From Salinibacter ruber DSM 13855 (GTDB lineage Bacteria > Bacteroidota > Rhodothermia > Rhodothermales > Salinibacteraceae): DNA of 64,000 nt. The DNA lies in assembly GCF_000013045.1 (NCBI RefSeq), contig NC_007677.1, positions 1,240,001 to 1,304,000 of the forward strand. Direction: 5' to 3'. Of this stretch, positions 1 to 64,000 are shown piece by piece (position 1 is the stretch's first letter; every line of letters starts with the position of its first letter). The notes under the pieces were generated by a model. That model searched no databases, was not told where the DNA came from, and worked only from the letters and a program-made list of their open reading frames with translations. A program made the position numbers and the translations under genes.

Positions 1-220
1 CCGAAGGGGCAGGGCCCTGAAACAGGGGAGAGGGAAAGAACGGAAGGTCGGAGAGAACCTGGGACTGGCCCGGGGAGAACGGCGCGACTGCACTCAAAAC
101 GACGAGCAACGTCACCCCGCTGAGCATAACGGCCGAGAGACGACGAATGAGCCGGGCGGCCTCGGGGGAGGACGCGTCGACGCCGTCGTCGGATTGGTCG
201 GACCAGAAGGGGAGGCGCAT
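1..220 (-). CDS. N-terminal fragment of an unknown membrane protein, cut by the window edge
   Basis: An open frame starts at ATG 218-220 on the minus strand and runs without a stop to the first base of the window, giving 73 residues. It begins with a polar, acidic stretch (MRLPFWSDQSDDG), followed by an RLIRR-type basic patch and one hydrophobic segment at about residues 33-50, so the N-terminus is probably cytoplasmic with one membrane pass. It lies 45 bases downstream of the amidotransferase gene on the same strand and may be co-transcribed with it. I recognise no family, and the rest of the protein lies outside the window. Confidence 0.5.
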   Translation of the reverse strand, partial: MRLPFWSDQSDDGVDASSPEAARLIRRLSAVMLSGVTLLVVLSAVAPFSPGQSQVLSDLPFFPSPLFQGPAPS

Positions 221-265
221 AACAGTGCAGTCGTGAACACCGACGAGAAGCGAGGGCGCGGGCCG

Positions 266-964
266 TCAGGCCGAGGAAGGGACAGAGGCCGTCCGGGCGT
301 GCCCTAGAAACGCCCGAAAGAGCGGTCGGGTGATGTCCCCCATGCGTTCGGGATGAAACTGAACGCCGAACAGGCGTCCACTCTCGTGTTCGATCGCCTC
401 GATCACCCCGTCCGGGGCCGTGGCCACCACCGAAAATCCCTCCCCAACCGTCGCGATGGCCTGGAGGTGGCGCGTGTTCACGGGTAGGGTGTCGACGTCG
501 AGCCACCGATGCAGGTGGGAGGACGAATGCAGGGTTACGGGGTGCGTCGTGGCCCCACGTTTCTGGCTGTGCGTCTGCGCGCCCTCGTGTTCAGCCTCTA
601 CGTCTCCGTAAATCGTGCCCCCTGCGAGGGCGTTGAGGCGCTGCATACCGTAGCAGATGCCCAGAATGGGCCGCCCGGCCTGCCAGCAGGCCTCAATCCA
701 GCGGCGGTCCGACGCGGCCCGCTGCGGGCCGAGGGCGTCGAGCTCTTCGGGGAGCGGGCCGGTGAGGCCTTCGGAGACGGCCGGCCCCCCCGGCACCACC
801 AGCCCGTCAATGCGGCCCAGCGTCTCCTCGACCGTCCGGTCGGACGCGGTGATGGGGAGCACCACGGGGACCCCACCGGCGTTTTCGATGGCCGCCGTGT
901 ACCGGCGGTCCAGACGCTGAGTCCCGTCCGTGTGGGCGGTCGTAATGCCAATGTGAGCGGGCAT
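266..964 (-). CDS. Class I glutamine amidotransferase-like hydrolase (peptidase C26, PuuD-like)
   Basis: A 232-residue protein covering the whole class I amidotransferase fold. The nucleophile elbow is GICYGMQ with Cys104, and the catalytic His204/Glu206 are in VQFHPERMG. The N-terminal pattern (IGIT, then VVLP and DGLVVPGG at 53-60) is that of gamma-glutamyl-GABA hydrolase-type C26 enzymes, which cleave gamma-glutamyl bonds, usually in polyamine or gamma-glutamyl conjugate breakdown. No other putrescine-pathway gene lies nearby, so the substrate is not shown by context. The start gives a normal family length. A second class I amidotransferase of a different subfamily lies about 1.4 kb away on the same strand. 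Confidence 0.85.
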   Translation of the reverse strand: MPAHIGITTAHTDGTQRLDRRYTAAIENAGGVPVVLPITASDRTVEETLGRIDGLVVPGGPAVSEGLTGPLPEELDALGPQRAASDRRWIEACWQAGRPILGICYGMQRLNALAGGTIYGDVEAEHEGAQTHSQKRGATTHPVTLHSSSHLHRWLDVDTLPVNTRHLQAIATVGEGFSVVATAPDGVIEAIEHESGRLFGVQFHPERMGDITRPLFRAFLGHARTASVPSSA

Positions 965-1065
965 GGGCGACGGCGAAGAGCGGTGCAGGAAGACGGGTGG
1001 AGGGTAGGGTCAAATTGCGTGCCATCCGACCGGAAGACGGCAGGCGGCCCCAGTCGAGGGGGCCC

Positions 1066-1395
1066 TCAAGGCCGCACGTCGCGCAGCGTGATGGGGGTCG
1101 GGTCGGAGGGGGCCGTCAGGTCGAGGGCCAGGGTGAGGGTGTCGCGGGAACGGATGATGTTCGTCGCGTGGGAGCCGAGGGATCCACGATCGAGTTGATC
1201 GTGCAGGGCGCTCTTGATGGTACGGCGCTGGCCCTGCGTGGTGGAGGAGCCGTGGATCACTTTCAATTGGCTCCGCCCGCGGGTCTCGGCGAGACGAAGC
1301 GTGGTGTAGGTCACGTCGAGGGCCTCGTCGACCGACAGGCCGTGCAGGTCGAGGGTCACCGTGGAACCGTCGTCGTCAAGCGTGGGCGTCGCCAT
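1066..1395 (-). CDS. Small stand-alone Smr-domain protein
   Basis: A 109-residue protein made almost entirely of one Smr domain. The family's LDLHGL motif is at residues 15-20 and the second HG motif is VIHGSS at 46-51, where HGxG would be typical. Smr domains, also found at the C-terminus of MutS2, act as nucleases on DNA or RNA and in ribosome rescue. Which applies here cannot be told, and no MutS2 is nearby. The frame stays open upstream to 1599, but I chose ATG 1393-1395 because the extra residues are Pro/Arg-rich and unlike a folded domain. Confidence 0.8.
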   Translation of the reverse strand: MATPTLDDDGSTVTLDLHGLSVDEALDVTYTTLRLAETRGRSQLKVIHGSSTTQGQRRTIKSALHDQLDRGSLGSHATNIIRSRDTLTLALDLTAPSDPTPITLRDVRP

Positions 1396-1849
1396 GGGCC
1401 TCGGGGTGGGGCATAAAAGCAGTGCGTGTGTGGTACCTTCCCGGCCGAGAAGAGATTCGGGGGGAGCCCGGTCCGAAACGGTCCCCGTGGAGGGGCAGTG
1501 CTGTGTACGGAGCACTGGAAGGGGCCCCGCAACAGCCATCGGGAAGTGTGTGAACGCTTCGCCGCGTCCGCCCGGACGAGGCATCGGTCGTTGGGGCACG
1601 ATGGTAAGGCGGCGCCCACGGTGCGTTTCTACGTCGGCGAAGGGCAGAACGGTTGGTGTGAATCGGATCCGGGAGTGCCGCGCCGACGCGGGGCAGCGGA
1701 GGCGGCAGGGCGGCCGTGCCCGCGGAGAAAGGACACACCATCACGCCGCCCAGGCCGGCAGACGCGACGTTGAGTCGACGGAGGCGCCCGCCTTGGCACT
1801 GATCAACGGCCCTGCACCCGGGCGTCGCACGGAGGGCACGGAAACGGGC
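1396..1849. other. Gene-free stretch between the Smr and SWIM genes
   Basis: About 450 bases. Several frames are open on both strands, but their translations are Arg/Pro/Gly-rich, lack the acidic bias of the real genes and match no motif I know. It must hold the promoter of the minus-strand Smr gene and the end of the SWIM transcript. I see no convincing terminator, RNA gene or repeat. Confidence 0.5.
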
Positions 1850-2311
1850 CTACGCAGTGCCGTCGGACGGATCGGACTCTCCAATCAGACGGGCCCGCTC
1901 CCGTTCGATCTGGTCCAGGAGACGGGGGGCGTGCTCCACGAGCCGCTCGATGAGGGTGCTCAACTGGTCCCGATCCATGTCCGCTAGAAGATCGGCGACC
2001 GCGGCAGGGTCCGATTTGAGCACCTCGTCGCTGTCGAGCACCTTCAGTACAGTGGCGACGACGTGCTTGCACCAGGAGCCCTCGTAATACGGACACGTGC
2101 ACTCAACAGCCGCGATGTGGTCGGCCTCGAACTGAACGGTCACCACGTACGGGTGCACGTTGCTTCCCTGTACCTTCGCCTTCAAGGTGTGATCGTCGGT
2201 TCGCTCCACGGACTGCACAGCCCCGTCGTGGAAGTATTGCCGGCCGCGCTCGAAGGACCCGCCCGCGGTGTGCTCCCGGAGCTGGTCCCTGGTGACGGGA
2301 AGAGTGGTCAT
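1850..2311 (-). CDS. SWIM zinc-finger protein
   Basis: A 153-residue protein with a SWIM zinc-binding motif: Cys71-x-Cys73, then Cys81-x-His83 (CTCPYYEGSWCKH). SWIM domains bind DNA or partner proteins. Free-standing bacterial ones usually have this layout: an N-terminal strand-rich part beginning with a 'FERGRQYF' block, the zinc site in the middle and a helical acidic C-terminus. In other bacteria SWIM proteins often sit beside SNF2 helicases, but none is seen here. It follows the class I amidotransferase on the same strand with a 22-base gap, so the two may share a transcript. The biochemical role is unknown. Confidence 0.8.
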   Translation of the reverse strand: MTTLPVTRDQLREHTAGGSFERGRQYFHDGAVQSVERTDDHTLKAKVQGSNVHPYVVTVQFEADHIAAVECTCPYYEGSWCKHVVATVLKVLDSDEVLKSDPAAVADLLADMDRDQLSTLIERLVEHAPRLLDQIERERARLIGESDPSDGTA

Positions 2312-2333
2312 GATGGCTGAAGGGAAACCAGAA

Positions 2334-3071
2334 TTATGCGTTCAGGGGAGAAGAGGACGTCTCGGGGGCGGAGGCCACGTGGTCGAGGAAATTCTCAAAA
2401 ACGCGGGTGGCGGTCCCGGCCGCCTCCACGTTGGCGTCCGTACAGGTGTCGAGGGCGCGCTGGATCTTGCGGCCGGACAGGTCCTTCGAGTGAATCATGG
2501 CCTCGGCGGTCTTTAGGTCGTACTCGGGGTGGAACTGCACGCCGTACACCTGCTCGTAGCGGAGCGCCTGTACGCCCGTCTCGTTGGAGGCCAGCAGGCG
2601 GGCGTCGGGCGGCATCGTCACCACGTGGTCGGAATGGGTGGCGAAGACGGTAAAGGGATCCGGAAGCCCGTTCCAGATCGGATCGTCCGCCTCCTGTTGA
2701 ACCTCGATGTAGCCCAGCTCATAGCTGCCCCCGCGAACGGTCCCCCCTAGGATCTGGGCGAGAAGCTGGTGGCCCCAGCACACGCCAAGAAGGGGCAGGC
2801 CGTCGGAGATGGCCCCCTCTACCCACCGGCTCAGCTCTTGTATCCAGGCCCGGTGGCTGTCATAAACGGAGGACTGTGAGCCGCTGATGATGGCGCCGTC
2901 AAACGACGGAGGCGTCTCGCCGTCCGTCTGAACGGGAGCGGGCTCACCGATGGGTGGGGGCATCTCTCCCTCGTTCGCGTTGTAGACGGTGAGGGACGCA
3001 TCGACTTCCCGCTCGAAGTTGCGCTGGGCGTGAGGGGTGCCGAGCGATGCGTCGATGAGGGCAAGATGCAT
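2334..3071 (-). CDS. Type 1 glutamine amidotransferase (GMP synthase-like GATase domain)
   Basis: A 245-residue stand-alone GATase1 protein. The nucleophile is Cys98 in LLGVCWGHQ, and His181/Glu183 are in VQFHPEYD. The block ISGSQSSVYD at 62-71 matches the GuaA-type GATase1 group often annotated as 'GMP synthase-like', but no synthetase domain follows, so it is not GuaA itself. Such proteins hydrolyse glutamine or gamma-glutamyl compounds, with ammonia passed to an unknown partner or simply released. ATG 3069-3071 gives the full first beta strand (HLALIDAS). It is divergent from the outer-membrane barrel gene and probably leads a short operon with the SWIM gene. Confidence 0.8.
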   Translation of the reverse strand: MHLALIDASLGTPHAQRNFEREVDASLTVYNANEGEMPPPIGEPAPVQTDGETPPSFDGAIISGSQSSVYDSHRAWIQELSRWVEGAISDGLPLLGVCWGHQLLAQILGGTVRGGSYELGYIEVQQEADDPIWNGLPDPFTVFATHSDHVVTMPPDARLLASNETGVQALRYEQVYGVQFHPEYDLKTAEAMIHSKDLSGRKIQRALDTCTDANVEAAGTATRVFENFLDHVASAPETSSSPLNA

Positions 3072-3421
3072 CTCGAAAGGTGCGTTCGGTTCAACAGATT
3101 CTCACGTAGATCACCGCCGAGAACGAAGTGCGTTCCGGCCCTTGGACGAGGACAAGCGATGCGCCGAACCCGGAGGGCCCTTGACTGAAAGCCGGCTCGT
3201 CCGTAGCGTCTATACCACGGAGGTCCAAGAAGTCGTCCCCCGGCGGGCGCAGATGAGCAAGGCATTCTCCGACCCCGCGGAAAGCAGGGGGGGAGTGAGT
3301 GACGGCCTGCCCATTCGGCGCTCCGCCCCGGGGAACCGTGAAAACTTTCTATAGGGCCCCTCGTGTCAGTGTTCGCACTCCCGACGCCGCTGCGTTCACG
3401 ATCCCCATTGTCTCCGCCCAA
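3072..3421. other. Divergent intergenic region
   Basis: About 350 bases between a minus-strand amidotransferase and a plus-strand barrel gene, so promoters for both are expected here. The clearest A/T-rich elements are TCTATA at 3209-3214 and AAAACTTTCTATAG at 3341-3354; the second lies about 70 bases before the barrel start and is the better -10 candidate. The frame of the barrel gene is open back to a GTG at 3299, but that extension reads as noncoding. Confidence 0.35.
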
Positions 3422-4819
3422 ATGACTGGTCCCAGCCCCGGGCCCATTCGTCGCGTCACCGTCCTCGGGATCGCGCTCGTGACCACCCTGATCCTTGGGG
3501 CATGGTCAACACCGCGAACAGCACGGGCGCAGCCGACGTCCCGCCCGGACCGGTCGAGGACAGTCCCCGACTCCTCCTGGAACCAGGAGGGCGTACGCGA
3601 TACCAGTCGGGCGGCCCGGTGGCGCCGCGTGCGTCGCCAGAAGGCCCAGTCGATGGAGGAGCACAGGCCGTCCTTCGTAGAGCGGGCCGTGTCGTTTGTG
3701 AGTAGCTTCGGTGGCGCCGTCGTGCCCCACCGCCTGATTCTCGATGTGCCCCGGGTGGAGATTGCCGACTTCCACCCGGTCTTTGGGGGGCTTGAGGGCA
3801 ACGCCGGAACGACGGCAGGGGTGCTCTACGCCCCGACGTTCTGGGCGGGGGAGCAGCGCCTCGCCGAGGCGGAGCTTCTTGGGAGCCTCCGGGGGTACTA
3901 CGGAACCGGGATGCGCTTTGGGGGCGTCTTTGGGCCCTACGTGGGATACGCGTACGCCCGGTATCAGCACCGCCCCCGCGAGAGCTTCTACGGGGTCGGT
4001 CCCGACAGCCAGGTGGACACGGAAGCCGGCTTCCGGTTGGACCAGGGGGTTGTGGGGGGGCTTCTGGGATGGTCGCCCCGCCCCAGTGCACTTCTTGGGG
4101 GACACGTCTCGTACCAGGCGAACCGGTACGGGACCGGGCAGGGCGGCCGGCCGACGGTCGCGGATCAGTTCGGGGCGACCCTCCCCGGCATAGGGGACGA
4201 TGTGGACTACCTCATGCTCGGGGCGTTCTTCGAGCTTGACGCCCGCGACACGCCGTACACCCGCGCCTTCGGACACCGATTTGCCCCGACGGAGCCCCGA
4301 CTGCGCGGGGTGTCGCTCGATGCATCGCGCGGATTCTACCTGGCCTCCGAGGTGACACACAATTTGAGCATGCGCGGACAAGACGTCGACTTTACCCGCT
4401 TCACGCTCGATGTTCGGGAGTTCGTGCCGATTGGAAAAGAGCTGCTCCACGGCTTCTCCTTTCGCCAGTTTGCGTCGGTCACCCACTCGGGGGGCGGGCG
4501 TGTGCCGTTCTATCGATTGCAATCCATCGGGGGGGCCCGATCCCTCCGGGGATACCCGTCGGGGCGGTTCCGCGACCGAAACGTGCTGCTGGCGAACGGA
4601 GAGGTGCGGTGCCAGGTCTGGCACTGGATCGACATGGCGGTCTTCGCCGACGTGGGGCACGTGTTTCGCGACGTTCGCGACGTCGATGCTGCGGATCCGC
4701 ACCTCGGGTACGGCCTTGGGTTTCGGGTCAAGAACGACGGGAAAACGCTGGGGCGCGTCGACGTGGCCCGGGGACGAGAGGGATGGGAGCTGCACCTTGA
4801 CCTAGGCTCTCTCTTCTAA
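3422..4819 (+). CDS. Outer-membrane beta-barrel protein with an Omp85/BamA-like C-terminal domain
   Basis: A 465-residue exported protein. ATG 3422 starts a clean signal peptide (RRVT, a hydrophobic core, then TARAQ), which decides the start over the upstream GTG. After a basic linker the protein alternates aromatic and glycine-rich strands. Near residue 376 it has SIGGARSLRGYPSGRFRDRN, the RGY loop motif of the Omp85 (bacterial surface antigen) barrel, and it ends in ...DLGSLF with a terminal aromatic residue. No POTRA repeats are visible, so it is not BamA itself; patatin-associated and other POTRA-less Omp85 barrels are the nearest comparison. It is followed after 5 bases by the next gene, so the two products probably act together in the envelope. 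Confidence 0.75.
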   Translation: MTGPSPGPIRRVTVLGIALVTTLILGAWSTPRTARAQPTSRPDRSRTVPDSSWNQEGVRDTSRAARWRRVRRQKAQSMEEHRPSFVERAVSFVSSFGGAVVPHRLILDVPRVEIADFHPVFGGLEGNAGTTAGVLYAPTFWAGEQRLAEAELLGSLRGYYGTGMRFGGVFGPYVGYAYARYQHRPRESFYGVGPDSQVDTEAGFRLDQGVVGGLLGWSPRPSALLGGHVSYQANRYGTGQGGRPTVADQFGATLPGIGDDVDYLMLGAFFELDARDTPYTRAFGHRFAPTEPRLRGVSLDASRGFYLASEVTHNLSMRGQDVDFTRFTLDVREFVPIGKELLHGFSFRQFASVTHSGGGRVPFYRLQSIGGARSLRGYPSGRFRDRNVLLANGEVRCQVWHWIDMAVFADVGHVFRDVRDVDAADPHLGYGLGFRVKNDGKTLGRVDVARGREGWELHLDLGSLF

Positions 4820-4824
4820 TCACC

Positions 4825-6498
4825 ATGTGCGCCGCGTTTTTCGGTTCAACTCGTGGGCTGCGGGTCCGGTGGGCCGGAGGGCTGCTGTGCCTGTTGGCGC
4901 TTCTCGGCGGGAGCCCCTCGTCCGCAGCCGCGCAGCGGTTTCTCTCCGATGACCCGCTGTGGCACGACCCCGATCGCATGGACATGCCCTTCCCGGAGCC
5001 GACCCCGTCGGACCGTGGGATTGGGCCCCTGGAGTTTTTTGAACGGAGCTTTGGGGTGCCGGGGGAGTACGCCGTACCGGCGAAGAACGTCAACACGGTC
5101 GGGGGCGTGCCCAACTCGTCCTGGTACACCAATCGGCACTACCGGTCCCCCATGTCGCCGGCCGCCCTCCGACAGGGCCCCAACCAAGGGCCGGGGCCGT
5201 CGGCGCGATCCCCGTGGCGCGTGGTGGAGCTGGGCCCCCCGGGAGGGCTGCCCCGTGCGATCATTCGGGACACCACGGGACGCCCCTTTCGGATTCTCTT
5301 CGACGCGCCCGCGCACCCGGAGATGGCGACGGGCGCCGCCATGATCAGCAGTCGCCTGCTGCACGCGCTCGGCTACAACGTGCCGCAGCACTGGCTGCGT
5401 CGCGTTCGGGCGGGGCGGCTGGTGCCGGAGCCGGACAGTGGTGTTACGCAGTCCCGTGTGGACAGCCTTCTGGCGTCGGCCGCCCAGCGTCCGGACGGCA
5501 CGTACCGGGCGCTCGTAACTCGAATCCCGGATGTTGAGCGCCGCATCGGACCGTTTCAGTTTAAGGGGACCCGTGCGGACGACGGGAACGACGTGTTTCC
5601 CCACGAAGACCGGCGTGAGCTGCGGGGCCTTCGGATCGTTGCGGCCTGGATTCACCACAGCAAGATTCGGCCCCGGCATACCCTCGATGTGGGGGTGCAG
5701 GTGGAGGGACGCCGCTTTGTGCGGCACTACCTGGCGGACCTACACCTCACGCTCGGCAGTGCAGGCGCGACGCCGAAGTCGGAGTGGTCGGGGCACGAGC
5801 ACGTGCTCGAATTGGGCCGCATCTTCGAGCGCATCGGCACGCTTGGGCTCAGCGGTGGGGACTGGGCGGAGGTTGAGCCGCCCGACGACCCGGCCCTCGG
5901 TCGCTTCGGCATCGGCGGGTTTGATCCGCAGGCGTGGCGTCCCGAGTGGCCCAACCTCGCGTTTCAGCGCACCACCCCCGCCGATGCGTTCTGGGCCGCG
6001 AAGAAGATCCGGAATTTCTCCCGCGAGGACCTGCGTGTCATCGTCTCCACGGCCAACTACTCGTCGGCGGAGGTGGCCGACTACATGGTCCGCACCCTCC
6101 TCGCCCGACGGGATGCCATCGGGCAGGCGTTTTTGGACTGGGGAGGGGGCCTGGATCGATTTGCGGTCCGGTCCGGACGGCTCACCTTCGAGGACCTGCG
6201 CGCCGCACACGGACAAGCGCCCGACACTCTCCGGCGCACGGTCACGTGGCGGGCCTACGACAACCGCGCGGACGCGGTGAGCCCCGTTTTGACTCGCATG
6301 ACCTCAAGCCGGGAGGCGGTGCCGCTTCCCGACTACTCCCCGTCCTACCTTCGCGCCTCCCTGGTGACGCCCCGAGCGGGAACCACCCGTGTCTATGTGC
6401 GCCAGACCGAGCAGGGGCAGGCGTCGCCGGGGGGGAAATTGCGTCGCCGGGTGGTTGGGGTCGAGCGCACGGCCCCCTCCACGGCGGAGAGGCCGTAA
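4825..6498 (+). CDS. Secreted protein of an unnamed conserved family, paired with the barrel protein
   Basis: A 557-residue protein with a signal peptide (hydrophobic core at residues 17-31, then AAAQR). I know no name for it. Three blocks look conserved: NSSWYTNRH near 95; a block near 170-190 with LFDAPAHPEMATGAA and LGYNVPQHW; and one near 245-285 with FKGTRADDGNDVFPHEDRR followed by AAWIHH. I have seen this layout in hypothetical proteins of other Gram-negative phyla, where it loosely resembles kinase-like (HipA/CotH-like) folds. If so, the usual Lys before 'FD' is replaced here (ILFDAP), which would argue against catalysis. That comparison is from memory and is weak. It is translationally close to the barrel gene, suggesting a shared envelope function. 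Confidence 0.6.
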   Translation: MCAAFFGSTRGLRVRWAGGLLCLLALLGGSPSSAAAQRFLSDDPLWHDPDRMDMPFPEPTPSDRGIGPLEFFERSFGVPGEYAVPAKNVNTVGGVPNSSWYTNRHYRSPMSPAALRQGPNQGPGPSARSPWRVVELGPPGGLPRAIIRDTTGRPFRILFDAPAHPEMATGAAMISSRLLHALGYNVPQHWLRRVRAGRLVPEPDSGVTQSRVDSLLASAAQRPDGTYRALVTRIPDVERRIGPFQFKGTRADDGNDVFPHEDRRELRGLRIVAAWIHHSKIRPRHTLDVGVQVEGRRFVRHYLADLHLTLGSAGATPKSEWSGHEHVLELGRIFERIGTLGLSGGDWAEVEPPDDPALGRFGIGGFDPQAWRPEWPNLAFQRTTPADAFWAAKKIRNFSREDLRVIVSTANYSSAEVADYMVRTLLARRDAIGQAFLDWGGGLDRFAVRSGRLTFEDLRAAHGQAPDTLRRTVTWRAYDNRADAVSPVLTRMTSSREAVPLPDYSPSYLRASLVTPRAGTTRVYVRQTEQGQASPGGKLRRRVVGVERTAPSTAERP

Positions 6499-6622
6499 TC
6501 GGCCCTACAAAACGCAGATTTGGGAGGAAAAAGACCTTGAACGGACGTGAAAGTTGAATTTCTCCTAACGTCACGCCATACTAAATGATGGTTTTCCTCT
6601 CCAAGCAAAAGTGCCCAATGTT

Positions 6623-6934
6623 ATGTCATTCTCGAAGGTCTGGATTGTACCCGTCCTGTTTGTCGTCGTAGGATGTGGAAGTGCGGAGGAATCGCCAATG
6701 GACACTGAGGCCTACAACGGGACGATTGCCGAGGTGGACGCCGAAGCGCGCATGGTCCACGTTGAGGTGCCGGACGAAGGAACCATGGAGCTTGCCTTCA
6801 CGGACACGACGCAGGTGCTGAAAAACTTTTTGGAGGTCCCCTTTGACTCTCTGGGCCCCAACCAAAAGGTGCGTGTCGAGGTTGTGGAGACCGAGGATCA
6901 GCCAACCCCAACGACCGTCACGCTGCTTGAGTGA
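6623..6934 (+). CDS. Small lipoprotein
   Basis: A 103-residue protein with a short hydrophobic signal and a lipobox (VVVGCGS), so it is probably processed by Lgt (encoded in this window) and anchored to a membrane. The mature part is a strand-rich acidic domain of about 80 residues containing NGTIAEVDAE, VHVEVP and TVTLLE, a pattern like small OB- or PRC-type beta folds; no family can be assigned. ATG 6623 was preferred to GTG 6611 because it sits directly before the signal. The stop codon lies inside the first unit of a 17-base tandem repeat. Confidence 0.6.
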   Translation: MSFSKVWIVPVLFVVVGCGSAEESPMDTEAYNGTIAEVDAEARMVHVEVPDEGTMELAFTDTTQVLKNFLEVPFDSLGPNQKVRVEVVETEDQPTPTTVTLLE

Positions 6935-6978
6935 CCCTGCACTGTGTGTGACCCTGCACTGTGTGTGACCCTGCGTTG
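6931..6978. repeat. 17-base tandem repeat, 2.8 copies
   Basis: The unit GTGACCCTGCACTGTGT occurs at 6931-6947 and 6948-6964, followed by a partial third copy (GTGACCCTGCGTTG, 6965-6978). The first copy supplies the TGA stop of the small lipoprotein gene. It looks like a slippage product. The remaining 230 bases to the end of dnaE hold nothing I recognise. Confidence 0.9.
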
Positions 6979-7211
6979 GAGGACGGAAAGCAGCAGTGCT
7001 ACGCGCAGTCGGGGAAGTTGAACACCGATCCCGGCTTCGTCCATGCGTTCCGGCAGTTCACGGCCCCGAGGCTCCGTGTCCCTCCGGTTCACCGTTCCGT
7101 ACCCGGCATATCGGGCGGACGGCCGGGGCGCCGGGCGGGTACGGCGGGCGTGTTCGGCACCACCGACCGGCCGACGCCCCGGACGAACGCCGTAGGAAGC
7201 GGAGACGGCGC

Positions 7212-10200
7212 TCAGTTCCCCTTCAGGGCGATGTTGTCGGGACCGAAGATGCGCTGGGCCCCCCGCATGAACTCGGCGGTCGGCTCCACGACGTAGGCGC
7301 GACTCCGGAGGCGCTCCTGGCCCCGAAGCTCAGGGGCATCCACGTCGAAGTAGAGCGTGCAGTTGCCTTCGGTCCGCTCGCAGAGCTGCCGGAAGGTCTG
7401 GAGCTCGTCGGGCATCACCTGGTCGAGGTCCACCGTCAGGATCACCTCGCTCACCATCTGCTCGCGAACCTTCCACATCGGGGTGAGGTCCTTCGCGAGC
7501 ACCTTCACGGTGCCGCCGCGGACCTCCACGTTGCCTTTCGCGAGGACGACGTTGTCGACCTCCAGGTAGGGCTGAACGCGGTCGAGGATGCTGGAGAAGA
7601 TGACCATCTCGCCCTGGCCGGTGAAGTCCTCAATCGTGGCGAACGCGATCGGCTTGCCGGACTTTGTGGTGTTGCGGTCCACCTCGGTAATGATCCCGCA
7701 GAAGGTGCGGACGGGCCCCCGGTTGCGGCCGTCGCCCCCGGCGGCCTGTTCGATGACCTGTTCGAGCTGGTCCGGCTCGCCGAAGTGGGCGGTGGCGAAG
7801 GCGTCGGCCTCGGCGCGGTACTCGTCGAGCGGGTGGCCGGAGACGTAGAAGCCCAGCACCTCGTGCTCCTCCTTCAGGCGCTGCGACTTGGCCCAGGTTT
7901 CCACGTCCGGCAGGCCCGGCTGCATCGCCTCGGTGCCCGCGTCGCCGTTGCCGAAGAGCGAGTTCTGACCGGCCATGCGGTCGTGCTGCACCTTCTGGCC
8001 GTAGCGCACGGCCTTGTCCATAATCTCCATGAGCTGCGCGCGGTGGCCCTCCAGGTCGTCGAGGGCCCCGGCCTGGGCGAGCGCCTCCAGCGTGCGCTTG
8101 TTGACCGTGCCGAGGTCCACGTTCTTCGTGAGGTCGAAGATGGAGTCGAAGGGGCCGTGTTCCTCCCGGGCGTCGATCAGGGCGTTGATTGCCTTTTCGC
8201 CCGCGTTTTTGATCGCCGCGAGGCCGAAGCGGACGCGGTACGCGCCGTCTGGGCCCTGCTCCACCGTGAAGCGCGACTGGCTCCGGTTGATGGAGGGCGG
8301 GAGCACCTCCAGGCCCATGCTGCGCGCCTCCTCCAGCACCTTCGACAGCTTGTCGGTGTTGTCCATCTCGTTGGTCATCGCCGCCGCCATAAACTCCGGC
8401 GGGTAGTGGGCCTTCAGGTAGGCCGTGCGGTAGGCGACCAGCGAGTAGGCGGCCGAGTGAGACTTGTTGAAGCCGTACCCGGCGAACTCGTTGATGATGT
8501 CGAAGAGCTCGTCCGCCTCGTCTTCCGGGATGTCATTCTCCGCCTGGCACCCCTTGATGAACTTCTCCCGCTGCTTGCGCATGAGCTTCTCCTTCTTCTT
8601 GCCCATCGCGCGGCGCAGGATGTCCGCCTCGCCGAGGGAGAAGCCGGCCAGCTCGCGGGCCATCTGCATCACCTGCTCCTGAAACACGGCGATGCCGTAC
8701 GTCGGCTCCAGAATGTCCTCCAGCAGCGGATGGGGGTACTCCACCTCCTCCTGCCCGTGCTTACGGGCCACGTAGGTGGGGATGTTCTCCATCGGCCCCG
8801 GCCGGTAGAGCGCGTTCATGGCGATCAGGTCGCCGATCTCCGTCGGCTTCAGCTTGCGGAGGTGCTCCCGCATGCCGGTCGACTCGAACTGGAAGATCGA
8901 GACCGTATCCCCGCGCTGAAAGAGCTCGAACGTGGCCTCGTCGTCGAGCGGAATGTCGTCGATGTTGAGGTCCACGTCGCGGGTGTCCTCGACGAGCTCG
9001 ACGGCGTCTTCGATGAGCGTGAGCGTCTTGAGGCCGAGGAAGTCCATCTTCAGCAGCCCGAACTCCTCCACCCAGTCGCCGTCGTACTGGGTCGTGACCA
9101 CCTCTTCGCCCTTGCTCTTGGCGACGGAGACGGGCACGTAGTCGCTGATCTCACCGGGGGCTATGATGACGCCGGCGGCGTGGACCCCGGTATGCCGCAC
9201 CGACCCCTCCAGCACCTCTGCGTATTGCATCATCTTGCTGACCTCCGGGTTGTTTGCGTCCTTCAGCGCGCGGAAGTCGGGGTTCTCGTCGAAGGCCTGT
9301 TCGAGGTCCACGCCCGGCCCGTCGGGGATCATCTTGGCAATCTCGTCGGCGCGGTCCAGCGGAATGTCCAGCACGCGCGACACGTCGCGCACCGCGGTCT
9401 TCGCGCCCATGGTGCCGAAGGTGACGATCTGGCAGACATTCTCCTGCCCGTATTTCTCCACCACGTAGTCGATCACCTTTTCGCGGCCCCGGTCGTCGAA
9501 GTCGATGTCGATGTCGGGCATCGACACACGCTCCGGGTTGAGGAAGCGCTCGAAGAGAAGGTCGTATTCGAGCGGGTCCACGTTGGTGATGCCGAGGCAG
9601 TAGCTCACGCAGCTGCCGGCGGCGGAGCCCCGCCCCGGCCCCACGCGCACGTCGAGTTCGCGGGCCGCGTCCGTGAAGTCCTGGACGATGAGGAAGTAGC
9701 CGGAGTAGCCCTCGTCGGCAATAATGCCGAGCTCGTGGTTGAGCCGGTCGACGACCGTCTGCGGCAGCGGGTCGCCGTAGCGCTCCTTCGCCCGCTCGAA
9801 GGTGAGGTGGCGCAGGTACCCGTCCATGTCCTCGAACCCCTCCGGAATGGGGTAGTGGGGCATCAGGAGGTCCCCCATCGGAAGGTCGAACGAGCACTTG
9901 TCGGCCACCTTGTTGGTGTTGACGAGCGCCTCGCGCTGAAACTCCTCCGGGATGCCCGTGAGGGCCTCCATCATGCCCGCCGAGTCCTTCAGGTAAAACT
10001 GGTCGTTGCTGAAGCGCATCCGGTCGGGGTCGTTGTAGTCGTCCCCCGTCTGCAAACAGAGCAGGATGTCCTGTGCCTCGTGGTCCTGCTGGTCGACGTA
10101 GTGGACGTCGTTGGTGGCCAGCACCTCCACGTCGTACGCCCGGGCCCACTGCAGCAGCACCTCGTTGACGGTGTGCTGGTCGTCGATGTCGTGGTCCTGG

Positions 10201-10712
10201 ATCTCGATGTAGTAGTCGTCCCCGAAGATGTCCAGGTACTCCTCAAACTTTTCCTGGGCCGCCTCCTCGCCCTGGTTCAGAATCATCTGCGGCACCTGGC
10301 CCTGCAGGCAGCAGGTGGTGGCCACGAGCCCCTCGTGGTGCTTGCGGAGGAGGTCAAGGTCGATGCGCGGCTTGTAGTAGAAGCCCTCCAGGAAGGAGGT
10401 GGAGGAGAGCTGCATCAGGTTCTCGTAGCCGGTCTGGTTTTTCGCCAGGAGAACCTGGTGATAGCGAGTCGGGTCGGATTGGTCCTGAATGCCGCTCGGC
10501 GTCAGGTAAAACTCGCACCCAATGATTGGCTGGACATCGGACTTCTGGGCCGTGGTGTAGAACTCCGGAACGCCGTAGAGGTTGCCGTGGTCAGTAATGG
10601 CGACGGCCGGAATGTCGCGGCGCTCGGCGCTCTCGATGAGGTGGTCGATGCCGGCGGCGCCGTCGAGCAGGGAGTACTGCGTGTGGCAGTGGAGGTGGGA
10701 AAAGTTGGGCAT
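7212..10712 (-). CDS. dnaE: DNA polymerase III alpha subunit
   Basis: A 1166-residue replicative polymerase of the DnaE1 type. The N-terminal PHP domain starts with HLHCHTQYS (His8, His10) and keeps TDHGNLYG. The palm contains GPGRGSAAGS near 358-367 and the catalytic aspartates in PDIDIDF at 399-405. Further on are FQFESTGM, ALYRPGPM and YGFNKSHSAAY, all family signatures. A helix-hairpin-helix/OB region follows (RTFCGIITEV). Length and order match E. coli DnaE. It synthesises DNA within the Pol III holoenzyme. It is transcribed alone, with a hairpin upstream separating it from the xylose genes. A long open frame on the opposite strand is an artefact of codon bias. Confidence 0.98.
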   Translation of the reverse strand: MPNFSHLHCHTQYSLLDGAAGIDHLIESAERRDIPAVAITDHGNLYGVPEFYTTAQKSDVQPIIGCEFYLTPSGIQDQSDPTRYHQVLLAKNQTGYENLMQLSSTSFLEGFYYKPRIDLDLLRKHHEGLVATTCCLQGQVPQMILNQGEEAAQEKFEEYLDIFGDDYYIEIQDHDIDDQHTVNEVLLQWARAYDVEVLATNDVHYVDQQDHEAQDILLCLQTGDDYNDPDRMRFSNDQFYLKDSAGMMEALTGIPEEFQREALVNTNKVADKCSFDLPMGDLLMPHYPIPEGFEDMDGYLRHLTFERAKERYGDPLPQTVVDRLNHELGIIADEGYSGYFLIVQDFTDAARELDVRVGPGRGSAAGSCVSYCLGITNVDPLEYDLLFERFLNPERVSMPDIDIDFDDRGREKVIDYVVEKYGQENVCQIVTFGTMGAKTAVRDVSRVLDIPLDRADEIAKMIPDGPGVDLEQAFDENPDFRALKDANNPEVSKMMQYAEVLEGSVRHTGVHAAGVIIAPGEISDYVPVSVAKSKGEEVVTTQYDGDWVEEFGLLKMDFLGLKTLTLIEDAVELVEDTRDVDLNIDDIPLDDEATFELFQRGDTVSIFQFESTGMREHLRKLKPTEIGDLIAMNALYRPGPMENIPTYVARKHGQEEVEYPHPLLEDILEPTYGIAVFQEQVMQMARELAGFSLGEADILRRAMGKKKEKLMRKQREKFIKGCQAENDIPEDEADELFDIINEFAGYGFNKSHSAAYSLVAYRTAYLKAHYPPEFMAAAMTNEMDNTDKLSKVLEEARSMGLEVLPPSINRSQSRFTVEQGPDGAYRVRFGLAAIKNAGEKAINALIDAREEHGPFDSIFDLTKNVDLGTVNKRTLEALAQAGALDDLEGHRAQLMEIMDKAVRYGQKVQHDRMAGQNSLFGNGDAGTEAMQPGLPDVETWAKSQRLKEEHEVLGFYVSGHPLDEYRAEADAFATAHFGEPDQLEQVIEQAAGGDGRNRGPVRTFCGIITEVDRNTTKSGKPIAFATIEDFTGQGEMVIFSSILDRVQPYLEVDNVVLAKGNVEVRGGTVKVLAKDLTPMWKVREQMVSEVILTVDLDQVMPDELQTFRQLCERTEGNCTLYFDVDAPELRGQERLRSRAYVVEPTAEFMRGAQRIFGPDNIALKGN

Positions 10713-10776
10713 ACGAGCGCGGGGCGTCAGGGGGGACGGTTCCGGGGCGGAGAGGCTTCAGGTCCAGTGCCCAACT

Positions 10777-10816
10777 AAAACGACGCCCGCTCGGGAATCA
10801 ATGGATTCCCGGCGTC
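10777..10816 (-). terminator. Probable terminator of the xylB-xylA transcript
   Basis: On the minus strand a hairpin forms from GACGCC (10811-10816) plus GGGAATC paired with GATTCCC (10793-10810) and GGCGTC (10782-10787), with a 5-base bulge at 10788-10792 and a 4-base loop. It is followed by G and TTTT (10777-10780). It lies about 170 bases beyond the xylA stop and 65 bases before dnaE, so it would insulate dnaE. Confidence 0.5.
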
Positions 10817-10983
10817 TTCCCATCAGGGCGCGTCGCCGGCCCGCTCCGTTTCGCGAGCCGGGGTGAGGGCACACTGTCCGTGGGGCCCGCCGACGCAGCG
10901 GTCCCCTGTGCGGCCGGGGCGCGGTCGTCTGTGGGAGCGGCCAAATCGGCAGATCGGGCGGGACCATTCAGGGGCCCACTGGG

Positions 10984-12126
10984 CTACGCGATCGGCTCGA
11001 AGTGGTCGTCGAACCAGTGCTGGGCCGACACGACGGCCTCGCGCATCAGGTCTTCGGCCTGGGCCGTCTCCCGGCCGGCGAGGAAGTCGTGCAGCAGGTC
11101 GGCATCGAGCTTTCGGGCGGCGTGCTCGCAGGCCTCCCAGCTGAGAATGCTACGCACCGCGCGGCCCAGGGCCTGCCTGGTGTCGTCGTATGGACGGGCC
11201 TGCACGTCATGGCCCTTCCAGCGGTCGAAGCCGGCGTCCTGCATGAGGCGGGCCATGGCGATGTTCAGTCCGTTGATGCGGGCGGCCTGGTCGATGTCGA
11301 ACCGCCCGGGGCCGCCCATCGAGATGCCGTCGTTGTAGCCCTGGCTGTTGAGGTGGGTGTGGTGCATCATCCCGTTGTCGAGCTCCTCGATCGTATCGTG
11401 CACGGGGTCGAGGCCCACCATCTCGGAGTGGCCGATCTCCTTGTTGATGCCTTTCCGGTCCAGGGACACGTCGAACTCGTCTGCGATACGGTACCACATG
11501 ACGATGGCGCTCGCCACGGTGGGAAGGAGCAGGGCCGGGTGCCCTTCGTTGGGCTTCGGCTCCAGGGCAATGAAGAGGGCCCCGCCCTGCTCCGCCTCAA
11601 ACTGGCACAGTGTCGCCAGGCTTTCCTTCAGGTTCTGGTACATCCGCCGCAGCTCGGGGGTGGCGAGGTCGTACCCGAAGGAGCCGTTCCACACGACGAG
11701 GGAGGGGGCCTTGGCCGGGTCGTCGTTCCAGCCGGGGCGGAGGGGGCCGTAGGCAAGCTCGACGCTGCGCCTGGAAAACGCCTCGGCCGCCTCGCGCTCG
11801 TCGGGGTCGAGCGACGCGATCCCGCCGTAGGCGTAGTGCAGGTGGGCCCCCGGTGTCACCATTGCCAGGCTCAGGCCCGTTGCGTCCAGGGCGTCGGCGA
11901 TGTCCGCCGCATTCTCCTCGTTATACTCGTTGTCGTAGTGCAGCTCCACGCCCAGCTCCACGTGCTCGGGCAGGCGCGGCGCCACTTCATCTTGTACCAG
12001 ACGGACGAAGTCGACGGTGTCGAACTGGTCCGGCCCCCAGGCTGGGCGGACGCCGCTCGGGACGAATCGGCCCGTGCCCTCGTGGAAGGTCCAGCGGCAG
12101 AGGCTGTGAAGCGAAGGGTCGGACAT
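10984..12126 (-). CDS. xylA: Xylose isomerase-like TIM-barrel sugar isomerase
   Basis: A 380-residue TIM-barrel protein. The block ALEPKPNEGHPALLLPT and the later KEIGHSEMVGLDP closely parallel the metal-site segments of actinobacterial XylA (EPKPNE and GHEQMAGL); Glu in the first and Glu/His in the second are the expected metal ligands. The usual WGGREG segment is replaced by WNGSFGYDL, so this is a divergent member, and the exact sugar is inferred mainly from the adjacent xylulokinase gene. The frame is open far upstream into xylB; ATG 12124-12126 was chosen because it begins a proper domain 2 bases after the xylB stop, which implies translational coupling. Confidence 0.8.
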   Translation of the reverse strand: MSDPSLHSLCRWTFHEGTGRFVPSGVRPAWGPDQFDTVDFVRLVQDEVAPRLPEHVELGVELHYDNEYNEENAADIADALDATGLSLAMVTPGAHLHYAYGGIASLDPDEREAAEAFSRRSVELAYGPLRPGWNDDPAKAPSLVVWNGSFGYDLATPELRRMYQNLKESLATLCQFEAEQGGALFIALEPKPNEGHPALLLPTVASAIVMWYRIADEFDVSLDRKGINKEIGHSEMVGLDPVHDTIEELDNGMMHHTHLNSQGYNDGISMGGPGRFDIDQAARINGLNIAMARLMQDAGFDRWKGHDVQARPYDDTRQALGRAVRSILSWEACEHAARKLDADLLHDFLAGRETAQAEDLMREAVVSAQHWFDDHFEPIA

Positions 12127-12128
12127 GG

Positions 12129-13631
12129 TCAGGTTGGGCGGTTGAGTTGGTGAGCGAGCGTGTCGGTCCAGCGGGCGTACGCCTCCGCGTAGGCCGGGGC
12201 CTGTTCGGGGTTTGGGGGCACCGTCGTCACGGGCTCCAGGCCCCCGAAGGCATCGCTCGGGGCGGCATAGAGGCCGGTCCCCACCCCGGCCCCGCGGGCG
12301 GCCCCTTCGGCCCCGTCGGTGCGAAGCAGCTCGACGGTCGTGTCCGTGAGGGTGGCGAAGGCGGTGGCGAAGAGCGGGCTGCGAAACATGTTGCCGTGGC
12401 CGGCCCGAATCGTCTCGGCGGAGAGGCCCATGTCGCGCATGATGTCGAGGCCGTAGCGCAGGGCGAAGACAATGCCCTCCTGCGCGGCGCGGAGCAGGTG
12501 CGACCGGTCGTGGACGTTGAAGTTGAGCCCGTGCACCGACGCCCCGAGGTCGCGGTTGCCCAAGGTGCGCTCCGCCCCGTTGCCGAAGGGGAGCACGGTG
12601 AGCCCCTCGGCCCCGATGGGGGCCTGGGCGGCCTCCGCGTTCATCTCCTGGTAGGAGAGGCCGTTGGCGCCGGCGAGGGTCCCGCGCAGCCACCGGTTCA
12701 GGATGCCGGTCCCGTTCACGCACATGAGGGTGCCGTAGCGGGGACGCGCCTCGGGCTCGTGGTTGACGTGGAGGAAGGTGTTGACGCGAGACTGCGGGTC
12801 GTAGGCCGGCGTGTCGCCGACGCCGTAAATGACCCCGGACGTGCCGGCGGTGGCGGCCAGCTCGCCGGGCCCCAGCACGTTCAGCGAAAACGCGTTGTTG
12901 GGCTGGTCGCCCGCCCGGTAGGCCACGGGAATGCCGCTCGGCACGCCCACGGTTGCGGCGGCGGTGGAGGTGACGGTGCCCTGCTCGGAAAAGGTCGGGA
13001 CGGGAGCCGGCCAGAGGCCCGGGTCGAGGTCGAAGTAGTCGAGCAGGTCGACGGCCAGGCCCTGCCGCTGGACGTCCCAGAGCGTGCCCTCGGAGAGGCC
13101 CGACGGGGTCGTGCGGACGGTGCCGGTCAGCCTAAGGGCGAGGTAATCGCCGGGCAGCATGGCCTTGTGAACCCGGTCGTACACGTCCGGCTCGTTCCGC
13201 TGCACCCAGGCCAGCTTGGCGGCCGTAAAGTTGCCGGGGCTGTTGAGGAGGTGGCGCAGGCACCAGTCCGTGCCGAGCGCCCCGAAGGCCTCCCTCCCAA
13301 TGTCCACCGCCCGACTGTCGGCCCAGATGATGGCCGGACGGAGCGCCTCGTGATTCTCATCGACGAGCACGAGCCCGTGCATTTGGTAGGTGATCCCGAT
13401 CGCCTGCACGGCCTGAAGGTCGGCGTCGGGCCTCGATCGGAGCGCGTCCGTGGCGGCCTGCATGTGGCGCCACCAGCGGGCGGGCGGCTGCTCGGCCCAG
13501 CCGGGGCGCGGGGCGTCCATGCTCATCTCGTGGTCCGACGGGGCGCGGGCGGAGGCCACCGTGTTGCCGGTGTCGGGATCCAGCAGGGCGGCCTTGATCG
13601 CCGAGCTGCCGATGTCGTAGCCGAGAAGCAT
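12129..13631 (-). CDS. xylB: Xylulokinase (FGGY-family sugar kinase)
   Basis: A 500-residue kinase with both FGGY domains. The N-terminal nucleotide-binding block is LGYDIGSSAIKAAL, followed by GITYQMHGLVLVD and AIIWADSRA (sugar-binding segment), the PGDYLALRLTG block, and C-terminal AGTSGVIYG and GAARGAGVGTGLY. These match XylB, which phosphorylates D-xylulose for the pentose phosphate pathway. ATG 13629-13631 places the ATP-binding strand at the very N-terminus as usual. The xylA gene follows after 2 bases and the DUF819 carrier precedes it by 110 bases, so the three probably form a sugar-use operon. Confidence 0.9.
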   Translation of the reverse strand: MLLGYDIGSSAIKAALLDPDTGNTVASARAPSDHEMSMDAPRPGWAEQPPARWWRHMQAATDALRSRPDADLQAVQAIGITYQMHGLVLVDENHEALRPAIIWADSRAVDIGREAFGALGTDWCLRHLLNSPGNFTAAKLAWVQRNEPDVYDRVHKAMLPGDYLALRLTGTVRTTPSGLSEGTLWDVQRQGLAVDLLDYFDLDPGLWPAPVPTFSEQGTVTSTAAATVGVPSGIPVAYRAGDQPNNAFSLNVLGPGELAATAGTSGVIYGVGDTPAYDPQSRVNTFLHVNHEPEARPRYGTLMCVNGTGILNRWLRGTLAGANGLSYQEMNAEAAQAPIGAEGLTVLPFGNGAERTLGNRDLGASVHGLNFNVHDRSHLLRAAQEGIVFALRYGLDIMRDMGLSAETIRAGHGNMFRSPLFATAFATLTDTTVELLRTDGAEGAARGAGVGTGLYAAPSDAFGGLEPVTTVPPNPEQAPAYAEAYARWTDTLAHQLNRPT

Positions 13632-13741
13632 GGAAGGAAGACGGCAGGTGAACGAGAATGTGTGTTTCGGGGCCGTCCTGCCTTCGGTCTCACCACCGAT
13701 GGGAGACCGGCGCATGGGGGCACGGTCGTACGCGTCGTGGA

Positions 13742-14908
13742 TCACACCGCCACGAGCCCGATCAGCCAGCCACAGCCGAGCGCGGCGTAGATGCCTAGAA
13801 TGTAGCCGGCCACGCCCATGAGCAGGCCCACAGGCGCCATTGCCGGCAGGTAGACGCCCGCCACGATGGGGGCGCTGGCGGCCCCGCCCACGTTGGCCAT
13901 GCTGCCGGTGGCGACGAAGAAGAGGGGAGCCTTCACCATCCGGGCGGCGGCCAGCAGGAAGGCGATGTGGATGAGGATCCACAAGACCCCCGCCAGCAGG
14001 TACAGGGGGACGTCCAGCACGGCGGCGAGGTCGGCCTTCGCGCCGATGGACGTGAGGAGCAGGTACAGCGCGAAGTAGCCGAGCCGGGACGCCCCCGCGT
14101 TCTCCATCTCCTGGAGGGGAGTGAACGAGAGCAGAAGCCCGCCCGTCACCACGAGGAGAATCGCCCAGGTGTCCGTACTGATGACGGTGGCGTCCGCAGT
14201 GCCGATTTCCGGCATCGTAGCCCCGATGGTCTTAGCCGCTACTGTAGCGGCGAGGGCGAGGCCGATCATCAACGCGAGGTCGCGCAGGGTGACGGGCCGC
14301 AGCTGGTCCTCCATGTTTTTCATCTTCTCGTTCAGGCGGTCCATCGCCGACGTGTCCGCCTGGATCCAGTCGTCGAAGTGGGCCTGGTAGGCGCTCAGGA
14401 AGATGAGCACGCCCATCCAGCCGTACCCGGCCACCACGTCTACCACCAGGAGCGGCCCGAGCGTGCTGTCGGGGGTGCCGAAGCTCTGCTTCATCGCCAC
14501 CATGTTGGCCGTGCCCCCGATCCAGCTTCCCGAGAGCGCGGCAAACCCTTTCCAGGCCACCGGGTCCTCGAAGAACGGGCCGAACAGCGCGAACACGACC
14601 GGCCCGCCCACGATGATGCCGAGCGTTCCCGCGCACATCATGAACAGCGCCATCGGCCCCAGGCGGAGGATGGCCTTCAGGTCGACCGTGACCATGAGGA
14701 GGAAAAGCGAGAAGGGCAGCAGGTAGGCCGACATCCAGTCGTACACCGGGCTCTCGGCCGGGGTGAGGCCGACGGTGGTGCACAGCATGGGCACGAAGTA
14801 GGCCCAGATGACCGGCGGGAGGTACTTGAACGCGGGCTCGAAGACCTCGAACGAGTCCAGCCAGAAGACGATGCCGAGGATGGCACTGAAGAGCGCGATG
14901 ATCGCCAT
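13742..14908 (-). CDS. DUF819-family integral membrane protein, candidate carrier
   Basis: A 388-residue protein with about 11-12 hydrophobic segments. The pattern with WIGGTANMVAMKQ near 135 and the C-terminal SMANVGGAASAPIVAG block is that of the DUF819 (YjcL-like) family, thought to be secondary carriers but without an established substrate. It lies upstream of xylB and xylA on the same strand, and no other sugar transporter is visible here, so xylose or a related sugar acid is a reasonable guess. The reading frame extends 140 residues further upstream, but that part is Pro/Ser/Arg-rich; ATG 14906-14908 begins directly with the first membrane helix. Confidence 0.75.
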   Translation of the reverse strand: MAIIALFSAILGIVFWLDSFEVFEPAFKYLPPVIWAYFVPMLCTTVGLTPAESPVYDWMSAYLLPFSLFLLMVTVDLKAILRLGPMALFMMCAGTLGIIVGGPVVFALFGPFFEDPVAWKGFAALSGSWIGGTANMVAMKQSFGTPDSTLGPLLVVDVVAGYGWMGVLIFLSAYQAHFDDWIQADTSAMDRLNEKMKNMEDQLRPVTLRDLALMIGLALAATVAAKTIGATMPEIGTADATVISTDTWAILLVVTGGLLLSFTPLQEMENAGASRLGYFALYLLLTSIGAKADLAAVLDVPLYLLAGVLWILIHIAFLLAAARMVKAPLFFVATGSMANVGGAASAPIVAGVYLPAMAPVGLLMGVAGYILGIYAALGCGWLIGLVAV

Positions 14909-15404
14909 CGGCTCGGAGACAAGGGGGGAGGCAAACACAAGGCAGGAGAGACATGGAGAGACCGTGACGAAACCGCCCACAATCTGGCACAGCGTGAGGA
15001 GAGGGTCAACTGCAGAAGGGAGGCAGAGCGTTTGGGACGAGCACGATGCGTGCGGCATCGGGATGGACGAGGAAAAATTAGCGACACCCCACAGGGAACC
15101 CCCTCTTAAAGATGAGCCGATTATTTGCGTTTGGGGTGGGGGGTGGAGTTGCTTAATGCGTGGACGAAGCCGCAACGGCTTGTGCGCAAGAAACAGTTTA
15201 GCGTGTCGAAATGCAGGGCGGTGGAGGAAGCCCCGGGAGCGTGGCCGTCGCTGCAGCACACGCCCCAGTGAACGCACGGGCTGAGTTCGGGCCGATCGGA
15301 CGAAGGCACAGGTTCCACGGTCGCCGATCTCGGCGGGCACGCCGATCCTGTAGTCCTCCTCCTTTCTCTGTTAAGTGACGGATGCCACCGGCACGCGCTC
15401 ACCT
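14909..15404. other. Divergent intergenic region with a short palindrome
   Basis: About 500 bases between the minus-strand DUF819 carrier and a plus-strand secreted TPR gene. It contains a perfect dyad, AAGCCG-CAA-CGGCTT (15167-15181), about 260 bases before the carrier start. It could be an operator for the xylose genes, but it is short enough to arise by chance. A run of open frame on the minus strand reads as noncoding. Confidence 0.4.
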
Positions 15405-17435
15405 ATGATTGCCTACCACCGACTCTTCGGGGCTTTCCTGATCTGCATGACGGGAATCATTGGGGGGGCCGGTCCCCTCCACGCCCAAACTGTAGAGCTC
15501 CTGTACGAGGAGGGCGGTGTGTTCGGCGACGCGCGGCGCGTGACCATCGGCCACGCCGACGAAAAGGGCACGGTCCCGCCAGATACGAGCGTCGTCCGGG
15601 CGTCAGACCGGGTCTATTTTGCAGTCCGGCCGGCTGGGGACTGGACGTTCGACCCCGACGACAAACAAACCTTGCAGAATATCACTCCGGTGCAGGACGC
15701 CTCGGCACTCGTCCCCGAGACCCTGACGCTAGTCGGAGGAGAGGGGGGGGCGCGTGCTGCGGTCATGTCGATGCCCAAGTCACGGATCGATTGGTTCGCC
15801 CCGGTCACGTTCCGCCACACGATCGACACGACGAGCGGGCTTTCGCTGAGGGAGCAGTACGCCCCAGCGTATCCGTTCCTCCGGCGGGCCTATCAGGAGG
15901 GGCAACGGCACCTGAACGTCGGCAGGCCCCTCCGTGCCATTAGGGCCCTCCGCCCGTTCCACGGCCCCGAAACCCCGTCGTTTTCGTTCGTAGACGAGGC
16001 AAAGGCGCTTCTCGACACCGCCAGCACGCAGGTTCTCGACGAGGCCCGGTCGCGGTTTCGAACGCTACGGCGGGACCTCGTGTCCGAGCCCGACGCCGCG
16101 GGGCTCGCCCGCCTCGACTCGTTTCGCGTGCGCCTCGATTCGATCCGGCCGGCTCTGGTCTCCTACGCCGAAGCGAGGGCGGAAACGGACCTGCCGGTCC
16201 AGAACCGAATCGAAACCCTCGTCCACTCCGCCGACCAACTCTACTCCGACGTCCGCAGCACCTATCGCCGAGAAACCCTGCGCATTTTCCTGCGCGGAAC
16301 GTACGACAATCCGAGACTCCGCCTCTACCTCGCCGCCTTGACACAACTGCTCGTCACTCCAGACTCAGCCTTCGCGGTCTCAACCCCGCAGGTCGATCCC
16401 CTTCAGCCAGCGGCGCTTGACAGCCCGCGCCACGCCGAGTTGCAGCGTCGACTCCGGTCCGAAGGCTGGGCCGCAGGCTTTCGGGAGGTCGTCCGCCTCG
16501 TAAATGAGAACATCCGGGAGCGGAACGAGGTCTTCGGGGCGGAAATTATGAAAAGCCTTCGACTGCGACGGCCGGCGGCGCCCCAGCCCTACTTCGAAGT
16601 CATTGCGGCGATGAATGCACGCCTCGCCGAGGACCAGACGCGGTTCGCCGACGCGTGGGGCCGAGCGCTGGAAAAGGTGACCGACGTTTCCCTCCTAAAT
16701 GATTTGCAGCGATGGCGATTGGCCAGCCGGATCGCCCCGGGCACCGTCCCGGAGCGGGCCTTGCGGCTCGCAGAGGAGGCCCGTTCCCACCGGCGGGCCG
16801 GCCGACTCGGCGCCGCAAACGCCCGCCTCCAACTGGCTGCACGGCTGGCCGAGCCGTACGCCCCCCTGTACTACGAGCTGGGAGAGCTCAAGCAGGCGCA
16901 GGGGGACACGTTGAGGGCCCGGGAAGATTTCAGACGGGCACGTGCCCTGGCCAGCGCGTACGCCCCGCCGGAGGTAAAAATGCTCCGTCAGTTGTTGGCG
17001 CAGCAGAAGTACGAGCGGGCCTTGACGCGGGCCGACTCGCTCCTACAGGAGCAATCGTACTGGCTGTTGTATCTGCCGAAGGCGCGGGCCCTGTTGGGGA
17101 TGAATCGGCACGCCGAGGCGCGTCGGGTGCTTCGGGGGCGCTGCGAGCCCCTCAACGACGAGAGCCATGCCCTGTACGCGCTTCTTGCGGAGGCCTACGC
17201 CGGCATGGATGTCTGGGAGGGGGTCCGGTGGGCCGTGCAGCAGGCCGAAGCGCTACGGCCGCGCCGCTCAGCGTTTGTGGAGCGGGTGTCGGCGGTGCGC
17301 GCCACGGCCACCGAGCGGGGCCTCTCCCTCACCAAGGCGGCAGGGGACTCGATAAGTGCCGAGGAGCTCCGCCGGCGTGCCGACACGACGCGGGGGATTC
17401 GGACCCAAGACCGAAACCGACCACAGGACGACTGA
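15405..17435 (+). CDS. Exported tetratricopeptide-repeat protein
   Basis: A 676-residue protein. A signal peptide ends near residue 28 (GPLHAQ) and decides for ATG 15405 over the upstream GTG. The first 130 residues are strand-rich, and a long Arg/Glu-rich helical middle part follows (about 150-420). From about residue 440 to 650 helices repeat with TPR-like spacing; examples are ARSHRRAGRLGAANARLQLA, YYELGELKQAQGDTLRAREDF and YALLAEAYAGMDVWEGVRWA. TPRs are protein-docking surfaces, so this is probably a periplasmic scaffold. No partner is encoded next to it: lgt is convergent, with only 3 bases between the two stops. Confidence 0.7.
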   Translation: MIAYHRLFGAFLICMTGIIGGAGPLHAQTVELLYEEGGVFGDARRVTIGHADEKGTVPPDTSVVRASDRVYFAVRPAGDWTFDPDDKQTLQNITPVQDASALVPETLTLVGGEGGARAAVMSMPKSRIDWFAPVTFRHTIDTTSGLSLREQYAPAYPFLRRAYQEGQRHLNVGRPLRAIRALRPFHGPETPSFSFVDEAKALLDTASTQVLDEARSRFRTLRRDLVSEPDAAGLARLDSFRVRLDSIRPALVSYAEARAETDLPVQNRIETLVHSADQLYSDVRSTYRRETLRIFLRGTYDNPRLRLYLAALTQLLVTPDSAFAVSTPQVDPLQPAALDSPRHAELQRRLRSEGWAAGFREVVRLVNENIRERNEVFGAEIMKSLRLRRPAAPQPYFEVIAAMNARLAEDQTRFADAWGRALEKVTDVSLLNDLQRWRLASRIAPGTVPERALRLAEEARSHRRAGRLGAANARLQLAARLAEPYAPLYYELGELKQAQGDTLRAREDFRRARALASAYAPPEVKMLRQLLAQQKYERALTRADSLLQEQSYWLLYLPKARALLGMNRHAEARRVLRGRCEPLNDESHALYALLAEAYAGMDVWEGVRWAVQQAEALRPRRSAFVERVSAVRATATERGLSLTKAAGDSISAEELRRRADTTRGIRTQDRNRPQDD

Positions 17436-17438
17436 GGC

Positions 17439-18266
17439 TCAGGCACGAGCGGGGGACGAGGAGGGAGTGGAGGCCCGCTGCCACAGCCAAAGGCCCACCG
17501 CCACGGCGGGCACGCTGAGCAATTGGCCCATGCTAAGCCCCATCGGCAGTGCCGCCTCGAAGTGGATCTGCCGCATCTTAAAGAATTCCAGCACGATGCG
17601 GACGCCAAAGATCAGCGTGAAGAACAGCCCCACCAGCTGTCCCCGTGGGGTCTCGGCCCCCTGCTGCTGATAGAGGCGCCACAGGAGCCCGAAGACGAGG
17701 AAGTAGCAGATCGACTCGTAGAGCTGCACGGGATGGAGGGGGACCGCCTCAATGCCCCGCCGCACCCGGGCTGCGCGCTCGAAAACCACGCCCCAGGGCA
17801 GGTCGGTGGGCACGCCCAGAATTTCGGAGTTGAAGAAGTTGCCGAGGCGGATGAGGCTGCCGGTAAGTGCGACCGGGGCGGCCAGGCGGTCGAGCAGCCA
17901 CAGGAATGGCTGGTCCTCGCGGCGCCGGCAGTAAAGCCAAATGGCCAGCACGACGCCGATGAGGCCCCCGTGGCTGGCGAGCCCGCCCCGCTGGATCATG
18001 GGAATTTCGAGCGGATTGCTGAAGTAGTACCCCGGCGCGTAAAACAGAATGTGTCCGAGGCGGGCCCCGAAGATCGTCCCCCCCAGCAGATAAAACAGCA
18101 GGTAGTCGAGGTCTTCCTCCGGCTTGCCCTCCCGCTCGAAGACGTGCCGCATCAGGTAGAAGCCGATCAGGAAGCCCAGCGCGAATAGAAGGCCGTACCA
18201 GCGCGGGGCGAGAACGCCCCAACGAAAAATCGTCGGGTCGACATCCCAGTGGATCTGCAGGAGCAT
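17439..18266 (-). CDS. lgt: Prolipoprotein diacylglyceryl transferase
   Basis: A 275-residue integral membrane enzyme that transfers diacylglycerol from phosphatidylglycerol to the lipobox cysteine of exported lipoproteins. It shows the family's catalytic and signature blocks in order: RWYGLLFALGF near 22, IFGARLGHILFY near 65, GGLASHGG near 94 (catalytic His), GSLIRLGNFFNSEI near 135 (Lgt signature), HPVQLYES near 178, then a C-terminal run of helices. Length and order are normal. It serves lipoproteins such as the two predicted in this window. It is divergent from a small orphan gene, and a strong palindrome lies between the two. Confidence 0.95.
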   Translation of the reverse strand: MLLQIHWDVDPTIFRWGVLAPRWYGLLFALGFLIGFYLMRHVFEREGKPEEDLDYLLFYLLGGTIFGARLGHILFYAPGYYFSNPLEIPMIQRGGLASHGGLIGVVLAIWLYCRRREDQPFLWLLDRLAAPVALTGSLIRLGNFFNSEILGVPTDLPWGVVFERAARVRRGIEAVPLHPVQLYESICYFLVFGLLWRLYQQQGAETPRGQLVGLFFTLIFGVRIVLEFFKMRQIHFEAALPMGLSMGQLLSVPAVAVGLWLWQRASTPSSSPARA

Positions 18267-18381
18267 GCGAGCGGTGGGGGAAGTGAAAAAATTGGCACTG
18301 TACCAAGCGATTCCGCCCCGTCGCGTTCAGGGCTTCGTCTAACCTTTACACACGCCGATGCCGGATTCAGAAACCTCGGCG

Positions 18382-18400
18382 ATTTAGATTCGATCTAAAT
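18382..18400. promoter_or_regulatory. Perfect 8-base palindrome, candidate operator
   Basis: ATTTAGAT-TCG-ATCTAAAT is a perfect dyad with a 3-base centre, AT-rich in a GC-rich background. It lies between the divergent lgt and orphan genes, 38 bases before the orphan start and 115 bases before lgt. Arms of this type (TTAGA...TCTAA) are seen in operators of dimeric winged-helix repressors, but I cannot name the regulator. Confidence 0.5.
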
Positions 18401-18438
18401 AGCCAGTTGCATCCTTAGGACCCTTGATCCACCCCCTC

Positions 18439-18786
18439 ATGGCTTCTTCCGTTCCGTCCGACACGTCCGTTCTCTTTGCGACCGATCACGGCTCCGTGGA
18501 GCGCACGACGCAGGGCCGCGTCCGCCTGCGGTTCGGGGGCACGAGCTGGATTCTGGCATCGTCGGACGTGCCGGGCCTGCGCGACACCACGCGATCGCTG
18601 GCGAGTGAAGTCTACCACTGCGAGCGCGACTGTCGGTGGCAGCTCCGGGTGGACGGACACCCCACGGTCGTGCTGGACTCCGACGAGGTGCTCCGGCTCG
18701 ATGCCCTGCTCGACGGGGCGGTGACGATGCTCGAGCTCGACGCCATTCTGGACGGTGCGTCCATTTCCCGGCCGGTCGTGGCGTAG
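18439..18786 (+). CDS. Small protein of unknown function
   Basis: A 115-residue soluble acidic protein without signal peptide or membrane segment. The first half looks like a beta-rich fold (RVRLRFGGTSWIL, then WQLRVDGHPTVVL) and the second is a leucine/aspartate-rich helical end. No family is recognised. The codon and amino-acid bias match the neighbouring genes, and the start lies just after an AT-rich palindrome, which supports a real, regulated gene. It is convergent with argS. Confidence 0.5.
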   Translation: MASSVPSDTSVLFATDHGSVERTTQGRVRLRFGGTSWILASSDVPGLRDTTRSLASEVYHCERDCRWQLRVDGHPTVVLDSDEVLRLDALLDGAVTMLELDAILDGASISRPVVA

Positions 18787-18845
18787 GAAGAACACGCGGG
18801 GGGCGACAAGACCGATTCAGTTCTCTTCGCTGTCGTCCGGCGTCC

Positions 18846-20534
18846 TCACATCTGTCGGGGGGCGGAGATGCCGAGCACCGTGAGCCCGTTCTTGAGGACC
18901 GTCTTTGCGGCCAGTGCAAGCCGCATGCGGGCCGACGCCAGTTCCTGCTCTTCCCCAATAATGCGACAGTTGTCGTAGAACTGCGAGAAGGCGGTCGCCA
19001 CGTCCCGCAGGTAGTTGGGGACGAAGTGCGGCGCCCGCGCGTCCGCGGCGTTCTGTAGTTCCCGCGGAAAGCGGAGCAGCTCCTTGATGAGGGCAATCTC
19101 GTCCTCGTGGGTCAGCAGGGCGAGGTCGGCGTCCTCGTCGTGGGAGAAGCCCACCTCCTCGGCCTTGTCGAGCACCGAGCAGATGCGGGCGTGGGCGTAC
19201 TGCAGGTAGAAAACAGGATTCTTCTCGCTCTCCTCCTCCGCCAGCTCCAGGTCAAAGTTGAGGTGCGTATCGGGAGAGCGCATCAGGAAGAAAAAGCGCG
19301 TCACGTCCGCCCCTACCTGTTCGATGAGGTCGTCGAGCGTGACGTAGTTGGCGCGGCGGGTGCTCATCTTGACGGGCTCGTCGCCCCGCACGAGCGTGAC
19401 GAACTGGTAGAGAATCACGTCGACCCGGTCCGTGTCGTAGCCGAGCACGTCCAGGGCGCTCAGCACGTCCGGGTAGGCGGCGTGGTGGTCGGCCCCAAAG
19501 ACATCGACCATGAGGTCGAAGCCGCGCTCGAACTTGGCGGTGTGGTAGGCGATGTCGGGGGTGCGGTACGTGGGCTCGCCGGTCTGCTTCACGAGCACCG
19601 TGTCGTCCTCCGTGCCGAACTCGGTGGTTTTGAACCAGAGCGCGCCGTCTTCCTCGTAGGTGTAGCCGGCGTCGGCGAGGCCGTCGAGCACCGCGTCGAC
19701 CCGCCCTTCGTCGTGGAGGGCCTGCTCGTTGGCATAGCCGTCCATGTCGATGTTGAGGGCGCGGAGGGTGGCCTCGATGTCGCCGAAAATGGCCGTCTCC
19801 GCGGCCGCCCGGAACGGCGCCAGGTCGTCGGTGGCGCAGAGGGCGTCCCCGTGCTCGTCGTAGAGGGCCTGGGCAATCTCCACGATATACTGCCCGAGGT
19901 AGCCGTCCTCGGGGAAGGTCTCGGGCACCTCCACGGTCGTGTCGTCGTCGAGCGTGAGGGTCGTGGTGGGGACGTTGCCCGCCAGTGCCTCGTAGCGGGC
20001 CCGGACCGACTGGGCGAGCACGCGCATCTGGCGCCCGGCGTCGTTGTAGTAGTACTCGCGCGTGACGTCGTAGCCGGTCCAGGCCAACAGGTTGGCGATC
20101 GTGTCGCCGAGGACCGCGTTGCGGCCGTGCCCCACGTTGAGGGGGCCGGTGGGATTGGCGCTCACGTACTCGACCAGTGCGCGCTCCCCGGCCCCGGCGT
20201 CCGTCTGCCCGAACGTGTCGCCCTGTGCCAGGAGGTCGGCGAGCCCGTCGAAGAGGTAGTCCTGCGCGAAGCGGAAATTGACGAAGCCGGGCCCCGCCAC
20301 CTCCACGCTCTTGATGCGAGCCGGGTCGACGCGTTCCCGCAGCCGCTCCGCCAGGGTTTCGGCGATGGACCGCGGGTTGTCGCCGAGCACGCTGGCGAGG
20401 CGGAGGGCCGTGTTCGTGGCCAGGTCGCCGTGCTCCGGGCGGTCCGGCGCCTCAAGCTCGATCTCGAAGTCGTCCGGCACGTCGCCCAGGGCGTCGAGCA
20501 CACGGCGGATCTGCGTTCGGAGGTAGTCTTTCAT
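18846..20534 (-). CDS. argS: Arginyl-tRNA synthetase
   Basis: A 562-residue class I synthetase that charges tRNA-Arg. The N-terminal Add-1 domain is followed by SANPTGPLNVGHGRNAVLGD near 124-143, which contains the HIGH motif in the form NVGH. The KMSK loop appears as VKMSTRR near 390, the usual ArgS variation. The anticodon-binding domain ends with LLRFPRELQNAAD and ...GLTVLGISAPRQM, the normal ArgS C-terminus. Acidic insertions and low lysine are typical of the halophilic style of the window. It stands alone between two small genes. Confidence 0.97.
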   Translation of the reverse strand: MKDYLRTQIRRVLDALGDVPDDFEIELEAPDRPEHGDLATNTALRLASVLGDNPRSIAETLAERLRERVDPARIKSVEVAGPGFVNFRFAQDYLFDGLADLLAQGDTFGQTDAGAGERALVEYVSANPTGPLNVGHGRNAVLGDTIANLLAWTGYDVTREYYYNDAGRQMRVLAQSVRARYEALAGNVPTTTLTLDDDTTVEVPETFPEDGYLGQYIVEIAQALYDEHGDALCATDDLAPFRAAAETAIFGDIEATLRALNIDMDGYANEQALHDEGRVDAVLDGLADAGYTYEEDGALWFKTTEFGTEDDTVLVKQTGEPTYRTPDIAYHTAKFERGFDLMVDVFGADHHAAYPDVLSALDVLGYDTDRVDVILYQFVTLVRGDEPVKMSTRRANYVTLDDLIEQVGADVTRFFFLMRSPDTHLNFDLELAEEESEKNPVFYLQYAHARICSVLDKAEEVGFSHDEDADLALLTHEDEIALIKELLRFPRELQNAADARAPHFVPNYLRDVATAFSQFYDNCRIIGEEQELASARMRLALAAKTVLKNGLTVLGISAPRQM

Positions 20535-20807
20535 GGGGGCATGATGGATGAACGGTTTCGGTGATACGACCCCAACCTATAGAACCGGCGGATGCTCCGA
20601 AATGGCCGCCTCGCCGTTTCGATGGGTTTTTGTGGACGCAACGGATCGAGGCTGTCCGTTTGGAGGCATGGAAAACTGCTCCGAGGCGTTTCTTGGTAAA
20701 GGTGCCTCTGTGCTCAGCAACGCTCTTCGCATGGAGGTAATAATTTGGGCGACGTGGTGGTTTTCATCGCAGAAACAGGTCTTGCCCATTGCCCCTTGAC
20801 TGCATCC

Positions 20808-21158
20808 GTGTCCCAAATCGTTCAGCTTGCCGTTCTTTTCGTTGGATTGGTGCTTGTCGTGCTCGGCTGTGCGCAGGGGCTCCAGAGAAAATCCCCAACT
20901 GGGTCTCCGTCAGGGACCACGCAGGGGGCGGATCACGCAACTCGTCTTGAGGAGCCGGGCCGGATCCTCGTCGATTCGCTCCCGTCGGGCCCTGATTCCC
21001 TCGTTGCTGCCAAAGGGGCCAGGATGAAGGCATTCGAGGCGGCTGAAGTCGACCCGGGAATGTTGCTGTATACGGAGCCGCCGCCGGGGACGAACATGCC
21101 CGTCTTCACCCCGCCGGACAGTGTGGATCCTGAGATGATCTGGCGTCCAAGGCCGTGA
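20808..21158 (+). CDS. Small putative lipoprotein
   Basis: A 116-residue protein if the GTG at 20808 is the start. The sequence then begins with a hydrophobic signal and a lipobox (LVVLGCAQG). The mature part is Pro/Ser/Thr-rich and probably unfolded, ending in ...PPGTNMPVFTPPDSVDPEMIW. Earlier TTG starts would put a poorly coding stretch in front of the signal. No family is recognised; membrane anchoring is the only inference. Confidence 0.45.
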   Translation: MSQIVQLAVLFVGLVLVVLGCAQGLQRKSPTGSPSGTTQGADHATRLEEPGRILVDSLPSGPDSLVAAKGARMKAFEAAEVDPGMLLYTEPPPGTNMPVFTPPDSVDPEMIWRPRP

Positions 21159-21233
21159 CGGAACGCAACGATTTGAGGCGCCGGGCGGTTGGTATGAGGC
21201 ATTGCACTCCTGAGTCTCACACGCCGCCCCGGC

Positions 21234-21554
21234 ATGCCTGTTCATTCCTTCGACGCCCTCGACCGCTCCGAGAAGATGCCCGGGTACCTGGGCGCGTTTC
21301 TGCACGGCGAGAACATGACCGTGACGAGCTGGGAGGTCGAGGCCGGCGCATCCTTTCCCGAGCACAGCCACCCCCACGAGCAGATCTCGATCGTCGTGGC
21401 GGGGGAGTTCGAGCTTACGATCGACGGCACGACCGAACCCCTAACGCCGGGCCGCGTCGCCGTCATTCCGCCCGACACGCCCCACTCGGGCCGCGCCGTC
21501 ACCGCGTGCGAGATCCTCGACGTGTTCAGCCCCGTCCGGGAGGACTACCAGTAA
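21234..21554 (+). CDS. Single-domain cupin protein
   Basis: A 106-residue protein consisting of one cupin barrel. Motif 1 is HSHPHEQISIVVAGEFELTI, with the metal-binding histidines and glutamate, and motif 2 is PPDTPHSGRA with the last histidine. Small cupins bind a metal and act as dioxygenases, isomerases or sensors; nothing here shows which. It precedes rarA on the same strand by 84 bases. Confidence 0.8.
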   Translation: MPVHSFDALDRSEKMPGYLGAFLHGENMTVTSWEVEAGASFPEHSHPHEQISIVVAGEFELTIDGTTEPLTPGRVAVIPPDTPHSGRAVTACEILDVFSPVREDYQ

Positions 21555-21638
21555 GCCGCTGGAAAACGCAGCCCGGCCCGGTGGGTTGGGCCTGCCCTCG
21601 CGTTGTTCGTGTCAGAATGCCCCCCCCGTCGATCGCCC

Positions 21639-23009
21639 ATGCCCGATCTCTTCGACGAACAGGCCGAGCAGGCCCGCCAGGAGCGTGCCCCCTTGGCCGA
21701 CCGCATGCGCCCCCGCACGCTCGACGAGTTCGTGGGACAGGAGCACTTCATCGGGGAGGGGAAGCTGCTGCGCCGGGCCATCGAGGCGGATCGGGTGACC
21801 TCCGTCCTCTTCTGCGGCCCGCCCGGCACGGGCAAGACGACCCTTGCACGCATCATTGCCCGGACGACCGAGGCGCACTTCACCTCGCTCAACGCGGTGC
21901 TGAGCGGCGTCACCGACCTCCGGGAGGCGATCCAGAAGGCGAAGAACCGCCTCAAGCACCACCAGACGCGCACCATCCTCTTCATCGACGAGGTGCACCG
22001 TTTCAATACGGCCCAGCAGGACGCGCTGCTGCCGCACGTGGAGGACGGCACCGTCACCTTCATCGGCGCCACGACCGAGAACCCCTACTTCGAGGTCAAC
22101 GACGCACTGGTGAGCCGCTCGCGCGTCTTTGAGCTGGAGCCGCTTGAAGAAGAACACCTCCGTCAGGTGGCGGCCATGGCGCTGACCGACGCGGAGCGCG
22201 GCTACGGCGACCGCGATGTGGAAATTACCGAAGAGGCGCTCGACCACCTCATTGGCACGGCCAACGGCGACGCCCGCTCGGTGCTCAACGCCCTGGAGCT
22301 GGCCGTCGAAACCACCGCGCCGGACGCCGAAGGGACCGTCTACATCGACCTCGACGTGGCGGAGGACTCGATCCAGCAACGGGCCGTGCTCTACGACAAG
22401 GAGGGCGATGCGCACTTCGACACCATCAGCGCCTTCATCAAGAGCCTGCGCGGGTCCGACCCCGACGCGGCGCTCTACTGGCTCGCCCGGATGCTGTACG
22501 CGGGGGAGGAGCCGCGCTTCATCCTGCGGCGGATGCTCATCTTCGCCGCCGAGGACGTGGGGCTGGCCGATCCCCAGGCGCTCCAGGTGGCGCAGAGTGC
22601 GGCGGAAGGGTTTGACTACGTGGGCATGCCGGAGGGGCAGTTCCTGATCGCCGAGTGCTGTCTCTACCTGGCCACGGCCCCGAAGAGCAACAGCACTTTT
22701 GCCTACTTCGACGCGCTCGACCACGTCCGCGAGGAGCAGACCGACGACATCCCGCAGCACCTAAAGGACCCGAGCCGCGACCAGGACGGCCTGGGCCACG
22801 GCGAGGGCTACAAGTATCCCCACGCGTACCGCGAGCACTACACGCCGCAGCAGTACCTGCCCAACGAAATGCAGGGCACCTACTTCTATGATCCGAGCGG
22901 AGAGGGGTACGAGGAGCAGGTCGCCAACCGGCTGGCGCAGTGGCGGGAGCGCGACTTCGACGAGGACGTGGTGAAACGGGCGCACCAGTACGCCGACGAC
23001 GAAGCGTAA
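21639..23009 (+). CDS. rarA: Replication-associated recombination protein A (AAA+ ATPase)
   Basis: A 456-residue AAA+ ATPase of the RarA/MgsA/WRNIP1 family, which acts at stalled forks with SSB and RecA. It shows PLADRMRPRTLDEFVGQEH at the N-terminus, Walker A (GPPGTGKTT) near 63, Walker B (FIDEVHRF), sensor 1 (GATTENPYFEVN) and the C-terminal tetramerisation domain with RMLYAGEEPRFILRRM, EDVGLADPQAL and YKYPHAY. ATG 21639 (MPDLFDEQ) gives the canonical N-terminus, whereas the longer frame does not. A 32-residue acidic extension follows the usual end. Confidence 0.95.
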   Translation: MPDLFDEQAEQARQERAPLADRMRPRTLDEFVGQEHFIGEGKLLRRAIEADRVTSVLFCGPPGTGKTTLARIIARTTEAHFTSLNAVLSGVTDLREAIQKAKNRLKHHQTRTILFIDEVHRFNTAQQDALLPHVEDGTVTFIGATTENPYFEVNDALVSRSRVFELEPLEEEHLRQVAAMALTDAERGYGDRDVEITEEALDHLIGTANGDARSVLNALELAVETTAPDAEGTVYIDLDVAEDSIQQRAVLYDKEGDAHFDTISAFIKSLRGSDPDAALYWLARMLYAGEEPRFILRRMLIFAAEDVGLADPQALQVAQSAAEGFDYVGMPEGQFLIAECCLYLATAPKSNSTFAYFDALDHVREEQTDDIPQHLKDPSRDQDGLGHGEGYKYPHAYREHYTPQQYLPNEMQGTYFYDPSGEGYEEQVANRLAQWRERDFDEDVVKRAHQYADDEA

Positions 23010-23558
23010 CGTCTTCGTGGAGCCGACGGGGAGGCCGCGAGTGAACCGGTGGTGCCGGAACCCGTCGTATGAGTTTGAATTACGTATCTCGAAGTTAGCC
23101 AGCAGTCGTCCGTAAAGACGGCACTGGTCGTCTTTCGAACCATCCGCGTTCATGCACATGCGTCACGCCGACGTGCGCAGTTCTCACCTCTTGTCCATTG
23201 CCTGGACCCTCACTGCGCCGGTGTGTCTCTGTTCGTGTTTGTGTGGCATGAGTGCGTCCTGTCGCGGATAACGTCGGCTCCCGGAGCCTTTTTCCGGTCC
23301 TGATGCGGGCGTTTCGCACCGGGCATCTTCTTCCTAGCGGGACAAGACTGTGTCTCGCGTGAATTGACCGGTGGGGCTGAAGTGGGAGAGAGTACAGCGC
23401 TCCTGCCTCCCACCTGGACACGGAGAGTGTCTGTGGCGTCCCCTGCGGCCGTCTCCTCATGTACGAAGGGCCCTGTGTGTCTCCGTCCTCCCCGCGCTCA
23501 TCCCGACTGTCGAATCCCCCTTTGTTTTCGTTCAACAACCCAACACCATCCTTCAACC
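23010..23558. other. Gene-free stretch with two hairpins
   Basis: About 550 bases between rarA and the sulfurtransferase gene. A perfect 7-base stem AAAGACG/CGTCTTT (23114-23120 and 23129-23135) and a GGCTC-CCG-GAGCC stem followed by TTTTT (23276-23293) are present. The second has the form of a short intrinsic terminator for a plus-strand transcript. The remainder should hold the sulfurtransferase promoter. No credible ORF or RNA gene is seen. Confidence 0.4.
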
Positions 23559-24419
23559 ATGAGTACCTACGCGAATCCCGATGTTCTCGTCTCCACCGAC
23601 TGGGCCGCCGATCGCCTCGACGATCCCGAGGTGCGGTTTGTCGAGGTGGACGTCGACACCTCCGCCTACGAGGAGGGCCACGTGCCCGGCGCCGTGGGCT
23701 GGAACTGGGAAACACAGCTGGCCGACACGCAGACGCGTGACCTGGCGTCGAAAGAAGACTTCCAGTCGCTGCTGCGCAGCTCGGGCATCGACGACGACAC
23801 GACGATCGTCCTCTATGGCGACAACGACAACTGGTTTGCCGCCTGGGCCTTCTGGCAGCTCACGTACTACGGCCACGAGGACACGAAAGTCCTAGACGGC
23901 GGCCGCAAGAAGTGGCTGGCCGAGGACCGCCCCCTGAGCACCGAGGCCCCGGACTACGAGGCGGGCAACTGGTCGGCCTCGGCCCCCGACAATTCCATCC
24001 GTGCCTTCTCCGGGTACGTCCAGCAGACGCTCGACCGCGACGACGTGGAGCTGGTCGACGTGCGCTCCCCGGAAGAGTTTAGCGGTGAGAAGCTGGGGCC
24101 GGACGGCCTGAACGAGGGCGCGCAGCGCGGCGGCCACATTCCCGGCGCCCACAACATCAGTTGGAGCGAGGCCGTGAACGAGGACGGCACCTTCAAGAGC
24201 GCCGAGGAGCTGAAAGAGATCTACGAGGAGCGGGGCATCACGCCCGACAAAGAGACCATTGCCTACTGCCGCATTGGCGAGCGGTCGAGCCACAGCTGGT
24301 TCGTCCTCTCGCAGCTGCTCGGGCACCCGCGCGTCCGGAACTACGACGGCTCGTGGACCGAGTGGGGCAACCTCGTGGGCGTACCCATCGAGACCGGGGC
24401 CGACCCTGTGGCCGCTTAA
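23559..24419 (+). CDS. Thiosulfate/3-mercaptopyruvate sulfurtransferase (two-domain rhodanese)
   Basis: A 286-residue protein made of two rhodanese domains. The C-terminal domain carries the active site Cys237 in AYCRIGERSSHSW, which would hold the persulfide; the N-terminal domain has YGDND at the same place and is inactive, as is usual. The CRIGERSS loop is the form common in bacterial thiosulfate sulfurtransferases. ATG 23559 begins the first domain; the upstream frame is noncoding in style. A strong terminator follows, so the gene is probably transcribed alone. Confidence 0.9.
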   Translation: MSTYANPDVLVSTDWAADRLDDPEVRFVEVDVDTSAYEEGHVPGAVGWNWETQLADTQTRDLASKEDFQSLLRSSGIDDDTTIVLYGDNDNWFAAWAFWQLTYYGHEDTKVLDGGRKKWLAEDRPLSTEAPDYEAGNWSASAPDNSIRAFSGYVQQTLDRDDVELVDVRSPEEFSGEKLGPDGLNEGAQRGGHIPGAHNISWSEAVNEDGTFKSAEELKEIYEERGITPDKETIAYCRIGERSSHSWFVLSQLLGHPRVRNYDGSWTEWGNLVGVPIETGADPVAA

Positions 24420-24453
24420 GGCGCCGGGTCCCCCGTTCCGAGAACCGTCAAGG

Positions 24454-24488
24454 GCCGCTCCGATCCGTCACGGATCGGGGCGGCTTTT
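24454..24488 (+). terminator. Strong intrinsic terminator of the sulfurtransferase gene
   Basis: A 14-base stem (24454-24467 pairing with 24471-24484, one G-U pair, otherwise perfect) with a 3-base TCA loop, followed by TTTTGTTGTT. It begins 35 bases after the sulfurtransferase stop and separates it from the TRAP transporter genes. Confidence 0.9.
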
Positions 24489-24602
24489 GTTGTTGGGTGT
24501 TATTGGGGGCAGAAATGGGCCCGTTCGCTTGCGGATGCGGCCGCCAACCGGTACCCTTGCCGTGTCCAACGCACTCCGCGAACGACCAACGCCACCCGGC
24601 AC

Positions 24603-25166
24603 ATGGACCGCTGGCTTCGGTGGGCCCGCCGCATCGACCGCCTGAACGACCGGATCGGCCGTCTGCTCTACTGGCTGACCCTCGCGATGGTGGGGGTCGG
24701 TGCGTTCAATGCCCTGGCCCGCTACCTTGGCAAGTACACGGGCCTTGGGCTGAGCTCCAACATGTGGATCGAGATGCAGTGGTACCTCTTTAGCCTCGTC
24801 TTTCTGCTAGGGGCGGCCTACACGCTGGAGTACGACGACCACGTGCGGGTCGACGTGCTGTACAGTCGGCTCTCACGCAGGGGCCGGGCGTGGGTCGACA
24901 TCCTGGGCACGCTGTGCTTCCTCCTGCCGTTCTGCGGGCTGGTGCTGTGGATGTCGATTCCGTTCGTGAGCAATTCGTGGGCCATCCTGGAGGGGTCGCC
25001 CGACCCCGGCGGCCTGCCCCGCTACCCCATCAAGACCGTCATCCCGCTGGCGCTCCTGCTCGTGATGGCGCAGGGCGTGGCCCTCATTATTCGGAAGGTG
25101 GCGGTGCTCCGCGGACACGAGGTGACGGACCCGGTGGACCGCGAGTCCCGACCGCGTGCGGGGTGA
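24603..25166 (+). CDS. TRAP transporter small permease (DctQ type)
   Basis: A 187-residue membrane protein with four hydrophobic segments (about 23-40, 58-75, 97-117 and 145-165). The blocks NALARY, EMQWYLFSLVFLLGAAYTLEYDDHVRVD match the DctQ family, the small membrane subunit of TRAP transporters that import organic acids using a sodium gradient and a binding protein. The large permease follows after 186 bases. No DctP-type binding protein is encoded in the window, so the substrate is unknown. Confidence 0.9.
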   Translation: MDRWLRWARRIDRLNDRIGRLLYWLTLAMVGVGAFNALARYLGKYTGLGLSSNMWIEMQWYLFSLVFLLGAAYTLEYDDHVRVDVLYSRLSRRGRAWVDILGTLCFLLPFCGLVLWMSIPFVSNSWAILEGSPDPGGLPRYPIKTVIPLALLLVMAQGVALIIRKVAVLRGHEVTDPVDRESRPRAG

Positions 25167-25352
25167 GGACGCGTTCCGTCGCTGCCAGAGCTCGTGCTTG
25201 AAGCCGGTCCCTGGTTGTGACTGCGATCTCCGAGAAGTTGACCCGTGATGCGTGAAGAGGGAGGAGGGGGCATTGCGAGTGGGTCCTGAGTCACGAGTCA
25301 CACCTCACGCGGCACACTGACGCGAATTTTCGAGACAACGACGCAAATTCTC

Positions 25353-26699
25353 ATGGGTGCCGATCTTCTCGCGCCGCTGATGTTTGCGGGGGCCCTTCTG
25401 CTGATCTTTTCCGGGTACCCCGTCGCGTTTTCCCTCGGCGGGACGGCGCTCGCATTTGTGTTTATCGGCGAGCAGGCGGGGCTGCTCAGTTGGGGCCTTC
25501 TGCGGGCGATGCCGTCCCGCATCTTCGGGGTGATGTCGAACTTCATCCTCCTGGCGGTGCCCTTTTTCATCTTCATGGGCACCATGCTGGAGAAGTCGCG
25601 CCTGGCGGAGGACCTGCTTACGACGATCGGGCAGCTGTTCGGGGTGGTGCGCGGGGGGCTCGCGATCGCCGTCGTGTTCGTGGGGGCGCTGCTGGCCGCG
25701 GCCACGGGCGTCGTGGGGGCGTCGGTCGTGGCGATGGGGCTCATTTCGATGCCCGTGATGCTGCGCTACGGATACTCCGAAGAGCTGTCCTCCGGTGTCA
25801 TTACGGCGGCGGGCACCCTCGGGCAAATCATCCCGCCGAGCATTGTGCTGATCGTGCTGGCCGACCAGCTCGGCATCAGCGTGGGGGACCTCTTCATCGG
25901 GGCGCTCGTGCCGGGCGTTGCCCTGGCGAGCCTGTACGCCCTGTACGCGGGCGGGGTGGCGCTCCTCTGGCCCGACGTGGCGCCGGCCCTGCCCGCCGAC
26001 ACCCGTGACATTTCGCCGGGGCGGCTCGCCCAACGCGTGCTTCTCGTGATGCTGCCGCCGCTCGTGCTCATTCTGCTCGTGCTGGGCAGCATCTTCGCCG
26101 GGGTGGCCACGCCCACCGAGGCCGGGGCGCTCGGGGCCGTGGGGGCCATGGCCCTCGCCGCGGCCAACGGGCGCCTGTCGATGGATGCCCTCCACGAGAC
26201 GATGGACGAGACGATGCGGCTCACCTCCATGGTCATGTTCTTGCTCGTGGGCTCCACGGCCTTCTCGCTCGTGTTTCGGGGGCTGGGGGGCGACTTCTGG
26301 GTGGAGGGGCTGCTGACGAACCTTCCGGGCGGGGTGATCGGCTTCCTACTCGTGGCCAACCTGGTCATCTTTCTGCTCGGGTTCTTCATCGACTTCTTCG
26401 AGATCGCGTTCATCATCATTCCGCTGCTGCAGGCGCCGGCCGCTCGGCTGCTGCCGCCGGAGTTTGGGGCCACGGCAGACGCCGCGCTCGTCTGGTTCGG
26501 GGTGATGGTGGGCATGAACCTGCAGACCTCGTTTCTGACGCCGCCGTTCGGGTTCGCGCTCTTCTACCTCCGGGGCGTGGCGCCCGACGAGGTGGCCACC
26601 ACTCAGATCTACCGGGGCGCGGTCCCGTTCATCGTGATTCAGGTGCTTGGGCTGCTGGCATTGACGCTCTACCCCGAAATGGTCACCTGGGCGCTGTGA
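25353..26699 (+). CDS. TRAP transporter large permease (DctM type)
   Basis: A 448-residue membrane protein with about 12 hydrophobic segments. Family blocks include LIFSGYPVAFSLGGTA near 17, VPFFIFMGTMLEKS near 68, AATGVVGASVVAMGLIS near 113, GTLGQIIPPSIVLIV near 152, ATPTEAGALGA near 253 and MNLQTSFLTPPFGFALFYLRG near 388. It forms the transport channel together with DctQ. The gene is on the same strand as dctQ; the 186-base gap is larger than usual for this pair but shows no terminator. Confidence 0.93.
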   Translation: MGADLLAPLMFAGALLLIFSGYPVAFSLGGTALAFVFIGEQAGLLSWGLLRAMPSRIFGVMSNFILLAVPFFIFMGTMLEKSRLAEDLLTTIGQLFGVVRGGLAIAVVFVGALLAAATGVVGASVVAMGLISMPVMLRYGYSEELSSGVITAAGTLGQIIPPSIVLIVLADQLGISVGDLFIGALVPGVALASLYALYAGGVALLWPDVAPALPADTRDISPGRLAQRVLLVMLPPLVLILLVLGSIFAGVATPTEAGALGAVGAMALAAANGRLSMDALHETMDETMRLTSMVMFLLVGSTAFSLVFRGLGGDFWVEGLLTNLPGGVIGFLLVANLVIFLLGFFIDFFEIAFIIIPLLQAPAARLLPPEFGATADAALVWFGVMVGMNLQTSFLTPPFGFALFYLRGVAPDEVATTQIYRGAVPFIVIQVLGLLALTLYPEMVTWAL

Positions 26700-26717
26700 T
26701 CGGCCCCTGTTGAGGCG

Positions 26718-28415
26718 CTAGGTGTAGACGGCGAGGCGCCAGAGAAGAGAGAACGACACGCCGTACTGCGCCGCGACGAGCAGGGACGCGCCCACGAGGG
26801 CGAGTGGACTTAGGGCGGCGAGGGGGAGAAGCGTCCAGGCCGGGGCGTCGGTCACCCGCCAGTAGTCGAAGAGCACGCGGAGGGTCACCGAGAGAAGGAC
26901 CAGGGTGCCGCCCCCGAGTAGAACGAGGGTGGAGAGCGACGGCGACAGTGGCGCGTTGGGGCCGGCGGCGAGGGCGACTGGCGGGGCCAGTAGGACCGGC
27001 CAGCAGGGCCATGTCACGAGCATCAGCCCCTGCGCCACCGTGAAGCGCGTCCCGAGACGGGCCATCGCCACCCCCGCCCCCGTCCAGAGCAGGAGCAGGA
27101 CGAGCGCCCCCCCGCCGACGGCGACTCCAGCCAGCGTCGGGTGCTCAACGCCCGGCGCCAGCGCCGTTCCCACGACACGGGGCAGGGCGGCAAGCACGCG
27201 CTCGGTCTCGGGCTGGGCCGTTGCCAGCCGGGCCATGCGGGCGGCCGCCACGCCCAGACTCCCCCCCACGAGGCCCAGCAGCAGGCTGTTGGCCCCGAAC
27301 GACACCTCCCGCCCGTCCCGAAGCGCCTCCCGATAGAAGCCCGGGGTCGTAAAGTACCGAACCGCCGTCTCCCGAACAAAGAGGCTCCTGGCGTACAGCA
27401 GTCCGAGGACGGCCACGAGCCCCCAGCCCACGAGAACGAGGCCGGACGTCCCCGCCGGGGCCGATCCGTCGGGGAACGCGAAGGTGCGCTGGGTGCCCGA
27501 ATAGAGTCCCCGAACCACCGTTGCCGCGGGGCGGGGCGTCCCGGCGGCGTCGTGCAGGCCGTAGCGCCGGGAGGGGAGGAGCGACGCGTCATCATCCTGC
27601 CAGCGGGCAACGAACACGACGGGCGGGGCGGCACGGGTGGGGTCGAGAAGCCGAGACAGGGTGGTTTCCAGGTATCGTGCCTGGCGTTCCGCGGAGTGGG
27701 GCACCCGAAGGCCCGAGGCGGCCGCCGGACGGGTCCACGTTCCGAGCGCCCCGATCCCGACCGAATCCGTCCGCGTACGCCACGCACGCCACCGGTCTGT
27801 GGGGCGCGGGTGGCCGCGGAGGTCGAGAAGGGGCTGGTCCACGGCATCCGCACACCGATCGGCGGAGGGCACAAATGGCGTCACGTAGTAGGTGTGGAGG
27901 GAGGCGGACGCGTCGTGGATCCGCTCCGTCCAGCGACGCAGCCGGTCACAGCGTCGGGACCCGGTCGTACTGGCGCCCCGCGCGAGGCCGACGTGCGTAA
28001 TGGAGGCGTGGCGATTGGCAAGCGAACGCAGTTGGTCCAGCGACGCGTCGGCCTGGGGCCGTGCCTCGTCGGGCCGAGGCGCCGACCCGTCCGCCATCGG
28101 CAGGTCGACGTACAGGCGGAGGCCCAGTGAGTCGGCCCGGGTGGCTATCGTAGTTGCTGTTGTATCGGCGGGGAGGTGCGTCAGCCGGACGGCTGTGGCG
28201 CCGGTGGCTGCGATGCGGTCGAGGGCGGCGAGGGCCGAGTCGGGGGCTGTAGAAGGAGTCCACACAACGCCGAGATCGGGGGCATCTGAGGAAGCCTCAG
28301 AGGGGACATCCTGCGCGCTGGCGAGCTGCCGAGGGAGAATGTTAGGCAGGAAGAGATTCACCAGCAGGGCGAGAAAAAAGCACCGTACGGTATAGGAGCA
28401 CTGTGGATTGTTCAT
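26718..28415 (-). CDS. Exported glycosidase-like domain fused to a multi-helix membrane domain
   Basis: A 565-residue protein. A signal peptide (about 1-34, ending ASAQ) supports ATG 28413-28415 over the longer frame. Residues 40-310 look like a TIM-barrel of the glycoside hydrolase type: LDRIAATGATAVRLTHLP, LGLRLYVDLPM, a strand ending LLDLRG, and QARYLETTLSRLL followed by VVFVARWQDD and RRYGLHDAAGTPRPAA, the usual order of closing strands. Classical acid/base glutamates cannot be pointed to, so activity is uncertain. From about 325 to the end there are about six membrane helices. No family name is known to me. It is convergent with dctM. Confidence 0.55.
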   Translation of the reverse strand: MNNPQCSYTVRCFFLALLVNLFLPNILPRQLASAQDVPSEASSDAPDLGVVWTPSTAPDSALAALDRIAATGATAVRLTHLPADTTATTIATRADSLGLRLYVDLPMADGSAPRPDEARPQADASLDQLRSLANRHASITHVGLARGASTTGSRRCDRLRRWTERIHDASASLHTYYVTPFVPSADRCADAVDQPLLDLRGHPRPTDRWRAWRTRTDSVGIGALGTWTRPAAASGLRVPHSAERQARYLETTLSRLLDPTRAAPPVVFVARWQDDDASLLPSRRYGLHDAAGTPRPAATVVRGLYSGTQRTFAFPDGSAPAGTSGLVLVGWGLVAVLGLLYARSLFVRETAVRYFTTPGFYREALRDGREVSFGANSLLLGLVGGSLGVAAARMARLATAQPETERVLAALPRVVGTALAPGVEHPTLAGVAVGGGALVLLLLWTGAGVAMARLGTRFTVAQGLMLVTWPCWPVLLAPPVALAAGPNAPLSPSLSTLVLLGGGTLVLLSVTLRVLFDYWRVTDAPAWTLLPLAALSPLALVGASLLVAAQYGVSFSLLWRLAVYT

Positions 28416-29040
28416 GCGCAAGCCTGACGAGAAATAGAGTGGCGAGAGAGACTCCCACTGCCAGCATGATAGTGTTGACAGCACGATGGACTTTCGAAAG
28501 GAGATTCGTGCCGGAAGACGGTTGTCTCCGGTAAGAGGATGGGGGACCGTTGGGTCCGTCGGGTCTTCTCCATTGCCCCCACTGGTCAACGGGCTTGTGC
28601 GACGAAACGTCTCAAGGAAAAAAGACGAGATGAAAAAGAATTTATTCCGCCGGAGACGTCAACAGGGCGGCCGAGAATAACACGTACGACAAAATCAATG
28701 CGCCGGTGTCTTTCGAGCCGGCGAATCGATCCCAATTCATTGAGTGGCGTTGGGGGGGATACACCAGAAGCATTGGAAGAGCCTGGTCTAAATCTGTGTG
28801 CTCACTCTATGGTAGATTATCTGTTGAAGGATCGCACCCAACACTCCACTTCTACCTGGGTTGAGCTACCTTGAAGAAGCCCCCTTGTGAACTATTCAAC
28901 TACGACATCTTGTCCAACTTTGTGGTTTACTTTGGTTGGTCAATTAACTGAATTAATGAGTCGCTAAAGAAGAGGCAATCGACTGGTTTGAAGGCCACTA
29001 TTAACCTCGCAGTTACACGCAAAACGTTTCGACACGAACG
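28416..29040. other. AT-richer gene-free stretch upstream of a barrel gene
   Basis: About 625 bases, clearly richer in A and T than the genes around it, especially 28860-29030. Two short plus-strand open frames (28486-28680 and 28539-28874) have no motif and lack the acidic bias, and I do not call them. A CGCCGG/CCGGCG hairpin lies at 28701-28723. The AT-rich end before 29041 probably contains the promoter of the outer-membrane protein gene. Confidence 0.45.
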
Positions 29041-29910
29041 ATGAAGCAGCGACATCAGGATGCCACGATGTGGCGGGTTCTTTTCGGGGGGCTTCTCGCC
29101 GGTCTGATTCTCATTGCGGTGCCTCCATCGGCGGTCGCTCAGCGTCCGGACGCGGACGAGGACGACGACGACGATGGACCAACGGCGCTATCTGTCGGCA
29201 ATTTGTCATCGGACTTTACCTTCGGTGGGTCGGGGGGATACAATTATGACGGGAGTGCTCGGGCCCTCATGGTCTCCGGGCCAAACGGTTCGTTGATGGT
29301 CGACTATGCCTCTGGGCTGGGAACGGGGCAGTTTGACCGGGACACGCGGCGGACCATCGGTGCGGAGGCCCTCTTCGGCGGAAATGCAACGCTCTTCGAC
29401 GAATTTCTCCGCCTGCCGATCAGCGTGTACATCCCGATTCGGATCAACCTCGACTACCGGTACCTCCAGCCCCGCAATCCGGATCAGTCGAACCTGCATC
29501 GCGGCGGCGCGGGTCTCGGGGCCGGTGGCGGCGCTCAACTCCAGCTTCCCGTCGGCCCGGACTTCATCAAGGACAATTTGTACGTCCGGGGATCGGCCCT
29601 TCTCGTTCCGGCGGTGGCCACGACCCTGAACGGCGGTGACGACGAGACCGCCCGAACCATTGGGGATGACACGCCCATCAGCGCGTCGCGAACACGGATG
29701 CGCCGGACCCTCGACCTTAATCTGGAGGCTCACTTCACTGAACTGATCGGGGAGGACACAGGGATCATGGCCGGATACACGTTTCGAGCGTACGGCCGGT
29801 CCCGGGAAGAGCCGTCGAGTGTCGGGGACGTGATCGATGCCGCGACCCTGAGCGGAAGCTACGTCCAGACGAACGTTCAGCACATGATCCGAGTGGGGCT
29901 CACGTGGTAG
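29041..29910 (+). CDS. Outer-membrane beta-barrel protein
   Basis: A 289-residue exported protein. A signal peptide (hydrophobic at about 12-32, ending AVAQR) is followed by an acidic spacer with a run of Asp (DADEDDDDDG). The rest is a series of amphipathic strands rich in Gly, Tyr and Asn, for example FTFGGSGGYNYDG and SVYIPIRINLDYRYL. It ends ...MIRVGLTW, a terminal aromatic residue as needed by the BAM machine. Function is unknown; it may be a porin-like or structural protein. Start ATG 29041 is the only one that fits the signal. Confidence 0.65.
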   Translation: MKQRHQDATMWRVLFGGLLAGLILIAVPPSAVAQRPDADEDDDDDGPTALSVGNLSSDFTFGGSGGYNYDGSARALMVSGPNGSLMVDYASGLGTGQFDRDTRRTIGAEALFGGNATLFDEFLRLPISVYIPIRINLDYRYLQPRNPDQSNLHRGGAGLGAGGGAQLQLPVGPDFIKDNLYVRGSALLVPAVATTLNGGDDETARTIGDDTPISASRTRMRRTLDLNLEAHFTELIGEDTGIMAGYTFRAYGRSREEPSSVGDVIDAATLSGSYVQTNVQHMIRVGLTW

Positions 29911-30178
29911 AAAACAGCCCTCTTCGGTTCTGGGGCGAAGGACCATGGAATGGGCTGCGGAGGCCGGGCGGTCACTGACAGTCCTGTAGGGCGCCCCGAA
30001 ATTGTGACGGGGTCGACGCTGTGGAAAATGAGCGGCCGTGGCGGGCGGGACAGGCCGAACCGGAGTGCGAGGCCGTCCCACTACGGCAGGCCGGGGGTGC
30101 AACAATCTCCGGGGAGCCTGAATACCGTGTACGGCGAGCGTCGTACTCTCCGTTTTTCCACCCCTCCCCAGTCTCAAA

Positions 30179-30823
30179 ATGACCGTTGCAGTCATCGGTG
30201 CCCACGGCGGCATCGGCCGTCGCCTCCTTCCGCGCCTCAACGAGGCGGGCCACGATCCCATCGGCGTCGTTCGCTCTGAGGACCAGTTTGCGGCGATCCG
30301 GGACCGTGGGGCCGAGCCGCGGCTTGGGGATCTGGAGGGAGAAGTTGCCTCAGCCCTCGACGGGGCGGATGCAGTCGTCTTTACGGCGGGGGCCGGGGGA
30401 AGCACAGGGTGGGACAAGACGATCCTGGTCGACCTCTGGGGGGCCGAGCGGGCGGTCCACGCCTGCGAAGAGAAGGAGATCGACCGGTTCGTCATGGTCA
30501 GCTCGCGCGGCGCCGGCGATCCGGAGTCGCGACAGGGGCCGATCAAGCCTTACATCGTGGCCAAGCATGTCGCCGACCGCACGCTCCAGCGCTCGTCGCT
30601 CGACGAGACGATCCTGCGGCCCACGCGCCTTACGGATGCGGAGGGCACCGGTCGCGTCGCGGCCTACGTCGACACGGATCCCGATGCGGGCGATCCCATT
30701 CCGCGCGCCGACGTCGCGCAGGCCGTCGTTCAGTGCCTCGCGGACGACAACACCGTTGGGCACGCCATCACGCTGTACGGGGGCGACACGCCGATCGGAG
30801 AGGCGCTCCGCCCCTCTGGTTAG
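30179..30823 (+). CDS. Atypical short-chain dehydrogenase, NAD(P)H-binding
   Basis: A 214-residue Rossmann-fold protein. The dinucleotide-binding loop is VIGAHGGIGRRLL at residues 5-17; the second strand ends VVRS (possible NADP preference), and ADAVVFTAGAGG lies near 62-73. The SDR tyrosine region reads KPYIVAKHVAD near 123, with a YxxxK spacing (Tyr-Ile-Val-Ala-Lys). This is the compact NAD(P)H-binding subgroup (YwnB/YhfK-like) whose members are reductases or sensors. It overlaps the convergent sulfotransferase gene by 4 bases. Confidence 0.85.
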   Translation: MTVAVIGAHGGIGRRLLPRLNEAGHDPIGVVRSEDQFAAIRDRGAEPRLGDLEGEVASALDGADAVVFTAGAGGSTGWDKTILVDLWGAERAVHACEEKEIDRFVMVSSRGAGDPESRQGPIKPYIVAKHVADRTLQRSSLDETILRPTRLTDAEGTGRVAAYVDTDPDAGDPIPRADVAQAVVQCLADDNTVGHAITLYGGDTPIGEALRPSG

Positions 30824-31671
30824 GGACGGTCGTACACCTCCATCCCGAGGTCGTGTAGGTAGGCGTAGGTAGGGGCAAATTCGTCCAGAAGGCGTTCTTC
30901 GAGGCCGGGCGTGAGCATGTCCGCCTTCGCTCCCGCCGTGCCGAGCACCCGGAGGAGGGCACGTTTGGCCGTACGGGCCGCCGGGTGCCCGAGCAGCCAG
31001 CGATACGCGCCAGGAAGGGAACGGCGCAGGGGGCGCACGGTCGCTCGATAGACGGCCCGGAAAGCGGCGCTGCCGGTCGGGTTGGCGGGGCGGCCCTCGT
31101 CGGTCGGACGAGGGGCATCCGGGAGCGACAAGAAATCGAGGAGGGTTCTCCAGAAGCGGTCCGGGGCCTCTTTGCCGGCCTCCAGGCTTACGACCGTGAA
31201 CTGCTCGGGCCCGAACCGCTCCGTGTAGGCCGGAAGGGTCTCCTCGTAGTGGCTGTCGCGGAGGAGCTCCGGATCGCGACCGTCAAGCGCCTCCGACAGG
31301 GATGTCGACTCGTCCAGGATTCCGAGTTGCTTGTGGTACTGAAACTGGGAGAGCAGGCGCTCAATGGGGTCCCGGACGATGGCGAGCAGTTTCGCGTCCG
31401 GGTTGTACGCCCGGATGGCGTCCGCGGTCGCGGCGTGCCGGTAGTACATCACGGTCGCGTCCCCGAAGTAGCGGTGGTCCTGGTCGAAGGGGAAATGGGC
31501 GTGGTAGTCCTCCAGGGTACACGGCGCTTCTTCGTCGCGGCCCGTGTCGCCGAAGTAGTAGAGCTCTTTTTCGTCGGCCATGAAGATGTCGGGGTGCCGG
31601 TTGAGCAGGGTGTACAGCCAGCTCGTTCCGGCCTTGTTGACGCCGATGAGAAAGAGGTTGACCCGGCTCAT
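30820..31671 (-). CDS. Sulfotransferase (PAPS-dependent)
   Basis: A 283-residue protein. The 5'-phosphosulfate loop is IGVNKAGTSWL near 8-18, and the 3'-phosphate segment is AIVRDPIERLLSQF near 102-115, with the conserved Arg and Ser. These are the two signatures of PAPS-dependent sulfotransferases acting on carbohydrates or lipids. The start overlaps the stop of the upstream methyltransferase gene (TCATG on the plus strand, ATGA on the coding strand), so the two are translationally coupled. It is the first of four sulfotransferases in 13 kb. Confidence 0.85.
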   Translation of the reverse strand: MSRVNLFLIGVNKAGTSWLYTLLNRHPDIFMADEKELYYFGDTGRDEEAPCTLEDYHAHFPFDQDHRYFGDATVMYYRHAATADAIRAYNPDAKLLAIVRDPIERLLSQFQYHKQLGILDESTSLSEALDGRDPELLRDSHYEETLPAYTERFGPEQFTVVSLEAGKEAPDRFWRTLLDFLSLPDAPRPTDEGRPANPTGSAAFRAVYRATVRPLRRSLPGAYRWLLGHPAARTAKRALLRVLGTAGAKADMLTPGLEERLLDEFAPTYAYLHDLGMEVYDRP

Positions 31672-32561
31672 GGAGCAGTGGGGTCCCGAATGAGATACAG
31701 CTGGGCGGAGTGGCGGGGCGAGGACTGCGCGGCCCACAGGGCAGAACACAGGGCGACGAAGGGGGCGCGGAGCAGCCAGCCGCCTTGGTAGCGCTCGCTC
31801 AGCAGGGACACGTAGAACGCATCGAGGCGCATGGGGCGGACCTCGGCGACGTCCAGGTCGAACCGAGCGAACAAGCGCCGGACGTCGCGGGGGCGAAAGT
31901 GGGACAGGTGGCGCGGCACGTCGTACGCGGCCCAGTCTTCGCCGTAAAACTGTGCGTCGAGGGACAACCAGTTCGGAACGGCGACAACCAGCGTGCCCGA
32001 AGGAGCCAGCGTGCGTTTGAGGGCCTTGATCGTCCCGGTCAGGTCCGGCACATGCTCCAGCACGTGCCAGAGCGTGATGACGTCGAAGTGCCCGGACGGA
32101 ACGTCTCGGAGGCGCCCGGGGGGCTCAACGGTGAGGCCGTGTTGTCGGGCCGCCACGGTTCGGGCCGTTTCGTCCGGATCGAGGCCACGGGCGTCCCATC
32201 CTTGCGACTGGCAATGGGCCAGAAATTCTCCTGTGCCGCACCCGAAATCGAGCAGCCGGCCGGGCGGATCATCGACGAGGGTGGTGATGAGACGACATTT
32301 TGACCGCAAGGTGTAGTGGCGCACCCACCGGTATAGGGTGTCGATGACGTTCTGACCGGTGTCCTGGTGGGGCGTGTAGTCCTCGCTCTCGTAGTATTGC
32401 CCGAGATCGTCCGGGTGGGGGCGCGGGTTGGTGAAGCGAAAGCCGCAGTGCTCACACTCGACGATAGGGAACGTCTTCCCCGAGACCGTGTGATCCTGGC
32501 AGGTGAGGACGTGCCGGGTCGATTCGTTGCGGCAGAGGGGACAGTGGTCGAGGTGAATCAC
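31668..32561 (-). CDS. SAM-dependent methyltransferase with N-terminal zinc ribbon
   Basis: A 297-residue protein. CPLC near 7-10 and CEHC near 36-39 form a zinc-ribbon-like N-terminus. Motif I of class I methyltransferases is RLLDFGCGTGEFL near 101-113, followed by WDARGLDPDE and DVITLWHVLEHVPD. This layout (zinc ribbon plus methyltransferase_23-like domain) is common in polysaccharide and O-antigen clusters, where the enzymes methylate sugars or lipid-linked intermediates. It is coupled to the downstream sulfotransferase gene and divergent from the YfhO-type gene. Confidence 0.85.
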   Translation of the reverse strand: MIHLDHCPLCRNESTRHVLTCQDHTVSGKTFPIVECEHCGFRFTNPRPHPDDLGQYYESEDYTPHQDTGQNVIDTLYRWVRHYTLRSKCRLITTLVDDPPGRLLDFGCGTGEFLAHCQSQGWDARGLDPDETARTVAARQHGLTVEPPGRLRDVPSGHFDVITLWHVLEHVPDLTGTIKALKRTLAPSGTLVVAVPNWLSLDAQFYGEDWAAYDVPRHLSHFRPRDVRRLFARFDLDVAEVRPMRLDAFYVSLLSERYQGGWLLRAPFVALCSALWAAQSSPRHSAQLYLIRDPTAP

Positions 32562-32753
32562 CGGCTCGGTGGGAAGGAGCGTGAGGGAAGAGCCACCGGG
32601 CTTGCGTGTAGTGATTTTCCCATGGGGCCCAGTGGCGGAAGGTGCTCGCGCTGGAACAGCGAAAATACCCGACCGTTTCGAGAGGCTCGTGGAATCGAGT
32701 GGGCCGCTCGGCCCGCCCTTCTCCTGTCGAGTGCGTCAGCACGTCCCGTCTTC

Positions 32754-35306
32754 ATGGCCTCTTCTGCCCGGTCTCCTGCCCCGCGAGCCGCCCACGCCGA
32801 CACGATGTGGACGCGTCTTCCTCCGCTTGCGCGGCACGGGGTCTGTCTGGGCATCTTTCTGGTCCTTGCGCTGTCGTTCTACTCGCCCGTCGTCTTCGAA
32901 GGAAATACCTTCCAGGGGGGCGACAATACGACCTTTCGTGCCAACGCGCAGGTGACGATCGAGCACCACGAGCAGACAGGGGAATGGCCTCGCTGGGCGC
33001 CAAATGTATTCAGCGGGATGCCCTACATCAACTACAAGACGGCGGTCACGCAGCTCGACGATGTTGTGAGCATGGCTCGCAGTGTGGCCTGGCCGGTGGG
33101 GCATCTGTTTGTGCTAATGATGGGGGTGTACTTCCTGGTCTTCTATCTGACCCGAAATCAATTCTCGGGCTTGCTCTCGGGGGTGGCGTTTGGCTTTACG
33201 ACCTACATCCCCATCATCATCGCAGTGGGGCACAACACGAAGTTTATCGCGCTGGCCTACGCCCCGTACGTCCTGCTCGCCTTCGCGTACACCCTGCGCA
33301 ACCCGTCGGCATGGGGGAGCCTCCTGTTTGCGGGCGCCCTGGCCCTCCAATTGCGGGCCAAGCACCCGCAGATCGTCTTTTATACGGGAATGCTCCTCCT
33401 GCTCTGGTGGGGTGTGGAGGTCATTGGGGCGGTGCGGGAAGACCGGGTGCCGGCACTGGCCACGTCGACTGGCTGGCTCGGCCTCGGGACGGTGCTGGGG
33501 CTCTGTATGGCGGCGCATCCCTACCTCGCCCGGTACGAGCACAAGCAATTCTCGGTGCGGGGGGCGGCCGCCACGGCCGGCGGGGGCGACGGTGGGGGGG
33601 GCGGTGGCATGGGCTGGGAGGCGGCGATGCGCTGGAGCCAGGGACCGGGCGAGCTTTTCACGTTCGCGGTGGCCGATGCCTTCGGCGGCGGGGGACAGAC
33701 CTACTGGGGGCCTAAGACCTTCACCGAGGGGCCGCACTACCTGACGGGGGTCGTCCTGTCCCTAGCGGGCCTCGCTGCGTGGAAGGTGCGAACCTGGCTG
33801 GTATGGGGGCTTGGGCTCGCCACGCTCGGCACCGCGCTGTTCTCGCTGGGCAAGTACGCCGCCTGGATCAACTGGCCCTTCTTCCAATACTTCCCTTTCT
33901 TCGACGCCTTCCGGGGGCCGGAGATGTGGCTGAGCATCACGGCCCTCACCCTGATCGTGCTCGCGGGAATTGGGCTCGACTACGCGCTGCGGCGCGACGA
34001 GACACAGAGCCGTCGGCAGCGGCAGCAGACCGACCCTCGACAGCGACCCATTTTGATTGCGTTTGGGGTCGTGTTCGCGGTCGTCGGTCTGGTCTGGCTG
34101 GCCCCCAACACGGTTCTCGACTTCGAGAAGCCGAACGAAGAACAGCGCATCCGGCAGGCCCTGTTGCGCCAGAATCCAAATGTGTCGCCCCAAAACCCCA
34201 AAGTCCAGCAGGCGGTGCGACAACAGGTGCGAAAGCTGAAGGAGCAGCGCCGGGGGGCCTTCTCGACGGACGCGCAGCGCACCCTGCTGTTTTTGGCGCT
34301 GGCGGCTGGGGCTCTCGTCCTGTACCGGCGCCGCACCCTTCCGGCGTGGGGGGCGGGGGTAGCGGTGGTGGCGGTGGTGGCCATCGACCTCTGGGGGGTG
34401 GACACCCGCTACATGAATGAGGATCGCTACTCGCCGGGCGGGACCGAGCAGACCATCCCCACCTACCAGTTTGATCAGTTCATCAAGCAGCGGCAGCAGG
34501 AGGCCGGGGGGCTGGGGCGCTTTCGCGTCCTTTCGTTGGCGGAGGGCAATCCCACGAGTACGGCCCGTCCGTCGTACCACTACGAGTCCGTCGGCGGGTA
34601 CCATGGGGCCAAGCTGCAACGCTACCAGGACTACCTCGACCACATCCTGCGGCTGACGGAACGGGGCGGCCCGAACGAGAACGCCCTCGACCTCATGAAT
34701 ACGCGCTACATTGTGGCGCGGCAACAGCTGCCGGGCACCGAGGTAGCGTATCGCAGCGAACAGTCCGGCGTGCTGGTGCTCGAAAATCCGGATGCCGTTC
34801 CACGAGGATTTCTCGTCGGGGAGACGGAGGTCGTGGACGGGGCTGAGGCCACCTGGGAGCAGCTTCGTGATTCCTCGTTTGAGCCGCGCCGAACGGCCCT
34901 TCTTCCGGAGCCCCTTGATGCGCCGGTCGCGCCCATCGACAGCAACAGCACGGCGGACGTGACCCTGGAGCAGTACGAACCCGAGGAGATCCGGTGGACG
35001 GTCAGCACGGACGCGCCGCGCTTCTTCGTAGCGAGCGAGGTGCACTACCCGGCGGGCTGGAACGCGTACCTGGATGGGGAGAGAGTGCCGATTCATCGCA
35101 CCAATTATCTGCTCCGGGGCGTGCACGTGCCGGAGGGCGAGCACACGCTGGAGATGCGATTTGAGCCGGCGGCCGACCGCTACGGCCGGTGGATTGCGTG
35201 GACCAGCACAATTCTGGTCTACGGCGGTGTCCTGACGCTTGCGGGCCTCCGCGTCCGTCGCCGCTGGTTTGAGGAAGAGGCCGCGGACGAGGCGGACGCC
35301 TCTTGA
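32754..35306 (+). CDS. YfhO-family large membrane protein, possible glycosyltransferase
   Basis: An 850-residue protein. About 12-13 membrane helices occupy the first 560 residues, with the first at about 27-45. The family block GGDNTTFRAN and PNVFSGMPY near 55-90 is placed as in YfhO, which has a GT-C-like fold and adds sugars to lipoteichoic acid in Bacillus. The C-terminal third is a soluble extracytoplasmic domain (PTYQFDQFIKQ, YHYESVGGYHGAKL, DLMNTRYIV, YPAGWNAYLDG) followed by a last helix. ATG 32754 was chosen; ATG 32805 is also possible. Its place in a glycan locus supports a role in decorating surface glycans. Confidence 0.85.
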   Translation: MASSARSPAPRAAHADTMWTRLPPLARHGVCLGIFLVLALSFYSPVVFEGNTFQGGDNTTFRANAQVTIEHHEQTGEWPRWAPNVFSGMPYINYKTAVTQLDDVVSMARSVAWPVGHLFVLMMGVYFLVFYLTRNQFSGLLSGVAFGFTTYIPIIIAVGHNTKFIALAYAPYVLLAFAYTLRNPSAWGSLLFAGALALQLRAKHPQIVFYTGMLLLLWWGVEVIGAVREDRVPALATSTGWLGLGTVLGLCMAAHPYLARYEHKQFSVRGAAATAGGGDGGGGGGMGWEAAMRWSQGPGELFTFAVADAFGGGGQTYWGPKTFTEGPHYLTGVVLSLAGLAAWKVRTWLVWGLGLATLGTALFSLGKYAAWINWPFFQYFPFFDAFRGPEMWLSITALTLIVLAGIGLDYALRRDETQSRRQRQQTDPRQRPILIAFGVVFAVVGLVWLAPNTVLDFEKPNEEQRIRQALLRQNPNVSPQNPKVQQAVRQQVRKLKEQRRGAFSTDAQRTLLFLALAAGALVLYRRRTLPAWGAGVAVVAVVAIDLWGVDTRYMNEDRYSPGGTEQTIPTYQFDQFIKQRQQEAGGLGRFRVLSLAEGNPTSTARPSYHYESVGGYHGAKLQRYQDYLDHILRLTERGGPNENALDLMNTRYIVARQQLPGTEVAYRSEQSGVLVLENPDAVPRGFLVGETEVVDGAEATWEQLRDSSFEPRRTALLPEPLDAPVAPIDSNSTADVTLEQYEPEEIRWTVSTDAPRFFVASEVHYPAGWNAYLDGERVPIHRTNYLLRGVHVPEGEHTLEMRFEPAADRYGRWIAWTSTILVYGGVLTLAGLRVRRRWFEEEAADEADAS

Positions 35307-35350
35307 GGCCCCGTGCACTCTGCGACCCCTCGTATATCGTCCCCAACCGG

Positions 35351-36667
35351 ATGGATCGACGCGTCCTGCTCCTGTCGTATTACTTTCCGCCGGCCGGAGG
35401 CCCCGGTGTGCAGCGGGCGCTCAAGTTTGTAAAGTACCTGCCGGAGTTCGGGTGGGCGCCGACAGTGCTTACGGTCCGTGAGGGGGCATTCCCGGCGCAC
35501 GACCGCTCTCTGGCCGCCGACGTCCCGGCTGCGGCCTCGGTCCACCGCACGCCGTCCCTCGATCCGCACTGGTTCTATGCTCGCCTCGCGGGCCGCTCGG
35601 ACGACGAGGTAGATGTGGGATCGGTGGAAGGGCAGCAAGAAACCGGGATGGAAAGGGTCGCGCGCTGGATTCGGGCCAATCTTTTTCTGCCCGATGCCCG
35701 CGTCGGGTGGGTCCCATTTTCCGTGTGGCGGGGACGCCAACTGGTTGCAGAGGGGGACGTCGATGCCATCCTGACGACGGGACCGCCGCACTCTACCCAT
35801 CTCGCCGGCGCCGCGCTGCAGGCGCTCACGGGCGTGCCCTGGGTGGCGGACTTCCGCGACCCGTGGACCGACATCAACTACTACGACGAGCTGCCCCACA
35901 CCCGGTGGGCGCGTCGCCTGGACGCGGCCCTCGAACGAACGGTGCTCCGGCAGGCCCGAGCGGTGACGACGGTCAGCCCGACCTGGCGCGACCTCCTGAC
36001 GGGAAAAACGGGGCGGACGGCGGGCGAGGCCATCACGGTTGTGCAGAACGGCTTCGACGTGGACGATCTGTCTCCGGGGGAGGCGGTGCCGTCGACCGAG
36101 GCGTTTGAGGTGACGCACGTGGGCTCGCTCTACGCGTCCCGGAACCCCACGGGGCTCTGGCGTGCGCTCCGGCGGCTGCGCGACGAGGGTGTGATGCCCG
36201 CGCTCCGCATTCGACTGGTGGGCACGGTGGACGCGAACGTCCGAGACGCCCTCCGCGCACAGGGGCTGATGGACGTGACCGAATTGATTCCGTACGTGCC
36301 CCACGACGAGGCGGTGGCGTACATGCGACGGGCGGGACTGCTGCTGCTTTCCATCGAATCCTTTCCGCAGGACGAAGGGATGATGACGGGCAAAATATAC
36401 GAATACCTGGCCGCAGGACGGCCCATTGTGGGAGTAGGGCCCCCGGGCGGCGACGCGGCGGCGCTGCTTCGCAAGACCGAAGGGGGCCGCCTGTTTGGTC
36501 GCGACGACGTATCCGGGCTCGCGCAATACATTCGGCACCACTACGAGGCCTGGGCGGCGGACACGCCTCAGCGCGGAGCCTCTCCCGAAGCGCTCGATCC
36601 CTACCGACGCCGCGCACAAACGAAACGAATGGGAGCGGTTCTGAGCGGCGTGTGCTCCGACGAGTAA
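35351..36667 (+). CDS. Glycosyltransferase, GT4-like
   Basis: A 438-residue protein of the GT-B fold. The N-terminus has LLLSYYFPPAGGPGVQRALKF, the glycine-rich acceptor-side loop of GT4 enzymes, and VPWVADFRDPWTD near 172. The C-terminal domain has HVGSLYASRNP and the nucleotide-sugar segment EGMMTGKIYEYLAAGRPIVG near 356-375 with the usual conserved Glu. Such enzymes transfer a sugar from a nucleotide donor to a growing chain at the cytoplasmic face. It follows the YfhO gene by 44 bases on the same strand. Donor and acceptor are unknown. Confidence 0.88.
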   Translation: MDRRVLLLSYYFPPAGGPGVQRALKFVKYLPEFGWAPTVLTVREGAFPAHDRSLAADVPAAASVHRTPSLDPHWFYARLAGRSDDEVDVGSVEGQQETGMERVARWIRANLFLPDARVGWVPFSVWRGRQLVAEGDVDAILTTGPPHSTHLAGAALQALTGVPWVADFRDPWTDINYYDELPHTRWARRLDAALERTVLRQARAVTTVSPTWRDLLTGKTGRTAGEAITVVQNGFDVDDLSPGEAVPSTEAFEVTHVGSLYASRNPTGLWRALRRLRDEGVMPALRIRLVGTVDANVRDALRAQGLMDVTELIPYVPHDEAVAYMRRAGLLLLSIESFPQDEGMMTGKIYEYLAAGRPIVGVGPPGGDAAALLRKTEGGRLFGRDDVSGLAQYIRHHYEAWAADTPQRGASPEALDPYRRRAQTKRMGAVLSGVCSDE

Positions 36668-36822
36668 GGCTCCCGGAGAGCGCGTCACGTCGTCCAATTC
36701 TTGCACTGAGGGCTAAAAACCGAAGGAACGCTGTGCGGCGGCCGGTGTGCCAACACCGCGAGTGTATCGGCGGGTTGAAGAGTCTCCGGCCGTAGAACAT
36801 TTCTCACGACTGCCTTTGTCTC

Positions 36823-38625
36823 ATGGACGTCCTCCGAAAGCTTTTTTCTCTCCTGACGCGGCGAGAACGGCGAAATTTGTATATTCTCTTCGTGGCCGTT
36901 CTGCTGATGGCGAGCCTGCAGGTGGCGAGCGTGGCCTCCATCATGCCCTTCCTCTCGGTGGCCTCCGATCCGTCGATCATTCAGGAAAATGAGTACCTTC
37001 GCTGGGCCTACGCCACGTTCGGGTTCGACGACGACCGATCGTTCCTCATCGCCTTGGGCCTGGGGGCGCTTCTCGCTCTCGTTGTCAGCAACGTCTTTAT
37101 CATTCTCACCCGCTGGGCGATGGAGCGCTACTCGTGGGGGCGAAACCACAGCCTCTCGCGGCGGCTGCTCCGGAGCTACCTGTACCGGCCGTACGAGTAT
37201 TTTTTGACCCGAAACAGCTCGGAGCTCGGGAAAAACATTCTCGAGGAGGTGAAGGAGGTGACCGATCAGATGCTGAAGCCCACACTCCGCGGGGTGGCAA
37301 AGGCCGTCGTGGCGCTCTTTATTGTCGGCTTCTTGGTGTACTTCGATCCGGTCGTAGCCCTGATGGTCACCGTTGTACTGGGCGCGGCGTATGGGGCCAT
37401 CTACCTCGTTGTGCGGAGCCAACTGGACGAGCGGGGAGAGGCCCGCGTCGAGGCCAACACGAAGCGATACCAGTTCGTCGGGGAGGCCTTTGGGGGCATC
37501 AAAGAGGTCAAGATTCAGGGCAAAGAGGAGGCCTTTCTCAATCTCTACGACGATCCTTCGGAGCGCTACGCCCGAAATCAGGCGCTGTATCGCGTGATCA
37601 AGAAGGCACCGCGATACATCATTGAGATGGTGGCCTTCGGGGGCATCATTCTGATCGCGGTGTACCTCATCGCGGTTCGGGAAAGCCTGCAGCAGGTGAT
37701 TCCGGTCCTCGGGCTGTATGCGTTTGCGGGATATCGCCTCTTGCCGGCGCTTCAAGAAGCGTTTCATGGGCTGGCCAGCGCCCGGTTCAACATCGCGGCG
37801 CTGAACAAGCTGCACCGGGACCTGAAGGGCCTGGCGGAGGCCCATTCCTCCGCGTCCGGAGGGGCGGACGGGACCGCCGCTCCGCCGCTCCTGCTGGAGG
37901 AAGAACTCGCGCTCCGCGAGGTGAGCTACACCTATCCAGATGCCGATCGACCCGCAATCAAAAACCTTTCACTCGCCATTCCGGCCCGTTCGATGGTTGG
38001 GTTTGTCGGCAAAACGGGCTCGGGAAAGACGACGGCCGTCGACCTTGCATTGGGACTGTTGCGTCCTCAAGAGGGAGAGATCACAATTGACGGCACCCCG
38101 TTGCGGGCGAACAACCTGCGGCGCTGGCAGCAAACCCTCGGCTACGTTCCCCAGCACATCTACCTGTCGGACGACACGGTGGCGCGCAACATCGCCTTCG
38201 GAGTGCCCCGAGACCAAATTGACATGGAGACGGTCCGGGAGGCGGCCCGCCGGGCCCACATCCTCGACTACGTAGAGCAGGACCTGCCGAACCGGTGGGA
38301 AACGGTCGTGGGGGAGCGGGGGGTCAAGCTGTCCGGCGGACAGCGGCAGCGCATCGGCATTGCGCGGGCCCTCTACCACGACCCCTCGGTCCTCGTCTTC
38401 GACGAGGCCACCAGTGCGTTGGACCAGTCCACGGAGGCGGGCGTGATGGAGGCCATCTACGACCTGGAGGGGGAGCAGACCATACTGATCATTTCCCACC
38501 GCTTGAGCACCGTTCAACGGGCCGACAACATCTTCATGCTGGAGGAGGGGCGAAAAGTAGGGGAGGGGAGCTACGACGAGCTCTTGGATCAGCACGCCAA
38601 ATTCCGCTCGATGGCCCTCTCGTAG
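36823..38625 (+). CDS. ABC transporter, fused permease and ATPase (PglK/MsbA-like flippase)
   Basis: A 600-residue half transporter. Six membrane helices lie in the first 320 residues, and a nucleotide-binding domain follows. Walker A is GKTGSGKTT near 397-405, the Q-loop is GYVPQHIYLSDDT, the signature is LSGGQRQR near 503, and Walker B is VLVFDEATSALD near 523, followed by the switch His in IISHRLST. The sequence style of the ATPase part is that of PglK-type lipid-linked oligosaccharide flippases. In this locus it probably moves the finished glycolipid precursor to the periplasmic side. Confidence 0.9.
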   Translation: MDVLRKLFSLLTRRERRNLYILFVAVLLMASLQVASVASIMPFLSVASDPSIIQENEYLRWAYATFGFDDDRSFLIALGLGALLALVVSNVFIILTRWAMERYSWGRNHSLSRRLLRSYLYRPYEYFLTRNSSELGKNILEEVKEVTDQMLKPTLRGVAKAVVALFIVGFLVYFDPVVALMVTVVLGAAYGAIYLVVRSQLDERGEARVEANTKRYQFVGEAFGGIKEVKIQGKEEAFLNLYDDPSERYARNQALYRVIKKAPRYIIEMVAFGGIILIAVYLIAVRESLQQVIPVLGLYAFAGYRLLPALQEAFHGLASARFNIAALNKLHRDLKGLAEAHSSASGGADGTAAPPLLLEEELALREVSYTYPDADRPAIKNLSLAIPARSMVGFVGKTGSGKTTAVDLALGLLRPQEGEITIDGTPLRANNLRRWQQTLGYVPQHIYLSDDTVARNIAFGVPRDQIDMETVREAARRAHILDYVEQDLPNRWETVVGERGVKLSGGQRQRIGIARALYHDPSVLVFDEATSALDQSTEAGVMEAIYDLEGEQTILIISHRLSTVQRADNIFMLEEGRKVGEGSYDELLDQHAKFRSMALS

Positions 38626-38670
38626 TGGCGGATGCAGTGCCGACAGTTTCACCCGGACCCTCGCCTCGTC

Positions 38671-39510
38671 ATGAGCGACGGTACACTTCCCACGTTTATC
38701 CTCATTGGGGCCATGAAGTGCGGAACGACGAGCCTGCACCGGTACCTCGGCGCGCACCCGCAGGTCTGCGTGTCGGACCCGAAGGAGCCGGACTTTTTCC
38801 TACGGCGCAATGAAAAAGGCCTGGCCTGGTACAAACAGTGTTTTCGAGAGTCGGCCCAGGCGTTCGGGGAGGCCTCCACCAATTACACGAAGTACCCAGC
38901 GTTTCGGGGCGTGCCGGAGCGGATGCATCGGCTGCTCCCCGACGTGAAGCTCTTGTATCTCGTCCGCGACCCCATTGAGCGCGCCGTGTCCCACTACGCC
39001 CACAACCGGGTGGCCGGGCGCGAGTCGCAGTCTGTCGACGAGGCCTTCCGACCCGTCGATGGCAGCCACTACCTCCAGACGAGTCGCTATCACTTCCAAC
39101 TCTCGCAGTACTTGGAGCACTATCCCGGAGAGCGCGTGCTGGTGATCGAGTCGGAGCGGCTGCGGGCCGACCGGAAATCGGTGCTCCGAGAGGTTTTTTC
39201 GTTTCTAGGGGTCGACCCGGCCGTTGAGGCCTCTGCGTTTGAAGAGGAATACCACACCACATCCGGAAAACTGAAGCCCGGTGTCTCGACGTTCCTTCAA
39301 GAAACTCAATTCGGACAGTTCCTGACGTCTGTAGGGAAGGCACTTCTCCCGCAGGCGCTTCGTGAGCGCGGGCTGTCGGTGTTTCGGAGCGACGTGAAGC
39401 GGCCGTCCCTCTCCGAATCTACGCGGGCGCGAGTGCGGGCTCATCTCCAAAACGACGTGGATCAGCTTCGGGCGCTGACTGGGAAAGAGTTTTCCGGCTG
39501 GTCCCTGTAA
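38671..39510 (+). CDS. Sulfotransferase (PAPS-dependent)
   Basis: A 279-residue protein with the PAPS loop ILIGAMKCGTTSLHRYL near 9-25 and the 3'-phosphate segment LYLVRDPIERAVSHY near 91-105. KEPDFF near 40-46 and YFSxxF-like residues are as in bacterial heparan-sulfate-type sulfotransferases. It starts 45 bases after the ABC flippase gene on the same strand, so it probably belongs to the same transcript and acts on the same glycan. ATG 38671 was taken because it begins next to the first beta strand. Confidence 0.87.
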   Translation: MSDGTLPTFILIGAMKCGTTSLHRYLGAHPQVCVSDPKEPDFFLRRNEKGLAWYKQCFRESAQAFGEASTNYTKYPAFRGVPERMHRLLPDVKLLYLVRDPIERAVSHYAHNRVAGRESQSVDEAFRPVDGSHYLQTSRYHFQLSQYLEHYPGERVLVIESERLRADRKSVLREVFSFLGVDPAVEASAFEEEYHTTSGKLKPGVSTFLQETQFGQFLTSVGKALLPQALRERGLSVFRSDVKRPSLSESTRARVRAHLQNDVDQLRALTGKEFSGWSL

Positions 39511-39575
39511 GGCCGTGGACAGAACGGGTTGAGGCCCTGGAGTACGACTTGGTCAGAGTGGAACGCGAGTGGACG

Positions 39576-40466
39576 TTATTCGGGCGCTTCCTTCCGACAG
39601 TACGTCAGGGCCCCGTACAGCCGGAGGTATCGGAGAATCCAGTCGGCAATGTACAGGCGGAGAAACTGATGGGCCGGAACGTCGTGGGCTTGCTCTGCGA
39701 CACGGCGCGGGTCTGGAGGCACGGCGTGGAGCAGAAGTTCGATGAGAACCGACGTAGTGTCCCCGGAAGCGGTTGACGGGTCGCAGAGGCGGGCCAGGCC
39801 GCGTCCCACGCGCAGGGCCTTTGCGCGGTGCGCCTCGAAGGTCGTACGGGCGGGGTGGCAGACCACAATGTCGTCCCGGAAGGCGGTGGTCAAATCTGGG
39901 TGGCGGTGCACGCGTTCTCCAAACTCCTTGTCGCCCCCGGAGACTGCCGTTTCGTCGAAGCGCCCGACCTTCTCGAAGACGGCGCGCCGGACGGCAAGAC
40001 ACGAAGTGGGGACGAACTGCTTCTCGTCGTAGTGGTACCGGGACGGCAGGCCCATGACCGTATCGTACCAGCCCCAGAAGCCTGCCTCGTCCTCCGGAAC
40101 GTAGACGTCCACCTCGTACCCGAGGTAGTCCGCCTCCGAGGCGGAAAACGCTTCGTGGACGTCCGTGAGCCAGTACGACGGCGCGGCCATGTCGGCGTCG
40201 ATGAAGACGAGAATCTCGCCCTGTGCGGCCTCAATGCCGGCATTCCGGGCGGCGTAGGAGGACTGAGTATCGTGTTCGGATGCCGGACGGATGCGGTTCG
40301 GATACTGGTGGGCCCACTCCCGTATCACCGCTGGGGTCCTGTCCGTCGAGTTGTTGTCGACCGGAATCACTTCGTAGTCCGAATGGTCCTGCTCCATGAC
40401 GGACCGAAGGGTCGCGTCGATGCCGGACGGGTCGTTGTAGACGGGAATGATGACGGATATCTTCAT
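39576..40466 (-). CDS. Glycosyltransferase family 2
   Basis: A 296-residue protein of the GT-A fold. The N-terminus is KISVIIPVYNDP, followed by VIPVDNNSTDRT near 35-46 and the metal-binding DxD in EILVFIDADMAAP near 85-97, with SGGDKEFGERV near 175 as the acceptor-side ED/GGD motif. It transfers a sugar from a nucleotide donor in an inverting reaction. ATG 40464-40466 puts the first strand at the N-terminus. It is convergent with the preceding sulfotransferase gene and divergent from the next glycosyltransferase. Confidence 0.9.
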   Translation of the reverse strand: MKISVIIPVYNDPSGIDATLRSVMEQDHSDYEVIPVDNNSTDRTPAVIREWAHQYPNRIRPASEHDTQSSYAARNAGIEAAQGEILVFIDADMAAPSYWLTDVHEAFSASEADYLGYEVDVYVPEDEAGFWGWYDTVMGLPSRYHYDEKQFVPTSCLAVRRAVFEKVGRFDETAVSGGDKEFGERVHRHPDLTTAFRDDIVVCHPARTTFEAHRAKALRVGRGLARLCDPSTASGDTTSVLIELLLHAVPPDPRRVAEQAHDVPAHQFLRLYIADWILRYLRLYGALTYCRKEAPE

Positions 40467-40676
40467 CGCGGGGGAGACGTGGAGGCAAGCGGAGGAATCC
40501 GAAAAAAGGAATGGCTGCATAGGAAGGTTGCTCCGTCGTGCGTTTTGACGTTGGACGCCCCCCGAGATCCTGAAGAGAAGACGGGGGCACAGCCCTGGAC
40601 CTCTCGTTTCGAGTGAGGCACAGTTCTAGGGACCCACTCCATAGGCCGGCACGCTGCCCAAAACACCCATCTTATC

Positions 40677-41858
40677 GTGAGCATTCGCGTCGCGCACCTT
40701 TGCAAAGACTTCTCGAAGCGGTCGGAGACCTTCATCTACGACTACGTGACGGAGCTGGAGCGGCAGGGGGTGGACAACCATGTGGTGGCCAACGAGCGCG
40801 TGAATCCCGACGAGCGGCCCTTTGAGAACGTGACCGTCGTGCCCTGGCCCGCACTCTGGAACCCACGACGGATGGGACATCGTCTTCTCGAGGAGCTGGG
40901 ACTCGACGGGGCGCTCGATTCATCGTGGCGAGAATTATGGCCGGGGGCTGAAGAGGCGATCGAGCGGGTCGCTCCTGACGTGTTGCATGCTCATTTCGGC
41001 CGGCCCGGGGTCAAGGCCGTGCCGATTGCTAGGCAACTGGATCTACCGTTCGTCGTCACCTTCTACGGGTACGACATTTCGAAGCTGCCGCGTGAACGAC
41101 GCTGGCGAGAGGCCTACGAGTCCATTTGGCGTACGGCCCAGGCGGTCGTTGTGCTCTCGGAGGAGATGAAAGAAGCGGCCGTCCGTCTCGGGGCGCCCCC
41201 CGACGCCGTACAGGTCGTCCATCTCGCGCGGGACCTCGACGACTTTCCTTACCGTCCCCCGAGCGCTCCGGTGTCGGAGTTCATTAGCGTGGGGCGCCTT
41301 ACCGGGAAAAAGGGCCACTTCGACGCCATCCGGGCGGTGCAGAAGCGAATTGAGGCGGGGGATGATCTGCAACTGTACATCGTGGGCGACGGGCCGCAGC
41401 GGGACGACCTGGAGCAGTACATTCAGGCCCATAACCTGCAGTCGTCCGTTGAGCTTCTCGGCTCCGTTCCGAACGCAGAGGTCGCGCGGCACCTTCAGAA
41501 GGCCGATGCCTTTTTGCTCTGCAGCAAGACGGCCGCGAGCGGAGACCGGGAGGGCACCCCGACCGTGCTGATCGAGGCCCAGGCGGTGGGGCTTCCGTGT
41601 GTGTCGACCACCCATGCGGGCATTCCGGAGATGCTTCCGGAGTCCAATCATTCGCTCTTGGCTCCGGAGGGGGAGGTGGACGCCATTGCGGAGCGCCTCC
41701 GACGGCTGCGGGCGTGCTCGGACGAAGAGCTGCGTGGGGTGTCGGCGGCCGGACGGGAAATAATTGAGACCTCGTTTAGCCTGTCGTCGGAGGCAGGGGC
41801 ATTGCGGAAGATCTACGAGCGCGCGGTCCACGATCGGGAGCACGCCACTGCTTCCTAG
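40677..41858 (+). CDS. Glycosyltransferase family 4
   Basis: A 393-residue GT-B enzyme starting at GTG 40677. The N-terminal domain has RVAHLCKDFSKRSETFIYDYVTEL, DVLHAHFGRPG and LPFVVTFYGYDISKL. The C-terminal domain has FISVGRLTGKKGHFDAI, LYIVGDGPQRDDLE, and EGTPTVLIEAQAVGLPCVSTTHAGIPE, with the EX7E-type glutamates that hold the donor. This is the layout of exopolysaccharide enzymes such as AmsK/WcaL. It overlaps the convergent sulfotransferase gene by 4 bases. Confidence 0.92.
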   Translation: MSIRVAHLCKDFSKRSETFIYDYVTELERQGVDNHVVANERVNPDERPFENVTVVPWPALWNPRRMGHRLLEELGLDGALDSSWRELWPGAEEAIERVAPDVLHAHFGRPGVKAVPIARQLDLPFVVTFYGYDISKLPRERRWREAYESIWRTAQAVVVLSEEMKEAAVRLGAPPDAVQVVHLARDLDDFPYRPPSAPVSEFISVGRLTGKKGHFDAIRAVQKRIEAGDDLQLYIVGDGPQRDDLEQYIQAHNLQSSVELLGSVPNAEVARHLQKADAFLLCSKTAASGDREGTPTVLIEAQAVGLPCVSTTHAGIPEMLPESNHSLLAPEGEVDAIAERLRRLRACSDEELRGVSAAGREIIETSFSLSSEAGALRKIYERAVHDREHATAS

Positions 41859-42817
41859 GCGATCCCAAGCCGACGGAGCGTCTCGACGAGCGATTTGGTG
41901 TACGAGAGGGTGTTGCGGTGAAGCCCGCGGAGGCCCCGAAGCCAGAGGGGGACGCGTGCCCCCGTCAACTCGTAGCCAAGGGCCTGCAGCAGAGAGCCGG
42001 CTTCCTCTTCGACATCGGCAGTCTCGCGGGAACTGAGGGAGTGTTTCCAGACCTGGGCGCGAGAAGGATCGACCGGAGCATTCAGCTTTTCGTGGAGATG
42101 GGCGTGCTCGTCGGGGACGGACGCGTCGCCGCTCTCGTCGAAGGCGAAGAGGGCCTCGGTGAACTCCAGATCCAGCCAGTCGCACAGATCCCGTAGGACA
42201 GATTCGGGATTGCGAACCAGGTTTTCGTAGAAGAGCTCCCGGTAGCGACGGGCGGGGAGAGGGCGTCCGGCCTGGCGTCCTGTGTGCACCTCTTTTTTCC
42301 AGTGCCGAGCCGATCGTCGCATGCTCACTGTAAATCCAGCCTCGACGCGGCTTCGGGCGACATCCCGCCCGTCACGGATCATATGCACGAATTGGGACTC
42401 CGGGAACGCCTCGGACAGCCACTCGATGTGCCGCACGTAGTGAGGCGTTTTGTCGCCCCATCGCTGCTTGCCGTGCTTGTGGGCAGAAGCGTGAAAGAGT
42501 GCGTCCGCAGCGCCCGCGAAATCGGTGGGCGCACGGTCGGACAGAGCGGTCTCGGCCTCGTGGATGCTGAGGTCGAAGATGGGAAATGCGTAGGCGCCCA
42601 TGGAGACCTCTGTCGTCTGGAGGTCGCGGATAAAGAACCACCGCTCATGAGGTTCGCTGAAGTCGCCGTAGCGGTCGGTGTTCTCATGAAGTGAGAGCAG
42701 AAATTCCGACTCGGGAGGAATGTGCATATGGGGATGCTGCGTGAGCATGAGTCGGAGCAGCGTGGTGCCGGAGCGGCTGCACCCAACGATGAAGACCGGC
42801 GGTTCAGACGGGGACAT
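41855..42817 (-). CDS. Sulfotransferase (PAPS-dependent, sulfotransfer_3 type)
   Basis: A 320-residue protein. The PAPS loop is FIVGCSRSGTTLLRLML near 9-25, preceded by only a short tail, and the 3'-phosphate segment is FVHMIRDGRDVARSRV near 142-157. The SRSGTT form and the RDGRDVA segment belong to the sulfotransfer_3 subgroup, different from the other sulfotransferases of the locus (which have KxGT or KxAT). It probably acts on another acceptor or position. It is transcribed towards the GT4 gene and follows the next sulfotransferase by 40 bases. Confidence 0.88.
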   Translation of the reverse strand: MSPSEPPVFIVGCSRSGTTLLRLMLTQHPHMHIPPESEFLLSLHENTDRYGDFSEPHERWFFIRDLQTTEVSMGAYAFPIFDLSIHEAETALSDRAPTDFAGAADALFHASAHKHGKQRWGDKTPHYVRHIEWLSEAFPESQFVHMIRDGRDVARSRVEAGFTVSMRRSARHWKKEVHTGRQAGRPLPARRYRELFYENLVRNPESVLRDLCDWLDLEFTEALFAFDESGDASVPDEHAHLHEKLNAPVDPSRAQVWKHSLSSRETADVEEEAGSLLQALGYELTGARVPLWLRGLRGLHRNTLSYTKSLVETLRRLGIA

Positions 42818-42857
42818 GGGGAAGTAGTGTGCAGACCAGGGCCGAGGAGATCTTTCG

Positions 42858-43850
42858 TCAGGCCGCTGTTTCAGCAGGCTCGTCGTGCTGTTTGCGGAGG
42901 AAGGGCCAATAGCTCGTGAGATCGACGCCGAGGAGGGTGCCCAGGTCTTGATTTTTGCGGGCGAAGATCTGTTCCAGGCACGCCCGGACCGAGTCGTTCA
43001 TCGGGGGCGGACGACGGGGCGTCAGGTTGAGTTGTCGAAGGTGGTGGACGAGGCCTTGCAGGGCGTAGCTCGACTGGGGTTGTGCCGGATACGGAAGCTG
43101 GCCTTCGGAGCGCGTCTCGATCCCGGTGGTGCAGTAGTTGAGCAGGAGTTGGAGGCCCGGCCACCGGGGCACGGGCGATCGATTTTGGTGGGCGTCCACG
43201 CCTGCCACGTCCACAGCGGTTTCCAGTCCGAGAAACGAGCAGACCTCGTCGACGACGGCCTGTGTGTGATCCACGAAGCGCTCAAAGAGAATGACTTTTA
43301 CTTGATCTTCAGGGAAAAAGTCAAAGTAGCGTTCCAGTTGGGGCTTGTAAAAGCTACGAAGGAGAAGGGTGCTGGGGCCGTGCTGAAGCTCGTATTCGAA
43401 GCCGTGAACGGCCCGGCCCGTCTTCACACGGTGCCAGTAGTGCGAGTACGTTCGGTCCACCGGATTTCGTAGCATGAAGAGGAGCTTGACGTCCGGGAGC
43501 AGGCGCTTGATGCGGAGGGGAGCGTCGGGGGCCGGCAGATAGGTGGACGAGTAGTCCCCGACGCACTGGTCGGGATGGGCCGGTTCAAAGAGTTGCCTGT
43601 ACCAGTCGAGATTCGTCTCGCCGTGTCGGTCGTAGTCGGGCGCTCGTTGAGACGGAGCCCGAGCGGGGAAGAAGAAGCCCGAGTGCTGGACGGGGTCGTC
43701 CATGCAGAAGAAATGCGTTTCCCCGTCCGGGAGATATACCTGCTCGTGATTGGACAAGAGATGGTGCAGGGAAGAGGTGGCGCTTTTCATAGCCCCTCCG
43801 ATGATGAAGTCCGGCAAGGAGGGAGGCGTCCGAGTGGCGGGGTCGAGCAT
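42858..43850 (-). CDS. Sulfotransferase (PAPS-dependent)
   Basis: A 330-residue protein with PAPS loop FIIGGAMKSATSSLHHLL near 15-32 and 3'-phosphate segment LFMLRNPVDRTYSHYWH near 123-139. In the loop, SATS replaces the more common CGTT; Lys and the Thr/Ser pair are kept. ETHFF and QCVGDYSSTYLP are typical of heparan-type bacterial sulfotransferases. It lies directly upstream of the third sulfotransferase on the same strand (40-base gap), so the two are probably co-transcribed and ends the glycan locus. Confidence 0.87.
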   Translation of the reverse strand: MLDPATRTPPSLPDFIIGGAMKSATSSLHHLLSNHEQVYLPDGETHFFCMDDPVQHSGFFFPARAPSQRAPDYDRHGETNLDWYRQLFEPAHPDQCVGDYSSTYLPAPDAPLRIKRLLPDVKLLFMLRNPVDRTYSHYWHRVKTGRAVHGFEYELQHGPSTLLLRSFYKPQLERYFDFFPEDQVKVILFERFVDHTQAVVDEVCSFLGLETAVDVAGVDAHQNRSPVPRWPGLQLLLNYCTTGIETRSEGQLPYPAQPQSSYALQGLVHHLRQLNLTPRRPPPMNDSVRACLEQIFARKNQDLGTLLGVDLTSYWPFLRKQHDEPAETAA

Positions 43851-44024
43851 TCCGGAGGCGGGATGCTTCAGAAGGAGGGAGTAGTTTGAGGGGACGGCTG
43901 GCCGCTTGCGTCGCGACGGGCGGAGCCAGAGGATGGGAACAGCTGTGGACCACCGCTTTTGTCCTACAGAGTTCCTCCAGAACGAGGTTTCGTCCTCTTG
44001 GCGGCCGCCTGCTCAACCATTCCT

Positions 44025-44502
44025 GGGCCCAATGGTGTGAAGTTGTTCTTGCAGAAGACGCTGTCCGTCACAGGTGCCGTCGACTTTCTCCTACTTCGAC
44101 GCGGCGGCAAGGTCATGCTCAGGGGGCGGAGGCCTTCTGCGCCGGCGTATGTCCATTTTGGTGGCCCCAAAATGGACGCGACGAGCGAAGCGACTCACGA
44201 AGTAAAAAAGGCCTGGCTGGCAGAAGATGACCTGAGACCCACGTTCGCTCCACCGCGCGGGATGACCCTTCAGGCCCCTGAAATTTATCGAACTTCCCTT
44301 CCATTCGTCCGGCTCAGCCCAAGACTACTTCCTCGCTTCGCTCAGGGCGCGGGCATGATACATTTCGGGCGTTCCGCGAACCTGGGTCTCCAGGCGGTCA
44401 TTTTCTGAAGGCCAGGGGGCGACCATCGGGGACTCTCTGAAGTTCTATCACGTGAGGCTCATTCGAGCAAACAACTTCACACTGTTGTCCCGGGCCCAAT
44501 GG
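44025..44502. repeat. Inverted repeats flanked by direct repeats
   Basis: TGTGAAGTTGTT (44036-44047) and its exact reverse complement AACAACTTCACA (44470-44481) enclose about 420 bases. GGGCCCAATGG occurs in the same orientation at 44025-44035, directly left of the first arm, and at 44492-44502, ten bases right of the second. This looks like terminal inverted repeats with an 11-base target duplication, as made by IS4-like elements, but no transposase is present and the right side is imperfect. Confidence 0.4.
44151..44177. repeat. Perfect 11-base hairpin
   Basis: GTCCATTTTGG (44151-44161) pairs exactly with CCAAAATGGAC (44167-44177) across a 5-base loop. There is no T run on either strand, so it is not an ordinary terminator. 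It lies within the repeat-bounded segment. Confidence 0.7.
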
Positions 44503-44743
44503 GACTGGTCAACCCCGTCCCACGCCGCACGGCGAGAGGGGCGCAGGGACCGCCGGGACGACGTGAACCGACTGTGTGGGCCCTCCCCGGAATGGAGTTT
44601 GCCCCGGAATGTGGTTTGCGCCGTGCTCCTCGTCGCGGACGCAAACGAGAACGTCCCCATGTGGCCTGAACCCTTCGTGGGGGCCCTCCGTTAGGTGTAG
44701 GCTATTTACGCCATCTCGCCCACGGGAGCCCTGGAGGCGCCGC

Positions 44744-45817
44744 ATGCTCGACGACGTACTTGCGCTAATCCGAGAGCACGATCGGTTTTTCATCACCACT
44801 CATCTTGGTCCGGACGGGGACGCCGTTGGATCCCAGCTGGCCCTCGGGCGCTTTCTGGAGAAAATGGGGAAGTCCGTCGCGATGGTCAATGCCGACGAGG
44901 TGGACTACAACCTCGACTGGATGCCCGGCGCCGGGGACATCGCCGTCTTCGATGGATCGCTGGGGCAGCACGAGGCGCTGGCAGAGGCGGAGGTGGCCTT
45001 CGTGCTCGATACCAACGACGAAGAGCGCATCGGCAAGGTGGGGTCCCTCGTGCGGGACGCCACCGCGACGACGGTCCTCGTCGACCATCACCTGGAGCCG
45101 GAGCACTGGTTCGACGTGTTCTTCGTTCGGGAGGAGGCCGCTGCCACCGGCGAACTGGTCTACGAGATCATCGACGGCCTCGCGCCGGACCTGATCGACG
45201 AGGGGATTGCCACGGCCCTCTACACGGCCATCATGACGGACACCGGCTCCTTCCGCTACAGCAGCGTGACGCCGGCGCTGCACCGGAGCGTGGCGGACAT
45301 TCTGGAGCGGGGGGGCATCGGCCCTGCGCCGATCCACGAAACCATCTACGACCGAAAATCGATGCCGGGCCTTCGTCTGCTCGGGCGCATGCTGAACCGC
45401 ATCCGCCTCCGCTACAACGGCCAGCTTGGCTACTCGGTAGTCACGCAGCGAATGGTCGAGGACACGGGGGCGAGCTGGGACGACAAGCAGGGCTTCGTCA
45501 ACTACGTCCTGTCGATCGAGGACGTGAAAACCGCACTGCTCTTCTCGGAAACGGACGACGGGGCCAAGATTAGCTTCCGATCGGAAGCCGACGTGCGTGT
45601 CGACCAGTGGGCCCGTCACTTCGGCGGGGGCGGCCACCGCAACGCGGCCGGGGCGTACGTCAAACGCCCGACCTTCGAGAAAACCATTGAGACCGTCATC
45701 GACGCGGCGTCGGACTACATTGCCTTCGACGCCCGCCATGCCCCAGACGACGACCTCTCCCCGGAGGATCAGTCCTATCTGGAAACCCTCCTGGACGACC
45801 CCTCCGACTCGCCGTGA
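44744..45817 (+). CDS. nrnA: DHH-family phosphoesterase, NrnA type (oligoribonuclease / pAp phosphatase)
   Basis: A 357-residue protein with DHH and DHHA1 domains. Motif I reads ITTHLGPDGDAVGS near 17-30, motif III VLVDHHLEP near 110-118 and TAIMTDTGSFRY follows; the DHHA1 domain ends with FGGGGHRNAAGAY near 293-305. This is the NrnA/Orn-like group that degrades very short RNAs and 3'-phosphoadenosine 5'-phosphate (pAp). pAp is the by-product of PAPS-dependent sulfotransferases, four of which are encoded just upstream, so clearing pAp is a plausible role. ATG 44744 starts the canonical N-terminal helix. Confidence 0.9.
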   Translation: MLDDVLALIREHDRFFITTHLGPDGDAVGSQLALGRFLEKMGKSVAMVNADEVDYNLDWMPGAGDIAVFDGSLGQHEALAEAEVAFVLDTNDEERIGKVGSLVRDATATTVLVDHHLEPEHWFDVFFVREEAAATGELVYEIIDGLAPDLIDEGIATALYTAIMTDTGSFRYSSVTPALHRSVADILERGGIGPAPIHETIYDRKSMPGLRLLGRMLNRIRLRYNGQLGYSVVTQRMVEDTGASWDDKQGFVNYVLSIEDVKTALLFSETDDGAKISFRSEADVRVDQWARHFGGGGHRNAAGAYVKRPTFEKTIETVIDAASDYIAFDARHAPDDDLSPEDQSYLETLLDDPSDSP

Positions 45818-46024
45818 CGCGTCGGGGCCGTTGGCGCTGTGAATCGCACCGGACCCCTGTGCCCTGACGGTTGACGTTGGCCGTGCGTGGCGATTAACGT
45901 GTTGGCGGACGGCCGCCGCATGGCCCGGCGCCGACAAGACCGAGACCGCGGGCCCACCCGCTCCGGCTCGGCCTCCGTTCGCTGCTGTCTTCAACGTGTC
46001 CTTACGAACCGACCCGACGCCCCG

Positions 46025-47095
46025 ATGCACATTCAGCGCCCCACCTTTCAACGCCCCGAACCGCCAGCGCCGAACGGCGCCCCCACGCGCCTCGCCATCA
46101 CCCTGGGCGACCCGAACGGAATCGGGCCCGAGGTGGTGCTGAAGAGCCTGCACGACCCCAGCCTGATGCCGTCCATGACCCCGGTCCTGATTGGGTCGGC
46201 GCACGTGCTGCGGGTGCACGCCGACGTGCTCGGCTTCTCGGACCTCGACATTCACATCGTGGACGAGGTGCCGGAGGAGGTGCCCCACGGGGACGTGGCG
46301 GTGCTCGACGTGGCCGAGGACCCGGAGCCCCCCGTCATGTTCGGGTCCATCACGGCGGAGGGGGGGCGCCTGGCGATGCGGGCGGTGGAACGGGCCGTGG
46401 AGGCCTGCCAGGCCGGCACCGTCGACGCGATGGTGACCGCGCCCATCTCTAAGGACGCAGTGCGACAGGGCGGGTACGACGTGCCGGGCCACACCGAGTT
46501 TTTGGCGGACAAGACGAACAGCCCGCAGCCGACGATGATGATGGTGGCCGGGGGGCTACGGGTGGGGCTCGTGACGAGTCACACTGCCCTGTCGGAGGTG
46601 CCGTCGGCCGTTACCGAGGAGGCCATCCTCGAAAAGCTGCGCGTCATCGACGCGTCCCTGCGCGACGACTTTGCGATCGAGCAGCCCAAGATTGCGGTCT
46701 TCGGGCTGAATCCGCATGCGGGAGAGGCCGGCGCCTTCGGTCAAGAAGAGGAAGAGGTCATTGCCCCCGCCCTGCGGGCCGCGCGGCAGGAAGGGTTTCG
46801 GGTCGAGGGGCCCATGGCGGCGGACGGGTTCTTTGGGACGCAGCTCGACGCCGACCACGACGCGGCGCTGGCGATGTACCACGACCAGGGCCTCGTGCCA
46901 TTCAAAGCCCTTGCGTTCGATCACGGCGTCAACTACACGGCGGGGCTGCCCATCGTGCGAACCTCCCCGGATCACGGAACGGCCTACGGCATCGCGGGCA
47001 AGGGAATGGCCCTGCCGGGCAGCATGCGAAACGCCATGGAGTTGGCCGTGGCCATTGCCCGTCATCGTCACCAGCAGGCCACGCCCGCGACATAG
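46025..47095 (+). CDS. pdxA: 4-hydroxythreonine-4-phosphate dehydrogenase
   Basis: A 356-residue enzyme of pyridoxal-5'-phosphate synthesis that oxidises 4-phosphohydroxy-L-threonine with NAD. Signatures: ITLGDPNGIGPEVVLK near 25-40, VTAPISKDA, the metal-binding His in DVPGHTEFLA near 155-165, GLNPHAGE, MYHDQGLVPFKAL near 289-301, and TSPDHGTAYGIAGKG. Length is normal with a 20-residue Pro-rich N-terminal tail. ATG 46025 was preferred to the longer frame, which starts with a basic, low-complexity stretch. Other pyridoxal genes are not in the window. Confidence 0.95.
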   Translation: MHIQRPTFQRPEPPAPNGAPTRLAITLGDPNGIGPEVVLKSLHDPSLMPSMTPVLIGSAHVLRVHADVLGFSDLDIHIVDEVPEEVPHGDVAVLDVAEDPEPPVMFGSITAEGGRLAMRAVERAVEACQAGTVDAMVTAPISKDAVRQGGYDVPGHTEFLADKTNSPQPTMMMVAGGLRVGLVTSHTALSEVPSAVTEEAILEKLRVIDASLRDDFAIEQPKIAVFGLNPHAGEAGAFGQEEEEVIAPALRAARQEGFRVEGPMAADGFFGTQLDADHDAALAMYHDQGLVPFKALAFDHGVNYTAGLPIVRTSPDHGTAYGIAGKGMALPGSMRNAMELAVAIARHRHQQATPAT

Positions 47096-47245
47096 CCCCA
47101 GGCCTGTGGGGGCTCCCTTGCGGTGGTGCGCCGAGGGTCCTGTCCGTCGGGGGCGTCTCCGCCTGACAGGACAGGAAGGGGGTTGACCCTTCCCGCCTGG
47201 ACCCCGATCCTGTTGGCTCCTCTGCCCGGCCTGATTTCCCTGTCC

Positions 47246-47929
47246 GTGATTGACTTCCGCGACGTATCCATCTCGTTCTCCCTCCCGAACGGCGATCAAC
47301 GTTCGGTTCTAGACGAGGTCTCCTTCCACATCGATCAGTCGCAGAAGACCTACCTGGTGGGCCCCACGGGCAGCGGCAAGAGCACAATTCTGCGCCTGCT
47401 CTATATGGACCTGTTTCCCGATTCCGGGGTGGTCCAGATCGGGGACTACCGGTCCGACCAGATTGAACGGGACGACATTCCGTACCTCCGGCGCTCGCTC
47501 GGGGTGGTCTTTCAGGACTTCCAACTCCTCCCGGACCGAACGGCGTACGAGAACGTCGCCTTTGCCCTCCACGCCACCGGCACGTCCGCCTCAGAAGTGC
47601 AGAGCCGGGTAACGAAGGTGCTGGGGCGGGTGGGCCTCAGTCACAAGCACCGCAGCTATCCCCACGAGCTGTCGGGGGGCGAGCAGCAGCGCGTCGTCAT
47701 CGCGCGGGCGATCGCCAATGACCCGTGGGTCCTCTTGGCCGACGAGCCGACCGGAAACTTGGACCCGTCCGTGGCCGACGAGATTCACGAGCTGTTGCTG
47801 GACCTCCACAAGCAGGGAATGACCCTCTTCGTGGCCACCCACGACCACCGGCTCGTGAAGTCCTACTCGGCCCGAACCCTCGCGATGATGAACCGCCAGG
47901 TGGTGGAGATTGACCCGGAGACGCTCTAA
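47246..47929 (+). CDS. ftsE: Cell-division ABC ATPase FtsE
   Basis: A 227-residue ATPase starting at GTG 47246. Walker A is GPTGSGKST, the Q-loop is [21 protein letters not shown] (the FtsE/LolD-type wording), the signature is LSGGEQQRV, and Walker B is [11 protein letters not shown]. The match is best to FtsE, which with FtsX controls peptidoglycan hydrolases at the septum; LolD is the alternative. FtsX is not adjacent, a separation I have also seen in other Bacteroidota-like genomes. The next gene encodes an unrelated-looking membrane protein after 144 bases. Confidence 0.85.
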
Positions 47930-48073
47930 TTCGTCCCAGGCACGGACCGGAGCGTCAGAACGACGAACAGGCAATGGCGTTGCAGTACCCATCTGCGCCG
48001 CACAACTCCCGATCCGGCGTGCGCATGGTGTATCCAACCCGATGCTCCCCCTTACGGTGTTGCGTGCGTTCCC

Positions 48074-49063
48074 ATGAGTGTCGTCTCTGCACTTCTTCGC
48101 TTCAACAGCCGTGTCTTTGATGCTTTCGAGGAGTGGTGGGAGGGCGAAGGGGCCCGCCGCGTGGTGGCCCGGGTGCTCGTCGGGGGGTTTTTGCTCTCCC
48201 TGGTGGCGATTGAGCTGAGCCGGATGGGCCTGTTGCCCGACTCGGTGGGGCGTTCGGTGTCCACCAATCACTTCAGGGCCATCGACGTTGCGTTCACCCT
48301 TTTCCTCGTGGTCGAGCTCGTGGGGCTCGTCGTCGGCCTCGCCACGAGCGTGGCCGACACGGCGGGGAAGCAGTTTGAGGTGTTTTCGCTCATTCTGCTC
48401 CGCCGCTCCTTCAAGGAGCTCGTGAAGTTCGAGCAGGAGCCCATTCGGTGGAGCATGGAGGCGGGGCGGGAGGCGGTGCAGTACCTCGTCGTGGACGCCA
48501 CGGCGGCCCTGGCCATCTTCGTCATCCTCGGCGTCTTCTACAAGGTGCAGGTGCACCAGCCGATTACCGAGTCGGAGGGGGAGCAGGAATTCTTCGTCCG
48601 ACAGAAGAAGCTGGTGGCGAATGGGCTGCTCCTCATCCTGGCTGGCCTCTCGGTGTATGCCGTGGCGGCCCCGCTCCTCGGCGGAGCGGCCATTCCCTTC
48701 TTCAACACCTTCTACACGGTGCTTATCTTCAGCGACATTCTCATTGTCCTGATGTCGCTGCGCCACAGCGTGACGTACCACGTGGTGTTTCGCAATTCCG
48801 GATTCGCCGCGGCGACGGTCATGATTCGCCTCGCCCTGTCGGGGCCCCGCTACCTGGGGGCGGCACTGGGCGTGGGCGCGGCCCTCTTCAACCTGGGGGT
48901 TGCGGCGGCCTACTACTACGTGACCCCGGCGGCGCAGGCCTCGGCCCAACGCAACCAAGAGCAGACGTCCTTCGACGACACGTCGCCGACGAGCCCGGCC
49001 GACACCGAGGACCAGCCCGTCGCGGCGGACCCCGCCGAGCCCGAATCCACGCCGGGCGTGTAG
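48074..49063 (+). CDS. Integral membrane protein of unknown function
   Basis: A 329-residue protein with six to seven hydrophobic segments (about 30-48, 70-95, 137-155, 185-203, 213-237, 248-268 and 272-290) and an acidic, Pro/Thr-rich tail from 295 that is probably disordered. A basic/amphipathic stretch RRSFKELVKFEQEP lies between the second and third segments. No transporter or enzyme motif is recognisable. It follows ftsE on the same strand; whether it works with it is not shown, and it lacks the four-helix layout of FtsX. Confidence 0.6.
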   Translation: MSVVSALLRFNSRVFDAFEEWWEGEGARRVVARVLVGGFLLSLVAIELSRMGLLPDSVGRSVSTNHFRAIDVAFTLFLVVELVGLVVGLATSVADTAGKQFEVFSLILLRRSFKELVKFEQEPIRWSMEAGREAVQYLVVDATAALAIFVILGVFYKVQVHQPITESEGEQEFFVRQKKLVANGLLLILAGLSVYAVAAPLLGGAAIPFFNTFYTVLIFSDILIVLMSLRHSVTYHVVFRNSGFAAATVMIRLALSGPRYLGAALGVGAALFNLGVAAAYYYVTPAAQASAQRNQEQTSFDDTSPTSPADTEDQPVAADPAEPESTPGV

Positions 49064-49125
49064 GGGGCCGTCGTGCCACTCGCTCGGAGGATCAAGGTCT
49101 TGACCGCACGGGCGGCCGATGTCCG

Positions 49126-49605
49126 CTAATTGGCACTCAGCATCCATTGCCGAAGCCCTTCGGGTCCCAGCTCGTCGTACATCGTCTGGATCCGGGCCAC
49201 GCCGTCGTCTGTGATGTTGGCACGGAGAATTTTCTCGATCATTGTGGCCAGTGCAGGCGGCATCTTCTGCTCAACATCGACTTCGAGGGTCCGCTCTCCT
49301 TGGTTTAGGGTGCGAAAGGCGAGCGGGGCCGCGGCCGCCGTGGCGGTCTCGGAGGGCAGATGATCGGATAAAATCTCCTGCACCACTGTCGCCGGGGAGC
49401 GGGCGTTCTGGTCCTGTGCCGTGCCCATCAATGCCTCCAATTCCGCTCGCACCTCCTCCGACAGCTGAAGGTCGTGAAGCCCATTCGTTTTCAGGTGGGT
49501 GTGAAGGCGTTGCGCCAGGCGTTCCGCCTCCTTTTCGTTTGGGATGTAGGTGAGTGTCCAACCGCGCAGCCAGTCCTGCGCCGTCGGCGTCTTGGAGGTT
49601 TCCAT
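49126..49605 (-). CDS. Protein of unknown function
   Basis: A 159-residue soluble, mainly helical protein. It starts METSKTPTAQDWLRGW; DWLRGWTLTY and LHTHLKTNGLHDLQLSEEVRAELEALMG suggest helices with a short strand pair, and the end PEGLRQWMLSAN is amphipathic. No known domain. The frame continues upstream to a TTG at 49758, but that part contains a Trp/Cys-rich stretch followed by basic sequence and is not counted. It is convergent with the membrane-protein gene. Confidence 0.5.
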   Translation of the reverse strand: METSKTPTAQDWLRGWTLTYIPNEKEAERLAQRLHTHLKTNGLHDLQLSEEVRAELEALMGTAQDQNARSPATVVQEILSDHLPSETATAAAAPLAFRTLNQGERTLEVDVEQKMPPALATMIEKILRANITDDGVARIQTMYDELGPEGLRQWMLSAN

Positions 49606-50260
49606 GTCGGTGCGTGTCGGGTCGGTTCGTTGGAAGAACGCGCGGCGTTCGGGAGCCCCCGTCCACTCGTCCCCTCTCGGCTCGGGACGAGCGTGCCACG
49701 CGCAGATTGTCGTCTGAACCCAGAAAAAGACGAACAACAGATGCGCCGAGAACCTCAATTTCCGTTTAGAATGTGGTCAAATCCCTCACAAGGACTATTC
49801 CACAAGGGGGCTGACTCGGCGAGGGCCGCCAAAGCGTGTTGCGGTGGGCGTTGAGACAACAGGCCAGGGGGAGGCGGGGTGGGCTACTCCGATGTGCAAG
49901 AGGCGAGTGCACATGTGGACGGCGGTACGAGGGCGACCACCAGGCGGACGGGTCCAAAAACGAACGGAGGTTTGTTAAATAAATGTTAAATTAAGGAGAA
50001 GTGTTGACAAACACACGCTCGCCTCTAATTTTAGAACATGCTAAGTTCATTCAACGGTGGGGCCGCCAGGAAGGCGATGTCCTCAAAACGGAGACTGGGA
50101 AGGGCTTGGGGGCACCGCAGCGCAGTCCAACGGCTGTTGGGGCCCTCGTCTCGATCTGTCGGGGGAAGACGCGTGTCGTCCCCGATCCGGAGGTCGCAGT
50201 GTCCCATGATCCGCTTGTCCGCGCCCCCTGCGTTGGCTATCGAATCGGTAGAGCAGAGGC
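49606..50260. other. Long gene-free stretch with an AT-rich promoter region
   Basis: About 655 bases. The left part is unremarkable. Around 49965-50040 the sequence becomes strongly AT-rich (TTAAATAAATGTTAAATTAAGG) and contains a good promoter, listed separately. The last 220 bases form a long leader before the propeptide-like gene; an open frame there (50038-50385) overlaps that gene in another frame and is not called. Confidence 0.5.
50004..50031 (+). promoter_or_regulatory. Sigma70-like promoter of the propeptide/subtilase pair
   Basis: TTGACA (50004-50009), a 16-base spacer and TAATTT (50026-50031), directly after an A/T-rich UP-like stretch. This is the most classical promoter in the window. 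It lies about 230 bases before the first gene of the pair, leaving a long 5' leader. Confidence 0.5.
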
Positions 50261-50638
50261 ATGTCCGACCGCGTGGTTGCCCAAGTGAGTCTCCGGTCCG
50301 CCGAGGGGTCGTCTGTGTTGGACGCCGACGAGCCCATCACGTCGGACAATGTAGACGACTACCGGGCCGGAACGAATGCGATTGAGGGCGCGAAGGAGGC
50401 GCTCCGCGGCCTCGGGTTTGACGTTGTTCAGGCCAGTGAGGTGGGGCTTTCCATCTCGGGGGACAAGGACCGATTCGAAGAGGTGTTTGACACCACGCTG
50501 AAGGCGCGCTCCAAGTCCGCCGACGCGGAGCCGGGCGATCGCCAAGCGTACGAGGCAACGGAGCCGGTTCAGGTGCCGGACGCGCTTGTGGCCTTCGTGG
50601 ACGAGATCACCTTCCCCGTTCCCCCTGAGTTTCACTAG
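50261..50638 (+). CDS. Free-standing propeptide-like protein, putative subtilase inhibitor or chaperone
   Basis: A 125-residue acidic protein without signal peptide. It is clearly related to the first 130 residues of the subtilase encoded next: both have EPIT/EPVT then NVDDY/NVDEY, EALRGLGF/RELRELGF, a strand LSISG/TISVGG followed by RFEEVF/QFQDIF, and both end in the same PPEFH. In the subtilase this segment is placed as an activation peptide, and the strand-helix wording resembles the S53 (kumamolisin) pro-domain. A lone copy would be expected to fold and block or chaperone the protease in trans. The paired gene follows after 63 bases. I know no described family for it; function is inference from homology within the window. 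Confidence 0.65.
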   Translation: MSDRVVAQVSLRSAEGSSVLDADEPITSDNVDDYRAGTNAIEGAKEALRGLGFDVVQASEVGLSISGDKDRFEEVFDTTLKARSKSADAEPGDRQAYEATEPVQVPDALVAFVDEITFPVPPEFH

Positions 50639-50701
50639 CTCGCTCGATGCACACCCGACGTTCACCCTCGATGAGCTCTTTCATCACACACCAGAAAGAT
50701 C

Positions 50702-52258
50702 ATGTCTGACGCCGAAGCAGACCAGGAAATCGTCACCATCATCTCAACCACATCTAAGGGAGGACGTTCTCTTTTCGAAACCGAAGAGCCCGTCACGGGA
50801 GCGAATGTTGACGAGTACAACTCGGATCCGGACGTTACGGAGGAGGCCGAGCGTGAACTCCGAGAATTGGGATTTCGCATTTTGGACGTGGGCCCAGCAA
50901 CCATCTCGGTCGGGGGCTCGGCCGAGCAGTTCCAGGATATTTTTGGGGTGGCCCTCGAAGGCAAAAAAAAGGAAGTGTTTGACGGAGAAGAAGCGGAGTA
51001 CTTCGATGTCGAGGAGGATGGCGAAGAAATGGCCGGGGCGCTGGGAGACTGGGCGGAGGGCGTCACTCCGGTCGTTCCCCCCGAGTTCCACACGGAGAGT
51101 CCCCTCTCGCCCATCGCGGAACCGCACTCGGACGCGTACCACTACTTCACGGTGCCCGACGAGGTTGCCACGATTCTCCGCGCCACGCGGGTGCACCGCA
51201 ACGGCATCACCGGGTCGAAGGTGGAGGTCGCGATGCCGGACACCGGATTCTACGAGCACGAATTTTACGAGCGGCGGGGCTACCGCACGCGCTCGACGAT
51301 ACTCGGGCCCGGCGCCAGCAACCCGTCGCAGGACAACTACGGGCACGGCACCGGAGAGGCGGCCAACATCTTCGCGGCCGCCCCAGACGCCCAGCTCATC
51401 CCGGTAAAGATGGGGAACGACGCGGTCGGGGCGTTCAACAAGGCCTGCAATCAGAGTCCAGACATCATCACGAACAGTTGGGGCTGGTCCGTTGACAGCC
51501 CAGGCACGTCGTGGAGCGACATCCGCAACCGCAGCCGTTCCCTGTACAACACGCTGAAGGCGATGGAGGCCGCGATCGCCAACGCCGTAAACAACGGCAT
51601 TGTCGTGTGCTTCTCCGCGGGAAATGGCCCAGGTGGGTACGGGTTTCCGGCGAGCCACCCCGACGTTATTGCTGTGGGGGGCGTCCACGTGAACTACCCG
51701 GACCTGGACCTTGAGGCCTCCAGCTACGCCGCCAGCTTCGACAGCAGTTTGTACTCGGGGCGGCAGGTGCCGGACCTCTGCGGGATGGTCGGGGACGACG
51801 TATCGTCTCTGCCCGCCCCGCTCCTCATGCTTCCTGTGCCGCCGGGAAGCCGGCTCGACACCTCGTCGACCGGGGCCGCAGACGACAGTTGGGGCCTCTT
51901 CAGCGGAACGTCGGCCGCGGCCCCGCAGGTGGCGGGGGTGGTGGCCCTGATGCTGGAGAAGAACAACTCCCTCAGCCCCTCCGACGTGAAGAAGAAACTC
52001 GTCAACCAGGCCGCCAAGGACGTGACCAAGGGCCAGAGCGCAATGGGCGACTCGGCGGGGCCGGGCGACGACGCGGCAACCGGCGCGGGCATGGTGGACG
52101 CCAAGTGGGCCTGGGTGGTGTCCATGGGCGACACGATGGCCCGCTTCTTCGAGGCGACCCCGGAGCGGCGCGAACGGCTCATCGAGGAAGACGCCGTTCC
52201 GGAAATTGACGGGGAGTTTGTGGAGGACATGATGCAGACCCTCCGTTCGCGGTCGTAG
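50702..52258 (+). CDS. Subtilisin-like serine protease (S8) with an N-terminal activation domain
   Basis: A 518-residue protease. The triad is Asp180 (EVAMPDTGF), His215 (NYGHGTGEA) and Ser404 (FSGTSAAAPQVAG), with oxyanion Asn308 (FSAGNGPGG). Residues 1-130 form the pro-like domain shared with the preceding gene product, and the junction EFHTESP near 129 is a possible cleavage site. The last 50 residues form an acidic helical tail ending in DMMQTLRSRS. There is no signal peptide, so it is either a cytoplasmic protease or exported by an unknown route. The pair sits under one promoter and is not followed by further genes on the strand. Confidence 0.88.
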   Translation: MSDAEADQEIVTIISTTSKGGRSLFETEEPVTGANVDEYNSDPDVTEEAERELRELGFRILDVGPATISVGGSAEQFQDIFGVALEGKKKEVFDGEEAEYFDVEEDGEEMAGALGDWAEGVTPVVPPEFHTESPLSPIAEPHSDAYHYFTVPDEVATILRATRVHRNGITGSKVEVAMPDTGFYEHEFYERRGYRTRSTILGPGASNPSQDNYGHGTGEAANIFAAAPDAQLIPVKMGNDAVGAFNKACNQSPDIITNSWGWSVDSPGTSWSDIRNRSRSLYNTLKAMEAAIANAVNNGIVVCFSAGNGPGGYGFPASHPDVIAVGGVHVNYPDLDLEASSYAASFDSSLYSGRQVPDLCGMVGDDVSSLPAPLLMLPVPPGSRLDTSSTGAADDSWGLFSGTSAAAPQVAGVVALMLEKNNSLSPSDVKKKLVNQAAKDVTKGQSAMGDSAGPGDDAATGAGMVDAKWAWVVSMGDTMARFFEATPERRERLIEEDAVPEIDGEFVEDMMQTLRSRS

Positions 52259-52598
52259 CGGTCCGCCGCCGCTCGACACCGGCACTGCCGAGTGTGGGGG
52301 CCGATTCCGTGCCTCCGCTGCTCGCAGTGCATCTGTACCGGCCGAGGGGGCCCGTGCCGCACAACGGGCAGCCAACCGACGGAAGTAAGGACCAGAACGG
52401 TCGGTTGGCTGCGTTGCCTGTGTGGGCAAGGGCCCCCCTCCGGCGTGTCTGCCCCTCGCTTCCCGCGCTTCTACGCTCGGTTTCCGACTGGCCGACGGCG
52501 TGTCGGCATACCGGAGGCAGGAGGGAATCCACGTCCGCGGAGAAATTGGGGGCCGTTCTCCCGTACGAGTGTGGGGGACTCGTCTCGAACGGTGCTCC
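52259..52598. other. Gene-free stretch between convergent genes
   Basis: About 340 bases between the stops of the subtilase and the HhH-GPD genes. I see no clear terminator, repeat or RNA gene. Several open frames cross it on both strands, but they are shadows with no motif. Confidence 0.4.
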
Positions 52599-53117
52599 CT
52601 ACGCCTCGTCCGAGAAGTCGCGGTGCCCGAAGTAGTGCAGGACGTACTTGATCTTCGACGCCTTCGCCGGGCCAAAGCCGGGCAGGTCCTGCAGGCGCTT
52701 CTCGATTGTGTCCAGGTCGGCGCCGTCGCTCCACAGGTTTGCCGCGTTGCCGTCGTACTCGTCCGCGATGTGCGCGGCCACCTTCTGGGTGTTCTCCGCC
52801 ATCTTGTTGACGAACCGGTGGACGGCGGGGGATTCGGAAAAGTGCTCCTGGAACGGCTCGAAGTCCATCTCGGCGATCGTCGCCATGTCGAGGTGGCCGA
52901 GGCGGTCTTTGAGGCGGAGCGGGCCGGTAAAGGCCGACTCGGCGCGGACGCGCTGGTCGTAGAGCAGGCCGAGGAGGGCGGCGTTCGGGTCGTCGCGCAG
53001 ACGGTCGTCGTCCTCGATCTCGCCGGTGAGGGTGCCTTTCTCCTTAAACCGGTCCATCATGCGGACGAGGCCGCCGGAGAGGTCGCTGTAGTCGATGTGG
53101 GTAATCTCAACTGCCAT
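52599..53117 (-). CDS. HhH-GPD superfamily protein, DNA-repair-like, short form
   Basis: A 172-residue protein. The sequence NAALLGLLYDQRVRAESAF near 45, HRFVNKMAE near 100, YDGNAANLW near 120 and the helix-hairpin-helix LPGFGPAKASKI near 144-155 match the uncharacterised HhH-GPD group known mainly from Actinobacteria. The protein ends about 17 residues after the hairpin, so the catalytic aspartate (and lysine) expected of active base-excision glycosylases cannot be placed with confidence. DNA binding is likely, glycosylase activity uncertain. It lies downstream of hemB on the same strand. Confidence 0.75.
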   Translation of the reverse strand: MAVEITHIDYSDLSGGLVRMMDRFKEKGTLTGEIEDDDRLRDDPNAALLGLLYDQRVRAESAFTGPLRLKDRLGHLDMATIAEMDFEPFQEHFSESPAVHRFVNKMAENTQKVAAHIADEYDGNAANLWSDGADLDTIEKRLQDLPGFGPAKASKIKYVLHYFGHRDFSDEA

Positions 53118-53211
53118 TTTCAGGGTGTAGGGGTCGAGGATGGGGGAATGCGGGTGTAGGGGGAACGTACACAGGGGAACGGCGAATTCGAAGCGTGTCC
53201 CCTGAAATTCG

Positions 53212-54234
53212 TCATTCTTCCAGCCAGCGGGCCGCGTCCTCCGCGAAGTAGGTCAGAATGACGTCGGCCCCGGCGCGGCGAATGCCGGTGAGGGCCTCCA
53301 GTGCACAGGCCTTCTCGTCGAGCCAGCCGTTTTGGGCGGCGGCCTTGATCATGGCGTACTCGCCGCTCACGTTGTACGCGGCGACGGGCACGTCGCTGTG
53401 CTGCTGCACGCGGTGGATGACATCGAGGTAGGGAAGCGCCGGCTTCACCATTGCCATGTCGGCGCCCTCGTCCAGGTCGAGCATGAGCTCGCGGATGGCC
53501 TCCTCGCCGTTGGCCGGGTCCATCTGGTAGGTGTCCTTGTTCGCGGGGATGTCCTTCTCAGGGGCCTCCGCCTTGTCCTCGGGCGCCGAGTCGAGGGCGT
53601 CGCGGAACGGGCCGTAGTAGTTTGACGAGTACTTGGCGGTGTAAGACAGGATTGCGGCGTCGGTGTGCCCGGCGTCGTCGAGGGCAGCGCGGAGGGCGCC
53701 CACGCGCCCGTCCATCATGTCGGATGGGGCGATGATGTCGGCCCCGGCCTCGGCGTGGAGCACCGCCATTTCGCACATCACCTGAATGGTCGCGTCGTTG
53801 TCGATGCGGCCGTCGCGCACGATTCCGTCGTGCCCGTCGCTGTTGTAGGGATCGAGGGCCGTGTCGGTGATGATCATCAGTTCCGGCACGGCGTCCTTGA
53901 GGACCCGGATCGCGTTTGGGTAGAGGTGATCAGGGTCGAGGGCGTGCTCGGCGTCCGGCGTCTTCAGGTGATCGGGGAGGGCCGGGAACAGGGCCACCGC
54001 CGGAATGCCAAGGGCATGCAGCGTCTCTGCGTGGTCGACGAGCCGGTCGATCGTGTGACGGTACGTGTCCGGCATCGACGGGACTTCTTCCCGCTGATTG
54101 TCCCCCGCCATCACGAACAGGGGCGCAATGAGGTCGTCCGTCGACAGCCGTGTCTCCCGCGCCATGCGTCGGATGTTGCGGGTCTTGCGCAGTCGACGGG
54201 GGCGGAGGGGAAGGTCGTAGTCGGAAGAAGCCAT
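53212..54234 (-). CDS. hemB: Delta-aminolevulinate dehydratase (porphobilinogen synthase), Mg-type
   Basis: A 340-residue enzyme joining two 5-aminolevulinates to porphobilinogen for haem and related tetrapyrroles. The two Schiff-base lysines are Lys201 (SYTAKYSSNYYGPFRDA) and Lys264 (MVKPALPYLDVI). The metal loop reads ALDPYNSDGHDGI near 126-138: aspartates replace the three cysteines of the zinc enzymes, as in the Mg-dependent class. An acidic insertion (about 217-233) fits the halophilic style. ATG 54232-54234 gives the normal N-terminus (MASSDYDLPLRPRRLRKT). cysS lies 92 bases upstream on the same strand. Confidence 0.96.
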   Translation of the reverse strand: MASSDYDLPLRPRRLRKTRNIRRMARETRLSTDDLIAPLFVMAGDNQREEVPSMPDTYRHTIDRLVDHAETLHALGIPAVALFPALPDHLKTPDAEHALDPDHLYPNAIRVLKDAVPELMIITDTALDPYNSDGHDGIVRDGRIDNDATIQVMCEMAVLHAEAGADIIAPSDMMDGRVGALRAALDDAGHTDAAILSYTAKYSSNYYGPFRDALDSAPEDKAEAPEKDIPANKDTYQMDPANGEEAIRELMLDLDEGADMAMVKPALPYLDVIHRVQQHSDVPVAAYNVSGEYAMIKAAAQNGWLDEKACALEALTGIRRAGADVILTYFAEDAARWLEE

Positions 54235-54326
54235 AGAGACCTCAGTGGATGGATTGACAATCGGAAAATCTGATGCGGGTGGGGACGCCCACGACATCCC
54301 GCCGTGTGTCACGAATTACGCACCAT

Positions 54327-55877
54327 TCACCCCACCTGCTCCCGCCGCTCCCATTCGGTGCCGTCGGGGGTATCCATGACCTCGATGCCCAGCGCCTCTA
54401 GCGTGTCGCGGATGGCGTCGGCGCGGGCGTATTCCCCGTCGGCGCGTGCGGCCTCCCGGTCCTCCAGAAGGGTATCGATGGAGTCGGAGAGGTGAGCGGG
54501 GGCCAATCCGTTCTCGGAGCCCGCGTCGGTGCGCTGGTCCGCCTCGTGCTCGGGCTCGACGACGCCGAGGAGCGCATTCGTGCGGTCGAGCCAGTTGCGG
54601 GCGCTCCGGGCCGTCGCCCCATTTAGGCGGTCCGTCTGCTCGATGGCCTTCACGCCATCCAGGGCGGCGGCCGTGGCGGCGGGGGTGTTGAGGTCGTCGC
54701 ACATCGCCTCGAGGGTGCGGTCGTAGATGGGGCGGAGCCGGCCGCCCAATTCGTCGGGGCCGTCGGCGTCCGCCGCCAGGGCCGCGTCGACGCGCTCCGC
54801 TGCGTCCTGGTACCGGCGAACGTGACGGGCCGCCGTGTGGAGGGTATCGAGCGTGAAGTTGAACGGCTTGCGGTACTGGCCCTGCATCAGGGCGTAGCGG
54901 AGGGCCAGTGGGTCGACGCCCCCCTGCTCCCGAACCGAATCCGGAACGTGGTCGTCGTCCGGGCCGGGGGCGATGAGGTCGCGAACGGTGTAGAAATTGC
55001 CCTTCGACTTCGACATCTTCTCGCCCTCTACCTGCAGGAAGCGGGTGTGCACCCAGTAGTTGACGACCTGGTGCCCGGCGAGGGATTGGTTCTGGGCAAT
55101 CTCACACTCGTGGTGCGGAAAGATCAGGTCCTCGCCGCCGGTGTGGAGGTCGAAGCGGTCGCCGAGGTACTGCATGCCCATCACCGAGCACTCGATGTGC
55201 CAACCGGGGTAGCCCCAGCCCCAGGGGCTGTGCCAGTGCATGAGGTGCTGGGGGTCATGCTTCCACAGGGCAAAGTCGCGCGGGTCGCGCTTGTCAGGGT
55301 CCTCTACCACGTCGCGCTCGGTGGCCTGTAGCTGTTGGGCCTCCGTGTTGCCGCTGAGATGGCCGTAGTCCTCGACGCTCTCGACGGAAAAGTAGACGCC
55401 CTGGTCGGTCGTGTAGGCGTGCTCCTTCTCGACGAGCTCGATGACGGCCTCCAACTGGTCCGTGACGTGCTCGGTGGCGCGGGGGCGCACCTCCGGCTCG
55501 CGCAGGTTCAGTGCGCCCCAGTCCTCCAGAAACGCCTCCGTGTAGTGGCGCGCCAGGTCGTAGATGTTGGCGAAGCGCTCGCCCTCCCGCTCCAGGGCCC
55601 GTTGCATCTTGTCCTCGCCCCCCGGGTCCACGAGGTCGTCCTGCGTGAGGTGCCCGACGTCCGTGATGTTGCTCACGTTGGTCACGTCCCACCCGATCGC
55701 CTCGGCGGTGCGCCGGATGAGGTCGGCCGTCAGAAACGACCGGAAGTTGCCGATGTGGGCGTACATGTACACCGTGGGCCCACAACTGTAGAAGCGGAGG
55801 TGCTCCTCCTCGATTGGCTCGACCGGCTCGGTCTCGTGCGTCAGCGTGTTGTAGAGGCGGAACGTGGGCGACGGCAT
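54327..55877 (-). CDS. cysS: Cysteinyl-tRNA synthetase
   Basis: A 516-residue class I synthetase that charges tRNA-Cys. Zinc ligand Cys and the HIGH motif appear as [19 protein letters not shown] (HIGN form); further signatures are [14 protein letters not shown] with a second zinc ligand, [18 protein letters not shown], and the loop [11 protein letters not shown]. The C-terminal anticodon domain is present, with a Glu/Ala-rich acidic end. ATG 55875-55877 begins the family's first strand ([12 protein letters not shown]), while the longer frame is noncoding in style. It precedes hemB and the HhH-GPD gene on the same strand. Confidence 0.96.
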
Positions 55878-56036
55878 GTGCGAGTGGACGGGCGGCGGGG
55901 TGAGAAGAGGTTGTGACTGGGCAGACCGTTCGGCTGTACCTCGTGCCTCGTGGATTGTGCCGTGACTTCCACGTGGACCGAAGACGAGCCGGACGGGAAC
56001 GTATGGGAGTGGGACGAGGGGACAGGGTCGTTCCAA

Positions 56037-56393
56037 TTACTCCGTGGCATCTACATCGTCGGCGTCCCACCGATCAGCTGCGTCGCGGAGCGCCTGCAGG
56101 TCGTCCCAGTAGCGGGCGATCGTGCGACGGCCATTCTCGCTCAGCGACACGGTCGTCACGGGCGTCTTGTCCGCAAACGACTTGTCCACGTCTACCAGCT
56201 CCGCCTCTTCAAGCCGCGACAGGTGGCTCGAGAGGTTGCCCCGCGTGAGGCCCGTCAGGCGCTGTAGGAACGTGAAGTCGGCCTGTCCGCACGACGAGAG
56301 GGCCGTGAGAATTGACAGCCGCGCGGGCTCGTGGATGAGCTTATCCAGTTCGGCGAGACGCTCAAACGGCACGTCGGAGTCCGGGTCACGCAT
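56037..56393 (-). CDS. Winged-helix transcriptional regulator (MarR/ArsR-like)
   Basis: A 118-residue winged-helix protein. LDKLIHEPARLSILTALSS near 16-34 and FLQRLTGLTRGNLSSHLSRLEEAELVDVDK near 42-72 form the helix-turn-helix and wing of the HTH_27 type, close to ArsR proteins but without their metal cysteines in place; the single Cys35 is not an ArsR metal site. It overlaps the end of the upstream membrane-protein gene by 8 bases, so the two are translationally coupled. The dyads before that gene are the probable binding sites. Confidence 0.85.
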   Translation of the reverse strand: MRDPDSDVPFERLAELDKLIHEPARLSILTALSSCGQADFTFLQRLTGLTRGNLSSHLSRLEEAELVDVDKSFADKTPVTTVSLSENGRRTIARYWDDLQALRDAADRWDADDVDATE

Positions 56394-57057
56394 CGGCGCT
56401 CACCTCCGTGTCGTCCATCGGGCCGAGGGTGCCGACGAGGAGGCGATGATTGTAGAGCCCGACCCCGAGGATGACGGCTCCGAGAAGCCCGTAGTTCACG
56501 GCCTGCACCAGGACCATATTGGGTGTCACCAGAGGGAGGAGGGTTACCAGGAAGAGAAGAATGCCCGTTGCCGCGTACGTCCAGCGGAGGCCAGGGAGCG
56601 GCGCCAGTAGGCTCGCAACAATTAGCATCCACCCCGGGAAAAACACGAGAAAATGGTTGTCGCCGAGGGGGGTGTGCTGCGGAATGTAAAACGTGACGAG
56701 TGCAATCCAGCAGAGGGCTCCCGTCAAGAGGGGGACGAAAGTCCATGCCGACAACACATCCCCGAGGGAACTTCCGTGTCCTTCGCGGCCTCGGACCCGC
56801 CCGTACGCGCTCTCGTAGCGTCGGTGCATGTACCATATCCACGGGGACGTGAGAACGAGGAGGGCAAGCGCTCCGAGGGGCGCCCCATGAATCAGCATCT
56901 GTGGACGCACGAGCAGACCTCCGAGCACGCCGAGAAGAAGCAGCCCCCCTGCAGGCGCGTAGCAGAGCCCCTTCAGTTGGTGATAGAACTGAGTAAAGAA
57001 CCGGACCTGGTCCGGAGAGCGAGGCGGGCCCGACGCGCGTGCTCTTGCGGAAGACAT
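56386..57057 (-). CDS. Integral membrane protein paired with the winged-helix regulator
   Basis: A 223-residue protein with about six hydrophobic segments (about 35-52, 62-78, 105-122, 136-152, 158-178 and 184-203). A cytoplasmic N-terminus starts MSSARARASGPP. The loop MHRRYESAYGRVRG near 78-91 is basic. No transporter motif is visible; proteins of this size coupled to HTH_27 regulators occur in other phyla without known function. ATG 57055-57057 fits the operators placed just upstream. The pair may sense a membrane state and set its own level. Confidence 0.7.
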   Translation of the reverse strand: MSSARARASGPPRSPDQVRFFTQFYHQLKGLCYAPAGGLLLLGVLGGLLVRPQMLIHGAPLGALALLVLTSPWIWYMHRRYESAYGRVRGREGHGSSLGDVLSAWTFVPLLTGALCWIALVTFYIPQHTPLGDNHFLVFFPGWMLIVASLLAPLPGLRWTYAATGILLFLVTLLPLVTPNMVLVQAVNYGLLGAVILGVGLYNHRLLVGTLGPMDDTEVSADA

Positions 57058-57089
57058 CGGACGAGGAGAGGCCTGTTGGGAACGCCGAC

Positions 57090-57169
57090 TTGTTTGCACT
57101 GCAAACAATCGCTGGGGAAATTTGCTCGGGCCGGTTGATGTGCCGAGCAAACCTGTTTGCGTCGCAAAC
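57090..57169 (-). promoter_or_regulatory. Three TTTGC/GCAAA dyads, probable operators of the regulator pair
   Basis: A: TTGTTTGC-ACT-GCAAACAA at 57090-57108 (perfect, 8-base arms). B: TTTGCTCGG (57121-57129) and its exact complement CCGAGCAAA (57143-57151), 13 bases apart. C: GTTTGC-GTC-GCAAAC at 57155-57169 (perfect, 6-base arms). All six half-sites share the core TTTGC. The centres of A and C are 63 bases apart, exactly six helical turns. They lie 33-112 bases before the membrane-protein start, as expected for autoregulation by the winged-helix protein. Confidence 0.75.
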
Positions 57170-57219
57170 CCAGCACGGTCACCGCGGGGCCGACCGGATG
57201 AGAGACGCGAGCAGCCTCA

Positions 57220-57540
57220 TTACTGCTCTTCTGCGGCCTGTGGTCGGCCGTCCGCGGCCGGGTGCTCTTCGTCAAACCACCGCGGGGGGTCGTAGCCGTG
57301 CCCGCCCCACGGATGGCAGCGGAGCAGGCGGTGGACCGTGAGCACGAGGCCCTTGAGTGCGCCGTACTCCCGAAACGCCTGGATTGCATAGGCCGAGCAC
57401 GTTGGGTGAAAGCGGCAGGTGCGCCCCAGGTGCGGGGAGAGCACGAGCTGGTACAGGCGCACGAGCCCAATCAAGAGCAGGCGCGGGAGGCGGGCCAGAA
57501 GGGAAAGGGCGCGGCGCATTGAGAAAGAAAGGTTGTTCAT
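57220..57540 (-). CDS. yidD: Membrane protein insertion efficiency factor YidD
   Basis: A 106-residue protein. The signature block is LVRLYQLVLSPHLGRTCRFHPTCSAYAIQAF, with Cys residues as in the family, followed by GLVLTVHRLLRCHPWGGHGYDPP. YidD helps the insertase YidC. The family often lies with rnpA and yidC, but here it stands apart. An acidic C-terminal tail (DEEHPAADGRPQAAEEQ) has been added. ATG 57538-57540 was taken; a start at 57519 (MRRALSL) would also give a full domain. Confidence 0.93.
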   Translation of the reverse strand: MNNLSFSMRRALSLLARLPRLLLIGLVRLYQLVLSPHLGRTCRFHPTCSAYAIQAFREYGALKGLVLTVHRLLRCHPWGGHGYDPPRWFDEEHPAADGRPQAAEEQ

Positions 57541-57553
57541 GCCACGGGTAAAA

Positions 57554-57621
57554 CAGCAGGCCTGGAGACAGGTTCGAACAATCAACCCCATGCTTCTTTC
57601 CTGCCTCGAACCTGCTGTCTC
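57554..57621. promoter_or_regulatory. Alternative hairpins between yidD and hisI
   Basis: GGTTCGA (57571-57577) pairs with TCGAACC (57606-57612), GAGACA (57565-57570) with TGTCTC (57616-57621), and CAGCAGG (57554-57560) could instead pair with CCTGCTG (57611-57617). The two structures exclude each other. It lies directly before the hisI start and could be a leader switch, or a chance structure in a short divergent promoter region. The GGTTCGAAC sequence looks like a tRNA T-loop, but no tRNA can be folded. Confidence 0.3.
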
Positions 57622-57626
57622 TCGCA

Positions 57627-58010
57627 ATGAGCGACCCGCTTCTTGACGCTGCCGACTTCACCGACGACGGCCTGATCCCCGCGATCGTGCAGGACGCCGA
57701 GACCGACCAGGTGCTCATGATGGCGTACATGACGGCGGAGACCCTCCAGGAGACCCTCGACACCGGCCGGATGGTGTACTGGAGCCGCTCGCGACAGGAG
57801 CGATGGGTGAAGGGGCAGACGAGTGGTCACACCCAGACGGTTGAAGAGGCCCGTCTCGACTGCGACGGCGACACGTTGCTTTTTCGGGTGCACCAGGAGG
57901 GCGGGGCCTGCCACACCGGCTTCCGTTCGTGCTTCCACCGCCGCGCCGCCGACGACGGGTGGACGACCGACGGCGAGAAGGTGTTCGATCCGGACGCGGT
58001 GTACGAGTAG
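57627..58010 (+). CDS. hisI: Phosphoribosyl-AMP cyclohydrolase
   Basis: A 127-residue enzyme for the third step of histidine synthesis. Signatures are [21 protein letters not shown], the WSRSRQ and WVKGQTSGH blocks, the Mg-binding DCDGDTLLF near 78-86 and the zinc cysteines in [14 protein letters not shown] near 92-105. The HisE domain often fused behind it is absent, so it is a stand-alone HisI. No other his gene is in the window. Its stop lies 2 bases from that of the convergent symporter gene. Confidence 0.95.
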
Positions 58011-58012
58011 GC

Positions 58013-59449
58013 CTACGACGACGAAGCCGTCACGGGCGACGAGGGGGCGGTGGCGTAGCTCGCGCCCAGAAAGGCCGTCAGGGTGATGGGCCACACCAGG
58101 ATGGGAAACGTGGCGGGCGAGAGGTACAGGTTCCCGACGGCGCTCCCCAGGCCCGCCGCCACGGCCGCGAACACGCCGGCCCCCGTCGTGCGGGGCCACA
58201 GGACCAGAAAGGCGAGGGGCAGCCCCAGCGTCGCCCCGAGGCCCACGAAGGCGAACTCAATGATGTCGAAGATCGTCCCGGGCCGCCAGTAGGCCAGGCC
58301 GACCCCGAGCAGGGCCATCACGCCCACGATTCCACGTCCGAGACGGATCATGCGGGCCGGGAGCACGCCGCCGGCGAGTTGCGTCTCGTAGAGGCGGGTC
58401 AGGTCCGCCGAGGTGACGAGCATCATCGAGTCGGAGGTGGACAGGACGGCCCCGATGATGCCGGCCAGCAGCAAGCCCGCGAACCAGTCGGGGAAGAGTT
58501 GTACCATCATCTCCATCGCCGCCGACTCGGGGTCGTTCATTGAGCCGTAGAGCACCCGGCCCGCCATTCCGATGAAGAGCGGGACCGTGAGGCGGAGGGC
58601 CTGAAAGGCCAGTGCGATGACCGAGGCGCGGCTCAGCAGGCGCTCGGACCGGATGGCCTGGAACCGCATGAGTCCGTGCGGCTGGCCGAGGGCGCCGAGG
58701 GCAAACGCGAGCCAGGAGCCAACCGAGAGCGCGAGGGCCGTGCCGGTCTGCCCCGCCGTCATCGACAGGAGCGTCGGGTCCGCGGCCCGCACCGCCGTCA
58801 CGAACGCGCCCCAGCCGCCAATCTCTGCGATGGCGACGAGCGGGAGCGCGAGCGCCGCCAGAATCACGAGCAGCCCCTGCACGAAGTCGGTCCAGACCGA
58901 CGCGTCGAAGCCGCCGAGCGTCGTGTAGAGGGCGACGGCCAGGCCCCCGGCCCCCACCGACACCGCGTAATTGAGGCCGAGGCCCGTCTCCATGGCCTCC
59001 CCTACCGCGATGATCTGCGCGCCGATGTACGACGCCATGAACACCACCACCGCGAGCGTGGCCGTCCACCGGATCCGTGGGCCCCAGGGGGAGTCGCGGA
59101 AGACGAGCGCCAGGTGGTCGACCACCGTCTGGCTGTCGAGCGCCTCCGACTGTCGCCGAAAGGTGGGGGCCACGTAGCGGTACAAGAAGAGAACGACCAC
59201 GAGCATCGCCATCGAGAACCAGAGCCCGTGGAGGCCCGTGGTGAACCCGACCCCGACCCACGCGAAAAACGTCCAGCCGCTCGCCACCGAGGCCACCTCC
59301 GAGAGGGCCAGGGGCCAGGTGCCCACGTCACGGCCCGCGAGCATGTAGTCGGTGAGGCGCCGGGTCTCGGTGCGGAGGAAGAAGTAGACCCCGATCCCGA
59401 CGAGGACGAGGAGGTAGAGCCCGAACGTCAGTGAGAGGCCGATTGACAT
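58013..59449 (-). CDS. Sodium:solute symporter (SSS family, PutP-like)
   Basis: A 478-residue membrane protein with about 13 hydrophobic segments. It has RRLTDYMLAGRDVGTWPLALSEVASVASGWTF near 30-61 (the SSS N-terminal block), YTTLGGFDASVWTDFVQG near 175-192, LGALGQPHGLMRF near 252-264, and GAVLSTSDSMMLVTSADL near 332-350, the sodium-site segment. The wording is nearest to proline symporters, but specificity cannot be fixed. The small one-helix protein encoded 6 bases upstream is probably its accessory subunit. Confidence 0.93.
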   Translation of the reverse strand: MSIGLSLTFGLYLLVLVGIGVYFFLRTETRRLTDYMLAGRDVGTWPLALSEVASVASGWTFFAWVGVGFTTGLHGLWFSMAMLVVVLFLYRYVAPTFRRQSEALDSQTVVDHLALVFRDSPWGPRIRWTATLAVVVFMASYIGAQIIAVGEAMETGLGLNYAVSVGAGGLAVALYTTLGGFDASVWTDFVQGLLVILAALALPLVAIAEIGGWGAFVTAVRAADPTLLSMTAGQTGTALALSVGSWLAFALGALGQPHGLMRFQAIRSERLLSRASVIALAFQALRLTVPLFIGMAGRVLYGSMNDPESAAMEMMVQLFPDWFAGLLLAGIIGAVLSTSDSMMLVTSADLTRLYETQLAGGVLPARMIRLGRGIVGVMALLGVGLAYWRPGTIFDIIEFAFVGLGATLGLPLAFLVLWPRTTGAGVFAAVAAGLGSAVGNLYLSPATFPILVWPITLTAFLGASYATAPSSPVTASSS

Positions 59450-59455
59450 GGGACG

Positions 59456-59605
59456 CTAGGACGCTGAGGAGCGATGACCAAGGATCGTCACGTATCCATC
59501 CCCCCGCTTTGCATCGACGCGGCATAGGGCGTAGGCGAGAAGGGGAAGGGTCCCAACGACCGCGAGGGCTGCGGCCGTGCCCAGTGGAAGGCCGAACAGG
59601 GTCAT
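59456..59605 (-). CDS. Small one-helix protein, probable symporter accessory protein
   Basis: A 49-residue protein with one hydrophobic helix (about 5-27) beginning MTLFGLPLG, followed by a basic segment CRVDAKRGDGY and a short tail. The stop lies 6 bases before the symporter start. Some sodium:solute symporters are preceded by such a one-helix accessory protein starting with a similar FGLP/LGLP block, which is why I call it. The longer frame to 59752 is Arg/Pro-rich and not coding. Confidence 0.6.
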   Translation of the reverse strand: MTLFGLPLGTAAALAVVGTLPLLAYALCRVDAKRGDGYVTILGHRSSAS

Positions 59606-59661
59606 GCGACGAGCGGTCGTCAGGGACGTGAGTGAGAGGGGCCGTGCAGGTCCGAAAGGGG

Positions 59662-60282
59662 CTACTCGTCCAGGTCTTCGGGGATCTCTTCCGGAATGGT
59701 CCAGCGGTACACGGTATCCCCCTCCAGATCGACCGTCCGGTCCGGGGCCCACCGTCCCATGTCGAAGTCGTGGGACACCACCGGCGTGCCGGGGGACAGC
59801 TGCTCAAACAGAATGGGGCGAAGTTTCTGGTTGACCGAGGGGAGCAGGTACAGCGTCACCACCGTCGCCTCGCTGATGTCGGCCTCGAAGAGGTCCCCCT
59901 GCCGGAACTCGACGAGATCGGCCACGCCGGCCTCCTTGGCGTTCTTGCGGGCCTTCTTCACGAGATCGGGGTCGATCTCAATGCCGACGCCCCGCGCCCC
60001 ATGCGTCCGCGCCGCGCGGATCACGATGCGCCCGTCTCCGCTTCCGAGGTCGTAGAGGACATCCGTCTCGTCCACGTCGGCCAGCTCCAGCATGCGGTCG
60101 ACGACCGGCTTGGGGGTCGGTACGTAGGGCACGTCCGACTCCTGCTCGGGCGGCATCTTCAGGCCCGGAATCGTTGTCTCTGCGGTGGTGTCCGTCTGCT
60201 GGGCGTATCCGGACCGAGGCCCGTGGCCCAGCAGGAGGCCGAGGGCGAGCAAAACGACCGAGAGGAATCGGAGACGGGACAT
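59662..60282 (-). CDS. Exported SAM-dependent methyltransferase-like protein
   Basis: A 206-residue protein. It begins with a cleavable signal (SRLRFLSVVLLALGLLLG..., ending near SGYAQ), then a class I methyltransferase domain: motif I is VLYDLGSGDGRIVIRAA near 75-91, motif II region GVGIEIDPDLV, then VTLYLLPSVNQKLRP and VVSHDFDMG. The active core is intact, yet S-adenosylmethionine is normally cytoplasmic; similar exported proteins are known to me in other phyla without explained function. It lies between the permease and the small accessory gene on the same strand. Confidence 0.8.
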   Translation of the reverse strand: MSRLRFLSVVLLALGLLLGHGPRSGYAQQTDTTAETTIPGLKMPPEQESDVPYVPTPKPVVDRMLELADVDETDVLYDLGSGDGRIVIRAARTHGARGVGIEIDPDLVKKARKNAKEAGVADLVEFRQGDLFEADISEATVVTLYLLPSVNQKLRPILFEQLSPGTPVVSHDFDMGRWAPDRTVDLEGDTVYRWTIPEEIPEDLDE

Positions 60283-60332
60283 GGGACGTCGAGTGTGAAT
60301 GGGGAGCAGGAAGCGAACGAGGGTGGAGGCGG

Positions 60333-61694
60333 TCAGGAGGAGGCCTCCTGGGAGCGGGCGGTCCGCAGGGCCAGCAGGGGAATGCCGGCCAGCAGCACCC
60401 CGACGCCCAGCAGGGCGCCGGCGCCGGCGTAGGCCACGCTGGACCAAAGCATATACAGACAGGCCGCGCAGAAGAGAAGCGGAACGGCCGGGTACAGTGG
60501 AACCCGGAAGGGCCGATCCGTCTCGGGCTCGATCCGGCGGAGAACGAAGAGGGCCGCGCCGGCCAGCCCGAAAAACAGCCAGAACACCGGCGCCGTGTAG
60601 TCCACCATTGCCTCGAACCCCTGCCGAGTCCAGGCGCCCACGCCCACCAGCCCGAGCGCGACGGCCCCCTGGACGAGGAGGGCGTTGGCGGGGGTCTCGG
60701 TGTCGGCGTCCCAGCGGCCCAGGAAGCGAAAAAAGCGAACGTCCCGGCCGAGTGCGAAGCTGGTCCGGGCCCCGGTGAAAATGGTCGCATTTGTGGAGCT
60801 GAGGGCCGCCGCCACGACCAGCAGGCTGATGAGCTTGGCCCCCGGAGCGCCAGAGGCCGCGCGCATCAGGTCCGCCGCGACGACCTCCGAGCCCGCCATG
60901 CCGGCGAGGCCGAGCCCCTGCAGGTAGGCCCAGTTTACCAGCAGGTAGAGCCCGGCGATCAGGCCGAGGCTCCCGAGCAGCCCCCGCGTCATGTTGCGGG
61001 GGAGGTCACGCACCTCGGCGGAGAGGTAGGCTGCCTCGTTCCACCCGCCGTATGTGAGGAGCACGAAGACCATGGCCATGCCGAAGCTCCCGCCCCCGCC
61101 ATCTGAGGCCCCGCCATCTGAGGCCCCCGTGGCGGCAGCCTGCCCGGCCGACTCGGGCACGAGGAAGAGGCCCGCCCCGATGAGGACGAGCAGGCCCACG
61201 ATCGTGGCGACGGTAAGGCCCCGCTGCACGTGTTTTCCCTGCCGCACCCCAAGCGCGTTGAGCAGGGTGAGCCCGGCGACGGCCAGGGCGGCGTAAATGG
61301 ACGGCGAGTACTGCGCCCCGATCGGCCACAGCTCCGTGGCGTAGTCGCCAAACACGAACGCCAGCAGGGCGATGGAGCCGGTCTGGATCACCACGAGGCG
61401 GGCCCACGCAAACAGGAACGCCAGCCAGTCCCCGAAGGCGCGCTGGAAGTAGAAATAGTCCCCGCCAGCATGGGGGTACGCCGTAGTCAGTTCAGCGTAG
61501 CAGAGCGCCCCCACAATCGACACGCCGCCGCCCAACGTCCAGGCAAGCAGGGCGGCCCAGCCGCTGCCGGTATTTCCGGCCACGAGAGCGGGGGTCTCGA
61601 AGACGCTGGCCCCAATGACCACCCCGACGGTCAGGGCCACGACGTCCACAGTCGAGAGGCTAGAAGCCAGTCGCGCCTGAGAGGGGTCGTTCAT
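60333..61694 (-). CDS. Amino-acid permease (APC superfamily)
   Basis: A 453-residue protein with 12 predicted helices. The first helix carries VVIGASVFETP near 26-36, the unwound substrate segment of APC carriers, and AYPHAGGDYFYFQRAFG near 73-89 is the second family block. YGGWNEAAYLSAEVRDLPRNM near 219-239 is the usual helix-6 segment. LAT/YfnA-like amino-acid exchangers are the nearest wording. A GASDG duplication lies in an internal loop. ATG 61692-61694 gives the normal N-terminus. It probably leads the group that includes the methyltransferase and symporter genes. Confidence 0.88.
   Translation of the reverse strand: MNDPSQARLASSLSTVDVVALTVGVVIGASVFETPALVAGNTGSGWAALLAWTLGGGVSIVGALCYAELTTAYPHAGGDYFYFQRAFGDWLAFLFAWARLVVIQTGSIALLAFVFGDYATELWPIGAQYSPSIYAALAVAGLTLLNALGVRQGKHVQRGLTVATIVGLLVLIGAGLFLVPESAGQAAATGASDGGASDGGGGSFGMAMVFVLLTYGGWNEAAYLSAEVRDLPRNMTRGLLGSLGLIAGLYLLVNWAYLQGLGLAGMAGSEVVAADLMRAASGAPGAKLISLLVVAAALSSTNATIFTGARTSFALGRDVRFFRFLGRWDADTETPANALLVQGAVALGLVGVGAWTRQGFEAMVDYTAPVFWLFFGLAGAALFVLRRIEPETDRPFRVPLYPAVPLLFCAACLYMLWSSVAYAGAGALLGVGVLLAGIPLLALRTARSQEASS
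61097..61126. repeat. 15-base in-frame tandem duplication within the permease gene
   Basis: CGCCATCTGAGGCCC occurs twice in a row (61097-61111 and 61112-61126). It encodes GASDG repeated in a loop of the permease, followed by a Gly run. It keeps the frame and is probably a recent slippage event. Confidence 0.9.
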
Positions 61695-61959
61695 GTGGAA
61701 AGGCCCGAATGGGAATTGAGAGAACCGCTGTGCCCCGGGGCAACGTATGAAGAGTGGTAGAGCCCGGTCGGGAGCGAAGGCCTTGAGGCTTGGGGAGCCT
61801 TGGGGCAAAATTCGCGATCCCTACACGGATACGGCCAAGGGACGTTCGCCGTGAGGAGCGTCTCGGTTTGGGAGGGCTCCAAACGGACGGCCGGCGGTGA
61901 AAAAGTCCGTGGGGGCTTACCTTGCACACCAGTAGTCTCCTGTCTTGTCCAGCCGAACG

Positions 61960-62454
61960 ATGTTTAACGACTGGCGCCGCGTACTTGCACTTTCGGGAAA
62001 GGCCCTCGGGGCAATTCTGTTCTGTGAGGCGGTGGGGCTTTTGGCCGCGTGGGTCACCCAGACCTCCGTTACGACCTGGTACCCGACCCTCACCAAGCCG
62101 AGCTTTACCCCGCCCAACTGGGTGTTTGCCCCGGCCTGGACGACGCTCTACGCCCTCATGGGCGTCGCCGCGTTTCTGGTGTGGCGTTGCGGCCCGGATC
62201 GGACCCGGGTCCGGACGGCCCTCACGGCATTTGGGCTCCAGCTTGCCGCCAACGCCGGATGGTCGTTCGCCTTCTTCGGGGCCCGGTCGCCCGCCCTCGG
62301 GCTCGTCGTGATTCTGGGGCTGTGGGGGCTGCTGGCCTGGACGATGGACCGGTTCTTCCGCGTCCGGCCGGTGGCGGGGTGGCTGCTCGTGCCGTACCTC
62401 GCGTGGGTGACGTACGCCCTTGCGCTCAACGCGGCCATCTGGGGCCTGAACTGA
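61960..62454 (+). CDS. tspO: TspO/MBR-family membrane protein
   Basis: A 164-residue protein with five membrane helices. The family signature WYPTLTKPSFTPPNWVFAPAW near 41-61 is complete, as is NAGWSFAFFGARSP near 97-110 and the ending YLAWVTYALALNAAIWGLN. TspO proteins bind porphyrins and help in stress response or tetrapyrrole turnover; hemB is also in this window, though not close. ATG 61960 was used; the frame opens 15 bases earlier. It is convergent with the SDR gene. Confidence 0.95.
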   Translation: MFNDWRRVLALSGKALGAILFCEAVGLLAAWVTQTSVTTWYPTLTKPSFTPPNWVFAPAWTTLYALMGVAAFLVWRCGPDRTRVRTALTAFGLQLAANAGWSFAFFGARSPALGLVVILGLWGLLAWTMDRFFRVRPVAGWLLVPYLAWVTYALALNAAIWGLN

Positions 62455-62474
62455 CGGGAACGGGGCGAGGGCGT

Positions 62475-64000
62475 CTACGCAGAAGTGGGCACGCTCCGTG
62501 CCGTCGATGCCTGGGGCGAATCGTCCCCGTCAGCGGTGCGCTCCTCGGCCCAGTTGGCCAGGGCGCGAAGCTGGCCGGCAAACAGGGGGCCGTGTACCCA
62601 GCGGGCGAGGGACCAGTACAGCGTCCCGGTTAGCCCCTTGGGTTCGAAGAAAAGGGTCTGTGTAATGCGGCTGCGGGCGTCGGCGTCCTCGTGGGGGGAG
62701 ACCTTGAACTGCAGCCAGGCACGGCCCGGGAGCCGCATCTCGGCCCGCAGGCGGAGCAGCTGATTGTCCTCGCGGGTCTCGACCCGCCAAAAGTCGACCG
62801 TGTCGCCGACGCGGAGGGTATCGGGGTCTCGCCGTCCGTAGCGGAAGCCGACCCCGCCGACGAGTTGATCGATCCAGCCACGCAGGCGCCAGAGGGCGTC
62901 CCCGTAGAGCCACCCGGTGTCGCCGCCCAGTTGTTCGATGGTGTCGAAGACGAGGGCGGGCGGGGCGTCCACGTCCACGGCGCGCTCCTCGCGGTACAGG
63001 CCCTCGCTGAGTTCCAGGCGGGTCGAGGGCGCCTCGTCGGGCACCGAGGAGACGGCGCTGTTCCAGACGGTCGGGATGGTCCCCGTTTCCGCCCGCCGCA
63101 GGGCAAGCCGCAACGCCGCCTCGAACGAGATGGGCTCGACGTCCGGGAAGAGGGAGTGCGCCTTTTCGGGGTCCTCCACGACCACCTCGTTATCGAGGCC
63201 TTCGATGAGCGGACGGGCAATGCTGTTCGAAACCGGGGTGACGAACCCGATCCAGTGCGAAGAAAGCCGAGGGGTCAAGAACGGCACGTTGACGACCCAC
63301 CGGTTGAGGCCGCGCACCTCGGCGTAGATCTGGAACATCTCGGCGTAGGTAAACACGTCGGAGCCCCCAATCTCGACGATCTCCCCCGCACTGTCCGGCT
63401 GCTGAAGCGCCGCCACCAGATACTGCAACACGTTCCGGATGGCGATGGGCTGGGTTGGGGTGTGCACCCACCGGGGGCAGATCATGAGGGGCACCCGCTC
63501 GGTCAGGTACCGCACCAGCTCAAACGACAGGCTTCCCGACCCGACAATCTGGGCGGCCCGGAACTCCGTGACGGGCACCGCTCCGTCCCGCAGCACCTTG
63601 CCCGTCTCGATGCGGCTCTGGAGGTGCTTCGACTGTCGCTCCCCTTTCGGCCGCATGCCGCCGAGGTAGACGATCCGTTGCACGCCGGCCGCCTCGGCGG
63701 CACGCCGGATGTTGGTGGCGGCGCGTCGGTCCTTGTCTTCGAACGCATCCTCACCGGCCCCGAGCGAGTGGATGAGATAGTACACGGCGTCCACGTCTTC
63801 CATGGCGGGGGGCACGGTGTCGGCCTTCAGGGCGTCGCCCACCGCCACCTCCACGTCGTCGCTCCAGGGCTGGGCCTGAAGCCGTTCGGCACTTCGCACG
63901 AAGCACCGCACCGCGTATCCTTCACGGAGCAGGCAGGGAACGAGACGGCCGCCCACGTATCCGGTGGCGCCGGTCACAAGTACGGTCGAGGAGGAGGGGG
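62475..64000 (-). CDS. SDR-type NAD(P)-binding protein fused to an SRPBCC/DUF2867 domain, N-terminus cut by the window edge
   Basis: At least 500 residues. The GTG at 63975-63977 falls in the middle of the first beta strand: upstream codons read ...SSTVL before VTGATGYVGG, so the true start lies beyond the window. The N-terminal 300 residues are an extended-SDR-like domain with that glycine-rich loop; the C-terminal 170 are a DUF2867-like SRPBCC domain (ERAVDVDAPPALVFDTIEQLGG, FKVSPHEDADARSRITQTLFFEPKG). Such fusions are known as NAD-dependent epimerase/dehydratase-like proteins of unclear function, often with a lipid or carotenoid link. It is convergent with tspO. Confidence 0.85.
   Translation of the reverse strand, partial: PSSSTVLVTGATGYVGGRLVPCLLREGYAVRCFVRSAERLQAQPWSDDVEVAVGDALKADTVPPAMEDVDAVYYLIHSLGAGEDAFEDKDRRAATNIRRAAEAAGVQRIVYLGGMRPKGERQSKHLQSRIETGKVLRDGAVPVTEFRAAQIVGSGSLSFELVRYLTERVPLMICPRWVHTPTQPIAIRNVLQYLVAALQQPDSAGEIVEIGGSDVFTYAEMFQIYAEVRGLNRWVVNVPFLTPRLSSHWIGFVTPVSNSIARPLIEGLDNEVVVEDPEKAHSLFPDVEPISFEAALRLALRRAETGTIPTVWNSAVSSVPDEAPSTRLELSEGLYREERAVDVDAPPALVFDTIEQLGGDTGWLYGDALWRLRGWIDQLVGGVGFRYGRRDPDTLRVGDTVDFWRVETREDNQLLRLRAEMRLPGRAWLQFKVSPHEDADARSRITQTLFFEPKGLTGTLYWSLARWVHGPLFAGQLRALANWAEERTADGDDSPQASTARSVPTSA

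Follow-up and report, generated by a model that had tools for sequence, protein, structure and literature searches.

A free-standing copy of a subtilase pro-domain encoded next to its S8 enzyme in Salinibacter ruber, a candidate in-trans inhibitor

In a 64,000-nucleotide stretch of the halophile Salinibacter ruber DSM 13855 (NC_007677.1, positions 1,240,001 to 1,304,000; hereafter the window), a small gene for a free-standing pro-domain-like protein lies directly upstream of a gene for an S8 subtilase that carries a homologous pro-domain of its own. We consider it probable (about 0.65) that the two genes form an operon and that the small protein acts as an in-trans pro-domain, which inhibits the subtilase and may help it to fold. 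We favor this reading because of the homology of the two domains, the gene order, the matching C-termini and the existence of direct precedents. The general kind of arrangement is known already (SUB1-ProM, SpeB-Spi, ASP-ORF2), and its bacterial, S53-on-S8, cross-phylum form appears to be new.

Results

The subtilase and its upstream partner

The open reading frames of the small gene (50261..50638, + strand) and of the subtilase gene (50702..52258, + strand) were both found at the positions originally predicted. They encode an acidic pair of proteins, one of 125 aa with the C-terminus ...VPPEFH (pI 4.2) and one of 518 aa (pI 4.3). The larger product matches PF00082 over residues 171-449 at 98.3 bits (curated cut-off 21.8). 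The set of active-site residues that had been named for it, D180 (codon 51239-51241), H215 (51344-51346), N308 (51623-51625) and S404 (51911-51913), all on the + strand, is invariant in an alignment of the query with five homologues (six sequences in total, one homologue being a broken gene), in keeping with a complete S8 protease. These residues stand in DTG, HGT, AGN and GTSAAAP stretches, respectively, which we take to be S8 motifs, and fall within the presumed mature part of the protein (51092..52258, + strand). Among the sequences of solved structures, 62 matched the subtilase at E ≤ 1e-5 (best E 4.8e-16), and subtilisins make up nearly all of the best 60 of these 62 matches. Phage records gave no match to the subtilase, and an IMG/VR scan returned a single weak match, partial and 40 residues long, which was not used. 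An AlphaFold2 model of the full 518-aa protein, built on a two-row alignment, had a pLDDT of 32 and was likewise left unused.

As expected from the original prediction, no signal peptide was evident in either protein when their first 50 residues were examined; the maximum 11-residue hydropathy was 0.64 for the small protein and 0.88 for the subtilase, on a simple hydropathy score and not a signal-peptide predictor. We therefore infer that both proteins are cytoplasmic.

The N-terminal pro-domain of the subtilase (residues 1-130; 50702..51091, + strand) was assigned from its homology to the small protein. BLASTP aligns the two with 37 identical residues out of 123 (E 9e-13), and a profile-profile comparison gave an E-value of 1e-23. 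Their alignment score of 170 compares with a mean of 33.1 (sd 6.0) and a maximum of 62 in 2000 shuffles. When the whole own genome was searched with the subtilase, the small gene was the best match after the subtilase itself (E 4e-15) and no further free pro-domain copy was detected. Judged by these comparisons, the small protein and residues 1-130 of the subtilase are homologous, far beyond chance. The paralogy proposed at the outset is thus upheld, the shared blocks on which it was based, including the PPEFH end, were recovered in the alignment, and the small product is still best described as a free-standing copy of the activation domain that the subtilase itself carries.

The small gene is intact in all four Salinibacter genomes that carry it. 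Its dN/dS values are 0.16-0.26 (NG86, six pairs from four species, with dS near 1 in several of the pairs), which marks it as a real gene constrained by purifying selection. For the same six pairs, dN/dS was 0.05-0.12 in the enzyme pro-domain and 0.04-0.06 in the catalytic part, so that the small gene evolves fastest among the three. Its faster evolution relative to the enzyme pro-domain equally fits a looser or a changed role.

Matching C-termini of the free and attached domains

PEFH terminates each of the four Salinibacter small proteins and aligns with PEFH at residues 127-130 of the enzyme. The last five residues of the small protein and of its own enzyme's pro-domain are identical at 5, 5, 4 and 5 of 5 positions in the four carriers, vs. 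28-37% identity over the remainder of the domain; for this comparison the enzyme piece was pre-cut at residue 130, and uncut BLASTP aligns the same ends. In the comparable pairs from Calothrix and Nonomuraea described below, the small proteins end in EPSEFLP and EPPDFHAL, with one extra residue (P) past the aligned EFL and two (AL) past the aligned DFH. The free copies terminate at, or no more than two residues from, the shared PPEFH end. The enzyme pro-domain is probably cut at this end, by putative self-processing after H130 (...VPPEFH), and in view of the matching C-termini the free protein ends where a self-cleaved pro-domain plausibly would. As the cleavage site was partly deduced from the shared end, the position of the small protein's end at this site is not independent evidence.

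Type of the pro-domain

The wording of the pro-domain had been described as closer to the S53 type than to I9, and profile and fold comparisons agree with this. The small protein matches PF09286 (Pro-kuma_activ) with E 0.016 and 15.9 bits, below the curated cut-off of 23.5. Four of the six small proteins scanned match this family at E ≤ 1 (best 0.0016), those of Calothrix and Nonomuraea giving no match at this threshold. The enzymes' own pro-domains score more weakly, and among five S8 proteins only that of Rhizobium matches (E 0.22). In a scan of the whole genome with PF09286, the top match fell on the small protein (E 0.07), nearly tied with second place, and nothing exceeded the cut-off. 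Inhibitor_I9 (PF05922) matched neither the small protein nor the subtilase at E ≤ 1, and a scan of the own genome with this profile at E ≤ 10 gave no match.

An AlphaFold2 model of the 125-aa small protein, based on a four-row alignment, reached a moderate pLDDT of 73.6, with low confidence in the C-terminal tail, and displays the expected order of strands and helices. Its top three PDB matches in Foldseek were pro-kumamolisin (1t1e, E 7e-4, the single match under E 0.001) and TPP1 (3ee6, E 3e-3; 3edy, E 4e-3). The same three structures hold ranks 1-3 in VIA-align, with Z-scores of 8.6, 8.8 and 8.2, respectively, and rmsd of 3.2-3.7 over 108-109 residues, and are followed by a row with Z 6.2. 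Since the best Z of unmatched models is typically 7-8, this lead is clear by rank, though not large, and neither list excludes other folds. The aligned TPP1 ranges extend to residue 304, presumably beyond the boundary of its pro-domain. For subtilisin-type propeptides and POIA1, with 63-74 residues aligned, Z was 4.9-5.7, a range shared with unrelated folds of similar overall shape. A search of PDB sequences with the small-protein profile yielded 10 matches at E ≤ 1, all of them to troponin C with E 0.05 or worse, which were deemed chance. The moderate-confidence model thus favors an S53-type pro-domain, here joined to an S8 partner with a catalytic His and not to an S53 peptidase.

Operon structure and neighboring genes

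The small gene and the subtilase are separated by 63 bp (50639..50701, + strand), a gap of equal length in all four Salinibacter carriers, within which a scan called no promoter or terminator. The scan called two promoters, at 52206 (+) and 50010 (-). The site that we favor on our own reading, TTGACA-16-TAATTT in an AT-rich stretch (50004..50031, + strand), is not among them. The same box recurs 5′ of the small gene in genome G191 and, in altered form, in S. altiplanensis; in genome G306 a TATAAT lies within an AT-rich stretch upstream of the small gene, with no TTGAC[AG]. The suggestion that one AT-rich promoter serves both genes finds partial support in these observations. We infer that the two genes are co-transcribed as a two-gene operon.

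A divergent gene (49126..49605, - strand) precedes the pair. Its product, 159 aa from the conserved start codon (the open reading frame extends up to 49758), has close homologues only in the four pair-carrying genomes among 27 genomes of the family. Together with the small gene and the subtilase it makes up a block of about 3.5 kb (49064..52598), which is absent between the same neighbors in two genomes (G314 and G315), where the flanking genes stand 45-90 bp apart. Weak matches to the 159-aa gene were found in genome G310, one of them at a distance of some 2 kb from a gene for an S8 protein, and a general link of this gene with S8 proteases was considered. The S8 protein in question is a large one (1046 aa) of another type, with an N-terminus that is hydrophobic by eye, and the proximity was therefore called a coincidence.

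Nine neighbors of the pair (45887-57150) were scanned and correspond to PdxA, an ABC ATPase, ALAD, CysS and a winged-helix regulator, or have no Pfam match. The named ones look like housekeeping genes, and the region offered no clue to the substrate of the subtilase. PADLOC returned generic ATPase and helix-turn-helix matches only for the neighbors and a partial match to a generic subtilase model for the subtilase; a role in anti-phage defence was rejected.

Distribution and origin of the pair

A full-length subtilase occurs in four of 13 genomes of the genus (three of the nine pair-less genomes being only 62-83% complete), and the small gene lies directly upstream in all four. The remaining matches in the genus are short and weak and fall on other S8 proteins. 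Samples of the phylum and of the class gave matches in three of 296 and four of 244 genomes, respectively, all Salinibacter, and a genome-contig scan with a single query sequence found only S. altiplanensis. The downstream neighbor of the pair is kept in 13 of 13 genus genomes. Five of the nine pair-less genomes were examined at this locus: G314 and G315 have the empty site described above, and in G308, G309 and G310 the upstream neighbor was absent from the fetched stretch.

Outside the phylum, bacteria were sampled through a plasmid collection only. A tblastn search of it with the subtilase matched 14 records, of which six were examined. Ten of the 14 are of rhizobial type (Rhizobium 8, Mesorhizobium 1, Aminobacter 1; two examined), and the closest full-length matches came from Calothrix sp. 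336/3 and Nonomuraea gerenzanensis, whose subtilases share 62.7% identity. The Nonomuraea record is 11.85 Mb long and filed as a plasmid. In both, an open reading frame for a free pro-domain lies directly upstream of the subtilase on the same strand, of 103 aa and annotated 'hypothetical protein' in Calothrix, and of 82 aa in Nonomuraea, where the stretch is unannotated in the record and the start codons are our choice. The small gene comes first in all three lineages, at 63, 244 and 35 bp from the subtilase in Salinibacter, Calothrix and Nonomuraea, respectively, and the latter two small proteins are without about 30 N-terminal residues present in Salinibacter. The arrangement of a small pro-domain gene followed by a subtilase with its own pro-domain thus recurs in three bacterial phyla. 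The original prediction would have been refuted if genomes with the subtilase consistently lacked the small gene; in Salinibacter, Calothrix and Nonomuraea the small gene is present.

The two loci scanned in Rhizobium and Mesorhizobium have an enzyme with a pro-domain and no free copy within 6 kb. Paenibacillus, tried as a case of a catalytic domain without a pro-domain, was left out of the pair counts, its frame being broken at both ends; a stretch upstream of it resembles, by eye, a degraded integrase. Also left out was Pseudalkalibacillus, the weakest plasmid match, which gave no pro-domain match. A pro-domain profile run over 3762 open reading frames from 18 stretches matched 14 sequences and no others, namely both members of each of the six pairs and two rhizobial enzymes; ten of the 14 had been used to build it. 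In searches of the whole plasmid collection, the Calothrix small protein as query retrieves the small open reading frame of Nonomuraea (E 1e-8), and the Salinibacter small protein retrieves only the pro-domain of the Calothrix enzyme (E 0.03).

In a tree of 14 pro-domains (14 rows, 142 columns; the program warns of long branches meeting), the four small proteins and the four enzyme domains of Salinibacter form one group of eight (91/92, unstarred). A single origin of all small genes was considered and rejected, as the AU test rejects the six small proteins as one clade (p 0.024); the four Calothrix and Nonomuraea domains together were not rejected (p 0.60). In pairwise comparisons the Calothrix and Nonomuraea small proteins are each other's best match (score 137), and the Calothrix enzyme domain scores 121 with the Salinibacter small protein and 87 with the Salinibacter enzyme's own domain. 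The tree, which contains few and long-branched rows, favors release of the pro-domain on two separate occasions, and gene conversion could mimic a two-origin pattern.

Discussion

Proposed mechanism and alternative explanations

In the reading that we prefer, the operon would yield a cytoplasmic S8 subtilase with an S53-type pro-domain and, encoded upstream, a free copy of that domain. The mature subtilase would be bound in trans by the free copy at the site vacated by its own pro-domain, with the C-terminal PPEFH of the free copy placed in the substrate cleft in the manner of a cleaved product. The subtilase would in this way be held inactive inside the cell, and its folding might also be aided.

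A considerably less probable explanation is that the free copy serves mainly as a folding helper in trans and is later degraded, as ORF2 for the Aeromonas sobria protease ASP. The small gene is adjacent, upstream and on the same strand, so such a helper may be made first, and PMC5638518 describes ORF2 as a chaperone encoded beside ASP, the C-terminus of ORF2 lying around the catalytic site. However, with a pro-domain already present in the subtilase itself, a second helper seems unneeded, and in the account of PMC5638518 ASP is also inhibited by ORF2 in vitro, so that the two roles overlap. We regard as unlikely, and rank somewhat lower still, a module of the toxin-antitoxin or effector-immunity kind, with the free pro-domain as an antidote to a subtilase that harms the cell or its neighbors. 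The antidote-first order, the absence of a signal peptide, the patchy distribution (4/13 genus genomes, an empty site in 2/5 examined) and the location of the Calothrix pair on a plasmid would all suit it, and an immunity role was proposed in PMC9505478 for protealysin and its operon inhibitor emfourin. Yet the enzyme retains its pro-domain in cis, the surroundings are of housekeeping appearance or lack Pfam and specific PADLOC matches, and the single chromosomal place in four species fits an ordinary role equally well.

That the small gene is a functionless relic of a partial tandem duplication is very improbable. As might be expected of a relic, it lies close to its paralogue and shows a higher rate of evolution than the enzyme, but it is intact in every carrier with the dN/dS of 0.16-0.26 given above, its PEFH end is invariant, and comparable pairs exist in two other phyla. 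Just as little weight is given to the idea that some other protease is the target of the free pro-domain, or that its relation to the subtilase is that of a substrate or signal and not of an inhibitor. A fold closest to S53 pro-domains and a sequence match of only about 30% to the domain of its own enzyme would be compatible with another target; against this, the small gene adjoins the subtilase in all six loci found, its C-terminal residues match those of the own enzyme's pro-domain, and the genome has no Pro-kuma match above the cut-off. In-trans inhibition of the neighboring subtilase thus remains our preferred reading. Its boldest extension, a previously undescribed kind of bacterial intracellular subtilase whose S53-type pro-domain was copied out at least twice independently as an upstream antidote, similar to an antitoxin or immunity protein, that restrains a cell-damaging protease until a signal removes the antidote, we put forward as speculation with long odds.

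Pro-domains are usually used once and then destroyed. Here the same domain is found both attached to the enzyme (in cis) and free (in trans), selection maintains the free copy, and the enzyme is apparently intracellular. Free copies that end at or near PPEFH would provide a simple model for the conversion of a pro-domain into an independent inhibitor, and an S53-type domain on an S8 enzyme bears on the exchange or inheritance of pro-domains between both enzyme families. In a literature search, in which subscription papers were thinly covered, we came across no report of a bacterial S53-type pro-domain that is free-standing and encoded next to an S8 enzyme.

Comparison with known systems

The pair agrees with systems of the SUB1-ProM and SpeB-Spi kind in that the small gene adjoins the protease gene and its product is homologous to the protease's propeptide. 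SpeB of Streptococcus pyogenes is a secreted C10 cysteine protease, whereas the enzyme here is an S8 serine protease, and the likeness lies in a protease gene adjoining a gene for a propeptide-like protein. In PMC2873492, with reference to Kagawa (2005), the SpeB gene is described as juxtaposed and co-transcribed with that of the propeptide-analogue inhibitor Spi.

Closer in enzyme type is SUB1-ProM of Plasmodium, described in PMC6993865 as a stand-alone propeptide-like protein that is encoded beside subtilase genes and is a potent, selective inhibitor of SUB1, an enzyme that keeps its own propeptide; according to the same source, C-terminal truncation of SUB1-ProM left parasite growth unchanged. 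SUB1-ProM is eukaryotic, is placed by that source in the parasitophorous vacuole and has a structure closest to the SUB1 (S8) propeptide (PMC6993865), whereas the system studied here is bacterial, with no signal peptide seen, an S53-type pro-domain and two adjacent genes on the same strand. ASP of A. sobria is likewise a serine protease with an operon partner, ORF2, reported to act as chaperone and inhibitor; as described in PMC5638518, the partner gene is downstream, ASP is extracellular and the partner is needed for activity, in contrast to the upstream partner gene and the enzyme with its own pro-domain found here. Protealysin of Serratia proteamaculans and emfourin, the prototype of its own inhibitor family, share with our pair the combination of an intracellular protease and an inhibitor in one operon (PMC9505478), the difference being that protealysin is a metalloprotease and the present enzyme an S8 serine protease.

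Free-standing subtilase inhibitors of MEROPS family I9 include POIA1, the yeast peptidase B inhibitor and Arabidopsis subtilisin propeptide-like inhibitor 1 (PMC6993865). They are eukaryotic and described in that source as without significant sequence similarity, unlike the small protein, which is a recognisable paralogue of the neighboring enzyme's domain and appears closer to an S53 pro-domain; the POIA1 structure is among the weaker matches of its model (Z 5.1). The closest fold to the model is that of the kumamolisin (1t1e) and TPP1 (3ee6, 3edy) pro-domains (Z 8.2-8.8). In kumamolisin and TPP1 the pro-domain is attached to an S53 enzyme, whereas in the present case a domain of this probable type is attached to an S8 enzyme and duplicated beside it.

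Sequence features of the subtilase and its pro-domain

Alignment of the Salinibacter subtilase with five homologues, one of them a broken gene, showed an unusual stretch common to all six sequences, in which D.CG.VG precedes a hydrophobic segment that contains P..P. In the window it lies at 51773-51877 (subtilase residues 358-392), between the Asn and Ser motifs, and judged from the alignment it is a possible mark of this subtilase subfamily. In the pro-domain tree the stem branch of the Salinibacter subtilase's own pro-domain (window 50702-51091) was long, 1.35 vs. 0.34 for the free copy; these branch lengths look as if the free copy had retained older features.

Genes surrounding the subtilase

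Beside the pair lies a divergent gene of unknown function (window 49126-49605, minus strand), present in the same four genomes as the pair; no Pfam family matched it at E ≤ 0.001. Weak homologues were detected in G310, a genome of the same genus devoid of the pair.

By eye, the gap between the small gene and the subtilase in Calothrix (L029:5700-5943) contains several near-identical tandem copies of the subtilase start region. The plasmid-borne Paenibacillus subtilase (L033:5049-6990) appeared broken at both ends, with a degraded integrase-like stretch 5′ of it, also by eye.

In one rhizobial locus (L032:3960-13161), purine and 7-deazapurine-type genes surround the subtilase homologue, namely folE, queC, queE, purB and those for adenylosuccinate synthetase and IMP dehydrogenase. 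In the other, a beta-RFAP synthase-like gene lies close to the homologue (L031:2125-8232). Each locus also encodes a small Ala/Ser/Glu-repeat peptide (83-88 aa) and a protein of ~495 aa, alike in both, for which the L032 copy gave a weak AMP-binding match. These gene sets may represent a peptide-linked nucleoside pathway in which the subtilase would be the maturation protease.
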